NCBI GenBank assembly: GCA_037349315.1
Contig: JBAIAC010000024.1
Coordinates: forward strand, 32,847,501-32,911,500
Origin: Chelydra serpentina
Taxonomy: Eukaryota; Chordata; Testudines; Chelydridae
DNA length: 64,000 nt
Reading direction: 5' to 3'
Below are positions 1 to 64,000 of the stretch, piece by piece. Position 1 is the stretch's first letter. Each line of letters opens with the position of its first letter. The notes below the pieces were generated by a model that saw nothing but the letters and a program-made list of their open reading frames with translations, had not been told where the DNA came from and did not search any database. A program made the position numbers and the translations under genes.

Positions 1-599
1 AGACCACATAACTCCAGATCCACCCCACATGATAGGGACTGGAAGCAATTAGATCTCTTTGGGCATAAGGCCTACTCATTAACAACCCTACAATTCAGGA
101 TAGCCAATTTGAGGCACAGATGGCCAAATACAACCACTCCAATTATTCAAAGATGTCTGAGTGTATTGATTATCTGTCTGAGGACAAAAGAGCAATTTAA
201 ACCAGTCATCTCATAAAGCCACCTTCTAGCTTGAACAGCCTTACAAGCCTCACTCAATTTGGCAGACACAGAAGCACAATCCATTGTCACGGCCATAGTC
301 ATGTGGCAAGCTTCCTGGCTCTACCTCTCTGGTTTCCCCAAAGAGGTACAATCCACCATAGAGGATGTCTCATTTGAGTGAATGGAACTGTTCACAGCTA
401 AGACTGATGAGTCACTTCACACCCTAAAAGACTCCAGGGCTCCTATTCCCATTATTTCTTAACCCAGAAAAAAAACCCAGGATGGAGGACCATTCTCAAC
501 CTAAGGAAGTTCAGTAAATTTGTGAAGACCAAACAGTTCAAGATGGTCATGTTAGCAACAATAATCCCAGCACTAGAATAAGGGGACTGGTTTTCAGCC

Positions 600-837
600 C
601 TTGACCTCCAGGATGCCTATTTTCACATTACAATACACCCTTCACATAGGAGGTTTCTCAGATTTGTTCTGGGACAAAATCACTACCAATACAAAGTACT
701 CCCTTTCGGACTGTCTATGGCTCCCCGGGTGTTCTCCAAAGTTCTTGCAGTCGTGGTGGCTCACCTCCGCAGAAAAGGGATCACCTCTAGCCATATTCCC
801 CTACCTGGATAACTGCTTACTCAACGCCTCTACATGA
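600..837 (+). pseudogene. DIRS reverse transcriptase fragment
   Basis: Reading from 600, the translation begins LDLQDAYFHI and continues through QYKVLPFGLSMAPRVFSKVL, which is the RT palm region of DIRS elements (the LDLKDAYFHI and LPFGL..AP motifs). This frame stops at 810-812. The catalytic YLDD box appears only in the neighbouring frame (about 802-813) and reads YLDN, so the second catalytic aspartate is asparagine. At least one frameshift therefore separates the two halves, and the enzyme cannot be functional. Flanking sequence to about 1170 continues in RT-thumb-like fashion but with many stops. Confidence 0.8.
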
Positions 838-1175
838 AAAGATGCCTTAGAAGCTACCCAAAAGACAATAGCTCTCTTCACACAACGAGGTCTACAAATA
901 AAAAAAGCAAAAATCAACACTTATACCTATACAGAGACTAGAATTCATTGGGACTTACCTTGATGCTCAGGAGGCCAGCTTCTCTACCACTACACAGATT
1001 TGTCACTCTATTCAATCTGATCACTACAATACAAACCAGCCCACGGACATCAGCCAGGACCTGCCTTCAACTATTCACTGGAAATGTCATTGCTGACATA
1101 TAGCCTAAGTATACCAGGCTACACATGCATTGCTTTCAAGGTTGGCTACGGACAGTTTTACATTCTGCACAGACA

Positions 1176-2337
1176 CAGGGTAATGTTGCACTCCGTATTT
1201 TTTATGAAAATATGTCTATAAGTGTGAATATGATATAACTGGAATATGCTTTATGCAAAAGGTCTCTTGTAAAGCATCATTACAAAGATTATAATCTACT
1301 GAGTGTGTTCATCCTATTTGTATGAATGTATCTGAAGCTAGAAATATGAAATATTACTCTGAAGTCCTACTGTAATTATGCAAAGTGTGGGCCATTAATG
1401 GTGGTTTAGACTCTTGATGGCGCCAATTGACCATGACAATTGATTGTAAATGGCTCTGTTTACTTGTAAGCCTTCCTGTGAGTCCGGACAGAAAGAATGG
1501 AGGTTTGGGGGGGTCTCACAGGACATGTGACCATGTTACCTGGTACTGGACTCCATCTTAAACCTAGTGCTTTTCCATTTAGAAGGAGGGGTGGGGATCC
1601 AGAGAGACAAGATTCCTGCCTTGTGCCAAAGCTATAAAAGGGAGTGGAACAGAACAAAAAGGGCTGCCAGTCATGACAAATCCCCTCGTTACAACCTGAG
1701 CTGGGACTAACAAGGACTGTACCAGGGAAAAGGATTGGGCCCAGACTAAGAAGTAGTCTAGTCTGTGAAGGAATCTTATTGGAACATCTCTGAGGGTGAA
1801 ATTTACCTGTATTTGGTTTCATAAATGTATTAGGCTTAGACTTGCTTGTTTTGTTTTATTTTGCTTGGTAACTTACTTTGTTCTGTCTCTTATTACTTAA
1901 AACTACTTACATCCTACTTTTTATACGTAATAACATCACTTTTGTTTATTAATTAACCCAGAGTAAGTGATTAATACCTGGGGGAGCAAACAGCTGTGCA
2001 TATCTCTCTATCAGTGTTATAGAGGGTGGACAATTTGAGTTTACCCTGTATAAGCTTTATACAGAGCAAAATGGATTTATTTGGGGTTTGGATCACATTG
2101 GGAGCTGGGTGTCTAGGAGCTGGAGATAGGATTACCTGCTGAGTGGTTTTCGGCTAAAGCCTGCAGCTTTGGGGACGAGGTTCAGACCCTGGGTCTGTGT
2201 TGCAGTAGGCTTGCCTGTCTGGCTCAACAAGACAGGGTTCTGGAGTCCCAAGTTGGCAGTGGAAAACGGGCTCAGAGGTAGTTTCAGCACATCAGGTGAC
2301 AGTCCCAAGGGGATCTCTGTGACCGAACTCATCACAC
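1176..2337 (+). mobile_element. Probable solo LTR inserted in the DIRS element
   Basis: This roughly 1.16-kb non-coding block interrupts the DIRS coding order between RT and RNase H. It holds a good TATA box (tataaaag at about 1633), ends in ...catcaca, and resembles an LTR I remember as repeated in turtle genomes. I could not define a clean target duplication, so both edges are approximate. No gag, pol or env sequence accompanies it, hence 'solo'. Strand is assigned from the TATA box orientation. It could instead be a non-LTR insertion; the placement as an interrupting block is firmer than the class. Confidence 0.55.
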
Positions 2338-2399
2338 ATGTATAAACAAGTGCCGTACAATGACAACCAAAGTAAAAAAACTCTCTAAGACCAGTGGAC

Positions 2400-2950
2400 T
2401 CGACCACATAATGTTTGTGGAGCAGTTCTCTTCATACAGACCCCCTCCGTCAATGATACTTACAATGGATGTTTCTTTAATAGGTTGGGAGGCACACTTA
2501 CACAACCACACAATCCAGGGCAGGTTGTCCCCCTCAGAATCTCAACCTACTGGAACTCTGAGCAGTCTGCAAGGCATGCTCACACTTTCTGCCCATGATC
2601 AGGAACAAAACCATAAAAGTGTTGATGGACAACATTGCTTGCGTGTTTTATATAAACCGACAAGAAGGGGTACAATCGCAATCCCTATGCACAGAAGCAA
2701 TGAGATTGTGGAACTGATGCATCCGTCACAACATCTCAGCCTCCTACCTACCAGGATGCCAAAACACCACTGTGGATGCATTGATCAGAAAAGTCTCTCA
2801 GGACCATAAGTGGAAAATAAACACCACAGTATTACAAAGGACATTCAAATGCTGGGGTTTCCCAACTATAGACCTCTTCGCTACAACCCAGAATGCTAAG
2901 TGCCTACACTTCTTCTCAAGAGCAGGCTTGAGACCCTGATCTCTGGATGA
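2400..2950 (+). pseudogene. DIRS RNase H-like fragment
   Basis: A frame opening at 2360 reads PPPSMILTMDVSLIGWEAHL near its start. This matches the 'LTTDASLxGWGAHL' motif that opens the RNase H domain of DIRS polyproteins, with the first catalytic Asp kept. Other frames downstream continue the domain (for example around 2750-2830, with a DALSRKVSQ-like segment, and about 2866-2900, with a TIDLFATTQNAK-like segment). The reading frame changes repeatedly and the region is not translatable as one protein. It lies directly after the inserted LTR-like block. Confidence 0.7.
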
Positions 2951-3789
2951 TACTTTCTCATCAAATGGGCTGTGCCTCTACTGTAGGCGTTTTTCTCCCA
3001 ACCCCTCTCCTATCCAGAGTTATACACAAGATAAGGACCAACAAATCCAGAGTCATTTGATAGCTCTCAAGATACGTGGCCAGATAAATGTGGTTTCCTA
3101 ACCTGTTGAAGATGTCAGTGTGCCCACCATGCACTCTTCGCCTTCTTCCACATCTCCTGTCCCAGGATGCAGGCCAGGTCTGCCACCCAAATCTGGAAAT
3201 ACTCCACCTGAAGGCATGGTTTCTCCATGGTTCCAAGGCAATTAAATTACCTGTTCCGAGGAAGTAAGGGCCGTATTATTAAACAGCAGATGGTCTACTA
3301 CATGATATACTTACCTGCACAAATGGAAGAGATTCCACATATGGTGCCAGAATAGACAAACAGTGGTGACTACCTCTTCTTCTTTACCAATGGTATTAGA
3401 TTATATACTGGAACTCAAGAAATCAGGCCTTGGAGTACATATCGTGGCAATCATAGCTTTCCATCAATGTTGACAAGTTGTGTCTTCTGTCACCCTGCCA
3501 CTAAATAATTCCTCAAAGGTGTTTGTAACCTTTATCCCCCAACTACGAGCCCCCTACTCCACCATGGAACCTTGATCTAGTGCTACGATGCCTTTCTGGT
3601 ACCCCATTTGAACCCTTGGTGACGTGTTCTCTTCTCCACCTCTCGATGAAGGTGGCTTCCTTGTCGTCATCACATCCGCGCAATGAGTCGGAGAACTTGG
3701 GGCTGTCATGGCACATCCCCATAAACAAAATACTTCAAAAACAAGGTAACTCTAAGGCCACATCCAAAATTTTTACCTAAAATAGTTTC

Positions 3790-4256
3790 CTCATTCCGTC
3801 TCCCGTTGTTCTTCCCCAAACCTCATGGGAACAAACAGGAAATGATGTTCCACACCCTGGATATCAGAAGGGCACTAGCATTTTACACTGAAAGGACTAA
3901 ACTCTTCAGGAAGTCATCAAAGTTAGATCTTTCTATCACAGAAAGATCTAAAGGAGCCGCCATATCCAAGCAAAGGCTGTTGAAATGGATCTCTGGATGC
4001 ATCGACCTTTGCTACCACCACCACCAACAACAACTACACTCCCCATCTGGGCCTGCACACATGCCACCAGATCACTTTACATCAATAACTTACCTCAAGA
4101 ATGTACCCATCATGGACATCTGCAAAGCAGCAAACTGGGTGTCAGCCCACACGTTTAGAGCACCACAAAATAGAGCAGGACTTGACATCAGATGCTGTGC
4201 TTGGAATTACTGTCTTATCCATCACAAATGCAACTCTGAAACCCCTTCCTTCAAAT
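3790..4256 (+). pseudogene. DIRS tyrosine recombinase fragment
   Basis: An open frame (3806-4256) reads FHTLDIRRALAFYTERTK, then SKGAAISKQRLLKWIS, and near its end PIMDICKAANWVSAHTF. The last segment matches the 'xxxDICrAATWSSxHTF' signature at the C-terminus of DIRS tyrosine recombinases. The HxxR catalytic box (H-A-T-R) is visible only in another frame at about 4058-4072, and the expected HY around the nucleophile tyrosine after HTF is replaced by unrelated residues. In the family this enzyme inserts the circular DNA form into the genome; this copy is inactive. Confidence 0.75.
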
Positions 4257-4331
4257 GAAGGGCAGTGCTCTACAGTGACCTAAAGTGGAGTACCTATAGG
4301 AACACTCCTTGAAGAAGATAAACTTACTCAC

Positions 4332-4646
4332 CTTGTGCAGTAACTGAGGTTTTTTGAGATGGTTGTCCCCGTGAGTGCTCCACTACTCACCCTCCTCCCC
4401 TCTACTTCTGAGTTTCCTGCTAGGGACTCTGTGATGGAGAAGGAACTGATAGGTGGGTGGGGGGAGGTTGGTTGCACAGCGCTATGTAACCTCCAGAGGT
4501 GGCATGAGATGGGGATAGCGCAGGTGCAACCCAACCAGGCACTGCTACTGACATTCTCCGGTTGCAGGCACAGGGACACAGATTCACCTAAAGCGGAGCA
4601 CCTATGGGGACAACCATCTCCAAGAACCTCAGTTACTGCACAGAGT
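4332..4646. repeat. DIRS terminal inverted complementary region
   Basis: Segment 4332-4384 (gtgcagtaactgaggttttt...) is the reverse complement, with scattered changes, of segment 4590-4646 (...aacctcagttactgcac). Such paired complementary stretches near the right end are typical of DIRS elements, where they template circular replication intermediates. I place the right end of the element at about 4650. Confidence 0.65.
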
Positions 4647-4657
4647 CAGAGTAACAG

Positions 4658-4790
4658 GTTTCAGAGTAGCAGCCATGTTAGAACAAGAGTATTCGTAAAA
4701 AGAACAAGAGTACCTGTGGCACCTTAGAGACTAACAAATTTATTTCAGCATAAGCTTTCGTAGGCTATAGCCCACTTCATCGGATGCATA
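4658..4790 (-). repeat. Fold-back family element, truncated to one arm plus tail
   Basis: On the minus strand this ends with the tail ctaacatggctgctactctg, preceded by gcttatgctgaaataaat and ggtgccacaggtactcttgt. The tail and arm wording match the intact fold-back element at 16427-16629 (agcttatgctcc..., ggtgccacagg, ctaacacggctacccctctg). Only one arm remains. The tail end is intact and truncation falls at the loop (cggatgcat), as in 5' truncation of a retroelement. It abuts the DIRS right end. Confidence 0.65.
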
Positions 4791-4864
4791 GAATGGAACA
4801 CACAGAAGTAAGATGTATGCATCTTATGTGCTGAAGTCCAACATTAAGGCTCCATTGACATTCA

Positions 4865-5640
4865 CCACATCACTGCTTAGCTGCCGCCTAACCCTACAGG
4901 TGCCTAAATTCCCTATGTGCCTACATTGTGCACCAGTGAAAAAGCTGCCTAAATTCTGATGCCACCCCTCCGCTAATCTAGGGATTCACAAACTTGGCAT
5001 TCTTTTCCTATCTCGCCTGAGGGGCCTGATCCAGTAGGTCTGAGCATGCCTACTCCGCCCAAAATACAACTGGGCCAAGCAGCTTGGGAACCTTTTGTTG
5101 AGGAGATGGGTGGGTGTCCCAAGCTCCCCAATAGCTATGGGGTTAGAGCACTCTGCTGGGATGTGGAACACCCAGATTTGAAGCAGAGGCTTAGAGTATT
5201 CTGGGGTGGGTCTCTCAATCTCTCCTGTTGGAGCACCAGGTTCAAGTCCCTGCTTCCACATCCCAGGCAAGTGTCCTAACCCCTGGGCTATTGACTATAA
5301 TGAAGTCTCTCTCTCTTTCTCTCTCTCTCTCTCTGTGGAAAGGCATTTTAGCCAGGCCAGCCCAAATTCCAGAAGAGGGCTCACAGTTGAGAATTTTGAG
5401 TGCAGGGAAGCACTTCCCATCGGCGCAAAATGAGGTGCCTAATTTCCTCAGACGGCTCAGTATTTCCTATTGGCTACCTTAGGCAGCTCCGTGCTAAGCT
5501 TGCTGGCTTCTTTGAACCCCTTTTTGGGGGATTCAAAGCATGGGGAGCTTGGGTGCCTAATACAGGGCTATGAATTCCACTGGTGCTAAGTCACTTAGGT
5601 GCCATTGAAAATCTTATCCCTGTCCTGAAGATTTTACTGC
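4865..5640 (-). repeat. Interspersed repeat with tRNA-like segment (unclassified)
   Basis: This region has repeat-like phrases, such as recurring taggtgcct motifs and two copies of a 'cctgggatgtggaa'-like phrase on the minus strand, at about 5163 and 5265. A ggttcaagtcc stretch at about 5241 resembles a Pol III B box. I recognise similar blocks in turtle sequence but cannot name the family. The strand is a guess. A CT microsatellite (5304-5334) lies inside. Confidence 0.4.
5304..5334. repeat. (CT)n microsatellite
   Basis: A run of about 15 CT units with one or two interruptions, directly visible. Confidence 0.9.
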
Positions 5641-5914
5641 TTAAATAAACAAGATGGACAAAACATGGAAAAATGTTATGGATGACGAATGGAAGCACAA
5701 AGAAAGGAAGTGACTAGCTCACAACCCATTAGTGGCTTAATACTTGCAAATAATAAATAATATTAAAATAATGGTGAACTAAACTTGGTGTTTCATGAAA
5801 CTATTCACCAGTTACTTTTTGTATTATTTGAACAGTCCTATGTGCAGTCTAACTATCTAATTCTAACTTGTTCTATTTATTCTATTCTATCTAGAAGTAA
5901 TTAATATCTAACAG

Positions 5915-6000
5915 GAAGACTGTGGCAGGCCTGGGAATTGAACTGATGAGAGTCATAGTCTAGGGCATTAGCCACAAGACCATCCAATCTCTCTAATAAT
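5915..6000 (-). mobile_element. tRNA-derived SINE head fragment, antisense (CryI-like)
   Basis: On the minus strand the sequence reads like a turtle tRNA-derived SINE head: a tggtcttgtggctaatgccc stretch as the A-box region, then gggttcaattccc-like text around a B box (cagttcaattcccaggcct). Only the tRNA-like part is evident. The SINE body and tail are missing. Confidence 0.6.
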
Positions 6001-9000
6001 TGGAATTGTGTTATTTTTGTATGCAAATTGCATCTTTTGGAGGCTACCATTGAACTAAAATCAGGTGTACTGTATTAATGACTGGTTGATTGTTATAATT
6101 CCACCACACAACAATGGGATTTTACAGCAGCAGCAAAGAGTTGGAAGTTGATGCTGAGAGTCTGTTCTGATCCAGAGGGCCAGGATGGAGATGGGGCCTG
6201 GGGCAGGTAAGGAGGACATTGAGCACACACTAGACTGCTGCTGCTACTGAGGTTAAGTATCACTCCTGCAGCCAGTCAGGTGGCTCAGTCAATCAGACTG
6301 CACATAAGTAGGACATGGATCTGAATTACTCCTGGTTTTGGTCTTGCAAGAAAAAACCCAAGCTGATTAGATTTTTGCAAGACCAAAATCACCCTTTCAG
6401 TTCATGCTTGGTTTTAATTGAAAAAGAAGTTAGCTAAATCCAGAACCCAAAGTTCCTGAACTTGGAAGATTTGAAGAAAATGAGATCTGAATCTGAAACA
6501 ACCCTGCTTTGGACTGGCAAAACCAAAACATAACCAACAAGAGGGAGGGGCAGTCTTCAAAGGAAAGATGGACTCAAGTCACAAAATTTGTTCCCCTTTG
6601 TTTTCTGAAGATAACGCATTTTATCCCCAGTAAAAATGTTGTTTATGTGCCTGAGATCGATTTAGATATTTTGAATTATAACTGCTATTAAACTTGGTTG
6701 AATAACACAAGAAGTGATTTGTGAATATTTTCATGAACAACGCTACCGAGTGTGGTTCACCATTATTTTGGGGATAATATGATTTGCCAGTAGCAAGAAG
6801 ACAGTTGCCGGCAATTTGTTAAAATGCTAATGACTCCTAAAGATTTTACAAATTTTAGCATAAGTACATTTAATATGAATTTTTGGATGAATAAAGTGCA
6901 TTACTTGTTGTTTATTATTCTCCTGCTTAGAAAATTTAATCTAATCAGAGACCAGAAACAATACCATGTGACCAATCACAAGCACCAAAGTAACATAGTT
7001 GAAGTCAACCCAACCTAAATTTGTTTGCATGAGTTATTTGGATACTAACAAATAACAAATATATTTGCAGGAATGGAGATCAGTCTACAAATGGGGAGAG
7101 CGGGGAGTGCTAAATTTGCAATAAGTAGTTTGATCAGCTCTAACTACTGTGTGCAGTGGTGCTAAGTAGCAGAACATCCAGGAAAACAGATTCTTTCCTT
7201 TGTCACAACTTACTGAATGATGGTAATTGAAAGGACTCTTACACACTTAAATCTTGCATGTTTTACTAATATATCCATTTCCGTGGGAGATTAGTATGAG
7301 CAAGGTGTCTGCCAGATTTCACCCCGTAGGGGGAAAGTCAAATTTCTACCTTTTCTGCTGGTGAATGGAAAAATACTTTTGCTTCACAAGTGCTGCTTTC
7401 ATGTCGAAATCCCTAAAAGCATAGAATTTTAAACCCTCAGTCTTATTCAAAGAGGTCTTTCGACTTCAGTCTGAATCTTAGAGTCCTAATGACATCAGTG
7501 GTGACTCTGAATCCTTTGAAGGTCTTTATGGAATGGCTACAACATCAGGAAAAATTAGGAGTTCAGTTTAGTTGGAGCAAACAAGAGAAATGCTGCAAGT
7601 TAAATGGATTTTGTGAAGTTACTTTTACTCTGGGTGATAGTTCCAAATGATGGAATTCTGCTGGTATAATTGTCCAGCTATTATGGACCTGTATCTAGAG
7701 GTTTTCCATAACAAGATTTCTTAGAAAATCATTGATATAGTTTGTGTCCACGACAGGTTTTGGTCACAGACAAATCCACCCATTCAGCAATTTGATAAAT
7801 CTCCTATATACCCACCATACAAGAATAGGGATTAATATATTTAGCTTATAAAACAATGCAGTCCATCTCTGAATTGCAACCAGCATTTATACATTAACTA
7901 TCATATATGCTAAATAGATTGTAAATCAATTCCTTAGGCTATTAAAATTCTAGTTTACTATCACCTACCACTTTGAAAGTTATAGATAGTCTGATGTTGG
8001 TAGTGCAATCGGCTGCCAACTGGATTTGCTGGAGGAAGTTGAGAAGTGAATTCTCTAGCAGAGAAATTCCACTTTGGGGTGGAGAAGAAGCTTTAACTTG
8101 CAAACAGCTTCCAGAAATCCAGTAGAGGTATTTGGAGAAACCAAATCAAATGATGATCCATAAAAGTCTAAATGGCTATTCTAGCACAGATTGGAGTCAT
8201 AGCTTAGCTAGAATGTTGATGACTATAAATCTATATTCTTCAAATGTTCACAGGACTAATAGGTAATCATGCTGCAAGTCTGATGCATTCTGCACTATCT
8301 TCTGGAAACCCTGTACTAACTCCACGCTAAGAAAACCCTAGTAGTTACAAGGGGGAAAACACTAGCAACCTGCAAATATAAATTAATAAAATCCAGCATT
8401 TTAAACTCCTAAATGTATGTGACATAAATTTATAGGTTAATAGTACCCTTGAGGACATAAAACTGTCAGTGATTAACAGTATATTTATTTTCTACAAGAG
8501 CTGTTATAAAATTCACACATTTCTTATCTCCTAAATTATAATTAATCTGCTTGTGTGCATTGCCCATCCCAAGACTTCTGCTGTGCAACACTGGCATTTC
8601 TCATTAAAATGAATCCTAGAGGCACTTTATTTATTGTTTAGACTGTGAGAACTACTAACTTTTGTTTTCACTTCATGTGTTTTATAAATGTTAAATGTAA
8701 AAGAATAACCTATTAATAATGCATTCTATATCACAAAAAAAGTAAAATTGCTGAATGGCATTTGTATAGATGTATCCTCTTTTAAATCTTTATGTTATAA
8801 AGATATGTCCTAGAAGGAGAGACAGTATAATCTAGAAGTCAACTGATCTTCTTTTTATGTGCAATTCAGTTGTGCCTGTCTACAGTGCTTTAGGGGGTTA
8901 TTTCAATAGCATGCTAGATGAGAAGGCTAGGATTAACACAACTTTCAATTCTGTCTTTGTTTATTAAAATGCTGCCTGCGATAAAAGAACATTTGTATGT

Positions 9001-9850
9001 CTTTTATGCATCTCTTCCCTCATGTCACAGATAATTATTTATTAATATAAACCCTGCCAAGAGGATTGGCTGTATCAGGAGTAGAGCAGTGAAATAATAA
9101 AATTCTACCAAGGATGCTCTTGTCAGATCACAAGTTGAGAAAACCAGTAGTTGTATTTTTATCACACTAATTCCTAAATTTAAGCGTAGTTTTTTGTTTA
9201 ACTGTGCAAAGAACATAAAAACAGGCTTTATCCATTCCATTAGGATAGTCTCTCTTTCTGTTAATTGATCAGAGAGTTGATAATGTCAGCACTGCTCTAC
9301 ATATAAGCCTATAGCAGTTTTGCAGTATTTACACAATGATGAGGATTATGGTTAGTGAAGCTGCTGGTAGTTGTTTAAAATCAGCTGTCACATGAGTGAA
9401 ATGAACAGTGTAATACACATTGGGAAGATTTGCTCTCCTCCCCACAACTACATCAGTATTATGTAGGGGCCTCTTACATGAATCTCTTGATCTAAACATT
9501 TTCCTCTTTGTGTTCAGACTGGTGATGCTGCTGCTACTACCATGTACACAGTATGTAGCCTATACATAAACACATTAAGCAACACCTTGGCTTAATAAAT
9601 ACTGAGATTCACAAGGGATGACTGAAAGGTTCATGCTTGCATTTGGCCATTTGTTTACATTTCTAGCCAGATGTTCATCAGAGGGCTGGCCAATATGACG
9701 GTTAAAAATGTTTATCTGGAGCATTCCAAACGAAATGGAAAGCATTGAAATGGAAGCATTTTGTATAAATAAAAATAATTTTGTGATTCTAAACTTGCAA
9801 CTATTTTATCAGTAAGGGATTCGAATGATTTTTTTTTCTCAAGGTGCAAT
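6001..9850. other. Unannotated intergenic sequence
   Basis: AT-rich sequence with no open frame above about 75 codons that looks like a known protein, and no repeat I can name. A small imperfect inverted repeat (ggtcttgcaag at 6339-6349 against cttgcaagacc-like text ending near 6387) is present but short. I see nothing else supportable. Confidence 0.5.
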
Positions 9851-9852
9851 TT

Positions 9853-9930
9853 GGGCCCTGATCCTGAACCTATAGAAGTCAATAGGAATCTTTCCATTGA
9901 CTTCACAGTGTGCTTTTGTTCAGGCCTTTT
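9853..9930. repeat. Palindromic 'ggccctgat' MITE-like fragment
   Basis: It opens with gggccctgatcctgaac and closes with gttcaggcct. The middle holds gaagtcaat and attgacttc in inverted order. The same phrases recur at 10078-10166, 24232-24330 and 25242-25372, so this is a dispersed palindromic family rather than chance. Confidence 0.55.
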
Positions 9931-10077
9931 GGAAATATCAGTAAACTCTGAAAAATATAACTTTGGATGAAAAGAAAACTGAGATACATCAATGTGGAGC
10001 GCTAATGTGCACTAAATCAGTCCAAGGTAAGAAAAATTAAGCTAAAGCTAACTCATGCAATGTGCTGAACCCTCTGT

Positions 10078-10166
10078 CCCTGGCCCAGCAAAGCTTCAGT
10101 GACTTCAGTAGGACTACTGGTGTTTAAGGTTAAGCATGTGCTTAAATACTTTGCTGGATCAGAACC
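10078..10166. repeat. Palindromic 'ggccctgat' family member
   Basis: Starts around ggcccagcaaagctt and ends with ctttgctggatcag, which are inverted relative to each other. The core holds gtgacttcagtaggactact and a gttaagcatgtgcttaaa stretch, which matches the aagcacatg and catgtgcttaagtgctt stretches of the 25242-25372 copy. Confidence 0.55.
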
Positions 10167-10169
10167 ACA

Positions 10170-13100
10170 GAGCTCAGCAACTTGCAGAATCAAGTCCATA
10201 TGTATCTCCTTTTAGGAAAAATTGTTTCTACAGTTGCAATATCAAAGTTCATGGTGATCCTTACTACGCTTTCAGCTTCTGATATCAATATCTTTATGTT
10301 TTCAATTTACTACATTTCCATTTTAATAATCCCTCAGTATTTCACAGAAGTAACAACCCTGCAAGTAGCAGAAAGACAACTTTCCTGATGTTTCTCCTCT
10401 AGTGTTCAAATGTTGCATTTACTCTGGCAAGACCTGAAGGGAGTTGTCTGCAAAATTATAGACTTTGACCACCACAGAAAATAAATGCCATGTTCCATGA
10501 GCAGAAACCAACAGGGTTTTTTTATTTTCATTTATTTGACCAAAGGGCCTAGCCAAGGAAAACTTAGTCTGCTTGAAAAGTGACCAGCTTGTCTCAGCTA
10601 TGGCTTCAAAGAAAAGATTGTATTTTGGAAAGAGAAATAATCATCTTTTTCTGATCAGAAGATTATTTAGTTTGGAGTGGACTGTTATCTCAGAATAAAT
10701 GAAAAACAGCTAAAGTAGCTGAATGAAAACTCAGAGACAATTTTTGTTTTGAACCAAAAGTGGTGGGAATATTATACAAATGGATGTATTTTCATTGACT
10801 CAATTTGATGGCGCCTTCCTTCAAAGCTATGAAGCAGCACAAATTCCCTGCTTATTTGATAGCCATCAAAGTCCCCACAAGGAAATATATTTTCAAATGC
10901 CTTTGAGTGTTAATGGTGTCCTTAATGTATGTGGGACCCCAAAAAATACAGTGGATAAAACAAAAATGTCCTATTCCAGTTGTTTAATGAGTTCCTACTG
11001 CAAATAGTTGTCAGTTTATTTAAATCCTTTGCAGTTTGCGAGTGAATGGATGTGGATAATTGACAAAGTTGTTTGAATAGAATAACTGAAGGTGGCAACA
11101 GTCTTAAACTGTGTCAAGATTCCCTTGCAATGGGATTCTAAAATGTGTAGTCTGCTTGGTTTCAAATGAAAGCTAACATCCTCATCAATCATTCAGAAGG
11201 GAGTACAGTGTAATCCTCAAACTTCTTAGTGATTAAAGATTGCTTGGATCACTTTGAGCATCAACTTCATCATGTGATATCATCTTAAAGTAACTAGCAA
11301 ACCATTTGCCTCTCCAAACCATCCTGCCTGAACCAGAGGAGGCCATGCAATTTACCTGATAAAGTGTCCCCTGTACCATACCTTAAACCACATGGACGCT
11401 AGTTTGTAAAGCAAAATTTAATGAATTCCTTTTTAAAGGTTAAATGCCCAGTGGAAAATCAAATCCTTCAGTTCAGTTTCCAAAAAAGAAGAAAATATCC
11501 TTGAACTATTAATTAAAAGGAAGCCCCCCCCAAAATTGGTCACATCCCAAACAGTTACTCAAATATAAACGTCTGGAACCGTTTTAGTAGATTAGACTCT
11601 AATCCTTCCCTAAAGTGGAAATGTTATTTGATTAGGCTAATTAAGACTGGATTTCTGACACAGTATTAATTTAGAGTGTAGTTTCCTAAAGGGTGAAGAA
11701 GGTGCCAACATGGAAACAACTGTATTTTATTCTCATTATTAAAAATAGAAACAAGGAGAGAATTTCTAAATTTAGCACCAAGTCTGTTGAATTGAATTTG
11801 CCTTCAAAACCAAGATTAAACTTTTAGTAAGTAGGCTATTTCTGCAATGAATGAGCTGAAAATCCTTTAATAAGATTTTGCCTTGTATGAGTAGAGCCTG
11901 ATCACAACTGCCTGTTTTTAGTTAAAACCTGTTTTTAGCAACTTCTGCTTTGAGAATAAGACTAAAAATTGCAATGAGATACCACTACACCCCAAAACAC
12001 AGGTTTAACTACATAGAATGTTCTCTGAATCCAGGAACCATCTGTATTCTTCTTAAATTATAGAATACACAAGTAAACTAATCCCTCAGTGTTTTGACAT
12101 CACATTAGAGAAATATTCTGCTTTGGAAACTTTTACTAACCAATAAGACAAATATGAATGTAGTTACTTCACTTTAATATTACACAAACTGGCTAATGGG
12201 AAGTAAGTCATTCTTACCGTATCATAATTCTCTTGTTCTTGCCAGCCACATTTCTATAGGTAGGTATTTGGTTTTGCTACCATATTGATAAAATATATTT
12301 GTTCGGTGAGGTTGCAAGGATTTTAAAGAAGTAATCTATCTTTGATTAATTTCTTTAAACATTCATTCATTCACTGTTGATGTGGGCTGGATACATACCA
12401 TTTACTTGGATCTGAAAGACTCTGATCCCATTACAAATTTCCTGAACTATTTATGTTCCATGTTGTTTATTTTAAATAATTTTATCTGATATCTCCATTA
12501 CCAAGGATTGAGGTCTGTGTGCTGGAGACGTGAGTTCTTGAATTCTGCTTATGTCACAAAATAAAATAAGTTTGATAGTTTCATCCTAGTCTTCATTTAT
12601 CATAGAAATATTATATCCACACATCCTAGAAATGCCATGCAGTTAGGCATGATTGGCAGTCCTCTGCTCAAGAAAGACCCAAGACTGAAGTATCAGGGAT
12701 GTTGCAGGTTAGAATCACGATGCACTGCTAAAAACACAGGACAGTTTACATACACTAACATGAACTATGAGTCTGCTCCTGCTTCTATTGCAGTCACTGG
12801 AAAAAACTCCTATTGGCTTTAATAGTGCATGGCCCTGGCGTAGTGCCCGATCCTGCTAGTTCCATTAGCACCGAAAACACTGACAAATTTAAAAAAAATA
12901 ACAAAAGGGAAAGGATCCTGCCATATTGGCTAGCAAAAAACAAACAAACAAAAAATGATAAAGGAATGAGAGTTCACCCAAAGAGAAGAGGTTGGCTTCA
13001 TCAAGGGTTGGCTAAACTGGGTCCTATGTGAGCACTACTGATGAACCCAGTGATTTTCCTGAGTTTCTTATTCATATGGCATGAACTCAAAATGCTTTTT

Positions 13101-14320
13101 TTGTTTGATGCAGGTTGTCATGCATTTGAAGTGTTTTACAGACTTATTAAAATTTCAACTTATTTCCAGAAAAGACAAATTTCATCACAGGTAAGGAGTG
13201 TTAATTTTGTGTTTAAAATTTCACTACATGTAATTCTGCATTGAACTTCTATACAGCTTACAATAGTAAGATATTCTATCTACCACATTTATTTTTCAAC
13301 ACCCCAAATTAAGACAATCTATACAGAAATGTTCATTTATTAGCAACTGGTGTTTGACAGTTTATTTCATGTAAGCCTCCAGCTTTCCTTGGCAAGCTTA
13401 TTTGCATAATGTGTTATTATGTCTAAATGGAAAACTAAATGCCTCCATGTGGTCTTTAAATGACAAGTGCTTGTCAGCTTCATGCAATATTCAGAAGTAA
13501 TAGATCCAAATCACAACAGCACTCACTGAGATGTTAAAAAAAACTTGTTGTGTATCCTTCCTTGACAAATTTACACTTTGGTACAGAATTGTCAATTAGA
13601 GTTTCCATGTGTTAAACAGTTCAGTTCAACTGTGAAGGAATTTACTGTAGCTTTATTCTGCAGTGCTTTGAGTAATTACAATTCACACTGCTATTTATTT
13701 ATTTCAGACAATGCAGCTCAGGGAATAATCTTCAGATGACCTTGGCAAGATATACCCAAGAACTTCGGCTTTAATTATTTTTGAAAACATGAATGCTCTA
13801 TGACAATGGTTATGAGATCCGTGGAATATCTCTTATGAAGTTCACATTTTAAATAATCCTTGGGTATGAAATTTTAAAACATACATATCTATGTATTGAA
13901 CTGTGCTTTCTTAAAATAGAAAACTGGCATGTTTGTATATTGTTTTAGGTTACCAAGGGCTTCATAAATAAAAGGACCAAGAATCAATACTAGTGTAAAC
14001 CTCATCTCTATTGCACATGCGTCCTAGGTATCTACAGAGTATTAACTACTCTCATAAAGTTCTGTCTTAAACTTCTATGTACTAAGCACATTGTAAATCC
14101 TGAAGTGGAGTCCTTAGGGGTGATTTTTGTTGTTGTTGTTTTAAAATCTGGGTGGGGGGAGGGGATCTGTTGTGTTGATAAGGGAGGTTGAAGGTTGTCT
14201 AGTTGTCTAGGGAGATGTTAATGAAGTTGTTGTTCACAATTACAACACTAAACAGTTAAGTGTGGTCCAGGGTTTTGTGTCAAGTTTTATGCCAGCTTAT
14301 TTCCATTGTAACAACCACCA
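10170..14320. other. Unannotated intergenic sequence
   Basis: AT-rich. I find no recognisable gene, LINE or LTR. Fragments such as tctgctcctgcttctattgcagtc (about 12774-12800) resemble wording of the palindromic 'ggccctgat' family but are too short to call. The block could hide conserved non-coding elements, which cannot be judged from one sequence. Confidence 0.45.
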
Positions 14321-14325
14321 TTAAT

Positions 14326-15510
14326 TTTTTAAAATTCTTTATTAAAGATACAGAAAAATAAAAACAGTTTTAAACATTTGAAATGTAAAATATTAAGTAA
14401 GACTTTAAATTTAATGGCATTCCTTATTCCCTTTCCCTTTTTGTTGTTTAATATCTTTTGTAGGGGGGAACCTACTGTTTGACAGGCTTTTTTAGATGGT
14501 ATCAAAGATACTCCGTTATTTTGGGAGTAAAGTGAACGTTAGTTGAGATGATCTGGAGCTCATCTAGAGCAGTTGTTGCTGATGTCTGATCCTCTTTTTT
14601 TTTTTAAAGACAAAACAAAAGAAACACACACAAAGGGCGAAAAGAAGAATAGCAAAGAGAGTAAATGCAGCTTCTATCTCTGGTGCTGCCTCTCACTCGC
14701 AACCTTGCTGCTGGAGAAACATTGGCACTCAGCACATGGTCTTATCATCCATTCGGAGACTTAGTAAACTTGTACCAGAGTGTTGCTTTAGCTTCTTCTT
14801 TGATCACAGGCTTACAGCAGTGTTGTAAAGGTGGACTTGTCTTGGCTGGCTCAACCACATTCTTATTACAGTAATTACAAAAGAAGAGAGAGAGAGGAAA
14901 GAGGAGAAATAAGGTAGAGGGTGTTTTGGGGGCATCATTTATCTGGGGGTCACTAAATGGGAGGTGTTGGGGAGAACAGGAACCCAATCCTTATATCCCA
15001 AGTATTCAGGATTTGGCCAAAGCCAGTGGAGGGGGTAATGTCAACTGTTCCCTCTTTCTTGCCTGGTCTAGTTAGGATGCCTAAGGCCTATTGGAGTCAT
15101 GGTGGATCCGAGGGTCGCAGGACATGGTGGGGATGGCAGTCATGATAGTAAAGCTTGCTGTGTCCAATCTGTGTCACCCCTCTTCCATTTAGTGGCCCTC
15201 AGACAAGCAATATCCAGGAAAGGGTCACAACCTAATCTCATTAACATTGACCATTCCATACACATTTTGGTGCTTTCAATTATGAATATTTCTTCCCATT
15301 TCTAGAATCTTTCAGCTCATTGCCATGCCAGCCTATGACTTTACCAGCCTTACTGACCTCTTATCGTAAGTCCCTTTAACTTTGTACCCATCTCTTTATC
15401 TTCAACTTTCCCTGATGTTCATAAACAATTTTATGTTACTTTGGACAACTTAGAGGCCTCTACACAACAAATTGTCCGGTGACAACCAATCCCTCTTTTT
15501 AAAAAAAAAA
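14326..15510 (-). mobile_element. Possible antisense retroelement or LTR remnant
   Basis: Read on the minus strand, the block ends with an AATAAA polyadenylation signal (seen as tttatt at about 14337) followed by an A-rich stretch, and begins near ggttgtcaccggacaatttg. This is weak evidence for a transcribed, inserted unit in antisense. No coding sequence is recognisable. The class and both edges are uncertain. Confidence 0.3.
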
Positions 15511-16414
15511 ACATAAAGAAAACCTGGCTTCTGTTCGTGGTATGTACAGTAGTTATAGAAATGAATTGGTAGCCTTTCTATTTGTTGAGGTTGTTGTACA
15601 TTATAACCAGGAGCATGGCTTGAGACATGACATTTAGACTGAGCAAGGTGCCCAGTTGTGATACACTAAAAGAGACTGAAGACACAGGAGTTGCAAGCTG
15701 AGCCTCCACAAGATAGCAACTCGTGTTCTGCATTTTGTGTAAACCTTTAAGACTGAAAAAGTGCATAGTCACCTTTTTTCTCAGTGAAAATCTGTCCAAC
15801 TCTTTTAATCTGTCATCAAATATTCAAAGCTTAAGGCTGAGTACCATGTTGGTTGACTTACTCTCCACCCTCTCTCTTCTCTAAGATAGATGTTTGAGAT
15901 GACACTTTGTTTTCAGGACAGACAAGGCAATGCTGACAAGAAACCAGAAGACTCACTCAAACCTGAATGAATGGGGCTCTTGCCGATGCTGCATTCATTC
16001 TCTATATTAACTTGTGGCAGGGAATTAAATCTGATGGTTTCATCTGAAACATCAACTTGTTAACCCCAACCCCTTTCCTTGCATAACTGCAGTGCAGTCA
16101 ATGCCTTGCTAGGAGATTCTGCATTTGAAAAGTCTTTTGTTGAGAGTAATATGTGTCTCTTCTTCATTTGTTCCAAAGACCTGTTCATGAATCTGGAAAT
16201 GATCTTCCCAAGAGACCAAAACTGATAATTCTTCGAATTTCTTATTTTCATGGGGTTTTTTTCTGCTTTCTAATGTCGCATTTATTTTTTAATACATATT
16301 TCTTATTCAGACACTAACACTGTGTGGAAATAAGTTTTAATGTGGAAATAAGTATTTTACTTTGTTAAGCTTTCATTAGTACAGTTCTTTAATAGGATCA
16401 AAAGCAACTTGAAC

Positions 16415-16641
16415 CCTCTTTGGTAAGAAGCGACAAAGAGTCCTGTGGCACCTTATAGACTAACAGATGTATTGGAGCATAAGCTTTCATGGGTGAATAC
16501 CCACTTCTTCAGATGCACTTATTCACCCACGAAAGCTTATGCTCCAATACATCTGTTAGTCTATAAGGTGCCACAGGACTCTTTGTCGCTTCTACAAATC
16601 CAGACTAACACGGCTACCCCTCTGATACTCCTCTTTGGTAA
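16415..16641 (+). mobile_element. Intact fold-back element with 12-bp target duplication
   Basis: Two 73-bp arms, 16427-16499 and 16520-16592, are reverse complements at 72 of 73 positions and are separated by a 20-bp loop. A 37-bp asymmetric tail follows (16593-16629: agactaacacggctacccct...). The whole is flanked by an exact 12-bp direct repeat, cctctttggtaa, at 16415-16426 and 16630-16641. There is no coding potential. The arm similarity suggests recent insertion or selection for the hairpin. A 12-bp duplication is longer than those made by hAT (8), Harbinger (3) or mariner/Tigger (2) transposases. Confidence 0.85.
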
Positions 16642-16782
16642 CTTTCCAGTGATCATTTACATACTACACAATTGACCTGCACTAGTAAGAACACCCTTCA
16701 CACCATTCGAAAAGCTCTAATGCAAAACCTACCCATTGCACAATACAATTAATAGGGAAGCCTATCAGAGCATGTGTATAAT

Positions 16783-17028
16783 GCATCTGGGAGCGAGCCT
16801 CCTAGCCCAGTCCACAGACTCACGACTGTGCACTAAAAATAGCTGTGTAGCTGTACCAACTCAGGCAGAGCTTCGGCTCTCAAGCCCATCCCATCCCTCG
16901 GGCTTGAGAATTCAAGCTCTAGTCTGAGTCAGTATGTCAAAAAATGTCTACATAGCACAGCTATTTTTAGTGTGCTAGCCCGAGTCCCAGTAACCTAAGT
17001 CTGTGACTGGGAGGCTCACCCCCAGATG
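16783..17028. mobile_element. MITE-like element with outer and inner inverted repeats
   Basis: The outer ends (gcatctgggagcgagcctcc at 16783 and ggaggctcacccccagatgt ending about 17029) are inverted repeats extending about 35 bp with a few changes. Inside lies a second, perfect 17-bp inverted pair, cactaaaaatagctgtg at 16831-16847 and its complement at 16956-16972. No clean target duplication was found. Non-coding, family not named. Confidence 0.6.
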
Positions 17029-17039
17029 TAGTGCAAGAC

Positions 17040-19436
17040 AAACGCTAAGTCTTCAAGTACAATACTTTCATTAAAGAGCTGAATAAAGATCCGGTCTGAA
17101 AGGCAACAGTGTGATAAAATGTGTGAATTCCTGAGGGCTTGCAGAAACAGGCACAGATTCTGTGCTAGATTCTGCAGTGCATGGCTGGAAACCAAGTGAT
17201 GGTTGATGAGCTGCGTGTTTTTAGAACCAGAGCTGGGTGTTTTTTCAAAACTGGTTGGTGATCTATTTAACGAGCTTTGTTTGGCAGCTCTCTGTCAGGG
17301 TTGGGAGCACAGCTGGAGGTTTGTGAGTTATTGTTAATGAGGGCAGACCTGAATCCGGTATAACAGTGAATCCACTGAAAAGGAAGACTGCAAACAGGCA
17401 ATTCCCTGAGGGAGTTCAGAGAGGCAATATAAAATAATAGAATGGTTCAGCAGTTTTATTAAAAAAGAATAAAGTCTTGAGTTCTCACTACTCTAGGGTA
17501 TTTCGCCAAAATCTCCAGTGCAGTGCAACCAGTGATTTAATTGAGACTAGTGCTAAAATCCCTGGCAACCTTATTGTAGACAATGAAGCTAATTAAACCC
17601 ACGTTTATGAATTTTTTTGGTCACCCCAAATCTGTGTTGTTTGGCAAAAAAAGAGGCTTTGCTTTAAAACCTTCATCCAGCTATTCCAGTGACCACTGGG
17701 CATGGATCTTTACCTTCCCAAAGGCATTCTCTCTTCTGCCTCCTAAGCAGCCACTCTTTGAACTCTCTCAAGGAGTAGAAACTATACAGCCACATGCCAC
17801 AGATAGCAAACAGCCAAAATACACAGTTAACCAAACAATTTGTTCCCATAAAGTATTCAGTGAACATTTTGTGAATAACAAACATGTTAATAAAAAAAAT
17901 TCAGTACTGGTTAGCGAATAATTCACAAACAGGTAATAAGGATTCAGTTTGTGGGAGAATTTATTCACACTGAATAATTCAATCTGCTCTAGCTAACTAT
18001 ACACTAACTTCTGTGAGCGGATATGAAAATTTGAAGTCTGGGACTTTATATTCAGTAATGTCAAGAAAATTCTGCACTCCAAGTGGCATCTTAAATCGCG
18101 TCTTTGGCTGTAGTTTCTCAAAATAATGCACAGCGTCAAGTTCATATGTTGTTTAGCTTTCTCTGTTTTTTTTTAAAGTTTGTTCAAAAATAAATAAATT
18201 AAGAGTTATAGTTTCATCTTAATGTACAATGATTTATATGTGCAACTCCCTGTGCATCAAAATGAGAATAAACCCCCTGGTGTCTGAAACTATGTACAGT
18301 TGCATCAGAAAGCTTTTTATTTCTGTTAATCTACTCTTGTTGAAAGAATAGATTTAATTATCTGAAGAGATTGCAATCAGAATAGATCTTAAGGTAAAAG
18401 AAAAGTGCCTGGCAATATGAAATTTTAAAAGCATTACTATTAATTTTTATCCTATTACAGAAAAGGTTTTTTTTTAAATAAAAAAAAATATCACTCTTCT
18501 TATGATAACCTTATTTAAGATTAATTATGCATCTAGAACTCTCAGTGAAGGATGCAACATTCAAGGAAACCATGTTGAATTTCAGTAATTTAAAAAGTCC
18601 AGTGATATTAAAATGAAATGGGACCCTCAAGCCAACTTTGTGGGGGGCAATTATGACACATTACTGTATGAATCACACACTGTGATTAAACTGATAGGAG
18701 GTACTCAACATTAGCACTTGCTTTGAAAGGGGCACTGATTACCATTTGTACTATGCATTTTGGTAATCAGAAATCATTACAGAAAATACTACATTAACTG
18801 AACAAATATCCCCCTAGCTGCACTAAATTTACAGATTTCCTCCCTCCCCCCCACACTAACGTTATGCATGTAAGTAAATAAAATTACGTTTTGCTACATG
18901 ATATTAGCGCTTCATCAGGTACTTAGCTCACCAAATCAGTGTTCTGTCAGAGAAAAGCAGGACCATTGTATTACAGAACAAATACTTTAAAATACCTCCT
19001 ATCTAATTTTTTAACTTTGATTTTCAAATTGGCTGCAACCACACTTTATAAATCATCAGTCACTTGTGATTTGTAAAAATAGCCATATGAGAGGATAAAA
19101 CTAACAGGAAGTGGCAACATCGACTTTAGAACTCCTGACTTATTCCTACTAAATTGCTGTTGATCAGGTTTCAGGAATTCATTCTGTGGAGGAATCTTCA
19201 GGGTCTATCTTCTTGTAAAACATTAATGGGCATGTATTCTGCAAGAACTAAATGTTCTCACACATTTTAACACCTAGAACTATGGGTAATTTAGGGGATT
19301 TTGACCTAACTATTGTACTAAATACTAATTTTACTGCAGCATTTTTGTCAATGACCTCCATATGTATTTTTACACACAAGCACGTGCGCACACAAACAAC
19401 CTTTTTTTTATTCAAGTCTTTGCACAATCACATTAT
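17040..19436. other. Unannotated intergenic sequence
   Basis: AT-rich sequence with poly-T and poly-A runs (for example about 18160 and 18465-18490). I see no supported gene or named repeat. Confidence 0.45.
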
Positions 19437-19441
19437 GATAC

Positions 19442-19830
19442 TGAGCAACAGCACCTGAGGCATCAGTCTGGTCACTGCAACTCCAGTTAGTTACCTCAGA
19501 GCACACCTGAGTATGGGAACTGCTCCTAGTTGACGTGCTGGAGGGTGTTAAAAGGCTAATTAACTCATTAACCCAGATGGTACAAAAGGTGCAGGACAGC
19601 CGTATGAAAGGGAGGAAAAGAAGAGAGCAGACTTGTAGAGTCAGAGCTCTAAGTGCTATTTCCCCTCCGGAGCTGGGGTCTCCATGTTACTGTTGGGATG
19701 AGGTTGCATAGTCTGTAAAGGTAATAGAAAAGACAACTGTAAATAAATGGCATGGGGTGTTATACCAGAAGAAGCAGCTCAGCTATTTGCAGGCTAGAAA
19801 GTAGTAGGAGAAAGTCCATCCTGCCATACA
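19442..19830 (+). repeat. 5' LTR of the Gypsy-type element
   Basis: Aligns by eye with 22154-22972 once the MITE there is removed. Shared segments include tatgggaactgctcc, the aagctaattaac-like stretch, cagatggtacaaaaggc/t, agcagacttgt and the agtctgt.aaggt stretch. Ends near tgccataca. Confidence 0.7.
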
Positions 19831-19879
19831 TGTGGACTTGTCTGGGATCTTAGCTGGTATTTGGGTGTGGTGGCTTGGA

Positions 19880-20219
19880 CAATGGAGGAGACCCTGTAAA
19901 ACAATAGGAGGAGATGCTGAAGATTCTTCAAAGCTTCTAGCAGTCTCACCATCTGGAGAGGCAGGCCTTGCTCACCAGGCAGGCTGAGCAACAGAAGAGC
20001 TGGCAGGACTTCATAGGAGAACAAGCCAACATGCAGCAGCTTTTCCAGAAGGTGGTGAGTTCTCTAGTGTGGAATGGCAACTGAACACAGGCCATCGGGA
20101 TCTGTAAGATTGGCCCTGCAGCTGACCCTGCCATGTTCCTGGACCCTGTTGCTAGCCCCTTATTTGACCAGAGAGCTCAAGTCACCTATATGTCACTGAA
20201 TGATGAACAGGCCAGACAC
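19880..20219 (+). pseudogene. Gypsy gag N-terminal remnant
   Basis: A frame through about 19925-20050 reads SHHLERQALLTRQAEQQKSW and then ANMQQLFQKVVSSLVW. It is rich in Gln, Leu and Glu like the coiled-coil N-terminus of Gmr1-type gag proteins, with an in-frame stop just upstream. The reading breaks before the Harbinger MITE at 20223. Function in the family: capsid assembly. This copy is inactive. Confidence 0.45.
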
Positions 20220-20524
20220 TAAGGGCTGGTCCACACTAACCCCCCATGTCGAACTAAGATACTTTGTTAAGAAGCTTCGTTAATAACAGCTACGTTAATA
20301 AGAAGTATCTTAGTTCGATCTTCAAAGCACTTACCACGGGTCCACATGCGGCAGGCAGGCTCCCCCGTCGACAGCGCTTACTCCTCGCGGCGAGCAGGAG
20401 TACCGGTGTTGACGGCGCGCACTTCCAGGATCAATTTATCGCATCTAGACAAGACGTGATAAATCGATCTCAGAAGATCAATTGCTTACCGCCGAACCCG
20501 GAGGCAAGTATAGACGTACCCTAA
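20220..20524. mobile_element. Harbinger-type MITE in the gag region
   Basis: A 299-bp non-coding block, 20223-20521, starts gggctggtccacacta and ends tagacgtaccc, giving short imperfect terminal inverted repeats. It is flanked by TAA on both sides (20220-20222 and 20522-20524), the 3-bp TWA duplication typical of Harbinger. The interior has inverted pairs such as aactaagatact and agtatcttagtt. Similar elements are common in turtle DNA as I remember it. Confidence 0.75.
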
Positions 20525-20569
20525 GAGCGTAAAGGTGACCATCCTAGATTGAATCAGCCTCTCCAGTGA

Positions 20570-21107
20570 GAAATACAGTCAAAACCTTTGAGGTACGAGG
20601 TGGACTGGAGTGGTGTGGTCCTGGGCCTTTGACCAAAAGTTGGTAGACTAGGCCATCCAGTGGCTGAGGCCAAACACTCAAATGGTGGGGGAGATAATGA
20701 AGGCTCTGGTGTTGGAACAGTTCCTTTGGGGCCTCCCTGAGATTATATGGGTGTGGATTAGATAGCATCAACCTGCTACTTTGGATGCCTCTGTAAAATA
20801 ATGGAGGAGGTTGCCATCCCCAGCAAGAGGGCTGATCCTATAGAGGACCAGAAGTTTGGGGAACCCACAGCCACCAAGGACATGGAGGGGAAGAAGGAAG
20901 AGCCCAGAAGAGCTCCAGCTGGGGCTCAACCAATTACGTTTTCAGCGTGGACATCTTGGATCCATGGGGGGAAAAATACTGCCCATACTTGGAATGGAGT
21001 TTGGCCAAGTTTTGCAGCTAGGTCAGTACTGCAGGAAAGGCCAAATGAAAGACATTGTCCACCATTCCAGTAATGGCAGGAAGGAAACCCCCAAAGGGGC
21101 CTGGTAA
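20570..21107 (+). pseudogene. Gypsy gag remnant with SCAN-like domain
   Basis: Translated from 20652, the sequence reads [20 protein letters not shown], then [17 protein letters not shown], a stop (TAG at 20763-20765), then HQPATLDASVK. It matches the SCAN core pattern 'WLRPE..TKEQILELLVLEQFLxxLPxELQxWV..H.PxxxxEAV'. SCAN mediates dimerisation in vertebrate zinc-finger proteins and is a relative of the retroviral capsid C-terminal domain. The downstream frame (20856-21107) contains an FQRGHLG segment that may be a decayed zinc knuckle. The region is non-functional. Confidence 0.7.
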
Positions 21108-21119
21108 ACACAGCCTCCA

Positions 21120-21798
21120 CTTGCTCCCTGGTCTAGAGGGAGTTGGTGAACCCCACACTGATTCCAGGGGCAAGTGAGAGACTAGAGTGTCCGGGGGTGG
21201 GGACAGTGCTGCACTGTGGCAGAGGAACCCCCGTCAGCCCAGGGAAGGTTTAACTGAAAGCGCAGTGGGGTAGTGGAGCGACTGCCTCTACCTAAACTGA
21301 TTGAAGACCCTGTCCACTGCGGGGGGGGAGGGGGGAGTGGTGTTTTGAGCCCCAGCTGAAGAAACTGAGAACTTGAGGAGGAAATGGAGCAGGAAAGAAA
21401 AAACTAAACTGGTGGGGGCAAATTTAGAAACCCTTAGACAACAGCCTTCGGCCCTACCCAGCTGAAAGGGGAATAAAAGAGTCCCCCAAAATACTGAGGG
21501 GTAGAGGATAGACAACCTGAGATCCTTAAAGATAGAGGGATGCATGGAATCCTCCACACTGCAGCCCCAAGGAGAAGAAGCCCAAGTGGTTGTGAGAGCC
21601 CAAGGCCCTGAGCAATCAGGGGAGGAGGGGAGTGCCCTCAATCCACCACCAGATACAACAGGGGAGAATAGAGAGAGCAATTCCCCAGAGCACCCATGGC
21701 ATGATGACTTGTGGGCTGTAATGGAGGTGGCCTCTCCCCACCAAGTCTGATATCTGTGGGTAGAAAATGAGTGAGCACTACAGTGACCTAGCTGATCA
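21120..21798. other. Gypsy interior, no recognisable pol
   Basis: GC-rich sequence between the gag remnant and the hAT MITE, with a poly-G run (21320-21335). Where protease, RT and integrase would be expected I see no matching motif, which implies a large internal deletion or a non-autonomous element. Confidence 0.5.
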
Positions 21799-22060
21799 CC
21801 CTGGGGCAGGGATTCTCGAACTTCATTGTACCGTGACCCCCTTCTGACCACAAAAATTACTATACGACCCCAGGAGTGGGGACCTGAGCCTGCCCAAGCC
21901 CTGCTGCCCCGAAGGCTTTGGCTTCAGCCCCATGGCTGATGGGGCTCGGGCTTCAGCCCCTGGGAAATGGGGCTCCAGCAAATCTAATGCCAGCCCTGGT
22001 GACCCCATTAAAATGGAGTTTTATGTCCTGACCCACAGTTTGAGAACTGCTGCCCTAGGG
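21799..22060. mobile_element. hAT-type MITE with 8-bp target duplication
   Basis: Element 21807-22052 has terminal inverted repeats cagggattctcgaac and gtttgagaactgctg (12 of 15 match), flanked by ccctgggg (21799-21806) and ccctaggg (22053-22060), an 8-bp duplication with one change. The interior is GC-rich and non-coding. Its ends resemble those of the element at 53889-54161. Confidence 0.85.
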
Positions 22061-22137
22061 ATTTAGACTGTACCTGGAAGGTGGCACCACTGATAAGCAA
22101 GGGAGAGCAAGGGGAAAGAAAAAGCTGATGGTCAGGT

Positions 22138-22151
22138 AAGGTGGGGAGAGA
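22138..22151 (+). other. Polypurine tract-like site before 3' LTR
   Basis: The purine-rich stretch aaggtggggagaga lies 2 bp upstream of the 3' LTR start (tgtgacagtg), where the plus-strand primer of LTR elements is expected. Assignment is by position and composition. Confidence 0.5.
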
Positions 22152-22153
22152 TG

Positions 22154-22972
22154 TGTGACAGTGTGCTGAGCTAGCAGTCTGATTGCTGCATTTCCAATTA
22201 GTCAGGTGTGGTTGGGGGAACTGACTATGGGAACTGCTCCCAACTGATAGACTGTGATGGGCTGGAGGGAGTTAAGAAGCTAATTAACATATTACAGTAG
22301 AACCTCAGAGTTGCGAACACCTCGGGAATGGAAGTTATTTGTAAATCTGAAATATTCATAACTCTGAACAAAACATTGTTCTTTCAAAAGTATACAACTG
22401 AAAATTGATTTAATACAGCTTTAAAACTTTACTATGCAGAATAAAAATGCTGCCTTTAACCATCTTAATTTAAATAAAACAAGCACAGAAACAGTTTCCT
22501 TACCTTGTCAAAACATTATTAAAACTTTCCCCTTTTTTAAAGTAGTTTACATGTAATGTAGTACTGTTCTATATTTGCTCCCTCCCCCCCTTCTGCTGCC
22601 TGATTCTGTGCTTCCAGTTCCAAATGAGGTGTGTGGTTGACTGATCAGTTTGTAACGCTGGTGTTTGTAACTCTGAGGTTCTATTGTAGCTCAGATGGTA
22701 CAAAAGGCACAGGAAGGAAAGGAAGTGCAAAGGAGGAGCAGGTGGGATGTGGGGAAGAGAGAAAAGCAGACTTGTCAAGTCAGAAACAGGAGTGACCTCT
22801 CCCCTTCTTCTCTCAGGAGCTGAGGGTTCCATGTTGTTGTTGGAATGGAGTTGTATAGTCTGTTAAGGTGGTGGAAAAGAACACTGTAAATTGCATGAGG
22901 TGTCTAACGAAAAGGTCTCCAAGCCATTTGTGGGCAAGACAGTAGCTAGAGGCAAGTCAACCCTGCTGTAAC
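22154..22972 (+). repeat. 3' LTR of the Gypsy-type element, interrupted
   Basis: Starts tgtgacagtg and ends near ctgctgtaac. Without the 392-bp Tigger-like insertion it is about 425 bp and co-linear with the 5' LTR at 19442-19830. The two LTRs differ at many positions, which indicates an old insertion. Confidence 0.7.
22293..22688. mobile_element. Tigger/pogo-like MITE in the 3' LTR
   Basis: Element 22295-22686 has 27-bp terminal inverted repeats: cagtagaacctcagagttgc at the left and the complement ending aactctgaggttctattg at the right, matching at about 24 of 27 positions. TA dinucleotides flank it (22293-22294, 22687-22688), the mariner/pogo target duplication. The 392-bp interior is AT-rich and non-coding. 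LTR sequence resumes exactly after it when compared with the 5' LTR. Confidence 0.85.
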
Positions 22973-23805
22973 CACCTACCAGCATTATATTCTATCATTT
23001 AATGTTGAACATTTTATTATAAAATAAGTCAGAAACATACTGACAAAAAGGAATGGGAAAAGAAAATGTGCAATTGCTCAGAACAGTTGTAAGCTTACAA
23101 AAAACTAGCTGCCGACTCATGACTTTTTTTTTTGGTAATATATAATCTAAAGAAAGTGCAACTAGTCCTAAAATGCCTCTGGCAGTTGGGTACAAACTTA
23201 ATGCCTTAAAGATGCAAACTCATCATCACTATATTTTGATCATCTCTTCTTGTTCATCCTGCCCTACCATTTTGATTGCTTAACATAAGGTCTAAGGTCA
23301 AGTAATAATAAAGCAATTACAAGAATTACACTTCATTCTAAAGTGCACTAGGCAAAGACTAAATTAAAGGACATAATTAATAAAAATGTATCTAGGACAA
23401 AATGTTTTAACCCCTATATTTCTGCCGGCATCAACTAACTTGGTATTCATTCAAGTGCTAGGTGTACATGTGAGCATATTAACCTTCCCCACACAGCCCT
23501 TCCAGTAACTTCAGGAAGCCAAGCCAGATTCCTGTTCCGTCTAAGTCCTACCCCGCTGAAGTTCTAGCAATGAAAATGAATAAGCATTTTTATTGTTAAG
23601 ATCTTTCATAGTTTTTCCTCTTCAAAGGGTGACTGTATCAAGTTCTAATTAAAAGCAGCCATTCATTTATTGTTATGAAAGGGTCATAATTTTACTGATA
23701 AATTCCTCAGGCTTTTATTGAACTTACTATCAAAATTTGTTTGCCTATACTGAATAAACTCTCCTACAATACCTGTAGGTAGGACAGTTATTAAAAGAGG
23801 AAACA

Positions 23806-24030
23806 TGGACTAGTGGCTAAAGCACAAGTCTGGGAATCAGGAGAACTGGGTTTTTATTCCTGAGTCTATAACACTGTACCTGTGTGGTCTTGGGCACTTA
23901 ATCTCTCCTTTCCCCAGCTGCCTCAGCTGTGAAATGGGGATGATATACTTCCCTAACTCCTGGACCATTGTAAAAATTAATCCATCAGTGTTTGTAAAAT
24001 TCTTAGGGATACCTCTTGAAGAAATGAAAA
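23806..24030 (+). mobile_element. tRNA-derived SINE (CryI-like)
   Basis: The head reads ctagtggctaaagcacaagt (A-box region), then aactgggtttttattcc around the B box. It continues into a body with tcttgggcacttaatctctc and ctgtgaaatggggatgatat, and ends in a tail near ttcttagggatacctcttga. This order (tRNA-like head, conserved body, LINE-like tail) is that of the turtle CryI SINE. Pol III promoter elements are internal, and mobilisation depends on a partner LINE. Confidence 0.8.
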
Positions 24031-24231
24031 GGAAGTGCAAACTAGTTATTTAATTACCCCTTTATTAGTTCACAAACACAAGTTGCTAATGCTCGAATCA
24101 AAATTCTCATTCATTCACTTTACACTCACAGAAGCTGTAACCAGTCAAAATCTGCATGTTGTCCCAATTTCTCTCAGTTTATCAGTTTTCACTTGGCCAG
24201 GTTTATACTTCACAACTCTTCTTTAACAGAT

Positions 24232-24330
24232 GGGGCCAAATTCAGCACTCATTTACATCCTGTGCAATTCCACTGAAGTCAGTGGGGACAGCATAGGACC
24301 TAAATCAGCAGTGAGTTTAGCCCATGTCAC
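24232..24330. repeat. Palindromic 'ggccctgat' family fragment
   Basis: Opens ggggccaaattcagcact and contains ccactgaagtcagtgggg, close to phrases of the 25242-25372 copy. The right end is decayed. Confidence 0.4.
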
Positions 24331-25241
24331 ATATCAAATCCAAAACCAGCAGTAAAAATCATAATGGAGCAAAGTTGGAGAAATACAATTTGAAATAAAT
24401 ACATTGGGCTTGATTTTGAATAAGGTTAGACATGCAATTGTGACTAATTTGTGTGCCTAATTATCAAGACTATGTGCAAATCAAGTAATTATGCAGGCAA
24501 ATAACCATAATTAGTTTTGTGTAATTATTCAATTACCATGTACAATGACTGTAACTGGGTGTGCAAATTAACCATGCAATCGTGCATGCTTGCTCAGCAG
24601 ACACTTTTGTGCCTACTCTTTTTAAAAATCACATTCATCTGAGTTTTTTCTGATTTCCCTTCCACTGCATGAGTGTTCTTATTACGAGAGTTTTCTACTA
24701 GCAATGCTATTGCTATAGGTGAAGACTCAAAAGCACTATCATTCTGTTCCCTCCATGTTCTGGTGGTTTTTAACTTTCCTCCCCAAAATACCTTTTATGC
24801 TGACAGACATTTCTCATGTTTATTCTTCTCATAGATTCAATTTTTGTTTAATTGAGTGGGGAACTAAGGTCTATTGAAATATGGTCAGTCATTTTTCAAA
24901 CATGAACAATTTTTTAACCATGTAAGAATATATCAAAATGCCTCTTTGTGCTCAGATAATACAATGATTTACTGTTAAAACATCAAACTTTACATGTGCA
25001 TAGTCTTCAGTGAAGAAAGTATGCTGAACTACATTACAGAACTTCTTAAATAAAGCTAATAAAGAAATCTACTGCACTGGACATGCCTACCATGTTGTGG
25101 GTTCAATCTGCAAAAACACTCCATATTGAATTAACTCTGCTCCAATTGAAGTTAGTGGCAAAACTCCCATTGGCTTCACTAAATCAGAGTTAAGCCACTG
25201 AACACTTTTGCAAGTCTTATGTTATTTGCCTTACTATGTGA

Positions 25242-25372
25242 AGGCCCTGATTCAGAAACATTGCATGTTTTTAACTTCAAGCACATGCACTTAAATCCCA
25301 CTGACTTCATTAAGACTTAACCATGTGCTTAAGTGCTTACCTGAATAAAGATACTTTCCTGAATCAGGGCCT
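25242..25372. mobile_element. 131-bp MITE with 17-18-bp inverted ends
   Basis: Left end aggccctgattcagaaa (25242-25258) and right end tttcctgaatcagggcct (25355-25372) are inverted repeats with one base extra on the right. The interior is also palindromic (aagcacatgcacttaaatcc and catgtgcttaagtgctt). It is the best preserved of the four related blocks in this window. Confidence 0.7.
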
Positions 25373-25379
25373 AAATGCA

Positions 25380-27860
25380 GAAAGTTTGCAGGTACAGATC
25401 TCCTACAGGGTCTACTTCACTACCATCTAAGGGTGGGACAGAACTATACATTTCAACTCTTGTACAAAACATGTGAAATTTGATACTCACAGGAATGCCA
25501 TTCTCATTTTATTTTTTTAAAATACAAAAATCTTTATAGTTGAGTTCTTAAATGCAGGAAAGTCGGGACACTCAAATGTGTGGTTCACTCTAAGCCAAGG
25601 AGCTTCTGAAGCTGCTGGAAGTGACTGTTTCAGTCTAACTGCAATAACATTCTGCTCAGCTTCCCAAGAGAATGTTTGTGTGCCTGTGTATTCCTTTCAT
25701 TCCTCCCTTGTGTTCAGGGTGTAACACATTCAGTCTGATTAGACTGGACACCAGTTCTTTAGTACTCCTGCCTGCCACAGTATTCATAGATACCTTCCTC
25801 TCCCAGCCCCCCGCCCCCCATCTCTTTGGATGGCATTGTAAGGGGAAATAAGTGCCACTTCCTTCACAGTGTATTGAGAAGTCTTCCCAAAGTTACTCTT
25901 CTTAACAAAAGGACTTCGTTTCCATTGGTTCTGTTTTTTGAGTCTTTTTGTTTGTGATACATCTTCCCCCAGCCCATGGATACTCATCTCATAGTCTTAT
26001 AATAAGCAAAGTTTAACTTGCTCCTGTGATAATGGTCTTACTTTTTGTCACAAGATCATGAGCTTTTGTCACAAAGGAGCTCAGATGTTTACAAACTCTA
26101 TACAGATATCAATTCATCCAGCAATGGCAAGAGAGAGAGGCTGTTTAATAGTGCACAGTGCCAGTATGCAACAGTTGCAAGAAGTGAAAATACTTTCCCA
26201 GTTGAAAATGCAGAGGGAATTTAGGCAGGCAGAATGTGCTTACCTAAACAGAATTAGCAAACCACATATTGTGCTGCACCGGGGAAGGGGGAGGGGCACT
26301 ATCAAACACCTGCTTATGTCTCCCTGAGTCTCTGCCAGGCTCGCAGCCTCACATTGACACATCTGAGGGCTGCTCTAACCTGCACCAAATGGCAATGCTC
26401 CCCAGAGGATCAGCTGCCTGCTGGCAATGTGCTCTGTCCCTTCTCCTTCCCGTTTAAAACACATACCCCTAGTCCAGTGGTTACAGAAACAATCGGGGTT
26501 GCGCCCAGCCTCCACTTTTGCAGAGCTTGTCTCCAGGCTGACAGAGTACCATTAGATCTTTAATAACCACAAGTAGCTGAGATCTTGGTTTTATGTGTCA
26601 TGTGAAAGGTAGCATATTCATGAGCACACCGCTCTCTTAACACCATGCTTGGGCACTATGTCAATATTGACTCGGTATGAAGAATGCCATCTTCTGAATC
26701 TCCAGCACCACTTCCTAAAACACCTCAATGTTCTTGGTGGTCTCACATGATCAATGTACTGTACTAGCCCAGCCTCTTTAGCTGGTGATTAGTTTGTGGG
26801 TTCCATTATTACACATTTAAAAAACAAGCAGTCCCTTCTTTAAATGTATAAGATATTAGGAACTCAGTCCCTAGAAAATTTAGCTACTTTATGAAAAAGC
26901 TATCCCTTTGCTTCTTGAAATTATCAGAATAGATAGACTATGGAGAGCAAGTATCTTTACATATCTACAGAATAATTTTGAATTATAACCTCTAGAAGAG
27001 GATAATTTTGAAATATCCATAAATGAGAATAATTGGATTGAGTTCCTATACAGTAATATGGACACTGAATTTGAAGTGGAGAGACAAATCTCTAATTATA
27101 AACAATAAAACATTGGAAGTTGTCATTTTACACTTTTGCTGACTTTACAGAGCTGCAGCTGCCTTATGGAAAGCATTGCTAGACACTTTATTGTGGTGAA
27201 ACAATTCTGCTTATATAGCCTATATTTTCCATATTTATTTATCCTTATTCTGTGTAAGCGCAGACATTTGCATTAAAAAAGTGTCTTTGTTTCTTAAGAG
27301 TTCATCTGCTTTGCTGCTTATCATGCACACACTGAGAAAATGAGAACACTGACAAACCACATTTCCCTCAGGTTAAGAATGCCCTCTGCCATAATAAACA
27401 GGAGCAACCTGGTGATCATATCTGACCTAGTGCCCCGCCTCTTCCTTATTGAGACAGATTCAGACAAAGATGTTGCATGAGATTGACAGGATATGACCTT
27501 GGGGAAACTCAGGAGAATTCAGGACAAATTGGAATTCTAAGTAATTTATTTGGAGTTAAAATATTACTCCAGCTGGTCATAAAAATCTTTCCTCACAAGA
27601 GGTCCTCCTCACATGAACACTGGAAAGATTAATCTCCATTAACTGCACACAAAAAACCCCAAACCTGATAACATTAGATTAAAATATAATGATTTATTAG
27701 GGATGGGATGGATATTAAAATTGTACACTTAAAGGGGAACCTCTACTACATGATCTTTGTGTTAGGAACCCAGACTGATGAAATTCTACTAGTGATTGCT
27801 GCGCAGTATTTCTTTTTAGTTATTGAATACATTGTACTGAATTAAGAACCATTAAGTAAA
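25380..27860. other. Unannotated intergenic sequence
   Basis: No recognisable gene or named repeat. Open frames near 26058-26563 show no familiar domain and no supporting start, splice or codon signal. Confidence 0.45.
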
Positions 27861-27861
27861 T

Positions 27862-27950
27862 ATTATTTGTGTTGTGGTGATGTCCTAAGTGCTGTCAACA
27901 CATAAAACAGCCCATGCCCCCAAAGAATTTACAGTCTAAGAATTAATTCA
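27862..27950 (-). mobile_element. SINE tail fragment, antisense
   Basis: The minus strand reads cttagactgtaaattctttg then ggcatgggctgttttatgtg and cagcacttaggacat. This resembles the 'agattgtaagctctttgggg...cagggactgt...cagcgcctagcac' tail of CryI-type SINEs, the same tail class as the SINE at 42428-42690. Confidence 0.5.
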
Positions 27951-28114
27951 ATCTAATTTACTAGTTGTAAATAACAAGTGTGCAATTTTTTAAAGCTGAC
28001 ACTGGGTCTGATTTTCAGAGGTTATAAGTGCTCACACAATTGCATTGAAATCAGTGAAAACAGCTGGTGCTCATTATCTCAGGCCCACTGAATTTAGCAC
28101 TTGCGTAGCCCAAA

Positions 28115-28380
28115 GCACATCTTCGAAGTGCTTTAACTATTCTTCACAGCACCCATGTGAGTCAGATAAACACTATTTCTATTTTACAAAAAGGGCTGCA
28201 TTGGAGCAAATTAAGCTTTGGTTTAAGCAGATACAACAACTGTTAAAGTTACTAGGTGCTGCATCTGCTTAAGCCAGAGCTGAATGTGGTCTAGAGAAGT
28301 TACATGACTGGCCCAAGGTCACATAGCCACTTAGTTTTAGATCTAGGGCTTGAACCTCATCTCTGAGTGTTGTATTAACC
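28115..28380 (+). mobile_element. MIR-like ancient SINE with internal insertion
   Basis: The left part holds cagcacccatgtgagtcaga and ctatttctattttacaaa. The right part holds gagaagttacatgactggcc followed by caaggtcacatagcc and a cttgaacct stretch. These match the MIR core and 'cccaaggtcacacagc' motifs. Between about 28194 and 28287 an extra stretch includes aagcagatacaacaac and gctgcatctgctt, which are inverted relative to each other, so a small element may be nested inside. Confidence 0.6.
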
Positions 28381-28511
28381 TAATTGTTTTTCTGTTTGTT
28401 TAATACTTGGTCCACCACAACTTCTAATACAACCCCCAAGAGACGTGACTCCATGTAAAAGGCTAGTAGTCTTTGCCCAGAACCCTGAACCCTGTTAACA
28501 TTACCCCGCAG

Positions 28512-28960
28512 CATCAACATCTTTTAAATGGGTGTGACACTGACAGACCAGCTCAAATCAAAGCCATAAACCAAGACTAATATAGTAATCCAGGAGTTCA
28601 AGTGTGTTACTGGTTTGGTGAAATCTAATTCTAGAACATACCACCAGTTTGGGGTGTCTGCCCCAGTTTTCTGACAGTCTGATCTGAGAGTGGCAATCTC
28701 AGATGTGAGCTGCTCTAGACAGCATGACAGTCTGTTCTGCTGACTCATTGGTGCAAGTTGCTCACTACCTCCCGCAGATGTAATGGAGGGCAGAGTAACT
28801 AAAAAAAGAGGATCTAGGGCATAAACTGAGTAGTCAGGAGGGGGGAACCTTAAGAGCAGCCAAACCTGAGGAGACAGCTGGAGCTAAACTTTATCTGTTG
28901 TTAATTTCTTTTTTAATAAAGCCAAACTGTAGAAAGGGGTAGGCTTTGTTTTAGAGCACA
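28512..28960 (+). mobile_element. Possible LTR remnant
   Basis: Begins ggtgtgacactgacagacca and contains an aataaa signal at about 28914. The wording resembles a turtle LTR from memory, but no partner, target duplication or coding region is visible. Confidence 0.3.
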
Positions 28961-30952
28961 ATGGGAAAGCCACATACCCACTACGTTATTATGATTTCTA
29001 GTCTCTTGACACTTTAGCAAAAGGTGAAATAGCAGGCAATATTAATAATAAACCATGAATTCCTGAAGGACAGATTCTATTCTCATTGTAGTCAATTGCA
29101 AGACTATTCATTACAGTGGGAGCTAGGTTGATAGTAATGCTTTAGAACAGTGGAGAGGAGGGTAACCGGAAATACAAAGGCTATGTGCCAAAGAACATAA
29201 TTTAAGGGCTAAAATATCATTTCACCTCAACTTTTATATGCATGCACACACCATGTTAGTGTGTCTGTCAAGCTGCTACCTAAATTCTGCATTTCTTGAC
29301 TTGTGCATGTACATAGCTCTGAGTGCACAAAATGCAGAAGCTATGTATGTAAATGGTAGTGCATGCTCAAAATTAAAGATCACGCTGAAATGTTAGCCCT
29401 TAAATCATAGTAAGGTGTAATGACACATAGTACACCAATAAACAAAATATTTTCATAATGGCAATCCATGCAACCAGTGCAACTGGAAAGAAGATTTTGT
29501 GCGTGACAATGACTTTACTATATGCTTGTTGCGTTCTTTGAAAATGGAGCCTGTGGCATTCAAAAACAATTAAAAGAAAACTAACAATTTGCTCACCCCG
29601 GAAGTCTTATTTCAAATGACAGTGCCAAATGAGCTTTCATATGTATTCCTCATTTAACCTGTGCTGGGGAAGAGGTCTGCAATTTGGAAATGTGAGGCTG
29701 CAAGTCACTTATGGCCAAATATGCATGTGAAGGACCCCTAGTCATGAGGCTGAACTTGTAAGATATATGAAGGGGCAGCGAGAGGCATCTTGGCCCTTGA
29801 ACCACACATCTGCTCCGAGGAAGATACTTCAGCCATGTAGCAGGAGTAGGTATGAATGCCCCTTCCTAACTCCACCCAGCAGTATAGAGATCTTAGAGGA
29901 TCTGCTGCTTTGCAGATACTCATCCCTTACTCTTGTAGGGAACATAGGCCATATTTGGATTTAAGCCTCAGTGACTTTAGTTGGCCAAATGTTCAATGAA
30001 ATTTAGCATTATTAAAAGATGTTTGAAGCAGCTATCTGTTTTGTAGGCCAATGGATATTAGGGTAAGGTCATCCGCTTGCCCAAACCTCTGCCCCCATTT
30101 CGCAGAGTTGCTTTCCTACTGTCGTCATTAACTCATTGTCATAAGGACGTGCGGGAATGAGTGGATTTGCAAAATGGTGCTGAGTCATTAATTATATTTA
30201 AACAATGGAGATACTTCTCCTTAGGCCTAAGATATCTGTGTGCCTACAAGCTCCTTATAGCATGATAGTTCTTGTATCCTTTTGTTGAGAGACATCTGTT
30301 TGCTATTATCAATTAATTGTTACAAGACACATAAAGCTAATCTGGAATCTTCAATGTGACTTCAAGATGCCAGATCACTGGCTCTCAGGGGGGGCATAGA
30401 TCAGTGTACATGTCACGCTCCCCATCAGTGCCCAGCCTGGGCCGCGGAAGCTAATGATCCACCTAACAGGCCAAATTTGGTGATGATCCCTGGTCACCTG
30501 CCACCTGAGGCATGTTGTGCATACTCTAAGAAGTGGTTCCCTCAAATTACAGCTACCAGGCTGTAACACCTAATTGGTCTTTGAAGATATCAGGGTATCC
30601 CCTGAGGAGGAGTAAGAGGAAACTGATCCCTACAAAAGACCCTAACCATGGAATTGATGTGTCTTGCATCGATAACACCCAAAGTTGTATCCTGCCCTCT
30701 GCCCTGGACCAGCCATCCAAATAAGGTGAGGTGAAAGACTCCAATCACTCCAAGCCTGAAGTTTTCACATACGGGAGGGAAGCTTGGCTTCTTCTCTCAG
30801 AGTTGTAACGCTTTAAAGTGTATCCTATCATTCACAGAAATACTGGTAAATATCAATTTAATTCCAAATTAAGATCAAGTATGTGAGCTAAGATGTTGAG
30901 GAAAAGAAGTGAAAATCCTTTTGTAGATCAATTTGAGGACACATCATAGACT

Positions 30953-31405
30953 AGGTGACCATATGTCCCGTTTTCACTGGGACAATCCTTTTTTAAGCCC
31001 TGTCCCGGCCATCCCAATTTTTTTGGCAAAAGTGGGCATTTGTCCTGTTTGTTCTTGCTGACGTGAATGGCAAGAGCAAATGGGACAAATGCCCACTTTT
31101 GTCAAAAAAGTGGGATACCCTGCAGGGTGGGCCAGCGGCGATTCCCACTCCAAGCAGGGAAGGGAGAGGCAGGGCTTGGGTGAGCAGCAACACCAGCCCT
31201 AGCCCTGTTTAGGGGAGCAAACAGCTCAGGCCAGCCCCATTTGGGGGAGGACTGGGGGCTCAGGTGAGTGAATTGGGCCAGCCCTGCACCGGGAGTGGGT
31301 GGGGAGGGAGGCAAGTGGCTTGGGCCAGCCCATGCAGCAGTGGGTTGGGGGCTTGGGCTAGCCCCACTCAGTGTCTCATTTGCCCTTTGGGAAATATGGC
31401 CACCC
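30953..31405. mobile_element. MITE with gtgacca ends and internal 32-bp hairpin
   Basis: The ends are taggtgaccatatgtccc at about 30952 and gggaaatatggccaccca ending near 31406. They are imperfect inverted repeats like those of the smaller element at 44641-44763. Flanks atagact and attagac are near-identical and may be a decayed target duplication. Inside, the segment starting ggcaaaagtgggcatttgtc (about 31024) is complementary to the segment ending gacaaatgcccacttttgtc (about 31113), giving a roughly 32-bp stem. The rest is GC-rich and non-coding. Confidence 0.65.
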
Positions 31406-31538
31406 ATTAGACAGACACCCTCTCACACTGTCTGTCCCTAACTGTTCCCCAAAGTAGATACTGACACCGAAGCTTATTGGTGGTTCATTACTCTGTGTCT
31501 GCAATGCTTGTCAGGCTTTTGACATACTCACTACACCT

Positions 31539-32495
31539 AACACATTGCTGTCATCATCTGTATCTAAAAGGTGTAAAGTAAGGTATCCTATACAAACTGG
31601 TAACATACTGGTCCCGAAAATTATTGTGTGGTGTATGTACGGAGTGTGGACAAAGTTATAAATATGTGCTAGAATTATGTTCTTAATGTGTCTGGAAAAC
31701 AACGCATAAGTCAAGTCTGTCCTAGCCAAAGAATGTGTATTGGTGTGTCTGACCAGCCTGGCAATCAGGCAGAGATAATGAAGATAAATGTATGTATAAG
31801 ATAAACAAAGCTAACAAGCCAGGGAGAAGATAGCAGGAGAGCAACTTTGTCTGGAGTTAATTCTCAAAAAAACACATCTCACAGGTTTACTGGACCTATA
31901 AGAAGTGGAGAGAACCCCTAAGTTGTCCTTCATTTGAAGGAGCCCAAAGCACTGGGTCTAACCAGCCGTGTTGCAAGATTATGGTGAGAAACTTCTTTGA
32001 ACAAAGGGCTCTAGTTTGTCAAGTTTTAGTCTCAGAAGCATATTTTTACTTTTGTTAGTAACTGTTTCTAACCTTACTCCTTATACTTGCTGTCACTTAA
32101 ATCTATGTCCTTTTGTTAATAAACGTGTTTTACTTTTACCATAAACCAACTCGGTGCTTTGATTGAAGTGGATGGTTTGTCAACCCCAGTTAAGCTAACA
32201 TGCTACTGTCTCGTTAAGGAGCAGCAAACTTGATAAGGTTTTGTGGGTGCCAAGAGGGGCTGAGCACTGCAGCGAAAGAAATATTTGAGGCACTCAGGAA
32301 TTGGGGTTCATGGTTACTTGGTAGGCAAGATTTGGACTGGCAAAGTCCTGAAGAGTTTGTTGACAAGTCAAACAAACTAGTGTGTTAGCTTCCTGGCATG
32401 TAGCTTAGCAACAACAAAACTCTCACTTGCTCAGGCTGAGAGGGGTAACACAATGGCTCACAATTCTGGGGACCCCAGCAGATTGTCACAAACAC
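31539..32495 (+). mobile_element. Probable solo LTR
   Basis: A roughly 950-bp non-coding block ends ccagcagattgtcaca and resembles an LTR I remember from turtle genomes. A candidate 5-bp duplication, aacac, lies at 31539-31543 and 32491-32495, but the left end would then read attgctg instead of starting TG. A polyadenylation-type aataaa occurs at 32118. No internal retroviral genes are present. Confidence 0.5.
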
Positions 32496-33397
32496 TAATC
32501 CCTTAAATCTGTTGTCTGAACAGTAAGATCTCTAAGTTAAATGAACGTTCTAAAGCTGTTATAACTTGGAATTCTATAAATCATTTTAAATCAGTGCAAA
32601 ACTGCAAGAATGATGCAGGGCGTGTTTAAATGGGGTAGGGAAATAGATTAGTTAAGCTTCACTGTCCACATAAATTGCATCAAACTTTTGTTTCAGGGAC
32701 AGAACAGCCAAAGGACAATGCTACCAAGAAATCCTTTTAAGAGCTGTACTTTCTCAAAAGCAAGGCAAGGAATAGCCTCTCCCTCTAGCAGACTTTCAGC
32801 TAAATGCATAAATAGCTTCTCCCCTTAACCTTAAGTGAATTGTTTAACTTGTTTGTCGTATGATTTCATTTCCAATTGTAGTAACTGGAGAGCCAGAAAC
32901 ACTGACCCATTGACTTATTGATTATATTTAAATTATAACCTTGATTTCACTATTGCATTATTGTAAACTGGGTTAAACCTGTAAGTTAATTTATCTCAGA
33001 CATATTTTGCTTTAACTCATATTTGTTTTATAATTGCTTGCTTAATCTTTTAATACATTTATAAAGTTACACTGGTTTATCTCTCAAAACTTCAACGCAG
33101 ACAAAGTAACCTACACTGAGGAAAAAGGTGAAATCTTTAAAGATCATTCCTAAGCCCATCCTATATTTTAACTATTTTAAAGAACATCCTATTATCCCTC
33201 CATCCTGCTCCTGTCTGCTCCTTGTGTGGTGCCACGCTGAGAGCACGGTTCCATACTATGCAGGAATTGTGTATTGCCAGCTTGTCTCTCCCAATTCCTC
33301 TTTCAACTCGATTAGCACAGTTCCACTGTGCGTGCTATGAAGGGACTTTCTGTGGCCATGTAATTGAGAGCAGTATTTGCTTCTATTTTTCCCTGCA

Positions 33398-33550
33398 CTA
33401 CATTTTCTCTGTCTGTAAAATGGGGGGATATCATCTTTACCTGCCTCACAGAGATATGGTGAGGCTTAATTAGTGTTTTAGGAAATTCTTTGAGATCTTG
33501 GATGAAAAGAACTAAAGAAGTGCAAAGCCATATTAGTAGTAGTTATTCAT
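33398..33550 (+). mobile_element. SINE body and tail fragment (CryI-like)
   Basis: Contains tctgtctgtaaaatgggggg, acctgcctcacagagatatg, gaggcttaattagtgtttta and tttgagatcttggatgaaaa, then a tattagtagtagtt tail. This is the CryI-type SINE body without its tRNA head. Confidence 0.7.
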
Positions 33551-33667
33551 TGTTGTACTTTTATTTGATCAAACAGTTTAATCCATCGGCTCTAATATGA
33601 AAGAGAGGCTGATCTGGTATTAAAGACTATTTGGAATATGTGAAACTTGGGAATCACTAGTGATACA

Positions 33668-33945
33668 TTTCAGGCCAGGTATACACTAGAAAATTAGGTC
33701 TGTTTGAACTATGTTGATTGGGGTATGAAAAATCCATACCGGCCTGAGCAGCGTAGTTAAGCCAAACTAAGTCCCTATGTAGGCAGTGCTTGGTTGATGG
33801 ACAAATTCTTCCATCAACCTACCTACTGCCTCTCGGAGGTAGATTACCTATGCTGACAGGAGAATCCTTCCTATCAGCACAGATAGTGTCTACACTGGAG
33901 TGCTCCAGCGGTGCAACTGTGCCAGAGTAGTGTTTTAAATGTAGA
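33668..33945 (+). mobile_element. MITE-like repeat ('ccaggtatacacta')
   Basis: Opens caggccaggtatacactaga and later contains cttggttgatggacaa, ttcttccatcaacctacc and a tatgctgacagg/cctatcagcacag inverted pair. It resembles Harbinger-type turtle MITEs that begin 'aggtctacacta'. The right end is decayed. Confidence 0.5.
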
Positions 33946-33959
33946 TTAAACCCCCAGTC

Positions 33960-36900
33960 CCTAAATACTTCACCCACTGTTCTGAAGTCTGCTAGGTGAA
34001 TTGGATGCTAGAATTTGGTTCTAGGGTTTGTTTCCTCTGTTATAAGACTTTAATGTCCTTATATATCTGTCTATTAAGATGCTTAAAGGTATTTTGTAAA
34101 TTCTTTGGATAACTGTAACATCTAATGTTTCTACTGATGATCACATGATATACTTTGCACTGTTAAATATGACAATGAACAGGAAGTATCTGTTGGCCAG
34201 TGGTTTAGACAAGATTTACTTTTGCTCTGAGAGCATTTAGGTGGGCCCATTTGACTGATTAAAGAAAGTGAGTAATAAATAAAATCTGATCCCAAATATC
34301 TCCCATTCAAATGTCAAGAAAGAGAAGAGACCTCTTCAGTCTGTAAAGATGTGATAGCTGTAAAATGAACCACTTTAAGACATGATTAGTCATTTAAATG
34401 ATCAAATTAAATGACACTAATTCCAAACCACTGACTTCTATAGTGCTATGTCCGTGTTACACCAGGTTGTGATTGCCCCGTATCTTTAAATTTACCATTA
34501 AAACAGCTGCTCCTTATCTAACATATCTAGTTGTATTGCTAACATAGCATTATTAGGGATGGGTGGACTGTAAATAAAAGTATCCCAAACCCTCACCCAT
34601 CATCTAAATCATATCCCGTTTTTTGGTGGATGACCTGTACACAGAGTAATGGAAATACTTTTTTTTAACTCTCTGGATTTGAGTCACAACTCTTGATCAG
34701 TTGTGGAGCTCCTATAGCAATAAGTAAGATAAAGGATGTACTTGGCTTACAATAACATGGTGATATTGCATATTTTCTTTCTGCATTTATGTGAAACAAA
34801 GTACATTAGCAGCATATAGCATTCTGTTATGGAATTCTTCGAAGTAATATCATTAGTTTTATTGGCATGTCACAGTAGGAAGCAGGAACTTGATGATCTA
34901 TTTGATAGCATATCCGATACCCTAGAAGAATTAAACATTCTTCAGAACCTTGTGATTTTCCTAAGAGAATGTAGCCTTGGTGATTGAAATGTGTTGGCTT
35001 TTCAGTCTTCTTTTTGTGCATAGTATTAAAACCAGGTACTGGGAATGAATATTTGTTACCTTTATTAAATATCAGGCATTTACAGAGACACAGGAGAATA
35101 GATGTGATCACAGGAAAGAGACTCACCTCTGAATTTTTGTACCATGTGTCTTCAAATTCCCATTGCTAACAGACATTGTACAAAACCAGAATTAGTAAGG
35201 GCACTGCTACTTCCATTTTTATCTTGAGCAAAGATGTGATCACAAAGCATCAATTGTACTTGAACTTTGTGGCTATGTACTTAAAAGATGACCAGGAACT
35301 TTTCATTTGCATTAGCCCATGGGCCCAGAGGAGAGTCAGCTCAGGACTGCATGCAGATGTGTGGAAGTGTCTTCATCCACATGTGAACAAAGTCCTATGG
35401 AAAAACTATATTAAATTGCTAAAGGCAAGCAAAGCTACTTTGTTAGGTAGTCCTTTAGATAGTCTTAAAGTTTGTTTTGATCTGATGATGTCATTTGCAT
35501 TGAGAGTGAAGTAAGGCAATAGAAAACCCATAAGGACAGCATCAATGGAACAGATATTGAAAAGAACAAAAAGGGTAAAGTTCTTTTTAAGTCTTCCATG
35601 CTTGTAAATGTGAGAGTTATTGCTGTGATAAAGGAAATGGGCATGAGCTAATGCACTAGCGGACATAGCACTAAAATAAGCATACAATCCTGCTTCAGAA
35701 AGTTTGTTAAAAGAAACAATGATTATTAAACACAGTATTTTGGGTTTTATTGTCTCAGGATCAAATCCTGTTCCTTTTCTCTTGGGGCCAGCAGGGCTTG
35801 CATCTATCACTGCCCATGCAGCTGAGGGTGGAGTACTCTACAGAACAGATCCACAGCGTGGGGGAGGGGGGGTGGTAGAAATTCCTCTCTCAGCACTGTT
35901 CCCCAGTACCTAGCTCAGCTATTTGGCCTATATGTGAGACTGGGATTGATCCTCAGTGAGCTGTAATGATCACCATGGTGACTGGTAAGGGGGAATTTGC
36001 ATACAGAATAAAAGGGAGGCGTCTATGGGCCAGGAGCCCTGTATGATTTCAGTTACCTGATTTGCTTCTTGAAGATTCTGGGTGGTGGGGGAAGATTTGG
36101 CAAATGGAGATGCGAGTAGTAGAAAACAGAGGAAAAAGGAACCTTAGCTGGGTCTGGCTAAACTAGTTCTTGTTCATCTAAATTTTCTGGAGGATTACTT
36201 CATGGATTAAGGATCCCTACAATCGACCTCAGTTTGCTTAACTCCAACTGATATTAATGGAAGTTCAACGTCAGTTGGAGAATTAGGTGTTTATAAAAAA
36301 AATTAAATCTGATTACATGTAGGATCAATTTCAGTGTCTTGTACTGGCTAGCTCTTACCAGTACCCTCTTCTTCTTGGCATGAAGTGTTAATGGGCAGAA
36401 TTTATAGTAGTCTTTTTTTATTGCATACAGTTTCAGAGGAGTAACAACATTAATTTTGTGATCAATCCACAGTCATGAGGAAGTCATGAGACTTAGTTGA
36501 CCTTTTGCATTAGTTTTGTTCACCATAATAATAATTGACTAATAGAGAGCTGCAGATTAACATTTTTTATTTGTCCAAATAACAAATTTAGTTTAGTTAA
36601 CATTTTAATATAGCACCTACCTGATCCCTAAGCAGTGTACAAAATTAAAAACACAAGGATAAATGTCCTTCATACAGTTAAAATACGAATACCAGGAAGA
36701 ATAAAAATAATTTACTGTCATGAAGAGCAACTACACTGACAGTATTGTAGAATGCAGATAACATTGTGAAATGTTACTGTTTTCTATTTTAATGATACAT
36801 CAGATTATTCACTAATTACTGTTAGTACATCGCATGTTTAACAATTATTTATTTACTTAAAATATGCACACAGTGCTTAGCAAATAATGAATAATTTTGG

Positions 36901-37250
36901 TACTTAACTACACGATGTCAGCACTTAACTAATAATAGTAATAGATAAAAATAAAGCACTGATTAATACCCAAGATGCAATTATCACTATTTCAAGTTGG
37001 TCAAAGTTTGGGCTCTCAGAAAATAATTGAGATGCCCCTGTAAGGATTCAGAATTTAGGTATGTTTTATATATATATATATAAAATCAGTTATCCATATC
37101 CAAATGCAAAATTCCAACCTCTGGGCAGGTGAGTATGTTAGATGCACATGTCCACTCAATAAACTCACAGAATAAGCTCTTAGATAGGCAGAATTGTGAT
37201 GTATGGCGGCAATTCAGATGATGTAATCTGCTTCATCAGTGCATAGCCCA
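33960..37250. other. Unannotated intergenic sequence
   Basis: No recognised repeat. Overlapping open frames of 99-134 codons occur on both strands at 34827-35810, but none shows a familiar domain. A (TA)n run is at about 37067-37082. Confidence 0.45.
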
Positions 37251-37533
37251 TTCACATTCACTGAACTAGGTGCTGTACTGAGCAACATCAAACCCAGAAT
37301 GTCAGTGGGATATGACATTTCCTGAAACACCTTTGAACCAATGCCCATCAATGGTTATCCAAAATACTGATGTGGCTTGTTAATGAGGGTAACCTGCCAA
37401 GGATCTGGGAAATGTCAAGTGATTGCCCTTCTAAAACCCGGAAAGGACCCATAAAGTGCACCAAGCTACTGACCCATCTCTCTGCTATTTGTTGTCTTTA
37501 AAGTCCTATCCTCAAGCATATATCTCCAGATGT

Positions 37534-38245
37534 GGAGGTGTAGCGGGGTGGCTACCCCACTCCTGCCCTGAGGGGCTTGAAACAGACCTGGGAGTGGACT
37601 AAGGCTGGGAGCAGCCTGAGTGGCAAAGCAGCCACAGCTGTGGCCAGTTTAATCAGGGCCCAGCTGGCCCTTATAAAAAGGCCAGAAGCCCTGAGTCTTC
37701 CTCTGCCTGTAGAGGAAGAAGGGCCTGGCAGCAGGAGCTGAGCAGGGTACCTGGAGCGGAGCGGGGCTGGGCTGAGCTGGGCTGGGCTGGGCTGGGGAAA
37801 GGCTAAGGGAGCCGGGGAGCTCTGGCCTAGGAAAACCCAAGGCTCCAGGGCTAGACTAAGGCCAAAAGGGGTACTGAGGTTGCAGGGGCAACCCACGGGT
37901 AGGCATAGGCAGCAGGTCCAGCCCACCTTGCTTGTGATGAGTGGCTTATACTGAAGTCTGGCCCAGTGAGCGCGGGCTAGCTGGTGACTGGCAGTAGCCT
38001 ACGACTGAGGCGAGGTGGGGATAGTGGGTTGGGGGTTCCCCAGGGAGGGGAGACCCAGATCTGTGGGGTATTACCAGAGGGCAACACCCCAGTTAAAGGG
38101 GCACCGGGGTCCTGGGAGGGACACGGGGGCCAGCGGTTAGGTGGATCACCGGCCTGAAGAGGGTGCTCTGGAGCTGGACGAGCTAATTCCCTGGATCAAC
38201 CAGCAGGAGGCGCCGCAGGGGTGAGTCCGACCTGTTTACAGGAGG
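37534..38245 (+). mobile_element. Solo LTR with 5-bp target duplication
   Basis: The 702-bp block 37539-38240 starts TGTAGCGGGG and ends CTGTTTACA, and is flanked by ggagg on both sides (37534-37538, 38241-38245). TG...CA termini with a 5-bp duplication are diagnostic of LTR integration. A TATA-like cttataaaaag lies at about 37671 and a GGGCT-rich repeat run at about 37763-37797. It is GC-rich and non-coding, and LINE coding sequence resumes directly after it. Confidence 0.85.
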
Positions 38246-38345
38246 CAACACTCAATGTCAACCAAGCTGGCTTCCAGAAGGGTCAAAGCACATGCAACCA
38301 AGTCTTAGCCCTCATTACATATATAAAAATGGGGTTCAATAGAAT

Positions 38346-39125
38346 TTGACAACAGGAGCTGTTGTCTTAGACCTGACAGCGGCCTACGATACAGTGTGGC
38401 ACACTGATCTTCTGGTAAAACTGGCAAAAGCTCTCCCAGCAAGGGTGGTGGACAGTGTTGAACTTCTACTTCATGAGAGACCTTTTTGGGTACACATGGG
38501 GCATAAAACAAGTGTGAAATCCGATGGCTTACCCAAAGGCTCCATGCTTCCGACCACCCTGTTCAATTTTTACAAAATGATCTACTATTGACTCGGTCAT
38601 ACATGTGTATCTATACAGATGACATCTGCTGCAGTACCCAGTCATGCTCTTTCACTGGATTAGCAAACATCTGGAATGCCACCCTGGCCAAATTGGCAGA
38701 CTATTGTAGTGATTGGTGCCTCCAACTAAGCGTGACCAAGACGGTTTTGAGTGTCTTCCACCTCTACAACACACTCACTAAACATGAGCTAGATGTCTTC
38801 CTCTGCAGAAAACAAATAGACTGGTTTTTGCCTCATGTTCCATCTTGGTGTCACACTGGACCACTCTTCGACTTACCCTGACCATCTAAAAAAGACTGCT
38901 GCTGAAGTCAGGACCAGGAATAATCTAATCAGCAAATTAGCCAGTTCGACATGGAATGCAGGTGCACAGACACTTCCCACATTGGCTCTGGCTCTGTGCT
39001 GTTGCTCAGCAGAATACTGTGCCCCTGTGTGGTGTCATTTGCCTCACACTAAATTGGTCAACATCAAATTGAACTCGACCATGTGCATTATTACAGGCAC
39101 CCTGTGCCCCTCTTCTATTTCATGA
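38346..39125 (+). pseudogene. Jockey-like LINE reverse transcriptase fragment
   Basis: Frame 1 (38346-38591) reads VVLDLTAAYDTVWHTDLL, then DGLPKGSMLPTTLFNFY, corresponding to RT motifs with the first catalytic Asp and the 'GLPQGSVLxPTLFN' box. Frame 2 (38588-38881) holds the catalytic box as YTDDICCSTQ. Frame 3 (38835-39125) holds LGVTLDHSSTY and AEYCAPVWCH. Two frameshifts separate the parts. In the family this enzyme copies the LINE RNA at a nicked target; this one cannot be made as a single protein. Confidence 0.75.
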
Positions 39126-39649
39126 CTAACAGGTCTGAGCAACATAACTCCTCCATGCGTTTGCTGCAGAGAGTCTACAGCCAGACTGGTGGGAAAACTA
39201 TGTGCCAATCCAGGTCTCCCACTGTACGCGGACATCTTCAGTCACCCCAGAGCACAATTTACACTGAGGTGTCCAGTGTGCTCTTAACTGCCAGATTGGA
39301 ATCTGTCAGAAGCAACCCTATGGAATGATAAGTGTTCAGCTAGAGACATTTGGAATAGTTTCCTTGTCACTGATCTGACCATTCGACTACTGGGATTTGA
39401 CCTGCTATATCACCTTTGGACTCTGCTGAATAGGTTCCAAACTGGCCAAGGAATATGATCAGCCAACCTCTTCACATGAGGTCTGTGCAATGATCCACTT
39501 TGTCAGTGTAGTCTCCATCAGTCAATTGTACATGTTGTCAACGCGTGTCCACTAACCAGACTTCATGGTGGCCTTAGGGCCCTTCATTCTACTGATCAAG
39601 CTGCTGTCAGGTGGCATGGCAAGCACTGCAAACGCTAGAAGAAGATGAT

Positions 39650-40950
39650 GGTGACCACTCAGTGCTATGATGCACGTTGATTGCTGTTAGGCTCTGCGCG
39701 ATCAGGGCCTTGGTTTGTATTGCTGTTTCTATAAGTATCATTTTACCTGGATACTGTTGTAGAATACTTCCATTAAAAAAGGGAAAATTAACATCTAAAG
39801 AATTTGGTTGATTAGTAAGTGCACAAAAAGGTACCACAGAGGAATAAATGTTCTTACCAAAATGAAGAAAATAGTTAGAAGTTTTGCTGGAAGCAAATGC
39901 CATTTAGTTGGTTTTATTATAAACAACTTAAAGTATATGTTCATTTTTCAGCATGGAAATTGCTCTTTAGTAAGATCCTTCACTAATAGTATGAAAATGT
40001 GTTTATAAAGCCTGTAAGTGGTTTTTATAATAAGATTTTTTTTAAATGGGTTGGAATATTGAATTAAGTTCTGTAGAAATGCTTGAGGTGTAGTTGTAAC
40101 TAACTTACAAATGATACATTATAAACACTATCAGAAAAATTAATTTTAGTTTCCATCAAAGTAGTCTTGTATGGCTTTGAAGTGGTAAGCATGGGGTACT
40201 TTATATTGCAATTTATATGGTCTTGAATACTTAGGGACAGATTCTATGCTTGTGGTCTGGCTGTTTTGTATTGCAGTACCAGCATGGCCTGGCTCTAAAG
40301 ATGGATGAATAGCATGACCAGGACAACTTATAGCTTGCTGCTCTTGGGCAGCCATGGCACAGGGGAACTGGCCTGCACTGAGCTGCTGCAGGATCAGGGG
40401 ACTGCAAAAGTGAGCTTTAAGATACCTTTGCATACGTTTTCTGCATTTTTGGTTGTAGCTGAGTATCTTGCCTTTTAAAATTATAACCCTGAAGAATGTT
40501 TAATCAGTGATACCTGAGGACATAATGCACACCAGATGAATCAAATCAAAACCTGATCCATTTTGTGTGTAAATCAAAAAGGTTACTGGGACAGCGGGTA
40601 GCATGCAATCGTTAACATAATGACACTAGTCTGCTGCAGTATTTTAGACTCAGTAATCAATACTTGGAATTTTTTACATTTATTTGCCCTCCAATTTAGG
40701 GGCAGATTCTGCTAAACTGGTTCACACTCAGATGGCTTTGGATATGGTATGTTCTTTCCCATCTGATCCAAGGCCGGTTGTGCCTCCAAAATACCAGCTA
40801 AATAGATACAAGATCTTCATAGCCTCAGCTGGGTCTTAAAGATCTCTTGTAATATTAGTTCATATTTTTGACCCCATGTGTTGTGGTGATTCTGATCTGG
40901 AGAACCTCAGAGCATATATGTAATAATCTACTTCTTCCATTGATCGGTTG
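39650..40950. other. Unannotated intergenic sequence
   Basis: I see no supported feature. A minus-strand open frame at 40146-40433 has no recognisable domain. Confidence 0.4.
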
Positions 40951-40971
40951 TGGGTTTTTTACTCACAAAAG

Positions 40972-41036
40972 TTTATGCCCAAATAAATTTGTTAGTCTTT
41001 AAGGTGCCACCAGACTCCTCGTTGTTTTTACTGACC
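40972..41036 (+). repeat. Fold-back family arm fragment
   Basis: The text cacaaaagtttatgcccaaa, ttgttagtctttaaggtgcc and accagactcctcgttgtttt matches one arm of the fold-back family (compare 4658-4790 and 16520-16592). The diagnostic tail is missing. Confidence 0.55.
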
Positions 41037-41042
41037 GGTTGT

Positions 41043-41182
41043 ATAACCAGGGGCTAACCACTTCAGTTTCTCAGCTTCCTCATCTGTAAAATGGGAATAA
41101 TGATACTGCCCTTCCTTTGTAAAGTGCCTTGAAATCTACAGATGAAAAGTACTACATCAGAGCTAAGTATTATTATTAATTA
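41043..41182 (+). mobile_element. SINE body and tail fragment (CryI-like)
   Basis: Contains cacttcagtttctcagcttc, ctcatctgtaaaatgggaat, aaagtgccttgaaatctaca and a tattattatta tail, which is the CryI body without its tRNA head. Confidence 0.7.
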
Positions 41183-42154
41183 TGGAAATTTGGTATTCAG
41201 CCTCGACTAATCTTTTCAATTCCTATTCTAGCTTAATCCCAGGTAGAGAACATTGTGGGTAGCTATAGGCTTGAAGTTCAAAGGAATGGATTACTATGGC
41301 AAGATCTGCATTGCAGCCTCCGAGTCAACCATAATTGGAAAAAAACACTTCATGCCATAGTTGTCACTTCAGAATCCAGGAGCAGCAATGGATCCAAATA
41401 GAAAAGATACTTACGTTTTCTGTTGATATTTTGCTAAAATATGTGGCTACTATGGATTCCCACTAGATTAAAATATATCAATGGTATTGCTGGTAAACTG
41501 GGAACTTGTGATACTGAGGAAGACAATGATCAGTTGCTTGTTGAATATTCAGTATGCCAAACTGCAGATACTGATGCATCCTTCCCACCCTCACCCCCAT
41601 TGCAGCAAATGGACGGCAACCTCATATTTTGAGTTATTGGAGCAGCATTCTTAAACTGTGCTGTAGAACAGATGTACTGCCTCTCTTCGGGAGATTGATG
41701 AGAATTCTGCTGTGACTGCCACACTCCAGTGCAGAGCACTTGAGGGCATTTAGCATGTTGAGAAAGGTCAAAGCAAGACTACATCAGTCTCTGAACCTAA
41801 AAACCAGAACTCTTTGTTACCTATTAGGATGAACGAAAAAAAGCTGTGTTTTGATGTGCAATATCCCAAAGAATTGCTTGACGCAGAAAAGAAATGTACT
41901 GATACTTAAAATAAGGAGCACTTGCTTTGAGAGATCTAATTTGAAGATAAGTAAAACAGTATAGTACTGTCAATTTGCCTTTTTTGGCAAGAATGACTTC
42001 CTCAACAAATTGTACATAGCTTTAAATAATGAAGCTCTTATATTAAAAATGCATACATTTGCTTTACTTTGTTAATTGGTAATGAATTTGACAGTTTAAA
42101 ATTAAGAATTATGGATACAGGATGAAATACATGCATTTAAAGAAGAGTTATGGA

Positions 42155-42172
42155 GTGTGTGTGTGTGTGTGC
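42155..42172. repeat. (TG)n microsatellite
   Basis: About nine TG units, directly visible. Confidence 0.85.
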
Positions 42173-42427
42173 ATCATGCTCCAATAAACAGGTATCATGC
42201 ATTTTTAAAGGCTGGTGTGTCACATCATTCTAGATGGTATTTGAGGGTTATGAGAATATCTCTGTGTGCAGAAGATTGCAAGAAGCCTGAAAAAGAACCT
42301 GTGTTGTCAGGGAGCAAGGGAGATATACTCAAGAAAATGAGCCTTGAAAAAAAGATACAAATGATGGAGTATTGCATCTTAAAATATCCACTCAGATTGC
42401 TTGACATGGGCACATCAGTGTGAGGCA

Positions 42428-42690
42428 TTGTAGTCTAGTTGATAAGGCGCTGGCCTGGGACTCAGAAGACCTGTGTTCCAGGCTCAGCTCTATTACTAAC
42501 TTGCTCTGTGACCCTGGGCAAGCCACTGCAACTCTGTGCCTTTGTATCCCCTCCCATACTTTTTCTGTCATGTTGTTGTGTTTAAATTGTAAGATTGTCG
42601 GGGGGAGACTACCACTATGTTTTGAACAGGGCCTAGCACAATCTTGACTGGAACCTCAGCTGCGCTAGTCTAATACAAATGATGAATAAT
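42428..42690 (+). mobile_element. tRNA-derived SINE (CryI-like), near full length
   Basis: The head reads tgtagtctagttgataaggc (A-box region), then acctgtgttccaggctc (B-box region). The body includes gctctgtgaccctgggcaag, and the tail class is 'attgtaagattgtcgggggg...cagggcctagcacaatctt...taatacaaatgatgaataat'. It is the most complete SINE in the window and differs in tail from the one at 23806. Confidence 0.8.
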
Positions 42691-42699
42691 AAACACTTC

Positions 42700-44630
42700 T
42701 GCCCTATTTTCACCTTCTTTTAAGTATTTTTGTTTCCGACCATTAGCTGCTTTTTGTCTATTTAACTCATACACACCAGTTTTCTTGTATTTTTTTTCCC
42801 TTTTCCCATGCAGTTTAAGGACCCCATTCTAGACCCCCACTTCAGTAACTGTGGTGCAATCTCGCTCCTTAAATCCCAAACAGTAGACTACTAAATGTCT
42901 GCAGTGTTTTAAATCATTAGAAGGTAAATCAAGTGTGTATCTACCTAAGCTACACTGATTATATATACATACAAAAATACTTAATTAAGAAAAAATTAAA
43001 GTTAAGCAATCAAAAGTTAGAAATTCCAGATTTAAGCTTGCTTGTGTCACCTTAATTCAGCCCCCTTGTACATATTCATTATGATACAGTTTTTAATTAC
43101 ATGATCTCACACTCTTTTTCTACAGTACCCCAATGTCATTCAGTGCACAAGATGGATGGTGCTCAGGGAAAGAATCAAGATTTTGTACAGTCTGATCCTG
43201 CTCCCATTTAAATCAGTGGCAAAACTCCCTCCAGGTCAAGCTCCTTAATCTCCAGCGATGAGTAAGGTCAGTCTGCTCCTCCTTGCTGCCTGCATGCTAG
43301 CACAAGAGTTTTTCTGCCATCATTTCGTGTGCCCTGCATCACAACAGCCCCAGCTGTGGGAAGGAGCAATTGTAGGGAAATGGTGCGAGCCCCCGCAGCC
43401 TTGGCTAGGTCCTGGTCAGTGCAGATAGTATCTTCAAAGAATTTAGAAGCCAAACTCTAACAAGGCTCTGCTGACAATGTGCAAACAGTTTTTTTTAGTG
43501 GCTCATAACTTGTTGAGTGTATTTTCCCAGAGATGGGAACAGGCATATCCCTGAGCCTGACACCAGCGTGACTTCCATCCCCCTTGCCAAATTTCAAGAC
43601 CCTGCTCCAAAACATGGAGGCATTAGAGCATCTCAAACAGTTATAAGAATTTTTTAATATGGGCAAAATAATGTATTTTTCCTGACCTCATTCAATGAAA
43701 CTGCTGAACTGCTTTTACTGGAAGGAAAAAAATAGACTTGAGACACACACCCTGGATGGAAAATGGTTACATTTGAAAAAAATTATAAGCAACTGAAAAC
43801 AGGATATTATAATGGAAAATGTAAGGCAATCAAGCTATAGCTGTTGCTGTCTGTCCTTGGTATAAGGTAGCTATCTCACCCTTTCCCATGGATAAACCTG
43901 TGGGAGACAACTTGCAATAAAAAAAATTATCACTGTGTACTTTCTTATTACAATGAAATAATGCAATATCCATGAAAATAGTGCTTTGACAGTAAACAAT
44001 CAGATTTTTGAAAATAAGATGACTGTATTTGAATTTTAAAAAGACAAGTTGCTGTAGCCTAGATCTGTACCAGTGGGGCTCCTTTCACTCTCAAGGGCAT
44101 GCTGTGTGGGCACTAAATGCAGAATCACCATTAAAGACACCTGCATTAGACATCCAGTGTAAGAGTGACTTCCAACCTGAGTGACTTAACCCATATCAGG
44201 GTCAGATTGTGATCCCCTTTACATTGGTATGTGGGGTACTTGTTCCTTGGGTTCAGGAGTATACTGACTAGCTCTGTCTCTAATAGTGAAAGACCGTCAT
44301 TTTTGCAATGCTAGGATACATTTACAATGACTAAATAAACAAGACTAAGAACTATGCCTAAACATAATTTAAGATCACTTAACTATATGGCTAACAGGAG
44401 TTCCATTGCTATTTGACCAGTCAAACCACAATGGAACATCCATGCTCTATATTAGGTAGGGATACAAACCAGATAATTTAAAATAAAACAATTTCTAATG
44501 CAACTATACCGCCCACCCCAACCTTCAGGCTAGCGAGCCAATTATATCCAAACTTAGTTTGGCTATAACTAAGTGATAAATCCAGTCCTTACAACTGTGT
44601 AGACAGCCTTTGTCATGCTTGTTTTGATGT
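42700..44630. other. Unannotated intergenic sequence
   Basis: No gene or named repeat supported. Confidence 0.4.
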
Positions 44631-44632
44631 CA

Positions 44633-44771
44633 CTATATATTAGGGTGACCAGATGTCCCGATTTTATAGGAACAGTCCCGATTTTTGGGTCTTTTTCTTA
44701 TATGGGATCCTATTACCCCCTCACCCTATCCCGATTTTTCACATTTGCTATCTGGTCACCCTACTATATAT
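44633..44771. mobile_element. 123-bp hAT-type MITE with perfect 8-bp duplication
   Basis: Element 44641-44763 begins tagggtgaccagatgtcccg and ends gctatctggtcacccta. The terminal 13 bp are perfect inverted repeats, and ctatatat flanks it exactly on both sides (44633-44640, 44764-44771). The interior repeats cccgattttt three times. An 8-bp duplication fits hAT transposition. Confidence 0.9.
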
Positions 44772-45161
44772 CAGCTGCCTTTTGTAGAGTTAATTTAATG
44801 CTAAACACAGGCCAGCACTTAAGGAGACATCCTATGGAGACAGGAGATTTTACAGACTGTTAGTTTACGAAATGGAGAAAAGGGAAGGGACTTGCCTCTG
44901 TGTCCTGTAGCCTCAATAAAGGATCAATTTTGCGTTCAGTACAAGGGACTCCTGTCTCCTCTCTATCAGAATAGAACACAACACACTGCAGAAACAACTT
45001 TCAAATCCAACCTAGGCTAGATTTCAAGCACAGCTGCAAGAATCTATTCCACTACCAATTTGCTGAGACATTAAGTTTCTTCTGACAGGGACAAAACAAA
45101 CAGTGTGGATTAAAATATGTATGTGGTTGATTTCAGCAGTTACAGATGTTTGGTGAAACCC

Positions 45162-45181
45162 CCACCCCCACCCCCACCCCC
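45162..45181. repeat. Short CCCCCA tandem repeat
   Basis: Three to four copies of cccccac visible directly. Confidence 0.7.
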
Positions 45182-45659
45182 TGAGCTTGGAACCCTGGTA
45201 CAATTGTTCTCCCTTTCCCCTCCTCTTGTCAGGCCTAGTCATCACTGTGTAATATTTGTGAAAAAACGTCAAACCAATCTCTGGGCTTGAGGAAGGGGAA
45301 TGTGCACATATGCCTTTCCCCCCTATCGTGATTGTTTATATTTTCAGGAAAATAAAGTATTAGGTGCAACAAATGAGTGCACAAAATCAGAGTGCAAACA
45401 ATCGTGCATAATGTTATACAAACTTTTAACATAATTTAATGAGGTGAAACTTTTAAAATTCAGCTTAGTCTGTTGTGCCTACAAATACACCAATCTGTGA
45501 TTTTTCACAGGTCAGTGTATGTGAAGCTGTGGTTTTCCTTATTGTACCCCAGCATGGACTGGGAGGGGTTAGGATGTGTTTCATAATGCCACGTGGTATG
45601 TTGCGGGGTGGGGGAGTGTAGGGAGCAGTGACCATGAAGTTCTCCAAGGAGTTCAAAGG

Positions 45660-45960
45660 CTGAGTCCAGGATTTTTGGCTTCATAGGTCAACGAAGGACT
45701 GCAGCATTTGGGTTTGCTGCCTGAGTAGATCCATTACACCTTCATGCAATTTCTGCTCCCTTGTCCTGCTGGGACTCCTGGGCCTTTTGCTTGTCCTCCC
45801 TGTCCTTCTCCATGTTCTCAGTCATATGTGCCCTCGAAGCCCTTTATTCATGGTCTGATACAGCACTGGCTTGTAGGATCTTGCAGATTATGTCCTACTT
45901 CTTCTTTCTCATCAGGGTCAGGCATTCTGCAAGTATGGAGGGAACACCTTTAAGGCCACC
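45660..45960 (-). pseudogene. Harbinger Myb-like protein C-terminal remnant
   Basis: Parallel to 56640-56892 at the nucleotide level: both read ctgctgggactcctgggcct and share tttgctgcctgagtaga/ctgagaag and a 'gtccagtgcagc/gtctgatacagc' stretch. On the minus strand this encodes charged helical sequence typical of the end of the Harbinger Myb-like protein. Stops interrupt it. Confidence 0.55.
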
Positions 45961-46129
45961 ACACTAGAAGCAGCTGATAAAAACACCCACACACATATTA
46001 GATTTACCGTCATAATTAAAAGGGAAAAATACGTTTCAAAACTCCCTTCCCTTATTCCCATTAATACGTTGAATAAGAAATGCTTATTGACACTTCAGCT
46101 TTGGAGTGCCTTAGCACAGCACTGTCTCC

Positions 46130-46560
46130 AGCACCAACCATGGTGAGTATGGCCTACTCGGGGTGGGGTAGTGGATTTTCTTTTGCATGAAGCTATCAAA
46201 TTCTGGCCTCTGTTCTATGGGTATAAGTACAGGGCAATGGCAATGAATATTGGCATTATTTTCACAGGCAATGGTGATTTTGGCTATGTCACTTCTGAGG
46301 GTCATAAAGGCACAGCGAACACAACTAGTACTGACACCCCGAATCTCCCAAGGCCCATATGCCACTAGCCTGTTGGCTGATATGGTGCCAGCCACATTCA
46401 CTGCAGAGTGGTGTGGGAAAATGTCCTATCGTGGAGAAAGAAATAAGGCTGACATCCCTAGAAACCTTCTGGAGAGGACTGCAGAATATCTCCATGAAAG
46501 TTTTATCAAGATTTCTCAGCAGATGCTGACTATATTTCTGTTTGTTCTACCTCAAAATGA
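46130..46560 (+). other. Possible coding remnant in the Harbinger element, unassigned
   Basis: The plus-strand frame 46250-46639 has a segment TAEWCGKMSYRGERNKADIP followed by RNLLERTAEYLHESFIKISQ. It looks protein-like and resembles wording I have met in turtle transposon sequence, but I cannot assign it to a domain. Its start and end are unsupported. Confidence 0.3.
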
Positions 46561-46604
46561 GCACAGGACACTGAATCAATGTGATTTATGTAATCCAACT
46601 ACCA

Positions 46605-46864
46605 TAGTACTGTTCAGAAAGACAAGATGGGTGAGGTAATATCTTTTATTGGACCAACTTCTGTTGATGAGTGAGACAAGCTTTAGAGCTTACACAGAGC
46701 ACTTCTTCAAGGACCTGAAGACTAGCTCTGTGTAAGCTCAAAAGCTTGTCTCTCTCACCAACAGAAGTTGGTCCAATAAAAGATATTACCTCACTTACCT
46801 TGTCTCTCTGGTATCGTGGGATTGACATGGCTACACCAACTCTGCATGTAGTATTGTTCGAGAA
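46605..46864 (+). mobile_element. Fold-back element with about 15-bp target duplication
   Basis: Arms 46621-46700 and 46725-46804 are 80-bp reverse complements with 74 of 80 matches and a 24-bp loop. An asymmetric tail follows to 46848 and includes ttgacatggctacaccaact, matching the tail of the 16427 element (ctaacacggctacccctctg). The flanks tagtactgttcagaa (46605-46619) and tagtattgttcgagaa (46849-46864) differ by one substitution and one insertion. The arms are unrelated in sequence to those at 16427, so only the tail is shared. Confidence 0.8.
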
Positions 46865-47037
46865 TTTGGCTTGAATTTACTTCCTAACTTCTTATCTTGT
46901 TAGAGTAAAATGATGAAAAATCAGCCACTTTGTTTTATAATATGGGGATGGGCTGGGTGTCATCTTTAAATGGCATGGGGAAGGGGGAAGAGGAAGGAAA
47001 AGTAAATAAAATAAAAAGTAAGGAAAATTACCTGCAC

Positions 47038-47349
47038 TTATGTACCTAAGCTCCCTCCCCCGTCATCAGTGGGCTCATCTGAGCTCACTTGACAAGTGGC
47101 TAGAGTTCTGTGGAGTTTCATCAGGTCTTGGCTCATGGCATGGTAGGAGTCCCCCACTGAGTTTCCCTCCTCCTGCTCCTGCTCCTCCTCCTTGCTGTTG
47201 AAGGCAGTGATCTCCATCTTGGGCTCCTCTGAGGTATGCATAGTGGTCCGTGGAGTGCTGGTGTGGTCATCACCAAGTATGGCACACAGTTCATTGTAAA
47301 AGCGGCGGGTCTGTGGAGCAGCATCAGATTTCCTGTTGCCCTCTCTCAC
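47038..47349 (-). pseudogene. Harbinger Myb/SANT-like protein fragment
   Basis: A 103-codon minus-strand frame begins with KSDAAPQTRRFYNELCAILG. This matches the 'KSGSAPQTCRFYDELHAILG' segment that follows the Myb/SANT-like domain in Harbinger accessory proteins. It continues into an acidic run (EEEQEQEEGN) encoded by a tcc/gct-rich repeat at about 47166-47200. The upstream SANT helices around 47350-47480 are degraded and the frame is lost. The family member binds DNA next to the transposase; this copy is a fragment. Confidence 0.65.
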
Positions 47350-47561
47350 TTTGTGGTATTCCTAGTGAAGGTCCTTTACTTTCATGTGGCATTGCTGCTG
47401 ATCCTTATTGTACTCCTTAGCCTGCATCCTCCATGCAATCTACTCAGAGATATCCATGTTTCTAGGACTGTTCCATATCTGTGCTTGCCTTAGCCTCTTC
47501 TCCCCACAGGCCCAGGAAATCCAGTTCTTCCTGTCTGCTCCAGACAACAGTGCATCTTGTA

Positions 47562-47583
47562 CTGTGTGTGTGTGTGTGTCTGT
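47562..47583. repeat. (TG)n microsatellite
   Basis: About ten TG units with one tc interruption. Confidence 0.8.
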
Positions 47584-48005
47584 GTGGAGTCATTGTTGGG
47601 CAGATGCAATCACAAAGGTGAGCTGCTAAGTATGTTTGCCAAGGTGGGCAACAAGCAAAGTAAACTTAAAAAGAGTTTTGAAAGGTGGGGGGAAGGCTTT
47701 CAGTGTATGTGACCCCTCAACTGTGGAGTTTTAAATTATGAGCAGAGCAATCACTGTCATGGGGACTGGGGCATTGTGGGATAGTGGCTGGAGAACTGTT
47801 CGGGTTGACAGTGGTCATAGTGTCTACACTCACACATCATCTATCAAAGTAGGTTGAACAGGGCTCTATGCTGTTTGGGGAAGTGATTTTACTCCGTCAT
47901 CATAACAGGATATTTATGCTGGTCACAGATAAATGTGAATGTAGACACATGCATCAGTAGGTCAATGCAAGGCAATTTATCTCAACTTAACTTTGTAGTG
48001 TAGAC

Positions 48006-48250
48006 CAAGGGTGGGCAATCTGTGGGCCACGAGACAAGGACCCAAGAAATCATGAGATTGGCTTAAAAATCTTAAGAATATTTTTTTTTAGCAAAATGCA
48101 TGTTGAGTTCTTTTTATTTCTCTGCTGGTTTTTGAGCCTTTATGTTACCTTTGGTTCACATTTTTAAAGCTTTTCTCCATAACTACAAAGGCTAGAAGCG
48201 TATTTTTTTCTAAAGAAATAAAAGCTGAGATTCTCCCACAATCAGCTGTC
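48006..48250. repeat. Unclassified interspersed repeat
   Basis: Begins gggtgggcaatctgtgggcc and continues with aaatcatgagattggcttaa and gattctcccacaatcagctg. I recall the same block as a frequent turtle repeat but cannot name its class. It abuts the Harbinger right end. Confidence 0.45.
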
Positions 48251-49169
48251 TCCAGGAGCCTTGGATACAAGTAAAACATCAAATATTACAAGACTAAGGC
48301 TAAAACAGAGAGAGTTTGCAACATTGTGAAACCAAACATGCTACTTAATGGCCTTGTAGTGTAAATATACCTAGTTTAGATTTGTTGTACATTGCAGGAG
48401 TGTTGTGGCCATGAGGAGCCCCAATGACTTCAGAAGGATCATTGACCAATAAGGCTAATGACTCTCATGTATTGCATAATGTGCACTAATCCACTAGCAT
48501 ATTGTACAATACAGTATTTGGGCCTTAAATTATACGTTCATCTTAATACCAATTAAAGTATATTTGTGGTCAACTTTGTCATTGGTATAGGGAAGTATGA
48601 GCCATTATGTGCAATCTTTAATTACTTGGGGGGAGGGGGAACATATTATAGCATGCTTGATGGTTTTGCTTTTTTGTTCATCAGGTATCTTAAGAGTGGT
48701 TGATATCTATGACTAACTGCACTAGCTGCAATAATGAGTATATTGTGTGCAATAACATGTCTACCTTTTCATTGCTCATGATTCAGGGCATAAGCTAATG
48801 GTTATCAATATAAAACATGAAGAATTTCTTTCCTCTCCTTTGGAATACTGTTGCACAATTAGGTGCATTATGAGGGGTAATAATTTCCTTTGAAGCACCC
48901 TGAGATGTGGCCCCAAGTTTGGACAGTCTCTTCCTGCAACAAGTGAAGCCTGGCATCAGGGCTGGAGCCCGGGGAATCCAATCCAAGTCCCTGTGCATCA
49001 GATGTGGCAAGTGTCTCTTCTCAGGCTCGGCCTGCCTGGCAGCGGGGCTGAGCTCTCCCCAGCTAAAGGAGCCAGACTTTGAGGGAAACAAATCAAAGAA
49101 TTTCCCTCCAAAGAGCGAGCCTCCACTCAGCAGGCCTGGGAGATGGATGTGATGTGGGAGGTGGGCCTA

Positions 49170-49880
49170 GGAGTGAGCCTTGTGGGCAGCAAGGCTAGGA
49201 AACCGCCCTGCCCGCGTGGGGGGGAAGGACATAGTTTGGCTCAGACAGGCAGGTGACGAGGGGCATCGCAGAAGCGCCAGGGGCGGCTGCTACTGAGCAT
49301 GCGCAGAGCGCACGGGCATGCCCAGTGACAACGAGGGAGCCCAATCTGATGGGGAGCGGAGCCTGGCACTCGGCAACCTTCGGCGGTTTCCGTGGGGGCC
49401 CGGCCGCCATTTTCTCGTTGCCTCTCTCCGCTCGCTGCCTGCGTGGCTCCCTGTCCTGCTCGCCAGCGCTTTGTCTTGTTCGGCGATGGACGGGTGAGTA
49501 CCGGGGTGGTGGGGGAGCGGGTGGCGCCGCGCCCGCCGGTTTATTGTTGCCTTCCCGTCGGGGGCTGGGCAGCGCGGGGCTCGCTCCCCGCCCCGTGGGT
49601 GTCTGGGAGGAGCAGGGCGCCCAGCACGCCCCACTGAATAACGGGGATTAGCTCCTGGATCCTCCCTGGGGGGCAGCTGGACACCGACTGGGGCCCAGTG
49701 AGGATGGGGCGAGCCCCTGCGTAACGCGGACTCAGATGCGGGGCTGGGGAGGGTCCGTTCCTGACTCACCCGGGGCGGTGTGAGCCCTTAGCGCCCTGCT
49801 CGTACTGTGGCCCTGTGAATGGGGTGTGTGGGGGGGGGGTACCCCGGGTGCCCCCATTCCCTCCCTCCTATCCCCTCCCC
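49170..49880 (+). promoter_or_regulatory. PTBP2: CpG-island promoter of PTBP2
   Basis: The only CpG-dense block in the window that is not inside a repeat. It contains a NRF1-like motif (tgagcatgcgca, 49294-49305) and a YY1-like motif (ggccgccatttt, 49402-49413) just upstream of the start codon, and no TATA box. Both motifs are usual in broad housekeeping promoters. The transcription start is not determinable from sequence; it probably lies near 49400, since the YY1 motif often sits just downstream of the start site. Confidence 0.8.
49486..49493 (+). CDS. PTBP2: PTBP2 coding exon 1 (start codon, 8 coding bases)
   Basis: ATG at 49486-49488 has a purine at -3 and G at +4. Coding bases atggacgg are followed directly by the donor gtgagt (49494-49499), so the exon ends in phase 2 after Met-Asp and two bases of Gly. 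The 5' leader is GC-rich and part of the CpG island. Joined to the exon at 51277, the start of the protein reads MDGIVTDVAVGVK. PTB family proteins (PTBP1-3) all begin MDG(I/V)V; the VAVGVK form is that of PTBP2, an RNA-binding repressor of exon inclusion with four RRM domains. Other PTB paralogues fit less well. Several open frames overlapping the island on both strands are composition artefacts. Confidence 0.85.
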
Positions 49881-51276
49881 CTCATGTGTGGGGTTAGGGG
49901 AAACGCTCTGAACGAGACCCCTGCTTGTTTTGGAGCTGACCAGCGAGGAAGAGGCAGATGTCAAGCTCTTTTGTTTTCAATGGCTGCTTAATAGCCCCCT
50001 GGCTTTTATTATTGAAGGTAGAAAGATGCCTTTGTGTACACTGGAGACCGGCAGTCAAAGCCCAAGTAGGGAATGGTTTGCAGGCATCAACCATATGGGA
50101 CAGCAAGGGCCTTCATTCGTGGCAGGGAGCTTGGGTGGGTAGTTATACACAAGGCCCTCTTTTCATTGGGGCTGGGAACCGCTGCTGGTGTTTATAGCTA
50201 CTGTCAGCATAAACACTTGTACTTGTGCTGCATCTTACTGCTCCTATTTAACTTGCCTCCCTCTTTTGAGACCAATTAAACAATCTCTTGTGTTTGTGTG
50301 ATAAAGGCATAACCTATTGGTAATGTGATTTTTAAAATCTTTTTATGGTTGCTTGTCAGCATAATGTTGGTGTTACAAACCCTGTCTAAAAAGTTGATCC
50401 TTTGTGCTACCCACAAATTGATACCCATGGAAGTGGCATGGTTTACTTATCACATTTTATTTTTAACATTTTATGATATTTGTGTTTGTTTGAGTATCCT
50501 GGCTAAATTCTGTTTTGGGTTGTTATGTTCTGCCTACCCAGGGCTAGATCTTGCAAATGGATCTGCTTAAGAGCATGTCTGGGCTGTTGTTCCATATGGG
50601 TGTAGGGTGCCATTTGTAGGATCTAGCCTTCAATGTGCTCATCATTTTCAGTTCAGAAATAGTATTAATCACTTTCTGCCCTGAACTGTTCTGTAAGGAT
50701 CACTGTTAAAGAATGAACAAAAAGGTTATCTTATGTACTACACCTGTTCTTAAATCCTCCTATTCTCACCCTATCCATTGTCCCACAAAGTCCAGAGACT
50801 TCCTCTTCAGACTTTCTGGCATTGGCCAAAATGGATATCTATCAGACTCTAGAAGGAGGAGGCTGGATGGGGTGAGTTCTCTGACTGTGGGACCTATTTC
50901 CTCTCACTTCTTAAGTCCTGTGTCCAGACAGAGCTCCTTTGGGTAGTGTTCACTGACATCATGGACACCTTTTGTAGCTGTGGGCACTCTCTGGGATTCT
51001 CTGTTTAGTGTGCCTTCTGGATATCTTTTATTCTGAACCTTTGATCCCACTCCCATTCCTGTTTTGTTTTTTGTTGACCCCTCTTGTCTTTTGAGGGGGC
51101 GGTCTTTGCTATTTTAATAGGCAAAGCCACCAACATTTTTAAATACTAAAGTTAATTAAAATGTATTAAGAGTTCAGTTTTGTGGGGAAATCATACTTAT
51201 TTTGAGAGTCAATCTGTGGATTGAAAACTCATACATGTTTCTTACTATTAAATCAGGTTTCTTGTTTTCTTTACAG
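49494..51276 (+). other. PTBP2: PTBP2 intron 1
   Basis: A 1,783-bp GT-AG intron: donor gtgagt, acceptor preceded by the pyrimidine-rich ttgttttctttacag. It includes the 3' part of the CpG island and no recognised transposon. Confidence 0.8.
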
Positions 51277-51307
51277 CATTGTCACTGATGTTGCAGTTGG
51301 CGTGAAG
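51277..51307 (+). CDS. PTBP2: PTBP2 coding exon 2 (31 bases)
   Basis: The exon runs from the acceptor at 51276 to the donor gtagga at 51308. It completes the Gly codon from exon 1 and adds I-V-T-D-V-A-V-G-V-K, ending in phase 0 after Lys. In PTB proteins the next residues are RGSDEL, expected from exon 3, which I do not find before 64000. A 31-base exon 2 is consistent with my memory of PTB gene structure. From memory, human PTBP2 has Glu where this has Asp (position 7), a conservative change. Confidence 0.85.
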
Positions 51308-52849
51308 GTAGGATGTGAATCTAGCTGACGATAAACTGGCAACCTGTTAATATGATATATGTTAATTTGTGGAGTTGAAGTGCGCTGCAAGATTTTAATA
51401 AGTGATTGTCAGCTGACATTTTGTCATCAAGATATTCTTTAATAAACAGAAAACTTTTAAGTTGGAAACTGACTAGAAATGAGAGAATCTGTTATAATTA
51501 TCAAGACCAGTCACGTGGGTGGCAGATTAATATAGTGATATAAACTTATTCTAAAGATTATTCCAATAGATGTACTCTCTCAGAAATAATGTTTGGGCAA
51601 CATTCTGTTCTCATTGCTGCATGATGACCTTGAAATCGGATTTTTTCCCTACCTGCAAACAACTCCAAATGAGGTCAACAAGAATTGGATACCTGTAATG
51701 GGAGCAGAATATGGGAATGAAGTTTTGACCTGCAGATCTGAGAGCAGAAGTTTGGGGGTAAAAAAACAACAACCCAGCAAACTCATTTCCTCATTAGTAC
51801 ACTTCTTATAACTGGAGAACTTTCATATAGTTAATTTCAGTTAGCCCTCTGATTCTTTCACTCTTGAAATTAATTTTGCATTCAGGAATCGGATCAATAC
51901 TTCATAGGAGCTGGATGCGACAACAATATAGTTAGGATGAAGGGAACAATGGCACAGGGCTAGCCTTGAACTATACAGACAAATATGTTGCCACAGGTAC
52001 ACAATTTATGAACAGATGGAGAAAGTTTTCCAGTGTGTATATTACTTGTTGAAGAGCATATTTGGGATTGTGGCGTGAACACAGCAAAATTCTTTCATTA
52101 TAAAGTAGACTGTTGAAAGTAGCACTCCATAAAATAAAGTTTCAGCTGCACTAGAAATAACTAAATTGCACAATTTCAGCACTTTAACCCCTTTCAGTAT
52201 CAGTCTCTTAGGAATGCCCTGAGTCAGTATTGTTTGAAAGGACTGTGCAAATTCTGCTAGAGATTCTTTGTTTTATATCCTGGGTACTTAAAGGCAACAC
52301 TTTCCTTCATTGTAAGACCATCACATTCTTAGAATTCTAAGTTTTTCATGTAACTCTTGATGTGACATATTCAAAGCAAATTGAGGCCACTTAGCTGAAG
52401 TGTGTTTTAAAATACATGTGAAATTCCCTGATATCCACTTGCCTATGAAATGTAAACATTTCAGTGGGGATATTTATTTTGTTTATCTGATTGTGGAAAT
52501 GTAGTGTCATGAGCTTAAGCAAGATTGGCAAGCTACAACAGTCATAAAGGAAGGAGCCTTTAGAAAACAAGCATCAAAAATTAGGTCAGAGATCTAGAGT
52601 AATGTATAGACAGGGAAATAGTTGTGGGCACCTGATAGTGTTAAAGAGGCATGCACCTCACCATTTTTTCTTGAAGATAGACTTTGTGAAAAGCATCTAT
52701 TTGCACAGACAGGGAAAGTACAGAATAAGAGCTAGTCTTTGAAGAAAGCAATTACAAGTGGGTAAGCTTCACTTCAGGCAGATTGGTTGAAACTGTAGTA
52801 AAGAACAGAAATACAGATGAACATGATATGTTGGGGAGGAGTTAACATG

Positions 52850-53446
52850 GCTTTTGTAAAGGGAAATCATGCCTCAACAACATATTAGAATTCTTTGAGG
52901 GCGGTCAACAAGCATGTGGACAAGGGTGAACCAGTGGGTATAGTGTACTTGGACTTTCAGAAAGTCTTTGACAAAGTCCCTCCCCAAAGGCTCTTAAGCA
53001 AACTAAGCAGTCATTAGATAAGAGGGAAGGTCCTCGCATGGATCAGTAACTGGCTGAAAGATGGGAAACAAAGGGTAGGAACAAATGGTCAGTTTTCAGA
53101 CTGGAGAGAGGTAAATAGTGGTGTCCCGGAGAGATCCGTACTGGGACCAGTGCTGGTCAAGGTATTTGTAAATGATCTGGAAAAAGGGGTAAACAGTGAG
53201 GTGGCAAAGTTTGCAGATGATATAAAATTACTTAAAATAGTTAAGTCCAAAGCAGATTGTGAAGAGTTACAAAGGGATCTCACAAAACTGGGAGATTGGG
53301 CAACAAAATGGCCAATGAAATTCAGTGTTGATAAATGCAAAGAAATACATATTGGAAAACATAATCCCAACTATACATACAAAATGATGGGGTCTAAAAT
53401 TAGCTGTTACCACTCAAGAAAGAGCTCTTGGAGTCATTGTGATTAG
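52850..53446 (+). pseudogene. CR1 reverse transcriptase fragment
   Basis: Segments in shifting frames include a VYLDFQKVFDKVP-like stretch (about 52940-52985) and, in the frame 53150-53446, FADDIKLLKIVKSKADCEEL, then DLTKLGDWATKWPMKFSVDK. FADD is the RT catalytic box and is intact here, but upstream stops and frameshifts inactivate the domain. Confidence 0.85.
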
Positions 53447-53880
53447 TTCTCTGAAAACATCAGCTGAATGTGCAACAGTAGTCAAAAAAGCTAACAACTT
53501 TAGGAAGCATTATGAAAGGGATAGATAAGACAGTAAATATAATGCCACTATATAAATCCATGGTATGCCCACAGCTATTGTGTACAGTTCTGGTCTCCCC
53601 ATCTCAAAAAAGGTATCTTTGAAATGAAAAAGAGAAGGGCAACAGAAATGATTGGGATATGGAACAGCTTCCATATGAGGAGAGATTAAAAAGAATGGCA
53701 CTGTTCGTCTTAAAAAAGAGTCAACTAAGGTCTATAAAACCATGAATGATGTGGAGAAAGTGAATAAGGAAGTGTTAAATACCCCTTCACACAAGAACCA
53801 GGGGTCAACCAATGAAATTAATAGGCAGCAGTTTTAAAACAAACAAAAGTAAGTACTTATTCACACAACACACAGTCAGC

Positions 53881-54169
53881 CTTTAGAACAGGGGTCTCAA
53901 ACACGCGGCCCCCTGGGCTCCCCGGCCCCCCCCCCCCCCCCCGAGTTACTTTCTGAAGTTCCGCTGCCAGAACAGCTGTCTGACGGCGTCGCGGTTTCTG
54001 GGAGGGAGGGGGGAGGAGCGGGGAGCCACGCGCTTTGGGGAGAAGGGGCGGAGAAGGGGTGGGGCCTAATGGAAGGGGTGGAGTGGGGGCGGGGCCGGGG
54101 CCGGCAAGGGGGCGGGGTCAGTGATGCGGCCCTCGTGGTAATTTGGGTTTGAGACCCCCTGCTTTAGAA
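53881..54169. mobile_element. hAT-type MITE inside CR1, perfect 8-bp duplication
   Basis: Element 53889-54161 (273 bp) has ends caggggtctcaaac and gtttgagaccccctg, with ctttagaa exactly repeated at 53881-53888 and 54162-54169. Removing the element plus one duplication restores uninterrupted CR1 3' sequence (tcagcctttagaatttgttgcc). The interior is very GC-rich with a 16-bp C run. The ends resemble those of the element at 21807-22052. Confidence 0.92.
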
Positions 54170-55059
54170 TTTGTTGCCAGGGGATGTTGTGAAGGCCAAA
54201 AGTATAACTGGCTTCAAAAAAGAATTAGATAAATTCATGGAGGATAGACCCGTCAAAGGCTATTAGCCAATATGGTCATGGATGCAACCCCATTCTGTGG
54301 GTGTCCCTAAGCCTCTGACTGCCATAAAGTGGCACTGGACGACAGGGGATGAATCGCTCTATAATTGCCCTGTTCTGTTCATTCCTTTTGAAGCATCTGG
54401 CATTCGCTACTGTCAGAAGACAGGATACTGAGCTAGATAGACGATTGGTCTGATCCAGTATGGCCATTCTTTTGTTCTTATACGTGAGCCAGACTAAAGC
54501 TATGTTTACACTAAAATTTATGTTGACTCAAGTTACATCAGCATACAGCTGCCGTAGTTAGTACATTGCTTGTGCACGTGCATACTTGACTCCTTGTGCT
54601 GACAATGCGTGTATTCACTAGGAGTACTTGTGTCAGTCCAGAGTGCAGTCCATGATGGGTAGGCAATGTCACTGTGCAACTTGACACTATCAGCTCGCTA
54701 ATTTTTGGGGAGTTTTGGCAATGCGTAATGGGGCCAAAACGAGTCGCGTGGGGTGACTGGGAGCATGGGTCAGCGTCCCAGTTTGCAACTGTCTCCATCC
54801 CATAATTGTATCTGTATCCCATAATTTTTGTCTTTTTTCAAAATCCCACAAATCCACGTGTCCCTCCTTGCTGTCCGCCATCTCAGACAGAAGCGTGAAG
54901 CCTGCACAGTTCTGCACTATTGTCAGGAGCATTGCAAGCACAGGGTTCACGATCCTGTAATATTTTCAGAGCCACAAGAAGACTGAATGGGAGGGTGGAG
55001 GGGGGCATAATGATTCCTTGAAGGACTGATTGTCGTAAGACATAGCAAGAATCAACTGA

Positions 55060-56028
55060 ATGTTGTTGGCGGTGTGCATGGACAGATGGAGATGGTGGAG
55101 CACCACTTCTGGACCTGAAAAACAAGCACTGACTGACTGGTGGGATCGCCTCGTAATGCAGTTTTGGGATGATGAGCAGTGGCTGCAGAACTTTTGGATG
55201 TACAAGGCCATGTGCCTGGATCTGTATAGGAAGCTTACCCCAGCCCTTCAGCACAGGACACCAAAATGAGAGCTGCACTGATAGTAGAGAAGTGAGTGGC
55301 GCTCACAAGTGTGGAAACTTGGAACATCAGATTGTTACCCGTCTGAAATCAATTTGAAGTCAGGAAAGCCACCGCTGGGGCTGTTGTCATGCGAGTGTAC
55401 AGAGCTTTTATGCCTCATGCTGTGCAGGGCTGTGACTCTGCAATACCCAGGACATATTGGATGGCTTTGCAGCTGTGGGGTTCCCGAACTGTGGTGGAGC
55501 AATAGATGGCATGCATATCCCTATTTGGCGCCAGACCATGTTGCCATTGAGTAGTACATTAATAGAAAGGGCTACTTTTCTATGGTTATGCAAGCATAGG
55601 TGGATCACTGCGGATGCTTCACCAACATCAGTGTCAGGTCCAGGAAGGTGCGTGACACTTGCATCTTTAAGAACACAGGACTGTTCAGAAAGCTACAAGC
55701 ATGGACTCCAGTGGATTGCCACTGGCAATATTGAAATGCCACCCCTTGCTCCCCTGGCTCATGAAGCCATAGACTGGTCACCTTGACAGCACCAAGGAAC
55801 GATTCAGCTACTGGCTCAGCAGGTATTGAGTGACAGTTGAATGTGCATTTGGTCATTTGTAGGGTCACTGGTGTTGCCTACTCACAAGATTGGACCTCAG
55901 GAGAAAAATATCCCAATGTTTATAGCTGCCTTCTGCATAATATCTATGAAGCAAAAGGGGAAAAGTTTCTGCCGGGATGGAGGGCAGCGGTGGAGTGGCT
56001 GTCTGCTGAATTTGAACAGGACTATTAG
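55060..56028 (+). pseudogene. Harbinger (HARBI1-like) DDE transposase remnant
   Basis: N-terminal frame 55060-55269 reads DWWDRLVMQFWDDEQWLQNF and then MCLDLYRKLTPALQ. Frame 55309 gives KLGTSDCYPSEI, matching the 'WKLATPDCYRSV' segment. Frame 55457 gives GFPNCGGAIDGMHIPIW, which contains the first catalytic Asp of DDE_Tnp_4. Frame 55837 gives the C-terminal LLHNIYEAKGEKFLPGW. At least three frameshifts and several stops separate these. In the family this enzyme cuts and pastes the element into TWA sites; the copy is dead. Confidence 0.75.
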
Positions 56029-56472
56029 AAGAGGTGAACATGGAGCTATACAGCTCAGGGAGGCTTTGAAAGGCAATTTTAACAGTGAGTGGAGTAATGT
56101 GTGGTGTTGTAGTATGCTCGATCTGGCTTTGCTCTTTTGTGGCCCGGTAGGAATTGTGTGGTGATTACTGTACATGTAGGAATATAACATTGTCAGCTCA
56201 CCTATTATTTTTGTTTGTGACTGATCCTCTGAGTTGTGTGATACAGTGCAGTAATAGATAATTGGTTGCTTTCTGAACTGAGCACTCAGCAGCATATGTT
56301 GTGAATTAATAAAGATGAATTATGTTCCAAATAATAGAATTGTATTATGTAACAATATTAGTGCAAAAGAACCCCTGCAATTTTAAAACAAATACATTGA
56401 AAACTTAATAAAACTTTCTAAATTAATAGAACAGAACTTTTGAAGAGGAAAGAATATTGATGTCCATTTCAG

Positions 56473-56892
56473 CTATCCCACATATCTACCATGGCTTTTG
56501 CAAGTCCGTGTATGTGAAGCTGTGTTGTCTTTAATGATTCCCAGGGCGGAGTGGTAGAGAGAGTGCATTGACCTTTGATGCCATTTGGAATGTTGGTGAG
56601 GGAGGAAGGGAGGGGTATAGAGAGATCCCAATATTGAGTTCTCAATGGGCTGCAGAGGGAGGCGAACCCGGGGTTGTTGAACCCACAGGTCCACAGGAGT
56701 CTGCAGGATCTGTGTTTGCTGCCTGAGAAGCCCCATTATGTCCTGGTACATCTCCCTTTCCTTTTTCCTGCTGGGACTCCTGGGCCTTTCCGCTCTACCA
56801 CTATTTCCTTCTCTAGATTATCTGCAGTGTTCATCCTCCAGGTCCTGTGCTTATGGTCCAGTGCAGCACGGGCTTGCAGAATCTCATTGAAC
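56473..56892 (-). pseudogene. Harbinger Myb-like protein C-terminal remnant
   Basis: The minus-strand frame 56473-56751 reads LLRQQTQILQTPVDLWVQQP and then RLPLQPIENSILGS. This matches the 'LLRxQTxMLQxLVELQxQQxRxxLPLQPIEN' C-terminal region of Harbinger Myb-like proteins. Upstream codons (56752-56892) include a FNEI-LQARAALDHKHR-like helix. The protein is cut by the CR1 insertion at 56893. It is the homologue of 45660-45960. Confidence 0.7.
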
Positions 56893-56979
56893 ATGTCATA
56901 GAATCATAGATCATAAGGTTAGAAGGGGCCACAAGGTCATCTAGTCTAATCTGCTGCCAAGATGCAGGATTTGTTGAGT

Positions 56980-57454
56980 CTAAACTATCCAAGACAGGTG
57001 GCTATCCAACCTGCTTTTGAAAACCTCCAGTAAAGGAGCTTCCAGACGCTCTGTAGGCAGTCTGTTCCATTGTCCTACTGTTCTTACAATTAGGAAGTTT
57101 TTCCTGAGATTTAATCTACATCTGCTGTGCTGTAATTTGAACCCATTGCCTCTTGTCCTGCCCTCTGTGACAAGAGAGAACAGTTTTTCTCTATTTTTTT
57201 TATGGCAGCCTTTCAGATATTTGAAGAATGCTCTCATGTCCACCCCACCTCAGCCTCATCTTTTCCAAGCTAAACATACCCAGTTCCTTCAGCCTTTGCT
57301 CATAATGCTTGCTTTCTAGCCCTTTGATCACCTTTGTCACATGCCTCTGGATCCTTTCCAGTTTCTCCACATCCTTTCTATACATTGGTGACCAAAATTG
57401 GACACAGTACTCCAGCTGAGGCCTAACTAGTGCCGAATAGAGTGGTGCTATCAC
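56980..57454 (-). pseudogene. CR1 ORF2 C-terminal region
   Basis: Frame 57200-57454 begins with [20 protein letters not shown] and continues [18 protein letters not shown]. Frame 56980-57243 continues RTRGNGFKLQHSRCRLNL and RTVGQWNRLPTERLEAPLLE. This is the domain after RT in CR1 ORF2. A frameshift lies near 57220. Confidence 0.85.
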
Positions 57455-57499
57455 CTCCTATGACTTGCATGCTATGCAAATTGCTTTTGCTTTTTTTGG

Positions 57500-59010
57500 A
57501 ACCGCATCGCACTGTTGATTCATGTTGAGGTTGTGATCCACCACAACTCCGAGATCCTTTTCAGCAGTGTTGCTGCCAAGCCAGTTATCCCCCGTTCTCT
57601 ATTTTTGCATTTGGTTTTTCTTCCCTAAGTGTAGCACCTTACAGTTGGCTTTGTTGAATTTAATTTTATTGTTTATAGCCCAGTTCTCCAATTTATCAAG
57701 ATCCCTTTGAATTTTAGCTCTACCCTCCAAAGTGTTTGCAACCCTCCACCTCCCAGCTTTGTGTCATCTGCAAATTTGATCAGTATGCCCTTTATTCCTA
57801 TATCCAGGTCATTTAACCAATTATGTATCTGAAATGGTAGTTTCACTGAGTCTGCATTTCTCCAGCTTACTTACCAGAATGTTATATGGAAGTGTGTCAA
57901 AAGCCTTGCTAAAGTCCACATATATTATGTCCACTGCATTTCTCCTGTCCACCAAACCAGTTACCCTGTCAAGGAAATCAAATTAGTTTGGCATGATTTG
58001 TTGTTAGTAAATTCATGGTGGGTGCTAGTGATTACCCCTTCATCTTCCAGGTATCTAAAAATTAATAGAATCCTGCAAATCTACGTCTGTCTGCTCTGTA
58101 TCCGCGGATATCTGCAGACCATTTTTGCGGATCACAGCTTGGATGTGGATACAAATTTTTTATCTGCACAGGGCTCTGCAGCACACACTCACCCGAATGG
58201 AGGGGCTGTCACCCAGCCTGCAGGCTCCAGCATGGCTCTCTGAATCATGCAGCAACAGGCTGGGCATTCTGGGAGTTGTCGCCAGCTTGCTCGGAAGGAG
58301 GAGGTAAACTACAACTCCCAAAAGAGAGTGAGCCAAGCACCATTTTGAAGGTGTGGTTGTTCTTTAAATGAGCAGGCGGCTATAGCTGTGTGCATTAGAG
58401 CCTCTGGAACTGCGTAAGGGTGTCCGAGCCCCCCATGGGGAGCGAGGCACTCCATAGAAGGGCCAGGAATTGTAGCCTCCCTTCCCGGAGCAGGTACGGC
58501 AGGGGCAGACGAGTTCCAGGGCAGGAGGTTTCTGGGGAGAAGTGGTGCTGGGGTGGGCAGTTGGAGGCTTGACACAGTCCTGTGTCATTGCTGCGCAGTG
58601 ACCTGTGGAGCTGTTTAGAGCCCTGCAAATCCCCGGCTATCCATGGACAATTGTTGCGGAACAGATGCAAATACACCTTTTTGTATCCACTCGGGGCTAT
58701 ACAAATTAAATGTTTTATACATTGCCCTAGTAGCTTCCCAGGTATTGAAGTCAGGCTGACTGGTCTATAGTTCCCCAGCTCCTCCTTTTCCCCCTTTTTA
58801 AAGATTAGCAGTCTGTTAGCCCTACTCCTGTCTTCCAGGACCTCTCCTGTCATCCATGAGTTTGCAAATTTTATTGTCAGTGGCTTTGAGATTTCTTCAG
58901 CTAATTCCTTCAGCATTCTGAAGTGAACAGCATCAGGCCTTGCTGACTTGAGTTCATTCAGATTAGTCAGAAGATCTCTGACGTATTGTTTATATATCCT
59001 TATCGGCATC
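57500..59010 (-). pseudogene. CR1 reverse transcriptase, interrupted
   Basis: The N-terminal part (59009 downward) reads EELGNYRPVSLTSIPGKLLG, the usual RT motif 1 region. On the far side of the insertion, minus-strand sequence at about 57900-57650 encodes a YVDFSKAFDTL-like motif and an [12 protein letters not shown] catalytic box. The domain is split by the 58066-58712 block and further stops. Confidence 0.85.
58066..58712. mobile_element. Unclassified insertion in the CR1 RT domain
   Basis: This block separates two parts of the CR1 RT. Near its left end is atccgcggatatctgcag and cagggctctgcag (58166-58178); near its right end are agagccctgcaaatcccc and tttttgtatccac, so several phrases are inverted copies. 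The middle contains ctgggagttgt (about 58269) and its complement acaactccca (about 58311). It is likely a MITE built of 'ccgcggatatc'-type repeats; no duplication was resolved. Confidence 0.55.
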
Positions 59011-59126
59011 CCTTCCCCTTATTGGCAATGATAATGTGACTGGACAACTAACAAAGTTATTGTGAGAAGACTGAAACAAAGTAGGCATTGAGCAGCTCTG
59101 CTTTCCTATAATCTTCTGTTACCAGT

Positions 59127-59423
59127 TCACCTTCTCCATTGAGCAGTGGGCCCACACCATTCACGATCTTTCTTTTGTTGTGTGACATATCTGTAGAGCC
59201 CCTTCTTGTTGTCTCTCTTATTTCTTGCCAGCTGTAACTCAGTCTTTGCCTTGGCTTTCCTGATTTTATCCCTATATGCTTGCGCTATTCCCATGTATAC
59301 TTCCTTGGTGACATGCCCCTCCTTCCATTTCCTGTATGTATCCCTTTTGGTTTTTACATAGCTAAAAGGTTCCTGATGCAGCCACATTGGCCTCCTGTGG
59401 CTCTTCTTATCTTTCCTCTGCAT
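59127..59423 (-). pseudogene. CR1 ORF2 linker between endonuclease and RT
   Basis: A 98-codon frame reads TKRDTYRKWKEGHVTKEVYM, then QLARNKRDNKKGLYRYVTQQ. This matches the basic segment between the EN and RT domains in CR1 ORF2. Confidence 0.8.
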
Positions 59424-59853
59424 AGGAATAACTTGATGTTGAGCTGCTAATATTATATCTTTTAGGAATTGTCAGCCCCCTTTGACTCCTTTTCTTCCTA
59501 ATTGGTCTTTCCATTGCACCTTGCCTATCATTTCTCTGAGTTGCTTGAAATCTGCCTTTCTGAAATCCAGTAGCCTTGTTTTGCTGTTCTCATGTCCTCC
59601 TTTCCTTGGGGTTCTTGAATTCTATGAAATCCTGAAAACTTCCTTCCAAATTCCTGACCACCTTCATGTTTGCAACTGATTCATCCCTTTTGGTCAACAC
59701 CAGATCCAAAATGGATAACTCCCTCATTGTTTCTTCAACTTTCTCAAATCAGAAAGTTGTTCCCTACACATGCTAAGAACTTACAGGACATATTATGTTT
59801 TGCTGTAATAGTCTTCTGACAGATGTCAGGAAAGTTAAAATCCCCCATTAATA

Positions 59854-60198
59854 CTAGCTCATCTTAGCTAATCTTGTTACGTGCTTGTAGAATGCCTTGT
59901 CCACTTTCTTCTCTTGATTTGGTGGTCTATAATAGACCCCCACCATAACATTGCTACTATTCTTTTCCCTTTCTATCCTCACCCAGAGAGTCTCAGTAGG
60001 TCTGCTGAGGTATACATTCTTGACGTACAGTGCAACACCTCCTCCATTTTTCCTATTCCTATCCTTCCGGGACAAGCTATATCCCTGGGTGCTGGTACTC
60101 CAATCATGGGAGTTGTCCGACCAAGTCTCTGTAATGCCAATTAAGTCATAATTTTCTACATATACCATGACTTCCAGTTCATCCTGCTTGTTCCCCAT
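59854..60198 (-). pseudogene. CR1 APE-type endonuclease fragment
   Basis: Frame begins near 60198 and reads VENYDLIGITETWSDNSHDW, then NGGGVALYVKNVYL and GVYYRPPNQ. These are CR1 endonuclease motifs (the ETW and GGG(V)ALYV/YYRPP boxes). The catalytic Glu of ITETW is kept. The C-terminal half of the domain is shifted out of frame. Confidence 0.85.
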
Positions 60199-60739
60199 AC
60201 TCCTTTTATTGGTATACAGACATCGAAGATATTTTTGTTGCTTTTCTTCATGCCTCTGTAATGCAGTTGTGGTTTCTAGTTCCTTCTCCAGAATTTAGCC
60301 CCTTCCCCTTGATTTCATTACTTGAGCTTAGATGTGAATTGGCCATTTTTTTGTCACCATACCCCATCAGACCTAGTTTTAAGCTCTCCTTACTGGGTTA
60401 GCCAGACAGTGTCCAAAGATGCTCTTCTCAGTGTTTGGTAGATGGAGCTCATTCCAGTACAGTAATTCTCTTTCCCGGAACATTAGCTCACTGTCAAAGA
60501 AGCCAAAACCTTCTCACCATTACCACCTGCATAGCCATGCATTTACATTCATGATTTGACAGTCCCTGCCGAGGCATTTTCCTTCAGGACAGAGGATGGA
60601 TAAGAACACCACTTGCATCCCAAACTCTTTTATTCTCCTTCCTAGAGTCATGTAGTGATCCACTCTCAAGGTCATTCTTGGCAGTATTTTTAGTGCCCAT
60701 GGATAAGTGGGAAGGGATAGAGGTCCCAGCGCTTGATGA

Positions 60740-61329
60740 ATGTCACTTCCTGAGTTCTAGCTCCAGGCAAGCAGCCCACTTCTCAGGATTCCTGGTCCCA
60801 GATGGCAAATAGATGACTCTCCCACTTAGGAGGGAGTCCCTGACCACCCCGACCCTTCTCCTCCTCTTGGGATTGGTGGTCATGGAACCCCTGTCCCTAT
60901 GACAATACATTCCATGCCTTCTGGTCAATGGGGTCTCCTGCTACCTTCCCTCAGATGACTCTTCCAAGGCATTCTCAACAGTAGTATCTGTGCAGAGAGA
61001 CTAAAAGCAGTTGTTTGCCTCTCTGTGTTGGGGGTATACTAGCTCTCATTCTTCTTCTGGAGGTCACAGGCTGTTCTTCAGTCTCCCCTTTACTGCTTTC
61101 TCTGATTCTTGGGCATACGGTGCCTGCAGTATCAAATCTTGACTTCTGGGTCGACAATGCAGGGTTGATACTTTGGCCGCCAGTCCTTTAACCTTTTCTT
61201 GCAGTCTGGAGAACAGCTTGCACTTTGTGCAGATGAATTGGCTTCTATCCTCTGGGAGAGAGACAAATATGACACATCCTGTGCAGCTGATCTCTCACTA
61301 CCCATATTTTTTCCCTTGTAATGTATCAA
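60740..61329 (-). pseudogene. CR1 ORF1 remnant with GDSL-like esterase segment
   Basis: The upstream frame (61132-61329) is the N-terminal part, with CSPDCKKRLKDWRPKYQ (short Cys cluster and basic helix). The downstream frame (60743-60928) reads RRRRVGVVRDSLLSGRVI, where CR1 ORF1 has 'VVVGDSLLRGTE', the catalytic-serine block of its esterase domain. Here Gly is Arg (RDSL), which with the stops argues against activity. Confidence 0.75.
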
Positions 61330-61777
61330 GAGCGTCTTCAGATGATGTATTTACCAGGGTCGAGTTGATTTAAATAACTAGTCAGGAAGACTCGATTTAA
61401 TCATGGATTTCTTCATAAAAGTGCATTCTCGTTGGTTGTTATAACTTACTACGTATTCTTCACAGCTCAGAGATAGATGTAGGTTTCATTTTTAGAAGGT
61501 ACACACTATACATTTTTAAAGTGATTTATTTTGATAACTTTCCATATTAGTCTTACAGCTATATCAGAAAATGAATGATTGTTTGGTTATTTCATTTACC
61601 AAAGGTAATTGAAGCAGATAGTTCACCTCCCAATGACTTCATAAATATCTCCAGTTCAACAGGTTAATCATTAATATTTGGAGGATTTTCTTGCCATGCT
61701 GTATTAGGAGGAGAACATCACCAGACAGACATTTAAATTGTTTTATTTAACTAAAACAAGAACAAATATATAATATT

Positions 61778-62760
61778 TTAACAAAACAAGCATATGAATT
61801 TTTGACCCTGGTACCAAGTATTGTGAATATTTGCAAGAAAATGAGCTGCAGATAATGCTTGTACCATTTGTTTTTTTAATGCTTGTAATTTAACTCTGTC
61901 ATTGCATATTTCTCTTTTTAAGGTCTCACTCAGTTCCTTCCAGATATCAACAGCGTCAGCAATAAAACAGCTATTTCCCTGCATTTTGTTCAAGGCTACA
62001 GAAATAGGCTTCAGGGTACTCAGCATTTGTTCAACATTTCTCTTAAGCCCAATGTTGAGAACTTTGGCTGTGACTGTGAACAAAATAGTGAAAAAATAGA
62101 TGTCACTAACTGTCATCAGATTAGGCCAGTTCTTGATATAGTGCTCAAAATAGTTCACTACTGAGTTTCATTGCACATCTTGTGGGAGAGTTAGCTTGGT
62201 TCCTCCTACTTTTTTCAGAGCAGCTGCTGGAAAGTGGTTGTTCTGGAAGTATTTTGCAATTTCAACATTAGCCTTTATTTCTGGAACACTAAAGTCTTTG
62301 GCTTGGAAGTGCATCAAATGAGCACTGCAACCGTATGTTATTAGCTTGGGACTCTCTTCTAAATAATTTCTTCTCATCTTGGATACATTTGCTGCATAGT
62401 CTGTGACCAAGCTGCGTACTACACATTTGAATTTTTTTTCACACTTTGTTATACTCCTTGTAAGTATTCTGCTGTGTGTGCATTTCCTGATGTATTAATT
62501 GTTTCTAAGGAAGACATTCCCTTCTTCTGTTGTCACACAAGCACATACAACAGGATCACTGTGGACATCGCTCCACCCCTCAAAACTCAGGTTAACAGTT
62601 TGACTTTTAGAGCTTTTCCCTACTGCTCAATTTCTCTTTCATACACTTTATCCAGCAATTTGCCTGCGACATCTGCTCTGTTGGGTGGACTGTATCCTGG
62701 TCTTAATGACTGAACCATGTTAATGAAGTGTGGGTTCTAAATCATACGGAAAGGAGAGTT
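61778..62760 (-). pseudogene. hAT transposase core remnant (DUF659-like)
   Basis: Frame 62168-62410 reads SLVTDYAANVSKMRRNYLEE-like sequence, then YGCSAHLMHFQAKDFSVPEI, the conserved 'VTDNAANV..MR...YGCSAHLL..LAKD' block of ZBED-type hAT transposases. Frame 61778-62158 continues VADAVDIWKEL-like and ALSAAHFLANI. Upstream (to about 62760) NPHFINMVQSLRPGYSPPNR is recognisable but with stops. The C-terminal dimerisation region is not seen, and DDE residues cannot be verified. Confidence 0.75.
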
Positions 62761-63333
62761 GGTTGCAAAAACAAACTGGGCAATTTTTTCATCAATTATC
62801 TCGTTTTGTAATCTGCTGGTTCTTATCAGAAACTTATCTGTGGTTGTTTCTAGATGAAGATTTTTTTCCCCCTTTTTGCTATAGGTGAAATGCTGTGGCT
62901 ATGTGACATACTTGTTGTGACTGAAACACTGTCATTGGCAGATAACTCAGAAACTATAGAAAATGATAGTAATCTTCAAGTCTTCAGAATCCTGTCTGTT
63001 GAAGATGGATTCTCCTAAACAAAATAAGTCAATGCAGTTATTTAATTATAAATATTACTCATTGCATTCACTGACACTCAGTACTACTTTAAAGGTGAAA
63101 TTGTAAAAGGAAGTTCTGCCTATTTCAGCTATTTATTTTTTATCACAACTGCATCTAAAATGATATTACCATAGAGTAACAACTATATTTTTTGCTCAAA
63201 CATGAGAATTCAAGAATAGTCCAGAAGGCAGACAGGCTATCGTTAAGAAAGAAGTATGAAATAAAAAAGTTTACCAACCTGAAGATCCTGCATGTTCAGA
63301 CATGTTCCTTTCATCATCTTCAGCGCAGCTTCC

Positions 63334-63498
63334 TCATGAGAAGGAACATTTCTCATGATGTTGTTTCATTCGGGCAACCAGGCCTTGCATTTCTTTGTTG
63401 CAATGTTTGCATTTTGCACGCATGCCTATCTTACCCACAGGTAGAGGAACTTCATTAAAATATTCCCAGACTGGGTCTCTTTTACAGCCCTTTGCCAT
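63334..63498 (-). pseudogene. BED zinc finger of the hAT transposase
   Basis: A 54-codon minus-strand frame starts at ATG 63498. The order DPVWEYF...RAKCKHCNKEM...MKQHHEKC has the BED-finger pattern: Trp11 and Phe14 at the start, Cys30-X2-Cys33, then His and Cys near residues 47-51. BED fingers bind DNA in hAT transposases and their domesticated ZBED relatives. The frame ends TGA right after. Further upstream on the minus strand (about 63280) caggttggt could be a splice donor joining a later exon, but that is speculative. Confidence 0.8.
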
Positions 63499-64000
63499 TA
63501 TAGGTTTTCCCTTCTAGTGAGAGAATGGGATGGTAGATCTCAAATCAATGAAGGCTACACTCAGAAAAACCTCAAGTCTTCTGGAATATGCTGCTCAAAC
63601 AGTTTCACTTTTGTTTCTACTGCCTGTCCCTCCCTTCTCTCCAGACTTTTTCTCCTTTTTCAGATCTATTCCGCCCCCAACAATCTTCTATTCATTGAAT
63701 TTTTTGAAACTTTGCACTTTTAGAGAGAGATAAGGGATTGACTGTGTACACAAATTTGCAGAGGGACAATGAGGTTGAGGTCTGTTATTTCTCACCTCTA
63801 TATATTATTTATTTTATTTAAAAACATGTTTGCTGTTAACAAGTGTGTTATCTCTGGAGACACAAATCCACAGTTTGAGAACTGCAAAACTAAGCATCTC
63901 TGATGGTATCTTCCAGATTGAGCACTGAGTCCCATTGGGTAGAAAGAAAGATTAACCTAAATAATCTATACAGAAGCCCCTGGAACCCATTAAATTGGGT

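Follow-up and report, generated by a model that had tools for sequence, protein, structure and literature searches.

How does an insertion come to consist of two arms folded back on one another, with a one-sided tail and a single duplication of the target around the pair? The question is raised by a genuine fold-back (E1) at positions 16427-16629 of the window, the whole 64-kb stretch of DNA analyzed here. The repeat finder and alignment of the arms place the arms at 16427-16499 (E1L, minus strand) and 16520-16592 (E1R, plus strand), matching at 72 of 73 positions (at the sole mismatch one arm reads CG and its partner TG), around a loop of 20 nucleotides (nt). E1R continues into a 37-nt tail on the plus strand (16593-16629), which contains AACACGGCTAC, and the unit lies between CCTCTTTGGTAA at 16415-16426 and an exact copy of it at 16630-16641. 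A second genuine fold-back (E2) occupies 46620-46848, with arms matching at 81 of 90 positions over 46620-46709 (E2L, minus strand) and 46716-46805 (E2R, plus strand); the repeat finder gives arms of 95 nt at 89% and a loop of 6 nt. Its 43-nt tail (46806-46848, plus strand) contains GACATGGCTAC, and its flanking duplications are TAGTACTGTTCAGAA (15 nt, 46605-46619) and TAGTATTGTTCGAGAA (16 nt, 46849-46864). Among the 11 inverted pairs listed in the window (minimum arm length 30 nt, maximum separation 1000 bases), these two have the only arms of at least 70 nt (2/11). The preliminary description had thus correctly recognized two fold-backs with asymmetric tails and flanking duplications, although it gave the E2 arms as 74/80; its loop length of 20 to 24 nt holds for E1 but not for E2.

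Two single copies accompany the fold-backs. E3 (4658-4787, minus strand), placed by BLAST, end mapping and a ribozyme descriptor, combines a tail ending near 4658 with a complete hammerhead ribozyme at 4748-4787; position 4787 is the edge of the ribozyme rather than a mapped head end. The earlier reading of E3 as a tailed single copy stands, but the claimed truncation at the loop does not, the ribozyme core and both stems being whole. E4 (40952-41031, plus strand), the fourth copy, which had been misplaced at 40972-41036, is tail-less, begins within ribozyme stem II and stops at an inner site 57 nt past the predicted cut; its ends abut a duplication, TGATCGGTTGT (40941-40951) and TGACCGGTTGT (41032-41042), that matches at 10 of 11 positions. 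E1, E3 and E4 form one family (E1-E3, E = 3e-16; E1-E4, E = 3e-13, by BLAST) and E2 another, and the arms of E1 and E2 give no BLAST match to each other at E ≤ 1, in agreement with the earlier view that they are unrelated. The shared tail motif RACAYGGCTRC was likewise found, exactly at three places in the window (E1, E2 and E3) and with one mismatch at six more, but the single family proposed from it divides into two. Both families resemble what we take to be repeats widespread among turtles and other reptiles, and we take the window to be of reptile origin. Pattern scans of viral contigs and prokaryote genomes found no relatives.

Other repeats in the window fold as well. Positions 31014-31114 form a hairpin with 45-nt arms (87% complementary) and an 11-nt loop, which has no match to the two-stem hammerhead descriptor described below, matches the Rfam model mir-548 below its gathering score and looks like a palindromic MITE. 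Two hairpin stretches (9852-9929 and 25125-25199) match mir-1677 below its gathering score and are probably copies of one palindromic repeat. An inverted pair with 58-nt arms (4327-4384 and 4592-4649; 84%), 207 nt apart, adjoins E3 and has no ribozyme descriptor match.

Read from the center outwards, all four arms of E1 and E2 begin at or within a minimal hammerhead, in the order stem I, a CUGANGA-type core, the stem II hairpin, GAAAGCUU and the other side of stem I. The hammerhead of E1L (16477-16516, minus strand) is complete, and that of E2R lies at 46711-46751 on the plus strand, with GAAAGCTT replaced by AAAAGCTT. Stem I has 4/4 pairs in E1L, E3 and E2R and 2/4 in E2L; stem II has 6/6 in E1L and E3 and 4/5 in both arms of E2, all pairs being counted on hand-split strings (MAFFT misaligned these short hammerheads). 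The head of E2L is damaged or cut at the junction, and E1R and E4 are truncated, beginning inside stem II. A two-stem descriptor, composed after the copies had been inspected, matches exactly E2R, E1L and E3 in the window and gave one match in 200 dinucleotide shuffles. A looser descriptor gave three matches, of which 19166-19201 was taken as a chance match with no other sign of these elements. Rfam searches of the whole window returned 22 matches up to E = 10, none of them a hammerhead (over E1 only mir-2002, at E = 1), and searches of two small stretches returned 0 and 2 matches, again with no hammerhead among them. The hammerhead numbering and the position of the cut in these copies are assumed rather than computed.

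The fold-backs are a known kind of structure, the inverted pseudo-LTRs of Penelope-like elements (PLEs), and the head-to-head arrangement is present in both E1 and E2. Minimal hammerheads without helix III are described from Penelope pseudo-LTRs in the consulted parts of PMC6155905 and PMC7761336, where it is noted that they may cleave as dimers. Since the ribozyme, the tail on one arm, the inverted orientation and the variable duplications are all published PLE features, the Penelope reading is supported, and we consider it very probable that E1 and E2 were inserted by Penelope-like retrotransposon machinery. The preliminary description had favored target-primed retrotransposition, with Penelope-like or LINE machinery as a possible driver. 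Target-primed reverse transcription of the Penelope type is supported by the ribozymes at the arm heads, the tail on one arm, truncation on the head side and duplications of 11, 12 and 15/16 nt, all in agreement with the relevant sections of PMC3846280 and PMC11167929; the sample for truncation side and duplication lengths is four copies, of which E3 lacks a clear duplication. A cut-and-paste MITE or a Foldback-type DNA transposon would also have long inverted arms and a short loop. However, the tail is one-sided, the ends are not symmetric TIRs, the duplications are not of one length, single-arm relatives are truncated at the head and the arms contain ribozymes, all of which makes such an origin highly improbable. 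An autonomous EN+ PLE with the same ends would encode a telomerase-like reverse transcriptase and a GIY-YIG endonuclease. The four copies are too short for an open reading frame (ORF), and Pfam searches of 10 of the 47 ORFs listed for the window found no GIY-YIG domain and no Penelope gene; the sole family matched was RVT_1, outside these copies. The ORF concerned (53018-53446; E = 4e-10) is probably part of a LINE and has no relation to the fold-backs.

The flanking duplications were compared with random pairs of 26-nt stretches from the window. The score of the exact 12-bp duplication of E1 was matched by 3 of 5000 such pairs and that of the 15/16-nt duplication of E2, which has one mismatch and one gap, by 10 of 5000. 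For E4 (11 nt) the figure was 60 of 5000, a count that does not require the match to abut the element ends. E3 has no convincing duplication, its best match being gapped and its score equaled by 104 of 5000 pairs. The PLE preference for AT-rich targets and the ATT cleavage motif are not evident at E1 (7/12 A/T) or E4 (6/11 A/T on the left), neither of which has ATT, in a sample of three sites. A single duplication surrounds each fold-back as one unit, and this bears on whether the arms could represent two separate insertions that came to lie side by side in opposite orientation by chance, or a later inversion or duplication of one copy. The window does hold single copies of the same family (E3 and E4), but a duplication around the pair on both occasions, together with head-to-head geometry arising twice, leaves this explanation with very little probability.

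The arms stop at two distinct places. Inner ends lie 54 (E1L), 58 (E2L) and 57 (E4) nt past the predicted cut and are all tail-less, the E2 value having a margin of about 5 nt owing to its tail-like flank. Outer ends lie 91 (E1R), 101 (E2R) and 94 to 95 (E3) nt past it and are all tailed. Inner and outer 3' ends are 37 to 43 nt apart, each fold-back has one arm stopping at each, and the tail is confined to a single arm per fold-back. With E4, a plain single copy, stopping at the inner site, its end agreeing with the tail-less end of E1 within 3 nt, the inner site looks to be a regular 3' terminus and not an artifact of the fold-back process. There are only two fold-backs, and if the site were chosen freely on each strand, it would be unremarkable for both to be mixed.

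An alternative hypothesis is that the fold-backs belong to a fixed non-autonomous family, in which transcription of a fold-back locus would yield a hairpin RNA that is copied whole; the preliminary description had favored a hairpin RNA as the mobile form. The presence of two fold-backs of similar size within 64 kb would suit it. Against it, E1 and E2 differ both in family and in head junction, E3 and E4, the remaining copies found, are each single, the tail-less arm of E1 has a head that is absent from the tailed arm, and E4 uses the tail-less end. We therefore regard a mobile hairpin as improbable, and the earlier preference for it over its alternatives is not supported.

Self-priming is another route to a fold-back: one cDNA or antisense RNA template would fold back at the palindromic ribozyme and be copied into the second arm. 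The near-identity of the E1 arms (72/73) fits one arm having been copied from the other as well as it fits two copies from one source, the E2 junction is almost palindromic with its 6-nt loop, and palindromes at inverted junctions are reported from rotifers in PMC3846280, whose Discussion, in the part consulted, favors an antisense template that primes itself but does not settle the question. The E1 heads, however, are unequal: the tail-less arm includes the entire hammerhead, whereas the tailed arm begins within stem II. A copy of the tailed arm would be without the extra head and a copy of the tail-less arm would be without the tail, so neither arm is a simple copy of the other, which argues against simple snap-back and would require trimming to be added to plain copying. 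The agreement of the tail-less end with the end of E4 also counts against self-priming, which we judge unlikely, if less so than a mobile hairpin.

We instead propose that E1 and E2 each comprise two truncated copies of the pseudo-LTR, whose heads, bearing a minimal hammerhead, are joined to each other. Both strands of the target would be cut in a staggered manner, and each new 3' end would prime reverse transcription of Penelope RNA, the templates being either two separate RNAs or a single tandem RNA with two pseudo-LTRs. The cDNA begun at the outer site would give the tailed arm and the cDNA begun at the inner site the tail-less arm; both would halt within or close to the hammerhead before being joined end to end. 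The tail would then correspond to the interval separating the two sites at which reverse transcription begins. What the sequence itself shows is where the arms end, that one side alone has a tail, that one duplication encloses the unit and that the heads of E1 are unequal; from two fold-backs and two single copies we infer the two cDNAs and their joining. We lean slightly towards this two-cDNA mechanism, in which each target strand receives one cDNA and each start site supplies one, and the explanation as a whole (Penelope machinery, head-to-head pseudo-LTR copies and two cDNAs) strikes us as probable on balance. Four copies are too few to establish a mechanism; they make it a specific hypothesis.

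Pairing between arm and tail might help to present the start sites. In E1, GUUAGUCU, 16 nt past the cut, pairs at 8/8 positions with AGACUAAC, beside the tail motif ACGGCUAC, and in E2 the unrelated arm stretch GUUGGUCC, 19 nt past the cut, pairs at 8/8 (5 Watson-Crick, 3 G-U) with GGAUUGAC at the same place in the tail. Among 20000 random arms, 97 (E1) and 488 (E2) did as well anywhere in the arm, and 33 (E1) and 105 (E2) at offsets 11 to 23. In E3 the stem has 6/8 pairs, equaled by 17189 of 20000 random arms, and so lends no support. The best fold of E2 pairs the arm stretch of this stem elsewhere, and RNA folding from cut to tail end found no unusual stability (z = 0.00, -0.58 and 0.71, the E3 stretch being shifted by about 2 nt).

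We speculate, more tentatively than for the two-cDNA mechanism itself, that Penelope inserts by two converging target-primed reverse transcriptions, each cut strand priming one of them and each choosing between two start sites on the RNA. Inverted pseudo-LTRs with a one-sided tail would then be the scars of mixed choices, the self-complementary hammerhead, pairing two RNAs, would mark where the cDNAs meet, and the arm-tail stem may present the start sites. The parts of PMC3846280 and PMC11167929 considered here leave open how Penelope insertion is completed and why the ends are often inverted with a one-sided tail. No literature linking two-site activity to inverted pseudo-LTRs was found in a partial coverage of the field, and we claim no priority. 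Should fold-backs and single copies prove to end at the same pair of start sites across the genome, the in vitro activity, with its two sites and both strands, would explain a signature seen in many genomes. The hypothesis is specific and can be tested on existing genome sequences rich in these elements.

Among known systems, the Penelope elements of Adineta vaga are described in the consulted portion of PMC3846280 as having pseudo-LTRs (pLTRs) that, like those in the window, are inverted, mostly head to head, with an optional tail of 31 bp on one of them, short target duplications and palindromes at the junctions. Published PLE tails are 30 to 40 bp long, and that of E2 (43 nt) is slightly longer. 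Unlike the copies in the window, which are ends only, most A. vaga copies have an ORF between or beside the pLTRs; their duplications are 8 to 10 bp compared with 11 to 16 here, and the word hammerhead occurs nowhere in that paper. The minimal type I hammerheads of PLEs described in PMC6155905 and PMC7761336 (in part) share with ours the core, stems I and II and the lack of a closed helix III, as well as a self-complementary AAGCTT that could permit action as a dimer; in contrast, the ribozymes in the window are predicted from sequence and are not matched by the Rfam models. Metazoan non-LTR retrozymes, according to the sections of PMC7761336 considered, are likewise short, ORF-less carriers of type I hammerheads and have been suggested to be mobilized by PLEs. 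Retrozymes are direct tandem repeats, whereas E1 and E2 are inverted pairs with a tail; their hammerheads are inverted, and the three descriptor matches include no tandem unit. A mechanistic likeness is to PAc, the Poseidon element of the green anole, whose protein is reported in the consulted text of PMC11167929 to cleave and extend both target strands. Two neighboring sites inside the RNA, downstream of the hammerhead, serve as starts for its copying, and the genomic tail is the stretch between them, the same arrangement as proposed for the window. The PAc hammerhead cuts at +26 and initiation is commonest at +111 to +118, some 85 to 92 nt apart, compared with 91 to 101 nt from cut to outer end here; by distance this corresponds to the outer end, although +111 to +118 may be either start site. 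PAc differs from the copies in the window in being an active autonomous element, and that text, which uses the word inverted once, of a blocking nucleotide, does not discuss inverted pLTRs, the arrangement in which E1 and E2 would preserve one arm from each of two such sites.
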